Below, piece by piece: positions 1 to 64,000 of a stretch of DNA of 64,000 nt; position 1 is the first letter of the stretch; each line of letters starts with the position of its first letter. The notes beneath the pieces are model-generated. The model did not search any database. It saw only the letters and a program-made list of their open reading frames with translations, and was not told where the DNA came from. The position numbers and the translations under genes were made by a program. Source of the stretch: Lepidurus packardi (Eukaryota > Arthropoda > Branchiopoda > Notostraca > Triopsidae); contig JAKZAN010000002.1 of NCBI GenBank assembly GCA_023053545.1, forward strand, positions 11,404,790-11,468,789, in the 5' to 3' direction.

Positions 1-448
1 TACTGAAGCTTTTGTGCAAAGTCCATGAGCTAGAAATAGAGAAAATAGAGATGGAGACAGAAGGTTTGATCCAAGAACATGAACTACGTAAGAGGGATTT
101 GCTTCTGCTGCGTTTCGACCGCCAAAAAACCTTATCGGACGAGATTATCAAACACCAGAAGGCTTATATTGACTGTAAGACATTGAGACTTAGATTCTGT
201 GACCCCAAAGCTAATGTGAGTTAAAAATTTTATTGCAGCACTTGTTCGCAGCGATAGGAGGGGTAAGATTTCGTAGTACTTATTATCTTAACATTTTAAG
301 TTTTTCCGCCAACTTAAATCCAGGAATGGTGGCTGTTCCCACTGAACTCCGAGTACTTTACGCCGTGTACGAACAAAGTCGTATTATACCACCGATTGAT
401 CAAGACCCGTATAATCTCATTGATATGAGACATTCTAAAGTACTTTAA
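1..448 (+). CDS. Unidentified coiled-coil protein, C-terminal part only
   Basis: The reading frame is open from the left edge, so the gene starts outside the window. I place three exons: up to 174, then 239-262 (a 24-nt microexon), then 324-448 ending in TAA. The introns are 64 and 61 nt with GTAAGA and GGTAAG-type donors and CAG acceptors, and phase 1 is kept across both junctions, which is the reason for preferring this model. The encoded tail is rich in E, K, R and L (ELEIEKIEMET, then EHELRKRDLLLLRF), typical of a coiled coil. It is followed by a VPTELRVLYAVYEQ stretch that looks like a short conserved helix. I do not recognise the family; a motor or scaffold tail is possible but unproven. 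The next gene on the same strand begins about 2.1 kb downstream. Confidence 0.7.
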
Positions 449-2559
449 TCTTAATAATGTTGTACGTAAGATGGAGAGTCATAATTAACGAAATCTATAG
501 TCGTCTGGCAATATTGCTTCTCGGCCAACTGTTTCGTCAGCGGGGCTGATAGAGTCCTTGAACTTACAAGGAGTGAATAAACTACCGCCGATTTCCAGAA
601 CAGGGTACTTACTGTGTCTAATTAGAAAGTGAATGCGTCTTCAACGAACGGGGGTTTTGTAAACCTTTTCCTGTCTAGGTCAATGCCTTCGACAGCTCCG
701 AACACGCCTTCTAGCTTGCTCTTGTCTTTACAAACAAAGTAAGAGGAACTGACTTCGATTTTGACGAGATAATACTTTCCGTATTACTACCTGGTTCTGA
801 CTTAGGTCGGCTGAAAATCGTAAGTTTGGTGCTCTGCCGCCGTTACAGCCGTACAAGCCTACCAGATCCAAAGATGACGGATCTGGGGATCGTTCCAAAC
901 CGAAGGAGATGGATTTGAAAAAGTATAGATAGCTCTCCGACTTTTCATTCTATCTCAGTTGGTTTCACTACTATAAATTATTTTGTGCCCTTGAATATAT
1001 CGTATCATGAGTTTCTAAAGCCGTGTATTGTATATACTAATGAGGGAACCTGGTTATTGATTGTTGCATGTGTACGATAGTCGGAGGGCCAGTTTGAAAG
1101 TGGATGCTACTAATCGAGTGCCACTCAAACCTGGAATTCTCAAGAAAACCAATACGAAGCCGTCCCGATTCAAATGACATATCAGGTTTGCTTTCCTAAA
1201 GGTTTGTGCCATTAAATGGGTTTGGTTGCTGTGAGTTTAGTTGCCTGCGGCTTCTCGCTTTCTTTCGCAAAAGAACTAGTTTCTGTTTAACCTTCAATTG
1301 TTGTCCGTTGAAGGTGATTGTGCTGTGATAGTTTCCATTTTACAAAGGGGATATTCGCTTTCATAATCTAACTTCTTATACGCAAAACAGTGTGCGTTTC
1401 CTCTTTCCCAATGTCTTTGCGAAATTGTTGCGGTGGTTTGCAAGATGTTTATTTAACGTTAATAAATTATATCTTATAAATTGTACAGTGCCATGTTATT
1501 AAGTCTGATATAGTTCGAAGTAAATGCTGTTAACTAGTAATATAATAATATTACTAGTTAACCACCGTTAGCTCAATCGAATACAACCAAATTGTGCAAC
1601 CGTGCTTCGGTGCGTTCTCGTCTATTAATTAGCGACTCTATACGAAGACACTTAGCTCTTAGTGGAAACTTACGTCTTTCATATTGCGTACTTTGCATTT
1701 TTGTTTATCTGCGTAAAATCCCACGCTACCGCCGCAGGAACAAGAGGAGTCCATTCACCTGTCAGTACAGTAGCTTGCGAAATAACCCGTAACCCTCTAG
1801 TTCGACGCAAAAGAGCTTTGTTTTCGAAGATCCAATAGGAAATTAATTCAATCGGTTTATTATGCGCCCTACTATGATAGCAATTTCAATACGTGTCTAT
1901 GAATTTCACACCGTTCATACAATTGTGTGATTTAATTATTTATGTTTATGTCGATTGCTTTTATAATTATAATATAGGTACGAAACAAGGACAGTCGTTT
2001 ATTATGAGAACCAATCGGAATGTGGATCTTCCCGGATCGGCAACACAAGAAAGGGAAACGTGAGCTAGAATGATTCCCACTAGATTGCCCTTGTTTCCAT
2101 CGTTCTCAGACTTTTTAATTCTGTTTATAGTTTGGAGTTTGTGTGCTTATATTTTACTTGCGGAAGCATATTGGCTCCTGTGTATGCATACAGTAACAAT
2201 CTAGCGCAGTTTCAGTTTTGTCAAATACAGTGAAAAGCGTTTAACACGACAAAAGACGAAAGTAAGTTATCGGGAAGATCCGAACGTAATTTTTATTAGT
2301 TCGGGAAATAAAATAAGGCTAAGTCCTATGAGACAAATGGGAGTAAAGGAAAACACGAATAGTGAGGTAGTCCAATGCTCGTTTCTTATATTCTCAACGG
2401 GCACCAGTCCCGGCATGCCGTTTACATGATGTACGTGCCCGGTAATACCGATTTTTAGTTAAAATGCAAGTCCAATCCCGAGATTCACCTCACTTGTCCA
2501 TGGATGAACTCAATGTTCCGTAGTGAAGATCTTAGCGGACTTGAGAAAAGAACCATATC
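449..2559. other. Intergenic region between the coiled-coil gene and the first SLC6 gene
   Basis: I see no supportable coding exon. It should hold the 3' UTR of the upstream gene and the promoter and 5' UTR of the SLC6 gene. The only distinct structure is the perfect hairpin at 1529-1562, listed separately. Confidence 0.6.
1529..1562. repeat. Perfect 15-bp inverted repeat with 4-nt loop
   Basis: GTTAACTAGTAATAT at 1529-1543 is followed by AATA and then by its exact reverse complement at 1548-1562. It lies in an AT-rich intergenic stretch about 1 kb upstream of the SLC6 start. Confidence 0.9.
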
Positions 2560-5331
2560 ATGTCCCGGAAGCCTAATTGTGATACACAGGTAAACATTAA
2601 GCCATTTTATAAAATAGGGTGCAAGAGATCCAAGGTAAATTTTAAGTTAAACTGATCGGTTTATGTAGGCCGAACTGGGCATTGTCAATGCAGCTTTCGA
2701 ATCCGACTCTCACTCCGGGAATGATAATAGTGTACCCCAAAGTACTACCAAGGCTGCTTTTAGCAATGAAACACCCCCTCCCCCTTACCCCGGTTTGAAA
2801 ATCCGCGAAAATGATGAAATATCCATAAGCAAGGCAGAAGCCGCTGGGGTAAACGACCCTGCAAGCCCAGCGAGGGATACGTGGAGTAATCCCATAGAAT
2901 TTCTGATGTCCTGCATATCCATGTCGGTCGGATTGGGCAATATTTGGCGATTTCCTTTCACTGCGTACGAAAATGGTGGAGGAGCTTTTCTCATCCCTTA
3001 TATCATCGTGCTCTCCTTAATTGGCAAACCTCTGTACTTCTTGGAAATGGCGATGGGTCAGTTTTCAAGCTACGGACCCGTAAAGATCTGGCATGCTGTG
3101 CCAATTTTTAAAGGTAAATAAACCATTTTCTCTTCTGCGTATCATGTCCCTATAAGTATAAGTTTTCTTTCATGACTTAATTGATAAATTGTCAATTAAC
3201 AGGCGTGGGATTTGGACAAATGATGGCCACTTGGTATGTCGTGACCTATTACTGCTGTCTAATGGCCATTACAACATTCTATTTCTTCGCGTCCTTCCAA
3301 GCTGAACTGCCTTGGACCAAATGCGACCCATCTTGGGCCACCGATAGTTGCTACGATATTTCATCCAATGTTTCTTTTTCCAATTTGGATGACGATATGA
3401 CGAGTCTTGATAATGTTTCGTCTCGGATCTCCTCTTCTGAACAATATTTCGAGTAATTATATCCCTGCTCGCCTAGTAGGCCTAAAGCCTATAAATAACT
3501 TAAGCTATAGATATCCCCTTATTGCTGTTACATATAATTGGCGTAAATGACTAAATGCCGGATGTTTCTTGTCATCTAGGTTGAATGTCCTACAAAAACT
3601 GCGCGACATTGACGATGGAATTGGGGTTCCTGAATGGCGTCTAACCTTATGTTTACTCTTCTCGTGGCTTTGCATTTTCCTGACGCTAATTAAAGGAGTG
3701 GCTTCTTCCGGAAAAGTGGCTTACTTTACTGCCATTTTCCCATACGTCGTCTTGATCACGCTACTAATTCGGGGAGTTACTTTGGACGGTGCTATGGATG
3801 GTATCAAATTTTTCGTTACTCCAAAGTGGAGTTCTCTGCTGGATAGTAAAGTACTGAAGCGGCTATCTCATTGGGTTATAGGGTCGACATCGTAATCTAT
3901 GTTTTTTCTAAAAAGGTTTGGTTCGCTGCCGTGACACAATGTTTCTTCTCGCTTTCCGTGGGCTTTGGCTCTATCTCTATGATGTCAAGCTATAATGGTT
4001 TTCGGCATTCCATTTACCGGGATAGTCTCATAATTTCCTTTATGGATACTTTCACCAGTATTTTAGCGGGGACATCAATATTCGCAGTTTTGGGTAGAAA
4101 ATTTTAACCAACTTTGGATGGGTAAATCTTTTGAGGTAATTTGTCTCGACGCTTTAGGTAACCTGGCTCACGAATCTGGAAAGTCAGTGGAAAATGTAGT
4201 GCTCAGTGGAAGCGGTCTAGCCTTTGTTTCTTATCCTGATGCGGTTTCAAAGCTTATGGTTCCGCAAGTAAGATTAATCATGGCATTGAGCCAACCTATT
4301 TCTCAAAGCTTTTCATGTTTTTATAGCTATTCGCCGTGCTGTTTTTCTTGATGCTCTTCACGTTAGGAATTGGCAGTGCTTCAGCGCTGACCGGATGCGT
4401 TATTACGATCCTTTGCGATGAGTTTCCGCATTGGTTGAGATGGAAAGTTACTGCCCTTGTCAGTCTATGCGGTTTTTTACTGGGGCTGCTTTACGTAACT
4501 CCAGTGCGTCTTTTTGTACACGTTCAAACATACACTTTTCTATTTAATATCTTTTATTATTCTAGGGTGGCCAGTTCATTATCAAACTAGTCGATTACTT
4601 CGGCGGCGGCTTCATTATTTTTATTTTTGCCACATTAGAAATCATAGCCGTTGCATGGATTTACGGTAATGTCACTAGACTACAGGTTCTTAGAATCAAA
4701 CTAGTGTTGTGCTTTTCTTATAATAGGTGTGAAAAATATCATGAAAGATATCGAGTTTATGACCGGAATTAGACTGGGAATCTACTGGAGTTTTACTTGG
4801 GGAATTCTCATCCCGGTATCTTTATTGGTTATGTTCGTCTACGCGGTGGTTTTATATGAGCCGCTCGAAGAAGGCGGTAAAGTCTTTCCCATTTCCGCTA
4901 CAAGTACGTAAACACGCACACAAAAAAAATTGTCCTGTAACAATCGCAAATATCGTCATAGTTTCCGGATGGTTACTGACGATCTTCACAATCGCCCAAG
5001 TCCCTATATGGTCCATCATCGTTATCAGAAAGCAAAAGCGAGGAACTACGTTTTGGCAAGTAAAGCTAAAAAGAGGAAAAAAAAGCCAAATGTGAACAAA
5101 AAGGGTATTACAGATTTGGTACGCTTTTTGCTTTTACAGAAATTCCAAGCCAGTCTCGAGTTTACGGAAAAATGGGGCCCCAAGGATCCTCAGTTGCGTA
5201 GAGAGTGGCTTATTTTCCGTGAACAAGAAACTCCACCGACTTGGTTGGTCAAACTTTGGCGTCGCGTATGGGCACCCAAGAAGCAATCCCACACCCTCAA
5301 TCACGGCCCTTGCGTTACAGTTTCGAAGTAA
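2560..5331 (+). CDS. SLC6 family cation-coupled amino acid transporter (NAAT-like), paralog 1
   Basis: Eleven coding exons: 2560-2589, 2669-3113, 3203-3452, 3580-3850, 3916-4093, 4158-4267, 4327-4503, 4566-4665, 4727-4903, 4962-5059, 5140-5331. They give 675 aa, the usual SLC6 size, with twelve expected membrane segments. The ATG at 2560 was chosen because it alone joins the second exon in phase without a stop. TM1 carries SVGLGNIWRFP near residue 100. The Gly before LGN sits where monoamine transporters have Asp, so an amino acid substrate is expected. The loop after TM3 has a Cys pair (CDPSWATDSC) and N-glycosylation sequons. TM6 has FFSLSVGFG, TM8 has SGSGLAFVSYPDAV. TM7 has MDTFTS, with Asp where most members have the Na1-site Asn, as in the insect K+-coupled transporter KAAT1. 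The protein should import amino acids across the plasma membrane. A close paralog lies 3.5 kb downstream. The family is certain; the substrate is inferred. Confidence 0.93.
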
Positions 5332-8300
5332 AAGGCAATTCAGTGGTAGACTTATGACCCCTATAGGTTGATTTTGCCATGTATTTCCAATCTTCGCGGT
5401 TTCCAAATCTTCGCAACGAAGCCTGAGAGCGTGTATAGGTAAATGGGGTCTTTCTTTTATCTGCACGAATGTGTAACCGGCCTAGAATTGGAATGTAATC
5501 GGTTACCTCATTTTTATTACACTCACGAATGTGACAAAGAAGGAAAGGCGACTTTGACGATTTGATATTTTTGGGTGCGATCATGCACAATTCTTGTGGT
5601 CGCCTTATCAAGTGTTCCTTGCGCACTTGTATTTCAACCGTTTCCAGGAATGTCGTTTGCGAGGCCTTCGAGTCACGATCGTACTTCAATCGAGATTTAG
5701 TTGTGACCCCAGGTCAAGGTTTGAAGGTGGAACATCAAAAAACAGGTCTTTTGTACAGGTTTAAGCCCAGTTTTATTTAGGTTTCTTACTTACTATCTAA
5801 ACTTCAGGCAGTAGTGTGACGCAGGAAGTTTTGTTTTGACACTTTGTAGGAATTTTCCTCTGGTGTTCTTAAACTACAGTCGTTTCACTGACCTTTACGG
5901 TTTGGCCGAGGTGCATGCGATTATCACGTGTCTTAAAATCTAGTACACATAAACAAACCCTCGTATAGCCGTTCCTTTTGCGGGTTTCCCTTCTCATGAC
6001 TTTTAGGAGGGCAAAATAAATGTACCAGCTTGATGTGGTTGAACTTCTGCAAAGGGAGCAGTTTATCTTTCGTAAATCGCAAAAAGGCCATTTGGGTAAG
6101 CCGTAAAGTGCAATAAGTTTGAAAAGAAGGTTACTTGCGAGAAATATCCCAGCATCTTTTTCTTTAAAACTAGGAAGCCGATAAGCTAGAATATAGGCCT
6201 TCCTGAGATTAGCCACGAGAGCCACTTCCTTTTCCAGGTTGCGGTTATACTTTTGTCCCATTGTTAATTTAATTTTAAAGCTTATGCTTTGAAAACCTTT
6301 TGACTTGCTGTAAATTGGATCATTAGTAGTTTTAGGACCAGTAGCCTATATGGCAGTTATTCTAATATAGATATAGATTGAACTTAGGTGTTTCCCAGAA
6401 ATTCAGTTGAATTAGGGTAATGTTATTTTGATCGATATTTATTTTGTAAAGTAGCCAAACGCCTGTTAAAATTGGACTTTTTAATTTATTTTTGAAACAC
6501 GAATGCATAAATTCTTTTTACCTTCACACTTCATGTCAACGGCTTTCAGATCGTCTATAATTACAATAATTCGGTCCTTCATTTTAGCCTTTTCCCCTTC
6601 CCCCGTAGACTTAGAAAGATCGCTGCCTTTTGGAGAACGAATTCTTATCTTACTTTCGTACGTGCTATGGATTATTGCTGTATTATGGATAAGGGCATAA
6701 TCTTTACTTAAATATCGTCCTTGTTTTAATACTCCGACTTATTGAAATTCAGGTGATAAAATTTATGGTACGTAAATTAGTACGGCTTTTAACTTGACGG
6801 CTCCATTTTTATCTCTATATTAGTTTATAAATATACTATATTATTTACTATGTTCATATTTACGTAAATTAGTACGGCTTTTAACTTGATGGCTCCATTT
6901 TTATCTCTATATTAGTTTATAAATATACTATATTATTTACTATGTTCATATTTACTATATCTATATTTATTTTACTATAAATATACCATATTAGTTTATA
7001 AATTATATTACATTATTTACTATGTTCATATTTACTATAATTATATTTATTTTACAATAAATAAACTATATTAGTTAATAACTAATAGCAATGTAGTATA
7101 ATTTTGTGTCATTTTAGGTTTTATTCGTGACATGATCCACGCTTAAAATTACAAAGCATAATACTTCCGTTTGTAAGGAAATGCTCGTTCGCATCAATTA
7201 CTTTGGTTCTTAGTATTGGTTAGGGAAATGCTGCCGTTAGTAAGAATTCAAGATTCGATGGTAGACAATAGGACAGCTAAAACGGAATGCCATTGTGGGG
7301 GATTGGCACCGGAAACATGAGTTCCTTTTTCTTTTTTTCCTTTGAATCGACTAGCTTCCCTGGCCTTGTTTTTGAATAAAACTGGATTTAGCTTTATGTG
7401 GGGAATTTTAGCTCGATTGAACAGTGTATCGGGCAATGGTAATACCCGGGAACCAACCAGTTCTCAGAAAAACCCACGCTTGTGATGTCTCAGAAGGTGC
7501 TGTATGTTCTCGGACGTAGCTCATTCTTCCTTACTTTTTACTTTCCTTTTTCTTTTATGATGCTTTGTATGTGGTAAAGGTCATTGTGGTAAACGTATAA
7601 TTTCAACGACGTAGTAATAGATGTTGGTCTTCCTTAATTTTGCCTGAATGTAATCTTGGTCTTGCAAGATAGAAAAGTTCAGGTACAAAAAGCTAGTTGA
7701 CTTGGCATAATACATCAAATGAAGAACAATTGACGTCATATGATTAGCTGGGAAAGGTAAAAAAGACCTCGATGCCCGTGGTACTCCAATCTGAAACAAG
7801 CACCACCTTTGATGCTGACGTTGACGGTGCCCGCTGCAAGCTCAAGAAACTTGTAACAGGGGATTTTTGGTTGTCACCTGTACTTTTCCTCTGCACGATG
7901 TTTCTATAAAAAGGAAAAGAAAAAACTAAACTCGGTTTTTAGGGCCTTCGGGTCAGAGCTGACCTCCTTTTTGCTTTTTGATTCGGAATGAACGTGTACA
8001 GCGAAAGATTAATAATACAACTTTGCACAATGATTTGGCTCGCTGGTATTAAAACAGAAAGTTTTGTTTTAGGCTTTTAATACAGTAAAACGCCAGCGGA
8101 ATGAAGGTGAAGTGGGATAAAACGGTTACAAACTGTGACTGTAATGCAAGAAAGAACATTGTAAGTACAGAAGAGAGAGTGTGTTAGTGCAATTTCGTTT
8201 CTTCGCATAGTGTAGCCCGGAGACTGGCCTTAAACTCGAGGAAAAGTTGAGAAGCAAGGAAGCTTGGAAAAAAGACAGGTTTTTAGCTCCTCCTTATGTA

Positions 8301-8805
8301 TCCAGGTGGGATTTGAGTGCATCCCTAGTATTTGAGACTTCAGGCTTGCTGCCTGTATGTCTCTGCACGAACTAATATAAAGGCAGGTGAAAGAGCTGGG
8401 CAGCAGGCCAGTAACGAAAGAACACTTGTTGTGAAAGCATTATAAGATAAGTGTTCTCTGTTTCTCTCGCTGGACTAATTTGGGTTTAGTAAACGTTCAA
8501 CTGCCGTCCTGCGATATTATCCAACAACATTCCATGGTGAGGCCCCAACATTGTGAAAGCAATTTCCGTTGAATGCTAGCAACTTTTGCTTACAAAGCTG
8601 GAAACCACGTCCGAAAAGGAAATCCGGACGATTTTTACGTTCATTGGAAGAATAATTGATACAGTTTCCCCAACTGTTGGTTGACAGCTCGTTTGTGGTT
8701 TACTGGTGACGTGGGTCATTGGGAACAGAAATCCCATATATTAGGCGAACAATTCAAACCAAGTCTTAGAATTGCTGGTGTACTGAAACTGCGATAACCA
8801 CCACC
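5332..8805. other. Intergenic region between the two SLC6 genes
   Basis: It holds the 3' UTR of paralog 1 and the promoter and 5' UTR of paralog 2. Some open frames of 100-130 codons on the minus strand (5315-5689 and 5869-6261) show no recognisable domain, and I treat them as chance. An AT-rich tandem repeat at 6769-7083 is listed separately. Confidence 0.6.
6769..7083. repeat. AT-rich tandem repeat, 92-bp unit
   Basis: Two adjacent 92-bp units (6769-6860 and 6861-6952) differ by a single base (CTTGACGG versus CTTGATGG). A third, diverged stretch follows to about 7083 and repeats the TTAGTTTATAAAT and TTATTTACTATGTTCATATTTACTATA segments. Near-identity of the first two units suggests a recent duplication. 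Confidence 0.9.
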
Positions 8806-11800
8806 ATGAAACTGAAAGAATCGGCTTCAACGGGCTCCATGGTAAGTTTAATTTCATTTTGATCTCCTTAACTTTTTCGGAAATAATTCCTCGAAACAAA
8901 CCTGTATTGTTGTGTAAAAATGCACTCTACATTCCACGTGACAACAGTACACACGGAAATATGTGGGTACTGTTACTCATTACATACTGGAAGCGTAACA
9001 GGAGTGTATAGGCATGCACAACTTCCTTCCGCCAGTTTGCCTACGTATAAAAATTATCATCTTCATTAACATGCTGCGTGTGGTGTGCTTTTTGGCTACC
9101 TTTGTTTGTTCGTAGTGCAAACTTGCTCAACTTCCCTTCCTGTGTCACTGTATTCAAAGGAAATACCTTAAAAAGTTCGTTACTCACCTGTCGACAAAAG
9201 GACTGTGGGTCTTACGAGTGTTTTAAGAACCTATAGGAGCTTTGTGACGATTTTCATGGTATTTTCAAGTCAGATAGTTAACCTTGTGCTTATCTCCGTG
9301 ACACCAAAACAATCGCCTTGGCCTGCTAACTGTAACTTGTTTCTCCTATCCTCTAAGGTGTTTCTTGTTTTTATGACTTTGTGTAGTTCCGTACGTTAAC
9401 GATGTACCTATATGAGCAACGAGTTACACGTCAGTAAGCTAGCCTAAGACTTTATGTGGACTTTGTGAGCGGAAATTCTTTTGCCTTCTATTCACGGATG
9501 GGGTGCACCTTGACTTTCTCCCTTAACATGCCGGTTGTGTCATGCCTATCTCAATAAGCTGAAATTGGAAAGGATGGCCCCATAACGGGACCTTCGTTTA
9601 GCTCTAACACTTATTCAATGCGGGTGCAAAATGTCAGTTATTTTGCAGCAAGAAACTCAACAAAAGAGGAAAACTACTTAAATTGCAGCACGCCTCTGCG
9701 AGCGCATGAAAATGCTAAAGAATACGCAAAAGCAAAAAAAGATCGACTGATTACAATGTCTTTTAATTTTTTTTTTTGCAGGAAATGGGAGAATACAATC
9801 CCGCCTATGTAGGGGAAGGGATACCAGCGGGAAAATACAACAGCAATGCACCTCCACCTTCGTACGGTACAGTTAAAGTCGCGGTAAGTCTTCCAGAACA
9901 TTACGGTTGACTAGTAGGTTATTTTACTAATTCTTTTTTCGTCTTCAAGGCTCAACCCGATGACTCTGAAATTGGTGAAAAATCCGATGCCCCAACCCGA
10001 GATCAATGGGGAAATCCAATCGAGTTTCTACTCTCTTGCATTGCCATGTCCGTGGGTTTGGGAAACGTCTGGCGTTTCCCTTTTACTGCTTATAAGTATG
10101 GAGGAGGTGCTTTTCTCATTCCCTACCTCATCGTACTTATGTTCATTGGAAAACCTTTGTATTTCTTGGAAATGGCACTCGGCCAGTTTTCCAGTTTTGG
10201 TTCAGTCAAAGTGTGGAATGTCGTTCCTATTGTTAAAGGTACGAATTAGGAATTATTGGTTAGCCGGTGGTGCGAAGAACGGATAGATTAATATTTTTAA
10301 AAATTCAGGAATCGGATATGGCCAAGCTTTAGCGACATGGTTTGTCGTCACGTACTATTGCAGTTTAATGGCACTGACGGTATACTACTTTTTCGCCTCC
10401 TTTGCTGCCGTGTTGCCCTGGACAGTCTGCAACCCAGACTGGGCGTTAAGAAATATATCTTGTTATTCTACTCTTAGCAATGGCACGATTTTGGGTAATG
10501 CAAATACTAGCCGTGCTGCATCTGAGATATATTTCAAGTATAAAGCTTCTCAATGTACTGTAAGCCATTGCTAATCATGCTTTTTATAGTGTGGAAGTTC
10601 TGAACAAATTGGATGACATTGATAATGGCATTGGCAGTCCTGAGTGGAAATTGACCTTGTGCCTTTTATTCTCCTGGATTTGCATTTTCTTAATTCTCAT
10701 GAAGGGTGTGTCTTCTTCCGGTAAAGTAGCTTATTTTACCGCCCTTTTCCCCTACGTCGTCCTCTTCATTTTGCTCATCCGCGGAGTTACTTTGGAGGGC
10801 GCCTCGATAGGTATAATGTTCTTTATCACGCCACAGTGGGGAAAACTACTTGATCCGGGTGTAAGTACTTAGTTCTGTGCTCCGCTGCACTTAAAAAATT
10901 GGTACAAAGTTGTCATTATTCCTCTCTATTACAGGTTTGGTTTGCTGCCGTTTCGCAGTGCTTCTTCTCTTTATCGGTGAGCTTTGGACCGATCATTATG
11001 TATTCAAGCTATAATCCCTTCAAACATAGAATTTATCGGTAGGGATATTGAAGATTAATGTCGGCAGTTTAACGGTATAATTATATGCTTTTATTTGTTG
11101 CCAGTGATTCTATGATCATCAGTTTTGCCGATACTGCTACCTCCCTCTTGGCCTCCTTCACCGTTTTTGCGATCTTGGGCAACTTGTCGCAAACGTCTAA
11201 CAAAGATATGACTGAACTCGTTAAAGGTAAGCCATCTCAACTCGGATTTGCCTCTTCCCTAAACATGTCCTTCTACAGGTGCTGGCACTGGCTTGGCTTT
11301 TATTTCCTATCCTGAAGCGATTGGAAAGTTCGATATAGTCCCACAGGTAAAACCACAGCTTTTCAAGGTCAACTCTTTTTTTAATGATGGATTGAACAGC
11401 TCTTTGCAGTGCTATTTTTCTTGATGTTGTTTACGTTGGGAGTTGGATCCGCCGTTTCTCTTACGGGTTGTGTCATTACCATCATTTGCGATCAGTTTCC
11501 TCACTGGAAGAGATGGATTGTTACCGCTGTCATATCATCCGCTGGATTTTTACTAGGCCTTGTCTACGTAACCCCGGTAATAACTTGTTATATTTATAAA
11601 CATCATCTAAGCAATAGTAGGATTACTTATATTTGTGTAGGTTACTTATATTTTTCCTCCTTTTCTGTCATACAGGGTGGGCAGTATGTCTTGGAAATCG
11701 TGGATACTTTCGGTGGCGGTTTCATCATTTACGTCATGGCAATCATTGAAATTGTTGCCATTAGTTGGATCTACGGAGTCAATAACATTATTCGGGACAT

Positions 11801-12342
11801 TAAATTCATGACCGGCGTTAGCCTGGGAATTTACTGGAAATTTACTTGGGCAATCTTCATCCCCATATCCCTGTCTGTCATTTTTGTGTACTCGATGGTC
11901 CAGTACAAACCGATTGAAGAAACGAAGTCCGATACGTATACATATGTTTACCCTTCCAGTTCTATGGGTAAGCTCATTTATACTAAATAACTATTAAGTC
12001 AACCTAATTTCTAAATGCATCCTTCAAATCATGATAGCTGCTGGCTGGATATTAGCTTTAGTAGCTATAATTCAAGTACCTATTTGGGGTGCTTGGGTCG
12101 TTTACAAACAGAAGCGAGGTCATACCTTCATGGAAGTACGTACTTTCCATCTCAAGTTTTTTTGTTCAGAGACTTAATCTTTTTTTTTTATATTCCAACA
12201 GAAATTGAAAAATAGCTTTCAATTCACGGATCAATGGGGACCCAAAGATCCTCAAGTTCATCGGGAGTGGCTGCTCTTCCGAGAAAATAACCCACTTCCG
12301 GAAAGTCTTTATAGTAAAATCAGACGACGTCTACTTCAATGA
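8806..12342 (+). CDS. SLC6 family cation-coupled amino acid transporter (NAAT-like), paralog 2
   Basis: Twelve coding exons: 8806-8841, 9782-9883, 9950-10238, 10309-10537, 10590-10860, 10935-11038, 11105-11226, 11279-11346, 11400-11576, 11676-11967, 12038-12135, 12202-12342, giving 642 aa. The ATG at 8806 has a strong context (CCACCATGA) and a GTAAGT donor 36 nt later; the first intron is 940 nt. TM1 has [13 protein letters not shown]7 has FADTATS, with the same Asp at the Na1 position as paralog 1. TM8 has [15 protein letters not shown]. Most introns fall at the same places as in paralog 1, showing tandem duplication; differences are an extra intron near IYR/DS, loss of one in TM7 and loss of one after WIYG. 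TM6 reads [13 protein letters not shown]: Ser replaces the usual Gly and Pro follows FG, next to the substrate pocket, so specificity may differ from paralog 1. Confidence 0.93.
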
Positions 12343-13537
12343 GATTAAGGAAGCGGACAATTTGTAGCTACTTTGAAACTTACGAATCCAAAAGGATGGT
12401 ATTATAAGTTGTGTTACATAAACTTGAAATCCCTTCGATGCTGATCTCAGATATACGGGGTGTATTTATTGCTTCGTATACTGACTACCTTTTTAAGCGT
12501 TACCTTTTAATATACATAGGTATTTCATTAATCGACTTAAAGTTTTGACATCCGAATGTACAAAAATGTAGCAATTAACACTGTGCCATTGTGGTCTTTC
12601 CTTGCTTTCTGTCACGTCATAAAATATCCTCTTTGTTCGTAACTTCGCGGCCTACTTTGTCATCCGGTTGTGAGGCTACAAAGCCGATAAAGTTATTTGT
12701 TATATAGTATTGATACCTTTGGCAGCATGCCTTAGTTATCCGTCGATTTTGATTTTAATTAAGGTACGTTATTTCGAGGTAATGAATTTCGTGTAATGTT
12801 ATTCCAATAATACAAACTAAATCCAAGAACCTTGGCAATTTTTTTTATTCATTCTTTACCATAAAGTAGAGCCACCTCTTGCTACTAAAGTGCAGCTCTT
12901 TGCCCACTTTATTTTCTACTTACTGGCCTGGTTAACCCTGGCTTCCCTTCAACAAGCGGATAAATCTTTCGCCTTTTACTATTACTGGCCTGGAGTGGAA
13001 AATTGTGTACTGTACGATGTTAAAATGTGAAGAATCGTTATATCAAATTTATTACAATTATCCAAATAAAGGGTGACAGTGAATTACATGATAAGCAAGT
13101 ATGACAGGACATGTTATATTGGTATGAATCCAAATAATAGGAATCTTGCTTTTTAAGACGATTACTTGCAGTCTTCCGTAGCTTTTATGAAAATTTGAAG
13201 TAAAAGTGGGATTGACAATTGCATATTAGGTTAAAAATGGCAACCTAGTGTAAGGTATAACTTATTTTGAAGGGTCAATTAAACCCTGTCTGTATAGTTT
13301 TACACATACCAACATTGGAAGAGAATGGGTTGAGTAGTAGGACTGTTCGCAATTTACAAAATGTGTACCGTACGTTATCTGACGGGTAATTGAAAAGAAT
13401 GGCTCAGTTTATATGATATGGCTTAGTTTGACGTTTCGCGTGCATGCGAAAATTGCGAAGCACTCGCTTTTTTTGGGTCACGTAAACTTGCCGGATTTGA
13501 TCTAAGTTTCTCCCGAGAGATAATTGAGCGTAAACTG
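12343..13537. other. Convergent 3' flank between SLC6 paralog 2 and the claudin-like gene
   Basis: No coding exon is seen. The SLC6 gene (+) and claudin-like gene (-) end toward each other here, so this should be two 3' UTRs. An AATAAA at about 13065-13070 on the plus strand could be the SLC6 poly(A) signal. Confidence 0.5.
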
Positions 13538-15058
13538 CTACAAGAAAATTACAGGATTGTAACGCATGATTTTGGCGAAGAAAATCCAAAGTATGCTCGC
13601 AGAAAGCATTAAGGCAGCACCAGCCCATCCAAAATCCATGCTCCAAGCCACAGAGAAAGTTCGCGTATGAATATACTCCGGGTTAACTTCGTCCTCCGGA
13701 ATACCACAATCACGTTTAGATGTGCGTTTAAAGTACATTATGGTCAAGGTAAACGATGCAAAAGCAGCTGAAAGATTTAATCCCAGAAAAATTATGATTG
13801 AATAGATTTTTTTGAATGATGAACTCTTATTTGTATACCTGATAAAAGAAACATTACTCCCGTGATCAAGACAGCATTAATTTGCCGTTTCACGATACCA
13901 AAAATTCCCAAAAGTGAAGAAGACCCGAGTAAGATCAAACATACCAGAGCACAAGATATAGATAGGTTGTGCATTCCTAAACAACAACATACAAATCAAC
14001 TAATAAACATTCTACAAAAAGTTTTCGTATATATTACTGGACGGCGCATGTTCATTTCTGTGTCCTCCTGCTGTGGAAATGACCACGTTTTCCTCGGTTT
14101 CTAAATTGTCCATATAATTTGTGCATTTGGCTCGCTGAAATCCCATCTCTCTCAGAATCCGAAGCTCGGAATCTAAATTGTCTCGGATTAGAGTTGAATC
14201 CTTCGATTTTTCCTTTGGTTATTTTCCTTTGAATAGTTTTTATCTCTTACCTAGAATATCCAAACAAAGATGCCAAATGCCGCCGTACATAGGAACCAAA
14301 AACATGAGATTCACATCACGTACTCCCCGCTGCAAATGAGCTTGATTGTCCTTCATCTGGAGCTGGCTGCCATCGTTCACAGTCGCTCCGTTTATTTTCA
14401 ATGAACTTGATCCACGCTGCAGTGTGGAAGGCAGTATTGCTCTTTTCCGTCGAAAGACCGACGCGGAAAGGCTTTCAGCCTCGTCGTAGCTATCGTAGTT
14501 TTTCTCCAGTTCCCAAGAATCCTGAAAGTTGTTCTCGTTGCCGTCGTATGGCAAAATGCCTTGTGCGCCTTTTGACTTTTGTAGAGATAAGCTAGTAGGC
14601 TGGGCGGACAAGAAAACAGAGTCCCCATTACGACGCTTCGTTCGAGGCATTTCATTTCCGTGTACTTCACTATGAACTGTCACTTTACTGGAGTGTTGTA
14701 GCTGGAAAGCTGCTGCAGCAGCGGGTGCAAGGGGCGGAGCGCCTGTTTTGTACACAGCAATTCGAGCCACCTAGTCGAGAACATAAGATCAATACCAATT
14801 CATTACATATTTAGGTAGAAAAAAGTAATGATCACTAGTGTGAGGTACTACTTTGCCTTCGAAGAGCCAAGTAACACGCTGTGTATCATTGTGTCGATAA
14901 GCGATGAAATTGACCCGTGTGACGTTGTACCGCACGAGTTCCCAATACGGCGTAAATATAGAGAAACACAGCAAGGCAGAAGCTAATCCCGTCAAGCTTA
15001 AAGTTGAAAAGAGACAAAGAGCACTAGGTTGCACGAGAGGCTTTCGCTTTGAATCCAT
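13538..15058 (-). CDS. Claudin-superfamily tetraspan with very long first extracellular loop
   Basis: Four exons on the minus strand: 15058-14852, 14770-14251, 13976-13839, 13767-13538, giving 364 aa. TM1 is near residues 15-35 (LCLFSTLSLTGLASALLCFS). TM2 and TM3 come from the third exon and the start of the fourth (ISCALVCLILLG, then AVLITGVMFLLSG). TM4 is WAGAALMLSASILWIFF. The hallmark GGIWHLC (about residues 232-238) matches the claudin G-x-W-x-x-C pattern. The first loop is about 200 residues against about 50 in classical claudins. It contains an Ala-rich run, an RTKRR site and an RRKR site (residues 176-179) that fits furin. A long loop recalls the TMEM178-type members, but I cannot assign an ortholog. 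It probably acts in plasma-membrane junctions or as a channel accessory subunit. It is divergent from the claudin-superfamily gene at 16508. Confidence 0.8.
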
Positions 15059-16507
15059 CGTTGGGGCTTAGCGCTCTACTGCCTATAAACTCACTAACAA
15101 TGCTACCATGCGTATTTAAAACGCATTGGAATGTACGAAGATCACATCACAGCCACCTAATGTTGTTGCTACTCTGCCTTGTCCCCAAAAACTGATGGTT
15201 TTATAACTGAACCGATCGGTACCAGTGAACTAGCGAGCATAGAGCCCGTACTGAGTATGCGCACTTGTCTATTCTTTGTACGTGGTACAGAGCCGCGAAT
15301 TTCTTCCGCTGTCGTCGTAGGCGAATATTGTCTCCTAGTCTTCGCAATATCAAGAAACTATGTTAATGGTTGGCTTCTTCAGTCCTGGCTTAATCCTGGC
15401 TTAGGGTCTTAGCTTTTGTGTTATGTGTGTTATTTTTACTCTCGCTTTCCATGTACGAACACTTAAGACATGCAAAATTGAGGGATCTGCTAGAAGCAGG
15501 GTGAGCTGTCTCGCTTTTGTTAGCGGACAAATCGATGCAATTCGCCCATTGTTTTCCAAAGATTATTTCTTGCTGTCATAAAGCTGGACGACAAGGTATA
15601 ATATCAGTTTTTTCTCCCTTTGTTGTTTTAATCATGAGGACCTTGCGTGCGCTTTTGTAAGTTTTAAAGACTAAGAGTCTTTGCTTGGCTTGTGCTGAAC
15701 TCAAGTTCAAAACGACGAACCCATTGTACCAGTTACCGTGCATATCCTATGGCTTAAATTTGGGTCCTTTACACTCCGAAGTAGTTCTTTCTATCGGGCA
15801 ATTCCTTTGAACTTTTTTATTGATATAGGTTATGCGGTTTAGCTTCATAATTAACGTTGACCAGTTTTAAACTCTTCCGTGGCGAAGCGCTAGGACTCGG
15901 GAACTATTACACCCTCACTAGTATCGTGTATGTGGGGTAGTGTTTTTATAGTCGACATACAAGCATAGCATGCCAGCGAACAGCAAAGCACCTCAAGCGC
16001 ACCTGCTAGGGCTACTTTGTGTAATATTCGGCTCATTATACATACTATTTCTACCTAGAGGCCATCCACCTTCTGACGAAGCTGCAGACAAGGAAGGGAC
16101 GAAGAAAGAGAAGAAGAGAGCATGAAGTGAAGGGGCAATAAGAGAACTGGTATATGCCGTGGGCGGTCTGCGAAACACTCCAGGTACGTAGAACCACCAT
16201 ATCAACGCCAGCAGAACCAAACCCAACAGGTAAGAAGGTTTTCTAACCTGAAGTAACCGTCTTATTCGTTGAACAGCAGCAGCAGCTTTTGGTTATACCT
16301 GGCAAGGCTGGTGGCATCGTTAGTCCTTGGAAGAATTTTCTTGTAGTGTTGGCAGCCATTTTCTGGGTGTCACACTTGGTGCTGGCACGTATACACTTGC
16401 AAATTCTTCTCGTTTTAACAACGCTTTTCGCAGTTTTAAGTGCAGGTGCTGCAAACATCTTTCGTGTAAATTTGTCCGTTTAGTGTGAACGAACGCTGAC
16501 TGGCACC
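15059..16507. promoter_or_regulatory. Divergent intergenic region between two claudin-superfamily genes
   Basis: The two tetraspan genes are transcribed away from each other from here. On the minus side a TTTAAATA element lies about 60 bp upstream of the 15058 start. The stretch also holds a small membrane-protein ORF at 15970-16125 and a second hydrophobic open frame near 16289-16483 that lacks an ATG start. Confidence 0.45.
15970..16125 (+). CDS. Candidate 51-aa single-pass membrane microprotein
   Basis: The ATG-to-TGA frame encodes MPANSKAPQAH, then one hydrophobic helix (LLGLLCVIFGSLYILFL, about residues 12-28), then a short PRGHPPSDEAAD linker and a strongly basic end (KKEKKR). This layout is that of small integral membrane proteins. 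A GT donor-like GTACGT lies at about 16183, so the frame could instead sit in a 5' leader exon of the claudin-superfamily gene starting at 16508. I do not recognise a family, and the start context (AGCATGC) is weak. Confidence 0.35.
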   Translation: MPANSKAPQAHLLGLLCVIFGSLYILFLPRGHPPSDEAADKEGTKKEKKRA

Positions 16508-19500
16508 ATGCCTTGCTCACCAATTTCGTTATCGCTAGCTACTGTGGCTGCCGTAGTTTCCGTGGCCCTTTTAGCCATCGCTTTTTCAACAGACAATTGG
16601 ACTCACGTTAAAGTGAAACGATCAGAAGTTGAGGTACAATGGACACATTTTTAGTCAACTTTCCCTTCAACTATCCCCTGAATTCTGTATCTTAAAATGA
16701 TAAAGGAAAAGAACAAGCAAGTTTCGAATCTTGTAATCAGGGAAAGTCACGGTGGTTTTTTTACTTTTAATTCTGTACTTTTTGTTTTTTCACATTTTTA
16801 TGTGATTATGATGATAGTAAATGGAATAAGGACATGGCTGGGTGATTTACCTCTCACCTGTGCCAGAAATGCATAACGCGTTTGTTACTGACCTCCCTGG
16901 TTGGTAACTGTTTAGGGATGAGCTCCAGACCTTGAAAAAATTGCCACCAAAACGCCGCCTACTTGGTTAAACTCGTTTCCTTGTTCGCTTGTTCGGTTTT
17001 TCTCTCTATTTTTTTTTTACCAAGGACAGAAAGGCGACATAGCAGAATAATTAATTCTCCCGTTAATGAAATATTGGGAAAGTCTAAGTAGGCGTCTCCC
17101 TCACCATTTTTTTTATTGTTGGCGTTTCGATCTTGGATAATAAGCATACAGTAAAGTAAGACTTCCTGGCACATTTAAAATAATTGCTTTCCTTGACCTC
17201 GATTTCAAGAATAGTTTTAATTTTTTTCATGGTTTTACTGAAATTAAGTAGCACATTACGTGCTACCTTTCTTGTCTGTCACATACCTAGAGCAAGGTCG
17301 AGTCGGTTTCGTGTCTCTCCGTGCAACCCAATCTTCCGTTAAATCATCTGTCTGTTACAGAGTCCAACGTGTTCACCTGACATATTTTATACATATTTTT
17401 TACGGTCGGTTATTTTTGCCGTGACGACCTTGAATTAAATAATTTCAAGTTAATATATGTATATTATTTTTCTTTCTCTAGCAATTGGTTAACTTACGTG
17501 GGGATGAAGGCAAACAAATCAGCAAAGACGAATTTGAAAAGAACTTTTGGTACTTCACTCGTACCCGAGGCTTGTTCCGAATTTGCTTCCCGGAGACAGT
17601 GCCTATAGGAAGTAAGTAATCTTAAGTTTGTAACGTGTCTTATTTATTTTATTATTATTATTTGTCTCGGATTGCGACGTGGGCAATAGCAACTGGGACT
17701 ACAGGGAGATTCTATCAACTTTTAACAAACCAGTTAGCATGTAGACCGGTTGTGGCGTAGAACATCCTTATGTGCTATTTCGCCTTCTCGTGCCGTGATT
17801 GCACATTTGACGTCACTCTTTTTTAGGAGCTCTGCTTATGACACTATCTTTAGTAGACTTATGGATGGCGTGATTGGTCTAGGTACAAGCCAATCTCGTC
17901 AAATGTGAAAGAACCTCCTAAGCAGATTGAGGGATGAATAATAATATAGGCCTGCAACCGAAACATGTACTACTATTAATGATACCCAAACTATGAAGGT
18001 CTAGGCTAGGTTTACCTAGGGGTAAGGTTTGAAAGTTCCTTGCTACTTATAATGTAGTGTAGACGGGAAGTTCAAGGGCGGTCGAAGCGACAACGCTTAA
18101 TGAGTTTTGGTATTCGCTAGCGTAACATAGAGATAGGGGACAACAGTGTGGGAATCGATATATTGGATAACAAAAGAGTTGAGAAGATATATGGCTAAAG
18201 TGTCGTCTTAGCATTACTAGGACTTAAAACCCCCACTTCATTTTATGATACAAGCCTATAGGATGAGCCTTTTTTTCCCTCCACGACTATAAAATGGTGT
18301 AATCCAAGTATTCATTTCGCTCTGTGGGATTCTATCATATTTTTTTTTTTTTTGCTTTAGCGTTGTTCGTCCGTGTTTTATTCTGGAAAACTAGACATTG
18401 CGTGTTCTAAAGTTTGTGTCGGGAAAGGGAAATTTTGCTGTGGGAAAATGAGGTTGCTGTGTCAGAACGGACATGATATGCTATTAGGGCCAGCAAAATC
18501 TAGTTGGAGAGACTTCGAAGACTTTTTCAATTCGATAAGACATTAGTTCCGCTAAGCTTAATCTAGGTTAATGTTAGCGAAAGTATTAGTGTTAGCTCTA
18601 TAATATCCATGCATTTGGACCCAATTTCAGAAGTTTAGGATCGTCAAATCTTGATTTCGTCAAGATTTTTTCTGAAGAACGTGTAAAGAATCGCGGTTAA
18701 ATGATCGTATTGAAGTGCATACTGGGGGGCTATTTTGATTTGTAACGGTAAGTTCATCTTTTTGGACGTTTCCTGTTAACTGTTTAAGGCTAGCGAAGCT
18801 GGCTTTTCAATCAAGATCTGGAACCGAGTGCGAGGTTGGATGATCTAGGTTAGTTGAGCATATCCAAAAGCGACCTAAAAGGTGACCACGCTTTTTCGGT
18901 TTACACGAACGTCATAGCCAGAAGCCCAAGAAGTAGGTTTGAGGCGTTTTTACCTTTTCTGGCTGACCAGCGGAATAAACTCTTCTTCTTATTGACTAGC
19001 TACTCTCTACCAGCTTTACTTTACCTTACGGGTCAGCTAACGGGAATATAGGACAAGGTAGGAAGATGTGTTCTTTGCCATACAAGAATCGAGTAGCTGT
19101 ACTTGCGACTAACTGGTAGCCGTTGATTCGACGTGGCGAAAATGCCAAATTGTAATGGTAGTGAAGTCAGTAAAGAGCGTACGACAGTGCTAACTTTCAT
19201 ACTTTTTGCGCTTTCTGACCTACTGCCTCGGTTTTCCCCAAAGCTACTGCCCACTCACATCCTACGAACATAGCTTAGGAACGCCGTTCTTTTTGTACGA
19301 AAAGAAAAAATACACCTAAAAATTGATTAACCTTTCCATGTACTTTAGCTAATTACTTCCTTCTTGTAGTATCGACGTATCGATCGCCAGTGGAAACCAT
19401 GTGCACAAATGTGGATTACTACATTCCAGATGACCGCGAGAAAACGAAGAACTTTGACGAACCTGCATTGGCTCATTTACGTAAGGGTTTCTCTAGTATG

Positions 19501-21137
19501 TTCCATCAACGGATCTAGGCATTGTTAATTCCTTCCCTGTTCATTAACTTTGCGTCGTGAGGGTAACATTTTACTTTACGCCTTGCGTCGTATAGGTTTA
19601 TTCGTTTCTCACCTTTGTTGTGCGTAAGGGCGTTTCCGTGGGAAAGCTTTTTACATTCTTGTTTAATGACTCGGAAATGCAAAGGTCAACATTCCCTGCG
19701 ATAGCGATTGTTCATCTTATAGCTTTTTATTGTGCGTTTATATTATTCCCCCCTCTTTTTTAGATATGGCCCGTGCGATGATTGCCCTCTTCATCGTTTC
19801 CTTCTTCTTCGATTTTGTGGCCTTTTGGACCGGTGTTGTGGGTTGCTGGCGAAGATCTCCGGCCAACGTTACCACCACAGCAATTCTCATGCTGATGGCA
19901 TGTAAGTTATGTTCCCTTAGTTCCGCCACTTCTGATTTCGGAGTGATTAACCTCAATTCACTCAATGTTTCACAATCCCTTGTCTGAAACTCAGCCGCAA
20001 ATGGGTCCTCGGCTGTTACATTTCGGATTGCGGTGCATCAACTGTGGGAGCTGCAATCAAATAGATACCTACTGAATGCATTTTTAGTTCCCGCTAACCC
20101 GATTCTTTTTTCTATTTATAGGTTTGTTTAGCGCTGGGGGAATGGGGCTTTGGCATGGTGTGGAATTTTACGAAAACGAGAAAATGGGCTCAGAAGAATA
20201 CGCTAAACCGGACGTAAGTTTAAGGTTCTTAGTAAGCGAAGCGGCATATCCTATAATGGGAACTATGCGCCGTGAAACACCTTTTCCTTGTTTATTAGTA
20301 TATTACGAAGGATACGAAGAGGGAAAGTAGTAAGGCTTCCGTTTCCGTTTAATGTTCGTGTAGGTTTTCAAAGAAACTTCGAATTTTTCAATGTTTGACT
20401 ACGACTACGCATGGTCGTTTGTGTTGGCTTGGATCAGCGTAGGGCTTTCTTTGATTTCTGCCATCTCCTTTGCTCTGTCTGCCTTCTTTATGGCAGGGGA
20501 AATTGCGGAAGTCAACAGATCCGAACACCTGTCATACGTGATGCCAGGTACTTTGTGCTGTCATTCCAGCCCAGCCTTTTGTTTACAAGCCGCATAGAAG
20601 CGTAGTCTGTAGTCTGCGGCTTTTATTATGGGGCAAACGAGCTCAAAGGTCTTAGTCTGTGTGTTGTTGTTGTTGTGTGTGCGGGAGCGCGGTTATAACC
20701 AAAATGCTTATATGTTTGTCCGTTCCCCTTTGATGGTTACTTTGTAGGCGCTAAAGCGTGCTCCTTTGGGCGCGTACCAAGTTGCGTACGACTGGTCGTA
20801 CATTATTGCGTGGATCGGGGTAGGCTTTGCCTTGCTGTCATCCATTTTATTTTCGTGTGCTGCCATCTGCCTTCGTCGTGAGCGGGAAAAGGAGGAAGCC
20901 ATTAATATGCAATATTTGATGCCGGGTTAGTTGTTTTAACATCTGTTGTAGATGGTTGCCTGCTTTGTGCTTGCCTTATATTATCCTTTAACCTTTTTTT
21001 CTTTTTACTGAGAGTTTCAGTGTCTCATCATGCTTTTCTGCTTTTCAGTTTACCCACAAAAACAACAGTATGCCTATGGATACGCTTATCCTGGACCATA
21101 CTACCATGGCTCACAGTACGGACCCTACAATTATTAA
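16508..21137 (+). CDS. Claudin/PMP22-superfamily tetraspan with mutually exclusive TM4 exons
   Basis: Constant exons are 16508-16633, 17482-17611, 19370-19480, 19764-19901, 20122-20213 and 21049-21137. Between the last two lies either exon A (20364-20547) or exon B (20748-20925), giving 289 or 287 aa. The start is CACCATGC at 16508. TM1 is LATVAAVVSVALLAIAF followed by NW. GLFRIC is the claudin-type loop motif. TM2 is ALFIVSFFFDFVAFWTGVVG; TM3 spans the ILMLMA/CLFSAGG junction. TM4 follows a YDYAWS or YDWS turn and is encoded by the alternative exons. The C-terminal tail is Tyr/Gly/Pro-rich (YAYGYAYPGPYY) and may be a ligand for cytoplasmic partners. Introns are long in the 5' half (848 nt, 1.76 kb). 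The protein probably forms or modulates epithelial junctions. The family is clear; no ortholog is assigned. Confidence 0.88.
20364..20547 (+). other. Mutually exclusive exon A (TM4 version 1)
   Basis: 184 nt, entering in phase 0 and leaving in phase 1, with TAG acceptor and GTACTT donor. It encodes YDYAWSFVLAWISVGLSLIS and ends in SYVMP. Compared with exon B it has an acidic post-TM segment (GEIAEVNRSEH) instead of a basic one. Confidence 0.85.
20587..20682 (+). promoter_or_regulatory. Stem-loop and UG-rich tract in the intron between exons A and B
   Basis: AAGCCGCA (20587-20594) pairs perfectly with TGCGGCTT (20615-20622). About 35 nt further on, a TGTGTGTTGTTGTTGTTGTGTG run (about 20658-20681) forms a UG-rich element in RNA, the kind of site bound by CELF/Bruno-type splicing factors. 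Its place in the 200-nt intron between two exclusive exons suggests splicing control; the role is inferred. Confidence 0.4.
20748..20925 (+). other. Mutually exclusive exon B (TM4 version 2)
   Basis: 178 nt, phase 0 to phase 1 like exon A, with TAG acceptor and GTTAGT donor. It encodes YDWSYIIAWIGVGFALLSS and ends in QYLMP, clearly homologous to exon A. The segment after the helix is basic and charged (RREREKEE). Using A and B together would shift the frame, because A leaves in phase 1 while B must be entered in phase 0. Confidence 0.85.
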
Positions 21138-21677
21138 AAAAAAAAGAAAACAAAACAGGCACGACATCCAGCGACTACAGTGGTGTATGGAAGCCAGATA
21201 TTTCGAAGACTTCTTGACCTTGTTCCATAGGAGCAATTTTGACTGATTCTAGATGCCTTTATGTTTGTAGTTCGTAATCATTTGGTCCATCGACTTTTTC
21301 TTGTTAAAAGAAGCGAAAAGCTAAAAAAAACTCCCTTTTGCTCCATCCCTATTTATAGGCTTGTACATAATTTGTGACGTTTAATTTTGTTGTTTAACAT
21401 TGACAGGTCTTCTCGTTTACAACTCTTTATTATGACGAAAGTGTGAACTAGACCCCACACGTATTTTATGAAACCATGCGTCTTGTTTTTATTGGAATAT
21501 AACATTTACAAAATATGGAAGTTCAAACTTTATTATCTAGATGATGTCGTTGGTTGCTCTAATGGTATACGGTCCATAATTTTAGAACAATTTTTTAGCT
21601 GGTGTAAGGCAGATAACAATCTGCTTCCGCATTCGCTCTATGAATGACAGGAATTAAGCGAATGAAATACAAAGGTA

Positions 21678-22358
21678 TTATACAAATGGTAGACCTACAT
21701 CTGGGCTAGGGCTGGTGGCATTGCCCAGTTCCTCCCAGTCGCTTCCGTCACCCAATTGGAAGCCAGGTTGGTATTGAGGCAGTTTTTCTAAGAGTTCCCG
21801 GCAAGTTCCAACACAATGAAGCATGTTTCTGCAGTAACATAAATTAAAAATTGCCATTTTTGACAGTCTGTACGTTACTTCTGGAATTCGTAAGGTAGAG
21901 GCAACCCTAGTTCAGGCTGAGAGTGAAAAAGTTCCTGTATTAGGGCTTTATGTTTTTCGACAGCAAGGACACGGACAGCGATCCCTCGCGAAGCAGGCAC
22001 TAAATTACACTTTAAACAGCTGTTTCATTTTTGCATCGCAATAACTTACCAAACTCTTCATCTGCAGGCTGTGCCAGTGCAGGCGCTTGATTTCCAGTCC
22101 TACTTGATTGTGTACTTTCTCGAGAGTCAGTCCCGGACAAACTGCAATGCGAAACTTTTACATGTTCCTTGTCCTATTAAAAATAAATACGATAAGGTTA
22201 CGTAGAAAAAAATCAAGCAGGCAAATTCTAAAAGAAGCACAAGCAGCAAGGTATTTTTCGCTCACATGTGTAGAGGACGAACTGGAATTTTCCTTTGCAC
22301 CTCGCAAACGCTCCAGGCTTTGTAGATAATATGACTCTACTTTATCGGACCCAAACAT
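21678..22358 (-). CDS. Unrecognised 162-aa protein, four exons
   Basis: Exons on the minus strand: 22358-22266, 22173-22050, 21999-21879, 21828-21678. The introns are 92, 50 and 50 nt, and all four exons keep one frame from ATG to TAA, which is strong evidence for a real gene. The N-terminal half is polar and Ser/Thr/Gln-rich (SSSSST, then STQSSR) and looks disordered. The C-terminal half looks folded and helical: AVRVLAVEKHKALIQEL, then LPYEFQKNMLHCVGTCRELLEKL, ending in GDGSDWEELG. There is no signal peptide or membrane segment, so it is probably cytosolic or nuclear. I do not recognise the family. It is tail-to-tail with the claudin-superfamily gene, about 540 bp apart. The first splice junction was chosen because the alternative acceptor at 22142 gives a stop. 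Confidence 0.75.
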
Positions 22359-22558
22359 CGCTTTTAAATTATATATTTGTGTTGTCTCACTCGTCGTAAC
22401 CGTTTGTTTTTCTTTAGCTGCAAACCAACGTGGCGGTTTAAAAGGGAATCGTTAGCCGCTTACTTATCCCGAATGTTATACACAAGCAACCATTAGATGG
22501 CGCTACTACTCCAAAATTAAGGAAAATTCGAATATCTGAAAAGGCTCGTTTTCTGCAC

Positions 22559-22657
22559 TACGTAAGCCTTACGTACATAGATTCGGGTTTACGTTCGGCA
22601 GCTTTTTCTAGACATCGTCTGGTGTTAACCAGACATATCCTCTGGTGTTAAGCCAGA
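22559..22657. repeat. Cluster of three palindromes
   Basis: TACGTAAG-C-CTTACGTA lies at 22559-22575, GTCTGGT-GTTA-ACCAGAC at 22617-22634 and TCTGG-TGTTAAG-CCAGA at 22641-22657. The last two are near copies of one TCTGGTGTTAA hairpin. They lie about 200-300 bp upstream of the start of the 162-aa gene on the minus strand. Confidence 0.8.
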
Positions 22658-22807
22658 ATTAACAAATCGGAGCTAAAGTTATATTCGCCTTATTGCCAGT
22701 TTATTCATTTGCAATGCACTTTCTTTTGTTGCCGTTCATATTCCAATCGTACATACAACGTAATTTAAGCATGCATGTGACATTCGTATGCTCCTAACAA
22801 CAGTATA

Positions 22808-23058
22808 TAATGGTACCTCGACATACGAGTGCCCCAACATACGAGTTTTTCGAGATACGAGCCGGCGAGCGAGTGATTTTTTGCTTTGAGTTACGAGCGA
22901 AATTCGAGATACGAGTTCGGTTTAGCAGGTCGGCCGGTAGCGCGCGTGCGCGGCACCGCCCACCACGGCCAGTGAATCACTTAGCTTCGAGATACGAGTA
23001 ATTCAAGATACGAGCAAGGTTGCGGAACGAATTAAACTCATATGTCGAGGTACCACTG
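22808..23058. mobile_element. Non-autonomous Tc1/mariner-type MITE, about 251 bp
   Basis: The two ends are inverted repeats: over 22 bp (with flanks) 22804-22825 and the reverse complement of 23041-23062 match at 20 positions, sharing TGGTACCTCGACATA. Each end is bordered by TA, the target duplication of this superfamily. The inside is a run of diverged CGAGATACGAG motifs around a GC-rich core (about 22930-22970) and has no transposase frame. The GGTACCTCG...ACGAG end sequence is of a type common in animal mariner-like elements. Confidence 0.8.
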
Positions 23059-26000
23059 TATAGGTAAACCTAGTGTCCGGGCACAGTATACCTTTGGTTA
23101 TTTACATGTGACGAAATTATTGCCTGTTTGTTATTACCTGTGAAGAAATCCCGAAATATTACGTAAAATGTTTTGACCATATATAAATCAATTTTGACTA
23201 TATGCAACTTTTAAGCACAATTTCTACATATACAGCTTAGTAGTTTAGTTAATAATTAATTTATAGCCATTTAATCAGGCCCCACTTTGAATCGGTTCGA
23301 TTCCCACACAATGGTATAAAACTCGCCTGGAATTGGTCCAGCACGCCCTGCTAGGTTCCAAATCTTTCAATGGCTTCATTTGAAAATACGAAGGTCAATA
23401 GATATTTTTGTGCAGTTAACATCTTACAACTATTATGTAGGAAAAAGCAAAAAATATGAATAAAAATGCAATGTCGATGTCCTTTGACATGCGGGTAAAA
23501 TTCTGACTTGAAAAATTTGCAATTTATGTTCATTTTGAATATAATATTTGACGTCGTGAAAACTATTACGATTCAAGCTCTTTGCTACCATGACATGATC
23601 AATTTCTGCAGTATTTCCCTAAAAAAAAGTAATACTTGAGAGTGAATTTTAGTTGAAGAAAGAATGTCAAATTTTAGCAGGATTAAGCAGGATTAAGTTA
23701 CATAATGTTAAGTTAGGGTAAATTAAGTTACTTTTTGAACGCATAAGCTATGTTAACTACTATATATGACTGTCTCGTGTTTACTTCTTACGTGCCTATG
23801 TTTGATTGTTGTGAAACTCGTATCGTTTGTATCTCTTGCAATTTATAGTGCGATGTTCCAAATATAATTTATAATCATATATTAAAATCATCTTATAATC
23901 ATATTATTAGATGTTCGAATATAATCATGACTTCAGGCTATGGGAACGATTGCGCTCCGCTGAAGTGAGGATTTTAAGAAAGTTCAAGTTGATTGTAATT
24001 TATTACGATAATCGCCAAGCGACTTCCTACGTGATTTAGTCGATGTCACGTTTAAACAAGTTGCCAAGGTTACAGGAAAATTGCCACACCTAAATGTACG
24101 GATCTTGGAGCCGTGCAATGCATTTACAAATTTGCTTATGTGGTAGGCTCGATTGAGCGGGCCAACATAGTTGCAAAATAGCTTATATAGATACAGTCCT
24201 GGAACAGGTTATGAAGTAGGTATTAATAACGGAAAATTGACTATAAAACGCCCTTGACGAGATGGCGGATGGAACGAAGTGATCAAATCGCCCTCCCGAG
24301 AGCACACGGCTTTGTTTGTTCCCGTTTGCCTGGAAGGATAGGATGAAACGGCTCTTTTTCGTCGCTGAGGGCCTTCCCACACCCCACCTGTGCTTTTTAC
24401 CTGGAGAGTTGGGTGTGCTGGCTTGTTCCTACCTTTACCACCAGTCCTCTACCAGCTGTTATACGTTGTGCACGGACACGCGAAATATTGCGGTGAAATT
24501 TTACTTGTATCGTTTGTTATTCAAACCATTACCAAACGTCAAGTTTTCTATTAACGTTATAGACATCCGTATTTATTGTCTTGGACAAGAAAGATTTGCT
24601 GGATTTAAAAAAAAAAACTGTGTGCAATCCTATTTTACCAAAGTTCTGAACCTGGAAGAAAAGGTCATCTGTACAGCAGTTGGTTTCCAAGTTCATTTTC
24701 GAAGTTAACTCCATTGGAACAGTGCAGGATTAATTTTTCTTACTGGATTTCTTTAAAAAAGTAAGTGCCTTATGCCGTTCCATCCAACTTGTAACATGTT
24801 AACCTATTTGCCTTGTTGTTAAGGTACATAGTTTTATTTATTTATTGTCAACCTTTAGGGTTTTTGCGCGCATGACCTTGTAGCCTCTGGCAAAGCACTT
24901 ATTCGCGTTCCAAGAGACCTGAATCTCATAAGTTGTATTTTTATAACCAATGTCCAGCTTTCTCTGTGTCTTACAAGGTCTTGCTCATTTTGCGTTATAT
25001 GTTGGCTGCAAAAATAGGTCTCTCGGTTAGGAGAAAAGCCAAAGGCTGCAGCGCTGTGCTGGATTCAGATGCTTGGCTTGCTGCTGCTGCTATAGCGCGA
25101 GCTGTGTTGAAAAGAAGTAGGACATGAGGACGATGGCCTACCTTTCTCTTCTGGTTAGATTTTCACGTGATTTCAGGGGAAAAGTAATGTCGGGCTTTTA
25201 ATTGTATGCTTTGTGTGTACTGCCGTGGACATTCAGTATTTCATTCGAGAACAAAAATGTCCGTTTCACCCCGCTGAGTAAGTTGATCTTGGCTTCCACT
25301 TGCTTTAAAACAAACGAGAGTCCGTGCTTCACTTGTTGTCTTGTCCACTCATCCATCGCCTATTTCCCGTTAGTCTCGGTTCAAGGTCCAGTTTTTCCCC
25401 GATTCTGATCAATTTAGAGTAGGCAGTTGTACACTTACCTTCGAGTAGAAATGCTCATTTAGAAAGGGTTAAAAGTGATGGTGAATTTTTTCACAGAACC
25501 ACAGAAAAGTGGTAGATTTACGTAAAGGGTGATAGAAGGTAAGCACCCTTCACTTTTTCTTTACCTTGGTCTGAACTCTGTAATGAATTTTTAGAAAAGA
25601 AAGGTTGTTAGGTGTATGCTGGGTAGTTTCGTAAGGTAACCAAGAGCCATGCAATAGTAGAAAGCAAACAAGATTAGTCCAGCCATATTTTGGCTATTTT
25701 TTTACGTTGCTGGCCGTTCTGGTGACCCATTTCCATCCATGTCTACAGCCTTCCCTTGGGTGATTCCGGGTTTTGGGCACCAACCGAATTTCCCACCGCT
25801 ATTTTCTCTTTGTGTACGTGTTCTCGACGTATTTTCTCCTCGTCGGTATTTCGTTTCCAGATCGACGACATATGGAAAGCATCCCCCTGTGCTTTCATGT
25901 TTGCTAGATAAGGCCAGACCACCCCTTTCGCCAAAAGACAGCTGTACTAAGTTAAGCTCTATGCATATTTGCAGGATCGAAAGTACCCTCCCTCCACATT

Positions 26001-27698
26001 CATTATTTGCCTGCTGCCTTGAAAAATTATACTGTATATTTTTATTTCTGCCTGTATTCACATGCCTTTTAATTTTGTACTCATTCCTCCATCATTGACT
26101 AGAATGCCGATGAGTCAAGCGAGTTCTTGCACCATTGAGTGCTTGCCTCGGCGTGCTTCGAGGTTACCGTTACTAAAACCGTATTGGCTATTTCATCAAA
26201 ACCGTGTCGTTTGTTTCTGTAGGATAGAACTTTTTCCATCAAACACGCTATTACCATATGCTTCAAAGTTTCGATACTGCAATGCATAAAAGTATGAAAG
26301 TTTCCTAACGAGTTACGATAATCAGTCGATGGGAAAAGTCAAGCTTCGGTACTTTGGACTTTGCTCTCCTGGTCGATAGAAACTTTTTTTTAGGTTTCTT
26401 ATCATTTCATCCGTTGTTTTCCTACATTTGTGGTAATTGTAACGTGGCCAAGCATGGTGCAAGACATAACAAGCCCCAGAAGCTTGATGGACCATGTGTT
26501 TGATGTATGTACTCTGGCGTTGTCCATGACTCAGCTACACAGTAAGCTAATTAAGGTGGCGGATTCAGGCAAGTTTGAACTAGCCTCTACACGCTTTTGG
26601 GGTCTGAACTTTCTTAGAGCTTGATTTCCGCTCGATGGTGCAAAACAAAAAAAATAACATTAGCTACCACCACACGTAAGGTGGCATGCAGGTTATTTTC
26701 TAAACCGGGCTCTACATGTATGTAATGTGACAAAAAACAATTCTCTTTGGAAGGCATTCTATTCGGCACTCGTGTGTGGGGAATTCCTGGCCTTGCGATT
26801 GTTGCCAGGTCTTTGTGGGCCCCAGCTTTGACCCAAGATCTTTGGTTTTACTTTCTCTCCCTTTTCTCCTTTTTCTCTCGAACACCCGGATCTTGACTGG
26901 CCATACATGACCCATATAGAACTTCGAAAGGAAAGATTGGAAGGAAACACTGTACGGAAAGGCAAAGAAGACTTGGGCCATTGTCGAAAGTCGGCATCCA
27001 TGGAAAGTTTTGGCCTTGTGCTTGGGGAAATTTTCTGCGCCCTGCTCATTTCAGGTTTCCTCGTCTCGTCCTTGACATTTTTGGGTTCTGTGGATCCGTG
27101 TGTCGTTATCATGTTCTTTAATGAAAACCCTCCACTACACTTCCTGATCGTTTACCACTAAATCCGCTATTATCAGGCCATTTCGATTAGTTTTGTGGTT
27201 TGTTCTCGTAATGCGGATAATAGGTTAATGAGATCAAGGTTGCAAGGAAGAGGTTTACGTCAAGAAAATAAGGGATGTTTTTCTTTTGTTCCAAAAAAAC
27301 CGGTATACGCATCGTTTGAGTAGACGAAATCTGACTCTTCCCTTGTAGTTTTAACAGTGTGACGTCAGGGTAGGATTCCCTAGTTGGAAAAAGGGCGGAG
27401 TAACAATGCGTCCGGAAAGTGAACAGAAAGGAAAATCTTGTTTTAAAAGGGCGACTGTCTCATTAGGGTAAAGGAAGCTGAGGCCGAAGGACGCAAAGCA
27501 CAGGTTGTGAATAACTAACTTTCGAGGTTTGAAATTGTGTTTTTTTTTTTAACACAAGTGAAAGTTTCCCTGTCAGAAAGTTTCCTGTTATGAAAGAGTG
27601 TCGCAAGTAATGGTCCTTTTCCTTGATTAAAAATGGTAATGTATACCGTTATTAATTTTTGTTTTATTGTTTTCAGATTCATTCTGAAGTTCGCAACA
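23059..27698. other. Long intergenic region upstream of the GPCR
   Basis: No exon can be supported. Between about 25700 and 27160 there are overlapping open frames of 80-119 codons on both strands, but none shows a domain or consistent splice structure. A spliced 5' UTR of the receptor probably starts here: a TTTTCAG acceptor ends at 27676, 22 bp before its ATG. Confidence 0.5.
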
Positions 27699-30553
27699 AT
27701 GGGGCAGGCCGGCCGCACAAGGTCTGGCCTTGCCAGAATGGTATTCGTTGTTAACGTCTTCATCGTAATGGTAGCTGGAGAAGCAGAGAGTACGGATTGG
27801 ATACAGACTGTTCTTGCTGAACGGGAATTTTACAACTCGACGTGCGCCCCAAGAGCTATCTGCAAAATCGACAAAGTAAGTGGTCCTCGCTTCTCTTTTC
27901 TAGTCCGACCGCTTCTAAATGGGTGGAAGTTTTCTAACGGTACCATTTTTGTGGTTTCTAGGGCAGTCGCATTAGCGATTCGACTGATTGGAAACTTCGA
28001 AACTGCATGTGCGATGATCTCTGCGCCACGTTCGGCGATTGTTGTCCAGATGCCAAAGCATACAGAGCGGAAGAGCAGCAAAGTGTGGACAGCCATTTCA
28101 AATGCATCGTGTCCCCGAAATTTGGGGGTAGCATGATGATTGCCACCTGCCCCGCTCCCTGGAAAGACGAGCAAACCCGGCAGTTGTGCGAAGCCGAATG
28201 GAACACTTTAGAAATCGCGCGTGACCCGCTCTTTGCCATGCCCGTGACGAGCAAAACGACTCGGCTATCGTACAAGAACGTCCACTGTGCGGTGTGTAAC
28301 GACGACACACCCGAGCCGAATCTACAGGGAGAACCACAGTTGCGGTTTTGGTCACCTCGCTTGGAATTTACTGGGATCAGCAATACCGATCCACGTTTGG
28401 TGAATGCTAGCTCCAACTTGTATTGGAACCAGGAGCGGGAGTCTTGGGGGTTGGATCTATTCGACAAGTACACGGGACAAATTAGTTTCTACAGTTGCCT
28501 GCTCCAGCCACATATACCCGATGATGTGCAACTCTTTGTACGTCCTTGTCGCCCCTACGAGGGTCTGTGTCCAGACAACTATACCAACAAAGACGTCCAA
28601 ACCAAGTGCGAATCATACACGTCGTTAACCTACTCACGGAATAAGGTATACCGCAATATACACTGCGCCATTTGCAATGATGCCGTTCTGGAAGACCTGA
28701 CGTGTTGGGAGCAGAATTACGCCCGAGAATCCAGACCTGGATTGGGTTCGGCCAATGCCTTTGCCCTCCTGTTCGATCTTAATGATGCGGATGGGTCTGG
28801 GGAGGTGGGCCAAAGGAAAAAGTGCGGTGCAGCGGAAATGTACGATCCGTTTGCCAAGCGTTGCCGACGAGTTCTGTGCCTCGGGGCAGGCCAATCTTAC
28901 CGGCAAGGCAAATGTATTGATCTAACTACTACAACAACGACTACCACATCAACAACCACATCTTCCACAACAACTCTTCCTGCCAATATTACCTCCTCGA
29001 CTAGCCCACCCACTTCTACCACCAGCTCTACGACGACTGCCGGTACCTCGCCCAGCAGTAGTACGTCGTCGACCACAGAGTACGTGCCTGTTATTTTCCC
29101 CGACGAGGACGAATACCCAACTGATAAGCTCGAGGAATCGACTGCCAGCGCTGCCCCTACAGCTCTTTCAGTACCAGCGTCGACTACCGTTGCCAGCACC
29201 TCCGCTCCCATTCTTGGGTCAATCGCCAATGTCACGGAGATTACAACTCTACCGTCCACGTCTACGACTCAGATTGTAGATACCACAACTACTCACGAGA
29301 ATAGCTCGGAACACGCGAAGGTGGAAGAGTCTGAATTCGCAACTTGCCCCAAGTTCCTACTGGCCAAGGATGAAGTGCAGTTTGGAGAGAATGGCACCTT
29401 GTACGTTCACGCCTACGACAAAACTTTTTATCCTGGCGAGTACACCCTCCACTACGAGGGCGGCGTGTTCATTTGTGCCGTGGGAATGACCAACGTTCCT
29501 AAATTTGATCCCGTCCTGGGCTGGATTACAATCGCCGGCTTGGGAGTGTCGGAAATTTGTTTGGCCCTCCATATTATAGCGTCCGTTATGACACCTGACT
29601 TGCATAATTTGTCTGGGCGCAATGTGGCGTCGTTATCCGTTGCCTTGTTTGCAGCGTATGGTTCTTTTATGGCTGTCCAATTCGTCTCGCCCGCAAGTGA
29701 GCCCAACAGCAACGCCGGGTGTGTCACGGTTGCCGTTTTGACGCACTACTTCTTCTTGGCCGCCTTCTGGTGGACGTCAGTTTTGGCTTGGGATGTCTGG
29801 CGCACTCTGAGATTGGCTACCGTGGAATTACGCGCCCCCAGTGGAAAGCAAAATGGCAAATTCATTCTCTACTCACTCTGGGCGTGGCTGGGACCAGCCA
29901 TTGTTGTAGCAGCTGCCGTTGTGGTAGATTTTGTGGATTTGGGTACTTTTGTCATTCCTCCCGAGTTTCATCCCCAGTTTGGTAGCCATGTCTGCTGGTT
30001 TGGTCAACGCAAAGCACTGTTGATTTACTTTGCAGCGCCTCTGGCGGCCATTTTGGGCGTCAACCTCATTTTGTTTCTGTGCTCGGCCTACATGATTCAC
30101 TCGACGACCAACAAGGCGCCTAGTTCCCCTGCTTCCAACTCGAGCCACATGCAATCCCGCAAACAACTTGGGTTGTATGTCCGTTTGGCATTGCTCATGG
30201 GCTTGTCTTGGGTAGCGGGATTGATTGCCGGAGCAGCTGATTTAACACCCCTTTGGTATGTCTTTGTGGCGTTGTGCTCCCTACAAGGATTGTTTATTCT
30301 ACTCGCGTTCACGTGCAACCCAAAAGTAATGCGCTCTTTGCGGAACCGGGCCTATTGCTGCGGAGCTATTCGCCGTCGCCGTCCTTCTTACAAAGCGGCT
30401 CTGGTTGGCAGTGGAAGCAATACGGGAGGCAATCGGCGGTCCGGTTTGGAACCCCGAGATTCGCACGATTCACAAGCATCTAATACGTCCAATACCTCAG
30501 CATCCACTTTAACGAAAACGACAAGCACACTCAGCAACTCCAGCAGCCGCTAA
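27699..30553 (+). CDS. Adhesion/methuselah-like 7TM receptor with somatomedin-B and mucin-like ectodomain
   Basis: Two coding exons, 27699-27875 and 27962-30553, give 922 aa. A hydrophobic segment after the basic start (MVFVVNVFIVMVAG, about residues 14-27) is the likely signal peptide. CMCDDLCATFGDCCPD (about residues 72-88) is a somatomedin-B signature. A Cys-rich ectodomain follows, then a Thr/Ser run (about residues 380-510) that should be heavily O-glycosylated. Seven membrane segments run from about residue 575 to 850. The class B (secretin-like) signs are GCVTV before TM3, VCWF in the second loop and the SLQGLF motif in TM7. The pre-TM1 segment resembles methuselah-like receptors; I see no clear GPS cleavage motif. 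The tail is basic, then Ser/Thr/Asn-rich. It should signal at the plasma membrane through G proteins; the ligand is unknown. The 2.6-kb single exon contrasts with its intron-rich neighbours. Confidence 0.9.
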
Positions 30554-31883
30554 ATGGAACACGATGTCTCTCTTTGAATATGGTTTGATTGCTAGTCTGC
30601 CTAGTAGATGGATTTCCCTTTTCACTCTAGTTTGCATGCCTTTCTGGAAAAATATCTTTTGTTTCTTGGGAACAAATCTCCTTTTAGCGTTGTGATATAG
30701 TCTTCTTTTTATTAAAATATTGTCCCTAATGATCCGATCCGTCATGGAATTATGCAAAATTTATTTTATTACGTAGACTTGCCCAACTTCAAGTAGCAGG
30801 CTGGTACTGAAGCTAAGTTAAACGGTAACTTATACATTACATAAGTATTGATCTTGACCAGGAGTCTATGGAAATATTCTTGAAATACTCCTTTTTAAAA
30901 AAGTAATGTAGGAGAATATGATGGAACATTTGAAGTGTTTAATGTCGTTCGGTTTAACGTTTTTTATACCCCTTTAATTATTGTATGCACGACATGTATC
31001 GTGCCATATCGTACAAAATAAAGAATGACTAGTTTTGTGTATTTGTCGTCTTAAATCGTATTCAAAGGTTATGTTTCTTTGTCTAAAAGTTTAAATATGC
31101 CGAAGCTTAGCAATCCTGAGGGCATCCCGTATATTCTTAAATTCCATTAATAGAGACCCAAGACCAGTTACATTTATTCTTAGACCTGAGGTAGCTGAAG
31201 GGAAGGTTGATTTCTTTTTATTTAGGATATCCCATGTAGGTTTAATTCCAAACCCCTCCTTATAATGAGCAAATGGGTAAACGGGTCGTCGCAGAGGGTA
31301 GGACATTGTGTAATAAAACGCCGTGTTGGGAATGAAGTTAGAAACGAAGGATCAACATACTAAAAAATTGTAGCGCTTCGATCCAAGATCCACTGCGTTG
31401 CGTATTGTCGGATGGCACCGAGAAAAAAAACTTGCGAGGGCATCTGCTTGGTTCACACACAAGACACCTGACATTTAAAAAGTGAATCGAAGCTACCAAA
31501 TTAGTGAAATTGCTTTGTCAGGTCATGCCTTTTCCTCCGACTCTGTCTCTCTATCCTGGTGGGTCCCATGTTTGCCTTTTCCCTCCCACGCCGGATTCAA
31601 TCAATGATGCTACTGCTTTTGACACTATTTTCCATTGCCCGAAAAAGTGTCTCTTCGAATTTAGAAAAAATAATGTAGGGCATACACGTGGGGTGCAAGA
31701 CAGGCTAGACGACTGTACTTAAGACACTTGATATACATTCTTTTTCAGAATTCAACTAACCTTAGATACCAGAAAAGCTCCGAAAAAGCGTCTATTATAC
31801 AGCCAATGTAATTATGACGTGTTTTGCTCTCTTACATTGTAATCCATGTTGCAGACATACAACAAGACATTTCCGACTGCTAT
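30554..31883. other. Convergent 3' region between the GPCR and FIG4
   Basis: Here the GPCR (+) and FIG4 (-) end toward each other. An AATAAA at about 31017-31022 is a likely poly(A) signal for the receptor. A short open frame on the minus strand is listed separately. Confidence 0.6.
31091..31306 (-). CDS. Candidate 71-aa protein of unknown function
   Basis: An uninterrupted ATG-to-TAA frame with a reasonable context (ACAATGT) begins MSYPLRRPVYPFAHY and continues with alternating polar and aliphatic residues up to LRIAKLRHI. Composition is balanced and protein-like rather than low-complexity. There is no membrane segment. It lies between two convergent genes, downstream of the FIG4 stop on the same strand. 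It could be a small gene, a relic of an older coding sequence or chance. I do not recognise it. Confidence 0.3.
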   Translation of the reverse strand: MSYPLRRPVYPFAHYKEGFGIKPTWDILNKKKSTFPSATSGLRINVTGLGSLLMEFKNIRDALRIAKLRHI

Positions 31884-34800
31884 TTACACGCGACTAGCAT
31901 ACCTCTTATACAAGGATAAATCAGAAGCAGAGGGTTGTACAGGCCTCTTGGAACCACAATCAACATAGTTGGCGTACAAGTCCAGCATACTCTTTTTGAC
32001 CGCTGGCATCGCTACGAAAGTCGTATTGTCCAAGCAAATCAGACTACGCTGGACCAAACGTAGGCAGCGGTTCGTTGGTCCCAATGTGGTACCTGATGGG
32101 CTTGATTGCTCGGCGACTTTGGCATACCTTTAAAAAAAAAAACAATAATAATATAACTAAAACCAACATTTGGTTAACCAAGTAATGGTAAAAATACCTT
32201 CTGTAGAGGTGCAAGTCACTCCGATTTGGTGTAACCGTTTCCACGCCATACGTTGCCAACATACATGGGAAAAGCTGTTTAAAGGTCAATGGTTTCTTTT
32301 CCTCCTTGGTGCTCTCGGAAGATTCCTTCTTCAACATAATATACCCGTCCTCTTCATCTGGCGAGTCTTCAGATTCCGTGCTGATAACAGTTACAATCGT
32401 GACGCAAACGCCTCTTGAATACATTCTCCCTTAAAAAGTACCTTGTACCCGATGCTGTGCTTCCTGTAGAACTATGGCCTGTGAGCGAAGGGTTCTTCAT
32501 GATAGGATTACCCTTGCTCTTGCTACTCATCTCCTCGCGCCTCTTCCCAAGGCGAATCCGGACAGAAAAGGGGCTAAAATTGGTGGTAAAGTTGGGCATA
32601 AAATCCCTGAAGTATATTGATTAACAAAAGTATAGCAAATAACAAAATAAGCAATAGTTTACCGAACGGAATGCAATATCGTATACGCAAAAAGGTCTGC
32701 TAGTATCGTAAATTCGTACGGACGGTAGTACTCGTAGTACCCGTCAATGCGAATATCTTGGAGAGGGAGGGGCGTGAGAGAAATACAGCGTTTCTCCACT
32801 TCAGACAAGGGCAACGGCAAAAACTTGACAACCTGCTCGTCCCACCACTGCGTATAGCTCCTGAAACTTTTCCTTATTGTCAATGGGTGGTGCAAGAGAT
32901 AGTCATTGGGCAATTCCCATATGGGAACTTTGTGCTGATCTGGCACAAAAATGCCCAGAAACAAGTTCATGGCATTTTGTTTGTCGGCATCTAAATGTAT
33001 CAATAGAGGTTGTGAAAGAGAAAAGAGATTTACAGTCTAAATGTACTACCTGAAAACGTGTTGGAATAGTATCTGCTCAGTGTTTGCATGATATCGTTGC
33101 CTTGAGACGTCCAAGGTGCAATACGACGATAAGTTTGAATACGATGTACCAATTGGGAGCCGCCATATTGCAAAGCCAAGGTATCGCCGTGATCCTCATA
33201 GAGTTCTTCCAACATTCGCACGCAATCCGAGTCAAACTCTAGGTGAGGTTCATCAATAATTCCCAAAGCGTACAACTAAAAGCAGGACCTAGTTGTTAGC
33301 GTTTTCTGCGTAAGACTTAGATTTTTTTTTTTTTTTTAAAGTGGTTACCTGGTAGGCTAAAGCACACTTCCCAATAGCAAACTGTGCCGTGTTGGTTCGA
33401 TCCAAACAATCGACGCAATTCACGCGGATGATTCCAGTTTGTCTCCTTGGCCAACGATCCGATTCCAGACTCGCTTGGTTTAGGGATGCTGCTTTCATCA
33501 TTGGCACGGATTGGGTAAACAACTCTTCCAGGTCTTTGTGATGAACTAGTGGCGAAAGGGTATGGCTGTGGCAAAAGAGTGGTCCTTGGTTCTGAAACAG
33601 ACCCGTTCGGCGGATGCCAATAGAGGCAATATCCGCTAACCTAGCCATTACGTTGACGTCCTTTCTATAATGAAACTCCGTTAATGCACATGACAACAGT
33701 AAACTGCAAATGATAAGAAAATGAGAGTTTACGTACAGCTTATTGAGCCGAGCCATATCAAAACCAATGTATTGAATATGATGCGTAGGAGGAAGAAACT
33801 GATTGAGGTACTGGACAGCAGTCAAATACTCGTCACTGAGGATGCTTTCCTGACGTTTCTTTTCCCGTTTCTTTACCAAGTTTAAAACAATCACCGGTGA
33901 GCCATAGCGCTTCATGAGTTGTAGAAAGTGCAAGCCTAAAGTGAGACGTAGTACTTGGTTTTCCAAAACGATTCATTAATAAAGTAAAGCAACCTGGAGT
34001 TTGGGCGAAAGGATCACTCGTGTCAATTGAAATGGTAGGTTTGGGGACCATTTTGACCACATCTTGGCTCCAATGTGCCGGAATGGAACCGCGCAATTGA
34101 ACATACGAGGAATATCGTCCTTGAGACCAAGATGATACGCATGACTCGTGCAGAATTTGTTCAGTTTCAACTTCATTGGCCACGTCTCCCTTTAATACCA
34201 TAATATGTTTAATCTTTAAATTGATAAAGGTTACGAATTACCTCATTATTAGCACCTCGCTTTAAAAACCGCGTTCCAGCATAGCGATTGGACCGGCGAG
34301 CAATCAAAGTAAGGTAAATAGGTTTGGCGAAAACGCTAATATTGGATTGACCCACAAAACCATGAGTAACATACAGAAGCCAATCTGAATGTAGCATATG
34401 CTCCACTGAGCGCAGCAAGTAATCATTCCAGACGAATTTCCTATGAGGTGCCGTTTGGATGCCCCAATCTGTTGCTGGAATATCGCAAATGTTCACTTCT
34501 TGGCAGCCTTCTCGAGACGATTGTCGCAACTCTGCGGGCAAAGTCAAGTTATACTGGACAGTATGGGTCAGATCATAACTATAACTATACGAGAAATGTG
34601 CAAGTTTGAGCCAAAAGAAGAACGAAATACACATACCTAAAGTAGAAATTTGAGGAGAGATCTACGCTTTGGAATAGTTTGACGTATTTGGCTTCATCTG
34701 GATGAGCTATGCGAACAGACTCATTGGGAATGTAAACCATGCTTGTTTCCTCGATTTTATAAATCGTGTGGTAACCAACCAGGGCTATTCGTCGTCGCTT

Positions 34801-35278
34801 GGTGATAAGGATAATATAGTATCCTTCCATGAATTTAACGAATCCTAATATAAAGAAAACTATACTCCCGCTTTTGATAGAGCCAGGCTTATTCATACCT
34901 ACAATACCGAATGCAGAAACAGCTCTGCTAAACCCAAGATTGTTTTTCCGACGAGGTCTGTTGCCCACGTCAATCATGCTCAAGAGGTCTCTAACTTCTT
35001 GGTGACTGTACTCCATCAAGTCATCCACAACAACAAGGTTTCTAGCTTCTGTTCTATCAATTTTTAGTACCCGAAACCTTGTTTGTGTGTTGTTTGATCC
35101 CACCAAATAGAAACGCTGATTCATGGAAAAGAAAAGAAATATACTACTTTTATACACCTTGGATCTTCTGACGACTTACTGCTTTCGTTTCATACAAAGC
35201 CATTTTCTGAATTCCACTGACGAATGGATGAAACTTGAAATCTTTCGCTTTCTTGAAATTCTCTGGTGATGAAGACAT
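31884..35278 (-). CDS. FIG4: FIG4, phosphatidylinositol 3,5-bisphosphate 5-phosphatase (SAC domain)
   Basis: Twelve exons on the minus strand: 35278-35180, 35115-34899, 34844-34637, 34584-34242, 34189-33994, 33935-33737, 33664-33349, 33275-33050, 32990-32663, 32606-32442, 32380-32198, 32127-31884. They give 907 aa, the length of human FIG4. The N-terminal segment [21 protein letters not shown] and the run SNFYFSYSYDL are family hallmarks. The SAC catalytic loop CVDCLDR (C-x5-R, from about residue 504) is intact, so the phosphatase should be active. [22 protein letters not shown] follows it. FIG4 works with the kinase PIKfyve and the scaffold VAC14 on late endosomes and lysosomes to control PI(3,5)P2. 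The acidic [16 protein letters not shown] region near residue 775 is the usual variable segment. It shares a 244-bp promoter region with TMEM192. Confidence 0.97.
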
Positions 35279-35522
35279 CCTGACCAAGTTAATGTCTGTT
35301 GAAGCAAATTGATGATCCAGTCAAAATATAAATACAACCACAACAAAACTAACTCTTCCTCCGCTAAACGGCATGCAGCAAACGTCGCCAGCAATGCTTG
35401 ATTCGCTCGGGCGCGTCGCCGCTGTGACGTAAATAAAGGGGACGAATGCAGGCTTTTCGATAGCTTGAAGGTCATCGTGTTTGTAAACACAACAATCGCA
35501 CAACAACGTGGCGTATCTCAAC
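35279..35522. promoter_or_regulatory. Bidirectional promoter region, FIG4 / TMEM192
   Basis: Only 244 bp separate the two divergent start codons. A CRE-like TGACGTAA lies at 35425-35432 next to a GC-rich GGGCGCGTCGCC (about 35409-35420). Both genes must be driven from here unless distant 5' exons exist. Confidence 0.6.
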
Positions 35523-36608
35523 ATGTCAAGTGATAGGGTAAATCTTATACAAAACCGTCAGAATGCAAACGGAGAGTATGAAGAAAGTAGCTTCAAATCA
35601 CTGCCCACCTTGCCTATTGCCATATTTCAGCTTCTTGCGACAGTAAGAAGCTAACCACTTTTTACTTACGTTAAAATCAGAAGCATTAAGCTTTTATAAT
35701 TAATGTTAAAACAAGTGCATGTCCTACTGAATGAATTTTTTACTAGGTTGGTACAGTGATTGCCGCATGGTTAGTTCCAACTTACTTGGACCCAGAAAGC
35801 AATCCCAGCTCTGTTCCTGTTCTACTATATATCCAAGCTGGTCTTTGGATATTTCACCTTGTAATTTAAAAATATGTTTCAAGCCGCTTTAATAATGTAT
35901 CCTAACGTTTTCCGTTGTCTTAGTTGGGGTATAGCTATACCTTTTCGGAACACGAGGAATCAAGGTTGAATGGCTATTTAGACTTTCATCCAGTTCTAAG
36001 CAAATGGGGAAAGATACCTTTACTTATCGTCTCCGTTGGTAATAACTAGTTAAGTTTTACTTTCATAACGCATAGCCAAAGATAACTCTGTCTTTAGTGA
36101 AAGTGTTACTCGTCGCTGTTGTGGGAGTCTTGTGGGATAATTGCCATGAGATTGAGGCCTGTTCAGATCACGTTCATCTCACACCTGTCCATTACATCCA
36201 AATCATAATTACTCTGGAGGGACTGCTGGTGATCATAACAACAATACCATATATAGGTAATCAGTAACCGTATTTATATTTCGAGGTTATATTTTCAAAT
36301 CTTTGCTTAGTTCACGTATGGCAGTTCAATCGCCAAAAGCCATTGCCAGACGTTTATCAAGAAGATGCAATGCATGAAAATTTCCGCACGCTACAAGACA
36401 CTGGACACAGGTAAGATTGTTAACTTTCATGTTACCGAAAACAAAAAATTTACTTGAATATAAAAATTCTTTGTACAGAGAATGTAGCCCGGACGACTTG
36501 CTAGAAAAACAGGCAGAAACTATTCGCTACTTGAAAGAACACAATTCCATGCTCAACGCAAAAGTTCTCTCGCTCACTCAGCAACTGAATCATGTAGAGC
36601 ACACTTAG
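35523..36608 (+). CDS. TMEM192: TMEM192, lysosomal/late-endosomal four-pass membrane protein
   Basis: Six exons: 35523-35642, 35747-35860, 35924-36038, 36098-36256, 36311-36410, 36479-36608, giving 245 aa (human protein 271 aa). Four hydrophobic segments are visible: about residues 28-50, 62-80, 105-128 and 155-180. After TM4 comes HVWQFNRQKPLPDV, then FRTL and a C-terminal coiled coil (LEKQAETIRYLKEHN) that matches the family's characteristic tail. Vertebrate TMEM192 forms homodimers in the lysosomal membrane and is used as a lysosome marker; its molecular role is poorly known. It is divergently paired with FIG4 and ends 225 bp from the convergent NuSAP gene. Confidence 0.92.
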
Positions 36609-36832
36609 AAAAAAAATCTATATCGTAACTCATGATTTATAGCGCCTAGTCCACAGCTTCTTAAATTTCACCAACCCAACACGTTTACAGCAATGCCCGA
36701 TGCTGCATTTGCAGCTCAAACCGCCTGTTTGTTCTCACCCCCTTGATAATAGTCCGTTGCTCCACTCGGCTATCAAACCTAGAATTATAATTATCAGGTT
36801 TTGTGCTATTTGTCTCTCGAGTGATATTTTGT

Positions 36833-38767
36833 TTACGTCGAGGTACTCAACACACTCCTGTTGTCCCTTTCATTGTTGCGAAATGGCTGGAGACTTCCTT
36901 TATGAGGCTTATACGTTGAATTCCTTGGAGAAGATCTGCAGACCGGCTTAGCTAGCTTGGTTTTAGCAACTTTTCCAGGACTTTGGCCTGAAATGAGTAT
37001 TACACTTATAACAAACAAATTCCAGTACAAAAAAAAGTTCTACCGAATGTCTCCACAGTGGTTTGCTTATGCTTCGCCACGGAACCTTTTGCCGTAAACT
37101 TGGGAGTCTTCAACTTGGAACCAGAAGCAAAATCTAGCTTCACATCTGTTAAGCTCAGTACTGGTTGGAACACGCTATGCTTCTTAGCAGCTTCACTCTT
37201 TCTCACATCAAAGGTGACCTAGGACAGACGCACGATAACATAACAAGACAGTTTGATTTTAAATGTCAAGTTACATCGTTAACTATCCGCTTTTTAACTT
37301 GATCCATAACTTCTCTTGTTTGCTGAGCAACTGAACGAGCTTTAGCCACACTGGTCGTCAACGTCGCCAAACGTTGCTTCTTCTTGGTTACGTAATCGTT
37401 CACCGATTCCATCTTCTCGAACTCTCTTTGATGTAATTCCGCAAAATTCGGAGGCGCTCTGGGCGTCTTCCTCTGCGATCCAACGACAGGTGCCGATTGC
37501 TCTCCTTTTCGCTGTTCCCTGACGTAATTCACGAAGCGAGGAATGTGGCTTTCTTTGTTGAGGCTACGCACTGAAAACGCCACCGCAATCATGAATAATT
37601 ACAAAATACAATAAAACAAATGAACAGATGCATACGTGTCTTTCCAAGCAAGTTTCGGCTGGCGATCGGTGTTACTTGCGAAACAGTTGGTTTTCCTCTG
37701 GTAGCGACCTGTCCTTTACGGGGCGTGAATACGACCGGTTGTACCGGCTCCTCTACTCTGCGCCTTTTACTAACGACACGTGCATTAGATGCGACTTCAA
37801 AAGTGTCATCGAGTTTGCTTTCATTGCTAGTTTCTACTTCTTCAGGAAACGAGCGTTTCTTTGAGCGCGTCTTGACGCGAAATGCTGGTGTAACTTCGAA
37901 AGTTTCGTTCAACTTGTCCTCATTGTCTCCTTTTCTATTTACTGGAGAAACTTGGACGCTGTCTTGTTGTTCGCATTCTCGGGGAGAGCGCCTCAGAGCA
38001 GGGGCTTTAGAAGAAGATATTTGTGGATCGTCACGAGGTTCGCTTCTTATGCTGGGCGAACTTTCTTCTTTCTTTAATGATTTCTTCGCAGCCATACGGC
38101 GCTTCTTCTTCATTTGACTACCTCGAGCATTCTCAGTTGTCAGCTCATCTACTTGCAATCTTTCTACAAGCACAATAGGAACAACTTCCATACCCAGTTG
38201 CTCCATTTGGTGCTTCTTTGGAAGGTCCGATACTCTACTTTTTCCGGAATTTGATCCATTGGCTGATGCTGGTAAATCCTCGTCTTTCTTGGCGCCACGA
38301 CGCTTGGCTTTTTTTGTTTTGGCTGGAGCTTTTCTCACACTAATTTGTTCATCTTTAGCATGACTTGGGTTTTGTGCTTCAACCTCGACGTATTCCTTGG
38401 TTAAGGAATTGCTAGTGGAGGCTAGTGCGACGTCGCCATTTCCTTCTACATTTGACTCTTCTGCGGACGCTTCTATTTCTTGTTTTTCAGCAGCTTTCAA
38501 GATTTGCTTAATAAGCTTTTCCTAGAAAGATAATATTATGTGATAATACCAATACTACTCTGAGACACATATATCTCTAAGCCGTTTCCAGCTGTCACAT
38601 TTCACAACTCAAGCGAAATATTTTGGTAAAAAAACACACAAGGCAACAAATGCAAGTTATTTTACTTTGGTGGCACGTCTGACTGTTCCCAGTTTTGATT
38701 TGGCCAAGCTAAGAAGGTCTGTGTATTTCAAGTTAAGCAAAGTTTCGTGATCCATAATTTCTGCCAT
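36833..38767 (-). CDS. NUSAP1: NuSAP-like nucleolar and spindle-associated protein
   Basis: Five exons on the minus strand: 38767-38666, 38521-37636, 37570-37275, 37218-37044, 36987-36833, giving 537 aa. The N-terminus (LLNLKYTDLLSLAKSKL, then RRATK) matches the SAP-like start of NuSAP. The long second exon is basic and disordered with many KK/RR clusters. The third carries NFAELHQREFEKMESVNDYVTKKKQR, a conserved NuSAP block. The C-terminus has STYKPHKGSLQPF, matching the family's YEPHKGKLKP element. In vertebrates NuSAP bundles microtubules around chromosomes and is needed for spindle assembly. It is longer than human NUSAP1 (441 aa), mainly in the basic middle region. Its start lies 149 bp from the divergent C19orf47-like gene. 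Confidence 0.85.
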
Positions 38768-38916
38768 AGTTTTGAAGAAAGTTTTAAACCACCAATGTTT
38801 GTTTGGCACGCTCAGTTCCTTTCCGCGATGGCGGTTAAAACAAGTCGATGATTGTTCAATAAATTGCCGTTAGGGGCGATACTTGCTAGATGACAAAAGG
38901 GAAGAACAGGAAAAAT
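38768..38916. promoter_or_regulatory. Bidirectional promoter region, NuSAP / C19orf47-like
   Basis: 149 bp lie between divergent start codons. A TTTCCGCG stretch (about 38819-38826) resembles an E2F site and overlaps GATGGCGG (about 38827-38834), a YY1-like site. E2F control would suit a mitotic gene, but both matches are short. Confidence 0.45.
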
Positions 38917-40555
38917 ATGGGCGACGAGAAAACAACAAGTAAAGAAAACTTTCTATTAATTTTGAAGCCATCTTGCCTTTAAACTGTATTTCTATGCACC
39001 CAATGATTTTTCAGTTTAACTTCAAGTCTGTTTTTATCTTACTAAGTCTGTTTTGTCTTATTTTAGGCTGGTGGGTTCAGTTTTTCAGTCAGGCTGGAAT
39101 ACCCCCGAGAGCTGCTGCAAACTATGCTGTCGTTTTCCAGGAAAATCGTATTCAGAGTACCATGTTACTTGACTTGAACAAGGAATATTTAAAAGACATG
39201 GGCGTCATAATTTTGGGGGACGTAATTGCTATATTAAAGCAAGCAAAAATTGCTCACGAAAAGGCAGCACGCGAAAAGATCTTACCTGATAAAGTTAGCC
39301 TTGCTCCGAAAATATCTCGTAAGCTCATCTACAATGTTCAGAATATTGTGTAACGAATTTTCTTTTTCAGCGGTTACTCGTGTTCTTAAAAATCTTAAAA
39401 CAGACGTAACGGAAGATGTCTACCCTAAGCCCAAAAAAGTTATACACAAAAGTAAGCGAGTCGACTTACTGACTTACTATTTCCAATGAATTAAATGTAA
39501 TAATGATAACTTTTAGCTGCTACTGCAATCGCAACAAGACCTGCTCCTAAAATTGCTGCTCGCAAGCTAATAAAAACCATCACCCAACCGGGGAAGGAAG
39601 AAAAAATCACTCCCATGACGCCAAAGGCGAAACCAACATCATTAGCGTTAGCAAAAGCTCAGTCGGTAGAATCAGACTTGGAAGAGTTGGCCTTATCTCC
39701 TGGCGAGGAAGTTCCAGTTCGGAAAAAGCGACGAGTTTTGCCTGAACATGAAGGTGGCTACAAAATCATAATGCCTGCCGGTACCACTCCAAAAACTCAG
39801 CGTATTTTAGCAAGTCAGAGTACTCAAGGTAATGAAAGAAATTAGAAATGATCATCTATTAATGTTGAGTATATGTTCCAAGCAAATTTATTTTACTTTA
39901 TTTTGGGTTTTTCAGTTGCAAAAAAATCTGTTTTTGATCGCTTGGGAGACAGTTCAGTCACTAGTACAACTGGGAGCGACACGGAATCTTCAAATGACAA
40001 ACAGTCTTCCATATTCCAGAGATTAGGAGGCATAGAGAAGATCACTCCTGTTGAAACTCTGGCAAGAGGTTCTTCCCAAGGTACTTTTCGTTCGATAGAA
40101 AAACCCATCCCGAAAGGTAGCACAAGGAAACACAATTCTAGAGAAACTTTCTTTATAATACGATGTAAATAGGAGAAGTTCCGATTGTAAAGATCCCAGT
40201 CATTAAAAGATTGAATCCGTTTGATGAAGGACAGCCCGTCAAGAAGATGATCAGGAAACTTGAGCCAGAAAGTACTCCAGACAAATGTGAATGCTCACAT
40301 GAAAGAGTTTAAATCCTTGCGTTTGTTTCAGGCGTTTCGACAAATAGTTTAAAACATCGATTAGGGGATTTGGGTACAAACTTAAAATTTCAAACAAATT
40401 TAAAGTCGCCAAGTACTACCCTAAGAAAATTTGCAAGGCCGATCAACCCTGTAAATTCGAGCGTTAAAGAGAGGTTGGGAATGAGACAGACTGTTTCCAA
40501 GTCCGTGCCGCTAATTTCGGGTACAAATGTGTTCAGTCGCCTGGGTGCCAAATGA
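38917..40555 (+). CDS. C19orf47-like SAM-domain nuclear protein
   Basis: Seven exons: 38917-38938, 39067-39318, 39371-39451, 39517-39828, 39916-40116, 40173-40286, 40332-40555, giving 401 aa. Residues about 9-75 form the SAM-like domain seen in human C19orf47: VQFFSQAGIPPRAAANYAVVF, then STMLLDLNKEYL and LGDVIAILKQAKI. A basic motif (RKKRRVLPEHEGGYKIIMPAGTTPKT) in the middle also matches the human protein. The C-terminal half repeats a short x-RLG element at least five times (VFDRLG, FQRLGG, HRLGDLG, ERLG, FSRLG). The role of this family is not established; nuclear localisation is inferred from the basic motif. The first coding exon is only 22 nt. It is divergent from NuSAP. Confidence 0.88.
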
Positions 40556-40732
40556 TGCCATGGTTCGTCAGTTTTACCATAACGCAATGTTTTTGAAACC
40601 CCTTTTAACCCGAAAACCTGGATAGACTGTATTGTTTGCAATCGCCTTGTTTTTTCGTACTTAGAAGAGTGCATCTTTTGAAAAAAAATTAAATCCGCAA
40701 TGCGAACAAAGCCCTTCTAACTCAATCTTACG

Positions 40733-40738
40733 AATAAA
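40733..40738 (+). terminator. Poly(A) signal of the C19orf47-like gene
   Basis: AATAAA lies about 180 bp after the stop codon at 40555, before the alpha-actinin promoter region. Confidence 0.5.
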
Positions 40739-41330
40739 TCAATCATCTTTTATTTTTGTTTTATTATGCTTGGATAAAAAGTTGCTAGTTCAAATGTACA
40801 AAATAATTCAAATCCGATTGGGGGAAAAGGCAAGGATTTCATAGAACCTTGTGTGTGTGCGGACTACTGTGGAGAGAAATAGATGGCGTATGTGCTCTCT
40901 TTTTGCCCAAATCTTATCTTATCACATTTTGGGGAAAATGGTCAGTCGGTGGTTTTAGTTCTGTCCTTATTTCAGGTCTAGGATTTGACGGGGCTTGTCA
41001 GCAGTTAGCTTTCATCCAGCTGCGTCGTGTTTTAACTGGAAAAAGTGTGCAAATCGGAAAAATAGGCTAATTTTGGTCTTGGGTTATAACGTTGAGGCGC
41101 CACTGCTTTCAAGGACGGGTAAGGTAATATACTTATAGAGAGCTGTCTCCTCCTTCATTCCTCTTCCTCCAAGACGGTCCCTTACCAAATTTTCTACATT
41201 TGTCTCTGACTGGCTGTCGGTCTGTTGGCTGGCCGGGAACTCCGGTGTGAATAAACGTCCCTAAAGAGAGCAGGAAGTTTGCAAAGTACACGTTTGTTTA
41301 CCATCCCCAATTTGGTGAGTGTGAATTGCA

Positions 41331-49237
<7,907 letters not shown>

Positions 49238-52119
49238 ATTAACAATCAAAAAATAGCGTATTTTTCATTCAAGTATGTATTGTAATCCATGGTCATATGT
49301 CACAGATGCATTTTGTTTTTGTTTTTGTGTTGACAGAAGTACTTTCGGACTGGGCATTTCTTCATGGGCAGATAGGCAAGAGAAAGAAAGAAGAACCCTT
49401 TACCTTTCGACCTTCTTGATAAGAATTATTGCTTGACAGAAACAAAATTCTAGACTGGTTTGTCGAGGGTTGATTTGAACTGAGGTATTTATAAGAGAAT
49501 GGAGCCTGAAACACGGTACACGAAAGGGAGGAGCAAATGTCAGCACTGCCGTTTACAACAATCGAACGAACCCATTTATTCTTTTTGTTTTTATTTTTTG
49601 TCGCTAGGATTTTTTTGTTTTTATGCTTTCGCCGGATTGAAGCTACATAACTTTGCTTCGCCACACTTTTTTTATGTCATTTTTTTCTTGAATTATTTTT
49701 GGCTTTACCCCTACCTTCACTTCACCTCAACATCTGTTTTTGCAGTCTAGTCGTTTTCGTTCCTGGGGCAGAATCAAATACCACCGGATAAGTAAAAAAA
49801 ATCTTTGTCCAGGATTCATTTTTTAAAACTGTTTGCGGGGAAGGGAAATTAGAATAGCTTATGCGGTGGAAGGGACATAGGAGTTAAAAGCAACAAGTGT
49901 ACAAATTCTTTGGTTTTTAGCAACCTGTTTCTCCCTCTTCTGTAGCAATAATTGATTGCGGGCACCAAAATCAACTTCTCTTCGCTACAAGGTTTTGTTC
50001 ACTTTCTTCCTAATCCGGGGCTTTGTAGAGTAGTAGCCTGTGAATTATCTAACTTTGATTATGTGTTGGTGGTAAAATTTAGACAGTCTTCCTGTGCCTT
50101 TTTTTTGGCGCTCATGGCGCTTACAATTGACTTCGTCTATTTCGCTGTTCGTAACCTCCTTTCTGAACCTCTTTGACCTGACTTTGGAGTGTCCGTCTGC
50201 AAGAAAACGAGATGACATAGTAATATAAGACAAAGGGAGTGCTTGTTTTACCAAAAGAGCCCCAAAAATTGAGCCTTACGTCATTTACTCAAATAATTCT
50301 GTCATCAGTATAATCATACCATCTTTCAGAGATTACGTCACGTCCACTTCTTGATATAAAGGTGCGCGGAAGATAACACGTTCTTATGCGAAGCACGTTC
50401 CGGCGAAGATATGAAGGAATTCCCGGGAAAGATTATAATTCCTAGAAGTGTACTGCTCCGGCTCGGTTATCACCGGCGCCAGAGAGATTCGAATTTGGCG
50501 CATGTCAGCGGGGCCGCTGTTCGTGGTTCAATGCTCTCGGCGTTTGCTATTCGCTCCTTAGTTCAGATTGGGCAGTTGGAGAGTAAACACGTGAAGTTCT
50601 GTCGCGCAAGGGAAAATTAGAGAAGTAGTGAAAGTATTGTGGTTATTTTTAAGAGTTGTAAGTGCCTGTGGAGCCTAACTCATAACGAGCGATTTAGCCG
50701 TGTCAAAGGTAAGGTTTAATTTTATTTCCTTTTTTTCGCAAAGTATAAATACGCACCTTTTAGCACGCGTTGAGTGAGCCAAGCGCGGGTTAGACTAAAA
50801 AAATTCCGTCCTATCGCCTTCCCGCTTTTTCGCGTATCCCTAACTCAACCCCCGTAAAACTAAAAGTCAAACAAATACCTCGCTTGTGTATACTTTGCGA
50901 GCCTTCTCTCACACAAATAAGCCTTGGTGTGGAACGCGGTGAGTTTGGGTTCGTTCAAAAATGCGCAATTTTGAAGACTTTTTTGGAATTTTTCGGAATT
51001 TTTTTTAAAATGTTCCTGGAATTTTCCTCGATGATTAAATGAGGTCGTAAGCTTCATATTCATGAGGTGGCACGCCAACGCGTAAAATTGACCCAAGTAA
51101 CATGCGAAAGTTTTACTTTCAGAAGCTTTCAGATCTTCACCCAAAACCTTTGCGTTTATCCTGCACCCAGTTGGTGATTCTGGCAACTTTTCAAGTGTTT
51201 GTCACGTATCTATTCCGCATTAACCCTTTCTGTGTGAAAAAGGTTATCCTTCAAGGCTGATAAGACTTGCTTGAAAGGAGTTGGGTAGCCGCCCAAGAGA
51301 TTATGCAATTCATTCATCCAAAACGCGAGTTTTTTTCTTTCGTCTCGGCGTTTGATAACATCATTTGCATGTAGCATAGTACAGCCGGGAGAAGTATCGT
51401 AGTCCGGTTCTTTGTTGCCACCCTTTTGGGTTTCTGGATGGCGTGGGAAACTTGCTCTATGGATGTGAATTGGGATCTTGTAACGTATTTGGGTTTGGGG
51501 GGAGCTACTCGAAAACGTTGGGAGATTGGACTTGTCTCTGTGGTGAACTCCCAAAGACAGCCTCCAGGCTTGCTATTAACGTGGACAAAAAGCAAAAAGT
51601 GGAGAGCAGGACGCGGTTGAGAGCCAAGATAATAGACGCAGAAAAAGACTAAGGGTAAGGAGGGGAGAAATTTGGACCATTATAATTAATGGACTACTTG
51701 CCTGGCCAAAGGACCTAGTAGCCCCGACCAGGACTTTGCTATCATTATCCTTTGGGACTATCTTTTTGGTAGAGAAGGTAGAGGACTTGGCCAGATTTCC
51801 ATCCTATACTTTCCACCTGTTGTCGTCTGCGTGTTTACAGTAGCCGTTAGGTAAAGTTATAGCTTCCGAACTCGGCGACGGTGAAGCGACCCTAAAGAAT
51901 GGTCCAAAGGTTTACCCCCTTTGCGTTAGGTTCACCCCCTTCGCATGGATCCCGTTTCGTGCTGCTGCTCCCTACCATCTTACCCAGTCCGCCCACATCG
52001 CAGCTCATCTCATCTGATATTTCATCTTGCCAACAGGGTTTGGCGATATTACCAAGTGTTAAAAATAACCTCTTCGAGCCTTTTCAGTCCTTTCTCTTGT
52101 GTAATTTGGCTTGGTGGCT

Positions 52120-52325
52120 TGTTCGCTTTTCCCCCTAAACTGGTATTTTTCTTAAAAAATAAAAATGGTATAAAATGTGTAATAATTTCTTTTAATAAGA
52201 CTTCATGGCTTCGTGTTTTCACTTGTTCACCTTTTTTTCCTAAGCTGGTCTTTTTCAACAAATAAAAAATGGAAAAAATTTTAATAATTTAATAACTCGT
52301 AAAAATCTTTTCTTAATAAGATGAT
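52120..52325. repeat. Imperfect AT-rich tandem duplication, about 104-bp unit
   Basis: GTTCGCTTTTCCCCCTAAAC at 52121 is echoed by GTTCACCTTTTTTTCCTAAG at 52224. Both are followed by CTGGT(A/C)TTTTTC, an ATAAAAAATGG-type segment and TCTTTTAATAAGA / TCTTTTCTTAATAAGA. The two copies are clearly diverged. Confidence 0.65.
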
Positions 52326-54609
52326 GAGCGTATGCAGGGTTTAGCAGAGGGTGGAGGGACACCTGTTACGATGGGCTTGGGTAAGGATGGTAGTAGGACG
52401 CCATTGTAGTCACCTTTGACTCCCACCCCTAGCTCACTACCTCAAAGTCCTTTGTTGCACCAGCAGTTAGCTCTGAAGGGAGACCCAAAGAAAAAGAAGG
52501 AGAAAAGAATGGTAGAGCGTCCAGAGCGCCATGGCGTGTCACGGTTCACGGTGGTGGCTTATTAGTGATTACTTACAGCCAGGCAAACAGGTGGGAAACA
52601 GGAAACGCGACTTTTGAGCCTACGCCTACACTATACTACACTACAAGCCACGGGGCATTATCGCAAGAAAACCCCGGCAAAATGGACGTATATGTTTGTC
52701 CTCCTTTAATAAACTTTCTACTCTGGGAAACTCTTTTCCCGCCTAATTTGTATGTTTATTAAGCTCGGAGACTTTTATAATCTTGGAAATAAAATAATAA
52801 TAAAGTAGCAAGTAAACGAACTCATTTGGAGTTATTTTTGGTAGCTTGGGAAAATGGTCGAGCGAAATTTGCATGAGGGATAGTTAGCTGCATAATCATG
52901 GACCGTGACAAGGAGTGATAAACTTTTTTAAAGTAGCCAAGTAAAAGAAAGGAAAAAACAGGTTTAACCTTGGGTTTTTAGATAGATCTGTGTATGTGTG
53001 TGGGGGGAGAGGTAGTACTGTAAGAAAAAGAAATGAAATGAAAACTGTTTGAAGCTATAGCCGGAGGGCCTTCCCACGGAGTAAGATCCTCCTTGGTTCT
53101 TGGCTAAGTGCAAGTTCCCCTGGCAGACCTCTCCATTCATTCATTCATAAAATCTGGGATGCGCTGCAACTATGCGCGACTCTTTTTTCTCTCCCCCGTG
53201 TTCATTCACAAGTAAAAGTATGGGCCAGGTCGAGGAGACTCGTTCTTTTCTCCTAAGGGGGGAGGATGGTTGGTCGATTTAAAAGAGAGGCTTGTTATTA
53301 TATCAGGGATCAAGAGGGAACGGATATGGGCTCCAATTCAGATCATTAGCCTCATATGCAAATCTAGACTAGACGAGTTTCGAGCTCGATGCCTGACCGG
53401 ATGACGATGTGATCTCTGCAATTGGAATTAAACACTGGCGACACATTGAGACCGAGACCTATTTTGCTGGCAAGCAAGAAAACTTGAATAGCCGGCAGGC
53501 GTTTATTATGAGCAAGCAAGTACAGAGAAGAAATATAATAATAAAAATAATAATAAAAAAAAACTACCGGAAGTCCACTTACACCTGTCATAACAGATTA
53601 CAGTGACGGGGCCTTCAAGTCGATTATTATACAACGAACAGCAGCGAGATAACTTACTTGAACTCATCTAACTCAAGATTGGATTTGTATCGTAAAAAGT
53701 TCTGAATTCGAATTAATTTAATTTGATGCGTAAATTTTTTTTCGAGACCCGGAAAATGGAACAATCTTTTGCAGTGGTGCAGAACAAATTGGCTTTATGA
53801 AGCTCATTATGCGAGATTGAAATTTGAACAGCATCAATTATTCCAGGAGCTCCGAGTGTGTGTACGGCAAGGACCCCTAATTATTGGTGATAAACAACGA
53901 GGCGATGAGTAAGGAAAAACTCGAGTGCTTTGCTCATGAGTGTCTTCCTCGTCTTTCGCGTTTCAGATTCACTGCTACGAGATTTAGCTTATGGGAAATT
54001 TTGGCGTCTTGAGAAAATAAAAAAGACAAGGTTCGAACCAACAAGGGAAATATAAACCATGATGGGGTAAAGATTGGATGCAAATTCGGTTTCCCAGGGC
54101 GAAGGAGATGCATGTTGGCGATGGTTGCTTCTGTGCTCTCGCTGACCATCTGTTGTCATTTTACCCTCGGCTGAAACCGAGAGCCGAGAGGCTGGAACTG
54201 GTAGGCAGGTCAGGGAATGGGCCCTTCAGTGGTACAAGCGTAGGTGGTGGGTCGTGCAAGGCAAAATAGAACGCTGCTGTTACAACAAATAAAAAAAATA
54301 ATTAAAAATTCTTGAAAATCAGATCATTCTAAACTGCTGCTGCTTCAATTGGTAACTTATTGATACGTTTTTAATTATTTTATGTAGAGGTCGGTACAGT
54401 AGTGTGAAGCCTTCTGGTACTTGAGCGTTATGGGAACCCAGTGCCCAAGTGGGGTTTTCATTGTTATTTAATTTGCCGTGATGAGGGTGGATGAATTGCT
54501 TGACAAAGGGCTTGATGTCGGATACTTTGGAGTGAAATCCGTGCATGCTTGTGAATACATAGGGGACGTCAGCTTCGTTAAAAAGTCGTTTTTGTTTGAA
54601 ATTTTTGGG

Positions 54610-54849
54610 TTATATAGGCTGAGCATGGCGTTTGGTTTGGTGTAGCTGATCTCTGCTGGTTTTAGAGCTTGTTTGTTGATTCAAGTGCTCTTTATTTACA
54701 CTGGCAGATGGATTCGCCATAAGATAAAAGACAAAGACGCAGACAAAGATGCAAAGGGAAACCTGTGCTTTGCCTTGCTTTGACGTGAATGCGGGCATTA
54801 GAGTCGACTTTTTGATTCGTTCGGTTTGTTCCTCGTTTCTAGCGTTCAT
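54610..54849 (-). CDS. Candidate 79-aa small secreted or membrane protein
   Basis: The ATG at 54849 opens a frame with a polar, basic N-terminus of about 28 residues, a hydrophobic stretch (VSLCIFVCVFVFYLMA, about residues 30-45) and a hydrophilic C-terminus rich in S, T, K and Q that includes a KR pair. This could be a type II anchor or a signal sequence with a peptide tail. It has no recognisable family and no intron, and it could be chance. Confidence 0.2.
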   Translation of the reverse strand: MNARNEEQTERIKKSTLMPAFTSKQGKAQVSLCIFVCVFVFYLMANPSASVNKEHLNQQTSSKTSRDQLHQTKRHAQPI

Positions 54850-55975
54850 TATCGGGGTAGATCGGCATGTTGTTCGGGATTAAACGCAACAAAAAAGGCG
54901 GTAATGGAGGCGGTCGTGTATTCAGATTAGCTGTTTTTGTCTTGGAATGCTTGGCATAATTGAGAAGCCGACTAATTAAGTTCATTCTTCATGAGCGCAA
55001 TGCACGTGCGTTCAGAAAGTTTTGCAATGAGCTTGGGGAATGTTGTCACCGTTGGAAGAGCCCGAGCTCCCGCTCGTTCGTCCGGTGTCTTGCTAATTTT
55101 AGCACCTTGGGTTGACTAGAGGAGGTTTGCTTGGCTGTTTATGAAGTTGACGTCACTTTACATATTTACATACAACTAACAGCCATACGGCTTCATCAGC
55201 AGCTGTGCTTCATAGGCATTAAATTTTTCGAGGAAAAAAGTGTAAAAACAAAATCAATTTTCAAGAAAAGTCACTATGGATGGAATTAGTCTTAGAAGTT
55301 TCCGTAGCGTTTGGGACCTGTTTGTTTCTTGTCTGTCTTATTCCGCAACCTTGGATGAATTGCATTGTAACCCGGGCTAAGATTTGTGAACGTTTGGTGT
55401 ATGTTTCTTGAGCAGAGAGTTGGCTTTATTAGTGTTTCATGGTCGCCCTGTTCGCCGCTTGTTGATTTTGGCCATTTTTCATGTTAATGGCGAAGCAAAA
55501 AAAGAGACAGTGTAGGCGTTGTGTTGGAAGGTGTTTTAGATAGAAATAGCTTTCCCGAAACGCTGGCGTGAGCTGCATGCGAAAAGCTTCATTCATGAAA
55601 TACTACACTCTTCTATATACACTCGTTGCCTCTGGCATCAACACGAAAAGATAAATATCCAAACCTAGAAGTATTGAAAATTTGGACGCTTGAATCAATG
55701 TCTTTAATGACCTATCCAACATTATAAAAATAAAAAACTAACGTTGGGTGTTTCTCAAGCCCGTAAATCCTTGTGTGGATCAAAAATATTCCCTTATACG
55801 TTTGGTCGATATCTGTTGTCTTTTTTTCGGATATTGGAAAGCTTCTTTCAAGAAGAAAAATGAAAAAAATACTGTGCTTTATTTTGCTTAGTTGTCGATC
55901 GGTTTATTAATATTTTTTTGTATTTTCCCCCATTATTCAGGTTCCAAGAAACTTTTGTAAACAAATCAAACTGTA

Positions 55976-57019
55976 ATGGACCTGGAACCGTCTCTCTACG
56001 CGGATTCCACACAGGAAATGTGCGAATCCAGCCGTGGCCCCAATGCCCATGCCAACGCCTCCACCAGTACCAGCGCTGCTACGAAACGCACCACCAAAGT
56101 AAAAAAAAATCATTTCTATTTTCTTTATATTCCCCTCTCGTTTTGTTCCCACCCCAAGAACAATCTTGTTCCGATCTTATTCCTAAAAATTGAATCAGTA
56201 CTTAACTCGATTGTCACTATAGCAATACAGTTAGTAGTTAAGGGAGTAGTTGTAAGTTAGTAGCTAAGGAAGTAGAAAGTACCCTTGTTCGTTTGCAAGC
56301 AAGGTAATTTCCTCGATGCTGGCGCTTCTTGTCAAATGCGCGATTTTTGTTCAGTTTTTATTATTATTTTATTTTTCCATCACTACCCTTGGTGCAACCT
56401 AACTTGATTACTTGTGTTTCTCGGCGTTCATGGAACGGCTTGGTCGAGTATTTGATTCCCATAAATCAGCCAACGCCAAAAAAAGGGGTCACGTGCTTTA
56501 CTGCTTGGGTTTGAGAGGTGGACGTAAAAGAGAGAAAAAAGTAATATTGGAGTCTATCAAGGAGCGGTCGCTCGTCGGTGGATAGATTGCAAGCAAGTAC
56601 CTTTAGTTAACGATTGTTTCGATCTTACGTAGGTATATGTATAGGAGAGTATGGCTGCATGCCTCCGCAAAAGCTAGTCGTTTCCCTTTTGTATTAGCTA
56701 TAACCTGCACCAAGTACCCGAGGCAGACTGGCCGGGGTTTTTTTATGCCTTACCAATAATAGTGTACCTCTTATTGCTTAGATCAAGTTCTCAATGGCGG
56801 TTCGGACCCGGGGCGAAAGTGGGGACGAAGCTCTCGTGCCGCTTTATACAGGCCCTTCATCAGGATTGACATCGTCAACAGGGGATCGCCCTTGCCATGC
56901 CTATGGGAGTGGTTATAAGGGGGTGGAGCTCCTCCGCAGCGGCGGCCAACCTGTGGTGCATGTACCTGTCCATAAAGTACCTTCCCTGTCGGACCTCTCC
57001 GATCCGGAATCGTCACTAG
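55976..57019 (+). CDS. First two coding exons of a gene running off the window; tentatively Pointed/ETS-type
   Basis: Exon 1 is 55976-56098 (41 codons, preceded by a CAG acceptor at 55940, so the 5' UTR is spliced). Exon 2 is 56782-57019, ending in phase 1 at a GTAAGT donor. The encoded N-terminus is low-complexity (NASTSTSAATKRTTK), then VRTRGESGDEALVPLYTG, and ends in VHVPVHKVPSLSDLSDPESSL. That last motif reminds me of the segment upstream of the Pointed (SAM) domain in the insect ETS factor Pointed, isoform P2. This rests on memory of one short motif, so it is a hypothesis only. The long flanking noncoding DNA suits a developmental regulator. If right, the PNT and ETS domains lie beyond 64000. 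Confidence 0.5.
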
Positions 57020-57671
57020 GTAAGTGACGACGTGTTTTGTCACCCTTTTCTCGGGAACTTCTCGGGAGTCTCGAGCTGTCAAGATAAAAACACGCCCAAT
57101 TGCCTGGCGTGAAACACAAATGACTGTCTGCAGGCGTGGTTTATGTTCGGCACGTTTCATTTAGGGTATTTCTGTGGAGAGTAGTTATCAGCATGCTTAC
57201 TGACAACGATAAAGTTAGTATATTCTGACCCGAGGGCAAACGTTATATTGTGGTCGAGAGTGATAAGAGGCTTTTTTTTTTATTTACTGCACAAGCGTGT
57301 GTTCGGGTTCCCGAACCTTTTCAGAGCCAGCAGTGTAACTGAAGAGAAAAGGTCAATTAGGAAAGACAGTTTGTCTAATTTTGGCCAATTGAGTGCAGCG
57401 AGCGGGTAAGAAAACGTTGGGGAAGTGTGAGGCTTGCATGAGGACACAGATTTTTGAAGAGTTGCCCAAATGGGGGCGTCGTGCTGTCTCGTTCTTCTCT
57501 CCCCCTCCCTCTCTTCTTTGGAAAAAGTCTTACGCATTCATATACAAAAGCTTGATTTTCGCCAGATCCCAATTGTGGGCTTCGCTAGAGACAAGATGGA
57601 CTTTAATAAGGAAGTACTTCGTTAAGCAGACCCATTTTTTGAAACAAGTTACGAGTCATTGTCAAAGTTTT

Positions 57672-57693
57672 GATGCTGGCGAAGGCCAGCATC
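57672..57693. repeat. Perfect 9-bp hairpin
   Basis: GATGCTGGC (57672-57680), loop GAAG, then GCCAGCATC (57685-57693), a perfect inverted repeat in otherwise featureless DNA. Confidence 0.85.
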
Positions 57694-60600
57694 CAGATAG
57701 TCGAAAGATGCTAGACAGCTTGGCGCTTTCAATTCATCTCCATTAAGCGAATCTCCCAAGGTCTATTATAAGCAGAAGTGTTTTTTTTGCCTTATTAATA
57801 TTCAAATTTGTTAAATTAAGGAATATCTCCGGGTAGTTTATACTTATACAGATCATGTTAAGTACTGCACTGATAATAAGTTCAACAATGAAATCGGATG
57901 TTCGTTCAAAAGATGGCGTTCCGGAGCAGAGCTTCTTAATTTTCCCACCAAGTTGAGGAAAGTACTTTAATAAATTTCGTGTTTTTCTTTCTTAAGCAAG
58001 CGCAATTCTGTTGCTAGAAAATTCTAGATCAGAGGTTATACCTTGCCACCCAATTTGCAGGGGTATATATCGCTACGAGTTTTGCATTCACTACAACTAG
58101 ATAAGCCAGAATTCAAAGAGCGAAGGCTGCAACAGATATTTAGATCAGTGACGCCGCCCCTTGTCTTTTTGTGGCTTTGAATTGAAAGTAACGTTAACAA
58201 TAGAACCCAGTGCTCTTGTTTTGTTCAGGCTCCTTTTTTTTCACAATTGTTAGTTCAATTGTTTAGAGTTGCATGGCTCATGCTATTGTATTATTCTGTT
58301 TCAAAAAGTGAATTCATGACAAAATTGAAAGTTTCAGCGTCCCTTTAAAAATATTATAATCGTTTTTTGTATTATTTTGTGTACACACAAAATTTTTTTT
58401 ATTTAGATCTTTTAAAAGAGAATGAGGACATTAGCAAGTTTTTTTATGTTTTATTGAGGGGCGGGGAAAAAAATTCCCGTAGGTAATCCGCCTAGCTTTC
58501 TCAGAAATCCTGACGTATCTTTGTCGTCTCGTTGTATGTGACTAATAGAGATATTTATGGCTTTTGTTTTATTAGACTGTTTTTATAAGGACTTTATTAG
58601 ACTTTATAAGGAAAAATGTGTAAGCAAGTTTTAGAGCACCGAGGGGCAATTCTCGGATGGCAATGGACATGTATATATGATACGTAGTGTGCATATATGG
58701 AGACGGAGATTATGGGACGACAGAGCAAGCGAACCCACAAGTGTCAAATTTTAGGAGCCGAGCTTTTAACTGTGGCTAATTTGTTTGGCGAGGATTGAGA
58801 GGGCGAGAAAGAACATTTCTTATCAAACATGACCAGCAGTTGCGGGCAACAAGTTTTAGTTTTCAACTGTTTCGGGCGAGACTGAAAACCAAATGAAACC
58901 AACTGAAAATGAAGCAATATCTCTGGAAAACATTCGCTGTGCCTTATATTGGTTATGGTATGTGGTGATGACCACTTTGTCAGCTTGGCCAGCGTGGTTT
59001 CCGTTGGCGTCCCGCGATAACTGGTCCACTTCTTATTGGTTCATTAATATGCGACTCGTTTATCATAATGCTTTTAAGCGTGAGACAAAAGCCAAGCCAG
59101 CAGTAGCCACAACACTTGTCCACTTGTCAACCGGATGCATGAGTTAGTTCACTACTAGTTTGGCTCCTTAGTTGAATAGTGTGTTTGGTGTTTTTTTTTA
59201 TTATTATTATTATTTTGTCCTTTTGTGACATTTGGTCAAAGGGGAACCTGTTCAGACCGTTGTCTTTTTGCATTCCGGTTTATTGTTGACCAAGTGGCTG
59301 GACAGGTAAGCTAATTTTTCTATTGTCACGCCACTTTCCCCCCTTCTTTTCACTCCTTAGCTAGATATACGTATGCCCCCCTCGCAGAGGAAGTAGTTAG
59401 CGTAGGAGTGAACGAAAGGGAGAAAGAAAAAACAGTCATAGAAATTGTTGCTGGTGATATTCAGTATACACTCAGTAGATTCAGTAGCTGGAATTGGGGA
59501 GTTGAAGAGGTCAAAAGTTCCCACGTTAGGGTCGCCCTCTTTTTGGGCAACTTTTCTTAATTAAGGCGGTTATAAGCTCGGGAAGTAGATTAGAATGGGC
59601 CGGGGTCCGGGAGAAAATAAAAAGTTTTCAGTGAGTGAGACGGCTTTTTCCCCGTGTGTATCTCTGTATATAAATGTGTGGCTTTTTGCAGGGGATATCT
59701 TCGTGAGCTTTTCGTGTTGTGCTGTGGATATGCACTGGCACTTCCTGTCCGCTTCCCAACCTGCATGGCAGCGTGGGAAACAACAGAGAACAAACCAGAA
59801 AGATGCTTCCCTATATATCCTTACTAATATAGCATAGCATAAGGAGAAAATGGGTGATAGTTGAAAAGGGGGAAGAGAGACGCCAGGAACCCAGGAACAA
59901 CCAAGAAAAGGGTCACAGCAACGACCGGAAACTTGGTTGTAGTCCAGGGGGTCATAATCTGCTGAGAAATTAGGTTATTTGTGTTTTACGTATCACGTTC
60001 GTGTCACCGTACCGTACAATCTGCCTTTCACAGGCCGCCTTTTTCAAGAGTCCCTTTTGCCGTCAAGGTCCTTTGACGTCGTTTGCATATTTAGCCATGA
60101 GTTGGAACTCTTTCCAGCCAAACTCTTTCTAACTAAAACTGTGTGGTGTGACAATGAATTTTGATTTCATTGGGTTTCTTTTTGTGGGTTGCAATGTTGT
60201 TGGCAGTCGAAATAAACAGAGAGAAAATTGTGAAGTACCTAGTTGAGGGCGTTGTGAATTGTTGTCGAAACTGAAGCGTGACGCCACTTTTTTGTGTTTG
60301 GAACATGACATGACAAAGAGTGACGCCCCTTATTCGACGTCGCTGGTCGTCGTCGTCGACATAACAATACGTGTTGCATCTCCGCCCTGTGTGTCATTCG
60401 AGATTGAGGTCTGATTTTTTTTTGGATTGGTTTCATGCCGGGAGAAAGCACTCATCATTTGAGACATTTGCCGCGTTAATTTTGTACTTTCGACTTAAAC
60501 TTAAGACTAGCCAAACTTCCTTGACTCACGATTATAAGTGTTCGTTTTAGTGTAAACCTTGAAAGTTTACGAAAGTCTCGGGCCGAAAACGAACGATTAC

Positions 60601-62227
60601 AAGCATAAGTTTACAATCGTCTCACCCATGGGCGGTGCTTATTGAAAGTAAACAGTGTACGAATTGTTCGTTTTTCGAATATGAATTTCAGTAGCATATT
60701 ATTGTTTTGTTCTGTGGGACAGTTAGTTACTTCCACTCTTCAAGCAGTTTTTAGTATTATCCGGACCATTGAAGATGTGGCTGAGGAAGATGTTGACGGG
60801 AAACTTGTCTCCCATTGGTTATTCACAACTTACGCTCGTGCTTCTCGTCCTGAAATTCAATATTTCGGTGAAAAAATCGTCGATTGCCAATAATAGTCAA
60901 AAAACCAATTAAAATAATTAAAAGTAGTGTATTCTTGAAAAACGTGTCTCGGCATGCACGTAATAAACAAAGGAAATAAATAAACAAGGGGGCGAGGCTA
61001 AGTTTCAGTCTGGGCACATGAGTATTTGTTATAGACTTTCCTGACTTGAGACCAAAATGAAAAGTCTACTTTCAAAGTCTAACTCGACTAGCTAAGTAAA
61101 ACGCTTGTAAGCCTGAAGTTTACCATCTCGAACGCTTATAAGCGCATCTTGGGTAGTTCAAGTCTTGTAAGCAAGCTTTTAAGTCGACTTAAACTTTGGT
61201 CAAAACGAACGCGGTTATTGTAGTATGAGCCATTGGTAGAATTAAGTCTAGAGGACGACAGAAAAGAACTTGAGAGCTCTGGGTCACGTGACCACCCTCG
61301 TCATTCTGTGATTGTTGTTGGCAGAGATGGGCCCAATTGATAGGCACGTGCTGGTTGATGCTTCTTTGTCACGCCTCTTGCTATGCTGGTACAGTCTTTT
61401 ATTGTATTTTTATCTTCTTCAACCCTGCATTGCGAAAAGAAAATTGGAAAACGTTCAAAGACTCATTTAGGGGCCTTAGCGGTCATTAACTTTGGGACTT
61501 TGGGAAGATAAACCTATAGTGCTTGCAAGTTGCAACATTAGAAGTTGGGAAAAGCCCCTCTTCATTTTTTTCTTTTTTTTTTCAAAACAAACTTAAGCTT
61601 AAATACAATCTTTTAAAAAAATGCAGTCACGTTGGCGCCAAAAATCTGTCTTTTTTAGCACGCCAAAGAAAACGTGTATGAATAGAATGAAAAAAACGCA
61701 AACGTCTTGACCCTCGTGCTGCAGGTGACCGCTAGGGGCGTTTTGGTCAATTCTCATGTTTCGGTTAATCCCAGTAGCTCTGACCTCCATCGCAGGTACT
61801 TTTTTTTACCACTCTTTATTGTTCTTGGCTTAAGCTTGGGAGACGCCAAAAAAAAAAGAAGAAAAAAGAGGCATTGAGGGGTTCCAAAAAATAGAAAAAA
61901 ATTAGTGGATGGCCACGTCAAATGGGAGAAAACGGGACCGTAAGAAAACGCCATGGGGCTATTTAAAACTGCTTTAAAACTGCCTGTTCTTCTCCCCTCC
62001 CATTCTTTCCGTCGTAGGACCCCCACCCCCTCCCTCCCTTCTAGAAAGGTGCCGAATGGAGACGGGGAGGAATGGGTTTGGGAGGTTTCGCTCCAAAAGG
62101 AGGTTCATTGAAAAACGAAGCCCCTCCAACTTCCGGCGTAACCTTTCCGCCCTCTCCTTCCCCGTCCAAGCCTCCCGTTGGCGCTCCTCCTGTGTTACTA
62201 ATGCGACTAGAAGATCGCAATAGAGCG

Positions 62228-62244
62228 CCCCCCCCCCCCCCCCC
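62228..62244. repeat. C17 homopolymer
   Basis: A run of 17 C residues, read as Pro on one strand and Gly on the other. Length is probably polymorphic or subject to assembly error. Confidence 0.9.
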
Positions 62245-62848
62245 TAACGAGATCTCCATGCAATTCACCTGCTGCTCATTTCGGACATGTTGGCTCTTGG
62301 CTGGTTTGGCTGGTTAAGGGGTTCGATGCAGTATCAACTATCAAGGGGACAAAAATCAAATCAGATTCCTGATTTTTACCTTGAGACATGAAATCCCGCA
62401 ATGTCGCAATGGAAACAAAAAGCTCTCAAGGTTTTCAGCCCCAGGTTGAACATATAGCTCCCCGGGGGTATTTTTGGTATACCGTGCGGACGCACGGACT
62501 TGATGTGGACGCTGCTGCGTTTTGCATTAGGTCACGTTTGGAGCCATTTATCAAACCCGCGCGATAGTTTTGCATTGAAGAACCTGAAAAAGACATGTAC
62601 CGTACAGTAGCACGAATGCAGAGGGCCCCCAAAAAAGGAAAAAAAGAAGAGTCTTTTAGAAACAGAGGGTGGAGGGTGCACGGGGGTGAAAGGTGCCGAC
62701 CTGCACATCCGGTGGTCGTGGTTAATGTGGAGTGTGTGTGCAGGCACGATGTATGTGTACTCGGGTACGAGCACTCCGCACTACGAGCGTACCATCTTCC
62801 TCCTTGGCTCTCCAGTTTCAAGCCTTACGACTTCCACCCGTACTCCCT

Positions 62849-63470
62849 TCTTCCACAGTCTTGTCTGTACTGAGCCTTTAATTTGATTTTTTTAAAAGAA
62901 AAATTGAAACATTCCATCCCTATTCCCCCCTTCTTCAACAGTCCGATACTGGATGTATTGAGCCCTTAATTTGTTTTTGTTTTTTTCAAGATTTAAAAAT
63001 GAAAGAAAATATCCCGTTTTCCGAGCAGGTTATGTAATTTTGAAAATAACCTGGGGTATTGAGCGTTTAAAGCTCCTGTATACCTTAGCTCGGTATAGGC
63101 GATTAGCAAGTATTCTCCCCTTCTTCCAAAGTTCTGACTGTATTGAGACTTCATTTTTTTTCCTTTAAAGAAAAATTGAAAGAAAAATATGCAGTTTTCC
63201 GACCAGGTTTGCAACAATATTGAAGATAACCTGGCTGCTCGGTATAGGCGGTTAGCATGGGGAATTTCGGAACAACTTTTTGAGAAAACCAGTGCATTTC
63301 ATGAAAAAAGTCTTTGACAGTAAGCAAACAATAACAAACATCAGTGACTCTTTTCCGTCCATAAGCTAAGGTATACGGGAGCCTTATTTTTTTTTTTTTT
63401 TTGAAAAAAGATTTAAAGATGAAAGAAAAAGATCCCTTTTTTCCGACCAGATTATGCAACGGTATTGAAG
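62849..63470. repeat. Diverged repeat cluster with internal inverted repeat
   Basis: At least three related units begin TTCTTCCA/CA(A)AGT...CTG(T)A...TTGAG (62849, 62931, 63121). They share a core of GAAAGAAAA, then GTTTTCCGACCAGGTT, then ATTGAAGATAACCTGG; a partial fourth copy lies at about 63387-63470. In addition, AGCTCCTGTATACCTTAGCTC (63071-63091) is matched in reverse complement by 63363-63383 with few mismatches. The mix of direct and inverted copies suggests a decayed mobile element or nested insertions. Confidence 0.65.
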
Positions 63471-64000
63471 ATAAAAAAAAAGCCTTGGATTTGAGTGAGC
63501 TGAAAAATGGCGTTCATCTTAGTATTATTCCTTTGTATTTCGCAAGACTGCCAGACTGGCCTTTGTGTGAGAGTCGAGAGAATCCTTAGAGCACATACAT
63601 GTGTATCTGCTATAATTGATAGCCACACACTTTGTACCTTGCAAAGGATGTAATAGGTAACGTTTACTAAGACGAATGTGAACTGAGAGGCAAAAGCATA
63701 TTAATGCGAGTTACGCAAAAGAAAACACTTGCACTCGTCATTTTTCATCTTCTTTTCGGTTGACTTGTATTCTTCCTTGTGTGGAATAGTTTTCTTACGA
63801 CGAGTGTGGCTAATTTCAAGTTTGGGATTTGAGAAACTGGAGGGGCAAATGGAAAGCGACGAATTGCTATAAAGTGGTTCCGGAGTTGTCCATCCAGGGG
63901 CATTTTTACGTTCATTCAAGGGAGTTGAACCTCATGCTGAAGCAGAGGAACGGTTTCATTCATAAAAGCTGAGACGTAGCGTAGTAATAATTGGAGAAGT

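Follow-up and report, generated by a model that had tools for sequence, protein, structure and literature searches.

The locus described here, in the notostracan Lepidurus packardi, raises the question of whether one gene yields two membrane proteins by exchanging their last helix. The window, i.e. the whole stretch of DNA analysed (64,000 nucleotides of contig JAKZAN010000002.1), carries on its forward strand a gene in which two neighbouring exons, A and B, each encode a version of the fourth transmembrane helix (TM4) and lead into the same last exon (Table 1). Every intron of the gene starts with GT and ends with AG, and the predicted proteins are 289 (A form) and 287 (B form) amino acids long. 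The boundaries, lengths and phases that a sequence-only reading had given for the two exons, as well as the end of exon 5 and the start of the last exon, are those of Table 1, and the span it had proposed includes both exons. In the host genome (108.6 Mb, 344 contigs), all seven matches of the B-form protein at E ≤ 0.001 lie at this locus. The gene is probably a TARP/stargazin-like representative of the PMP22/EMP/MP20/claudin superfamily, encoded at one locus, in which an exon has been duplicated in tandem and the two copies are used in a mutually exclusive manner.

Table 1. Exons of the tetraspan gene and the intron between its two alternative exons (window coordinates).
Feature	Position	Strand	Evidence
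Coding exon 1: start codon and TM1	16508..16633	+	Open frame, donor GAG/gtacaa, family profile 1.5e-19
Coding exon 2: first extracellular segment (RTRGLFRIC)	17482..17611	+	Splice sites, profile 1.9e-10
Coding exon 3: extracellular segment (SPVETMCTN)	19370..19480	+	Splice sites, profile 1.1e-12
Coding exon 4: TM2 plus the beginning of TM3	19764..19901	+	Splice sites, profile 3.3e-26
Coding exon 5: remainder of TM3, phase 0 end GAC/gtaagt	20122..20213	+	Splice sites, profile 1.1e-11
Alternative exon A: β-5, TM4 and flank to SYVMP; 184 nt, phase 0 in/1 out	20364..20547	+	AG acceptor, GT donor, TM4 profile
A-B intron: 200 nt, UGU-rich tract upstream of exon B	20548..20747	+	Motif density; candidate regulatory site
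Alternative exon B: β-5, TM4 and flank to QYLMP; 178 nt, phase 0 in/1 out	20748..20925	+	AG acceptor, GT donor, TM4 profile
Last coding exon: cytoplasmic tail common to both forms, Tyr-rich (VYPQKQQYAYGYAYPGPYYHGSQYGPYNY), stop	21049..21137	+	In frame after A or B

The two exons had been called homologous, and the alignment of their products bears this out: the global score (BLOSUM62) is 88, as compared to a mean of -24.4 (sd 9.8) and a maximum of 27 for 2000 shuffles of B, with about one third of the residues identical. Searched against the host genome at E ≤ 10, the exon A protein matches itself and exon B (8.6e-6), a loose prefilter having passed two candidates. Among the window ORFs of at least 25 amino acids, a TM4 profile that comprises both exons ranks exon B (1.5e-30) and exon A (2.6e-17) first, followed at 0.0086 by a part of a neighbouring minus-strand gene; no further TM4 exon copy was found in this set. 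At a claudin-superfamily locus on contig C5 (L010), the best TM4-like ORF has an E-value of 0.001, with no sign of a duplicated pair. Inclusion of both exons breaks the frame, as had been predicted: joining A to B creates a stop within B, at codon 305, and as this stop lies just 44 nt upstream of the last junction, nonsense-mediated decay of the product is not assured. Skipping both exons yields a 264-residue product with a foreign end, devoid of TM4 and of the shared tail. Mutually exclusive tandem exons are recognised by their adjacency, similar length, same phase and homologous sequence (PMC3228551); A and B are neighbours of similar length, equal phase and homologous sequence, and the frame is broken by both or neither.

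The choice between the two exons may be regulated, judging from their splicing signals. The acceptor of exon A contains 13 pyrimidines in 20 positions, with a longest run of five, the shortest among the seven acceptors of the gene; the run of seven in front of exon B is the second shortest, tied with that of the last exon. The donor of exon A (CAG/gtactt) matches 7 of 9 consensus positions. TGTG/TGTTG motifs reach a density of 5.0 per 100 nt in the A-B intron, the six other introns ranging from 0 to 1.6. RNA structure was considered as an exclusion device and rejected: the fold of the A-B intron is no better than that of its shuffles (z +0.83), and the four inverted repeats between A and B are short or imperfect. 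Steric exclusion is not favoured either, given the 200 nt that separate the two exons.

The surroundings of the gene were annotated as well. Head to head with it lies a second, divergent claudin-like gene (13538-15058, minus strand), with four inferred exons, 379 amino acids, a long first extracellular part and a Claudin_2 match (E 0.0002) under the curated cut-off. Further upstream, a sodium:neurotransmitter symporter is represented by exons at 9911-12177 (plus strand; Pfam SNF, E 1.9e-33 and 2.8e-27). Downstream of the gene, a short element at 22804-23062 has 27-nt terminal inverted arms, 89% complementary, and inner "gagatacgag" repeats. It has 25 matches in the host genome, nine of which are near full length at 97-100% identity, and in several others the two ends flank a longer middle. 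Its appearance is that of a young miniature transposable element, which may derive by deletion from a longer one. At 27962-30553 (plus strand), 863 codons in one open frame contain a secretin-family seven-helix domain (E 4.3e-23), as in an adhesion-type receptor encoded by one long uninterrupted exon, and start with a somatomedin-B match below cut-off. Exons with homology to the SacI/synaptojanin N-terminus occupy 33292-35175 (minus strand), and at 46668-48774 (plus strand) Pfam detects spectrin repeats with a weak EF-hand match after them, as in alpha-actinin.

The pair had been presented as unusual for the superfamily. It is not an oddity of one gene: similar pairs occur across winged insects and in springtail-like proteins. 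Three protein searches, two at E ≤ 0.01 (422 and 453 hits) and one at E ≤ 1e-10 (476 hits among 7997 candidates scored), provided the best 120 proteins each, i.e. 147 different relatives; those listed with a name belong to insects, springtails and crustaceans. The search in related arthropods that had been advised recovered paired proteins differing solely inside this exon. All differences fall within residues 200-257 in P0024/P0030, both from read assemblies (26 differences), in the springtail-like P0039/P0053 (33) and in the Plodia isoforms X1/X2 (26). P0078/P0090 and P0060/P0072 share their tails fully; 31 and 36 of their differences, respectively, lie in the exon region, and 5 and 4 outside it. 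The number of such pairs is presumably a lower bound, as the database is clustered at 90% and the members of a pair are ~91% identical overall (P0024/P0030, Plodia X1/X2), so that many pairs may have been merged. The lineages of P0030, P0047, P0039, P0053, P0060, P0078 and others were assigned by sequence similarity and judgement.

According to the profile, 139 of the 147 relatives possess one TM4 segment and eight possess two. The latter, carried under ncbi or nr labels, come from Papilio xuthus, P. machaon, Danaus, Choristoneura, Megachile, Cyphomyrmex, Asbolus and Trypoxylus; in all eight an A-like segment precedes a B-like one, the order found in the window. With the window pair counted in, the A-like segments number 49 and the B-like ones 108, NVQYIMP and NMQYLMP being frequent endings of A and B, respectively. 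These labels were set by eye; profiles built from them agree in 156 of 157 cases, a lenient check since most rows are also in the training set, and the exception is exon A of the window, which was kept out of training. Malacostracan crustaceans have two TM4 types, seen in different species. P0001, one of the nearest relatives among the matches listed, is 92% identical to the exon B protein over 49 columns, and its tail shows no differences from that of the window protein. It is very likely that A and B form a mutually exclusive pair in actual use.

The protein had been assigned to the claudin family, which holds for the superfamily: PF13903 (PMP22/EMP/MP20/claudin) matches the A form with 107.3 bits and the B form with 114.7 bits, for a curated cut-off of 29.1. 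In fold and sequence, the nearest proteins are not the tight-junction claudins but TARP/CACNG-GSG1 proteins, which provide the best PDB matches on both counts, with sequence E-values of 2e-4 to 9e-4 to gamma-5 chimeras and ~13-22% identity for the structural matches. The predicted structure of the B form of Plodia X1 (pLDDT 79.6) exhibits four helices with an extracellular β-sheet after TM1, and has the TARP fold. It thus resembles stargazin, gamma-5, gamma-8 and GSG1L in its four-helix fold with an extracellular β-sheet, and differs from them by the low identity and by the alternative TM4 exon, for which the literature search found no counterpart in TARPs. The model of the A form is poor (pLDDT 64.5) and found no PDB match at E ≤ 0.001. 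Some insect relatives (P0029, P0035, P0071, P0102) bear, by automatic labelling, the NCBI names of other claudin-superfamily tetraspans, TMEM114, TMEM235 or TMEM178B.

In the Plodia X1 model, β-strand 5 covers residues 207-211 and is followed by a helix at 213-252. On this model, what the exon swaps is β-5 of the second extracellular segment together with TM4 and the cytoplasmic flank; only the last two had been recognised. The flanks had been described as acidic in A and basic in B: that of A has a net charge of -2, while that of B, although highly charged, is neutral (net 0). A charge switch was discarded as a general rule, the mean flank charges being +0.18 for A and -0.64 for B (unweighted, window rows included). 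No clustered A/B-specific face of TM4 was detected over 27 positions (helical moment, p 0.13). The idea that exon A is a fast-evolving copy also proved weak, B being less variable than A in 15 of 27 columns after weighting.

The age of the pair was approached with profiles trained with a whole lineage left out, a stricter check than the one above. They assign 35 of 36 winged-insect A segments, and also P0078, to class A, and one origin of A within winged insects is supported by this comparison of sequences. The same profiles place a single springtail A segment out of eight and none of the three malacostracan ones in class A, and exon A of the window is tied (49.8 bits against the A and 51.0 against the B profiles). 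These latter results would fit the same exon having been duplicated independently in several lineages instead of once in an early pancrustacean, a reading given somewhat less than an even chance; the assignment of the winged-insect segments argues against it, as does the constant A-before-B order in the window and the eight double models. Trees were computed from 55 columns, with a short free search. In the free tree of 118 rows, a branch with support 86 (not starred) separates insect A, P0078 and window A from the second malacostracan type; the end branch of window A (1.29) is the longest of the 118 segments. Constraining insect A alone gives a tree 7.7 log units below the free one (p 0.29), and constraining all A segments, malacostracan ones included, exceeds the free search by 8.6 log units (p 0.67), or by 6.6 in a set of 47 rows, which speaks against repeated duplication. 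In favour of it, grouping A with B of the same lineage in the 47-row set also beats the free search for the window (+2.5, p 0.59), the springtails (+5.3, p 0.70) and the malacostracans (+7.0, p 0.77). For Hymenoptera, Lepidoptera and Coleoptera it falls below (-6.6, -11.8 and -11.2 log units; p 0.22-0.24), and the tests in this set reject none of these six groupings by lineage (p 0.22 to 0.77). A deep single origin of A was therefore dropped as a likelihood result: the constraints for all A and for own A+B both beat the free search, and likelihood does not separate one origin from several.

The six named fly proteins among the best 120 of each search are all B forms, which hints that the A form has been lost in flies. 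The most far-reaching reading would be that of an ancient switch, predating the divergence of springtails, crustaceans and winged insects, that swaps the partner-binding part of a TARP-like auxiliary subunit, lets a single gene supply two channel complexes, and has been lost in true flies, Drosophila included. Taken as a whole, this is rather unlikely; such a loss would explain why the switch has gone unnoticed.

As for the host, exon A might be a drifting relic, B alone being used while the pair is functional in insects. The long end branch and the tie between profiles noted above favour this, as do two residues missing from window A, the D that usually precedes the conserved W and the C usually found near the helix end, and the three nearest relatives, P0001-P0003, which are B forms only among the matches listed. 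Exon A has nevertheless kept an open frame over all 61 codons, its AG and GT sites, a matching phase and the W-S...AW core, and scores ~50 bits against profiles trained without the window group, so that a relic is considered unlikely.

It is less likely still that exon A is an alternative terminal exon, with its own stop and poly(A) site, instead of an internal mutually exclusive one. Three A-class insect proteins, P0101 (Gryllus), P0117 (Rhodnius X3) and P0136 (Nicrophorus X3), continue past the donor of exon A and terminate within 2-15 residues, which suggests a third isoform without the Tyr-rich tail; the B copy of the double model P0121 reads through its own donor too. In the window, read-through of A would run for 15 more residues and that of B would halt at once (MPG*). 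Exon A may, from these sequences, sometimes be a terminal exon. The shared tail is nonetheless present in 37 of the 40 single-TM4 A-class proteins, including P0030, P0053 and P0061, which are members of matched pairs, and the consensus match of the window's exon A donor (7 of 9 positions) points the same way. That A and B are both cassette exons, or a duplication produced by the assembly, was considered since such origins are known for exon pairs; nothing was found in its favour and it is hardly credible, as transcripts with both or neither lose the frame and as copies made by assembly would not be only about one third identical in protein.

Mutually exclusive use of A and B is thus the reading retained, and a path from exon choice to function can be proposed. 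The explanation as a whole is weakened by the long branch and the profile tie of window A, by the poor model of the A form and by the non-significant test for an A/B-specific TM4 face. The reading frame permits exactly one of A and B, and loss of frame would disable products holding both or neither. Both choices are made in the relatives with paired proteins, and presumably in the host, which would select between them according to cell type or stage. The exchange of β-5, TM4 and flank would then change the docking partner, by analogy with TARPs, in which these parts contact the channel. In the receptor complex of gamma-8, the receptor is bound by helices TM3 and TM4, which Ex2 bridges; TM4 stays in persistent contact with it through its lower half, and rectification is shaped by a TM4 contact; Ex2 of type-2 TARPs is made rigid by an extended β-strand 5 (PMC8826358). 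The assembly of gamma-2 is likewise determined by TM3 and TM4 (PMC5599240). With TM1-TM3 and the tail constant, the two forms would differ in partner choice or gating effect. That the swap switches the partner is proposed tentatively, on the strength of this analogy.

Claudin-10 and claudin-18 produce isoforms via alternative first exons, which cover TM1 and the first loop. As here, one claudin-superfamily gene gives two isoforms by exon choice, but the last helix is not the part exchanged. Closer in arrangement are the mutually exclusive tandem exons of arthropod ion channels and Dscam, also homologous, of similar length and of equal phase; the present gene differs from these in encoding an auxiliary-subunit-like tetraspan and in swapping a whole membrane helix plus one strand. 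Events of this type are enriched in ion transport genes (PMC9741552), and cassette splicing has been remarked to be improbable for exons that code for transmembrane helices (PMC5740500). In a literature search by titles and abstract starts, no alternative TM4 exon was found described for a claudin/TARP-type gene. Mutually exclusive tandem exons are a known kind, of which this TM4 case is widespread and apparently undescribed, the isoforms X1 and X2 being already present in automatic NCBI annotation.

If the switch is used, it provides a natural experiment on the fourth helix: two proteins from one gene, identical outside ~60 residues. In animals whose single gene covers both roles, the face formed by TM4 and β-5 would become testable as the selector of a partner channel or of a gating effect. 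The switch would also enlarge the catalogue of mutually exclusive exons by one that the fruit fly, the main splicing model, may be without.
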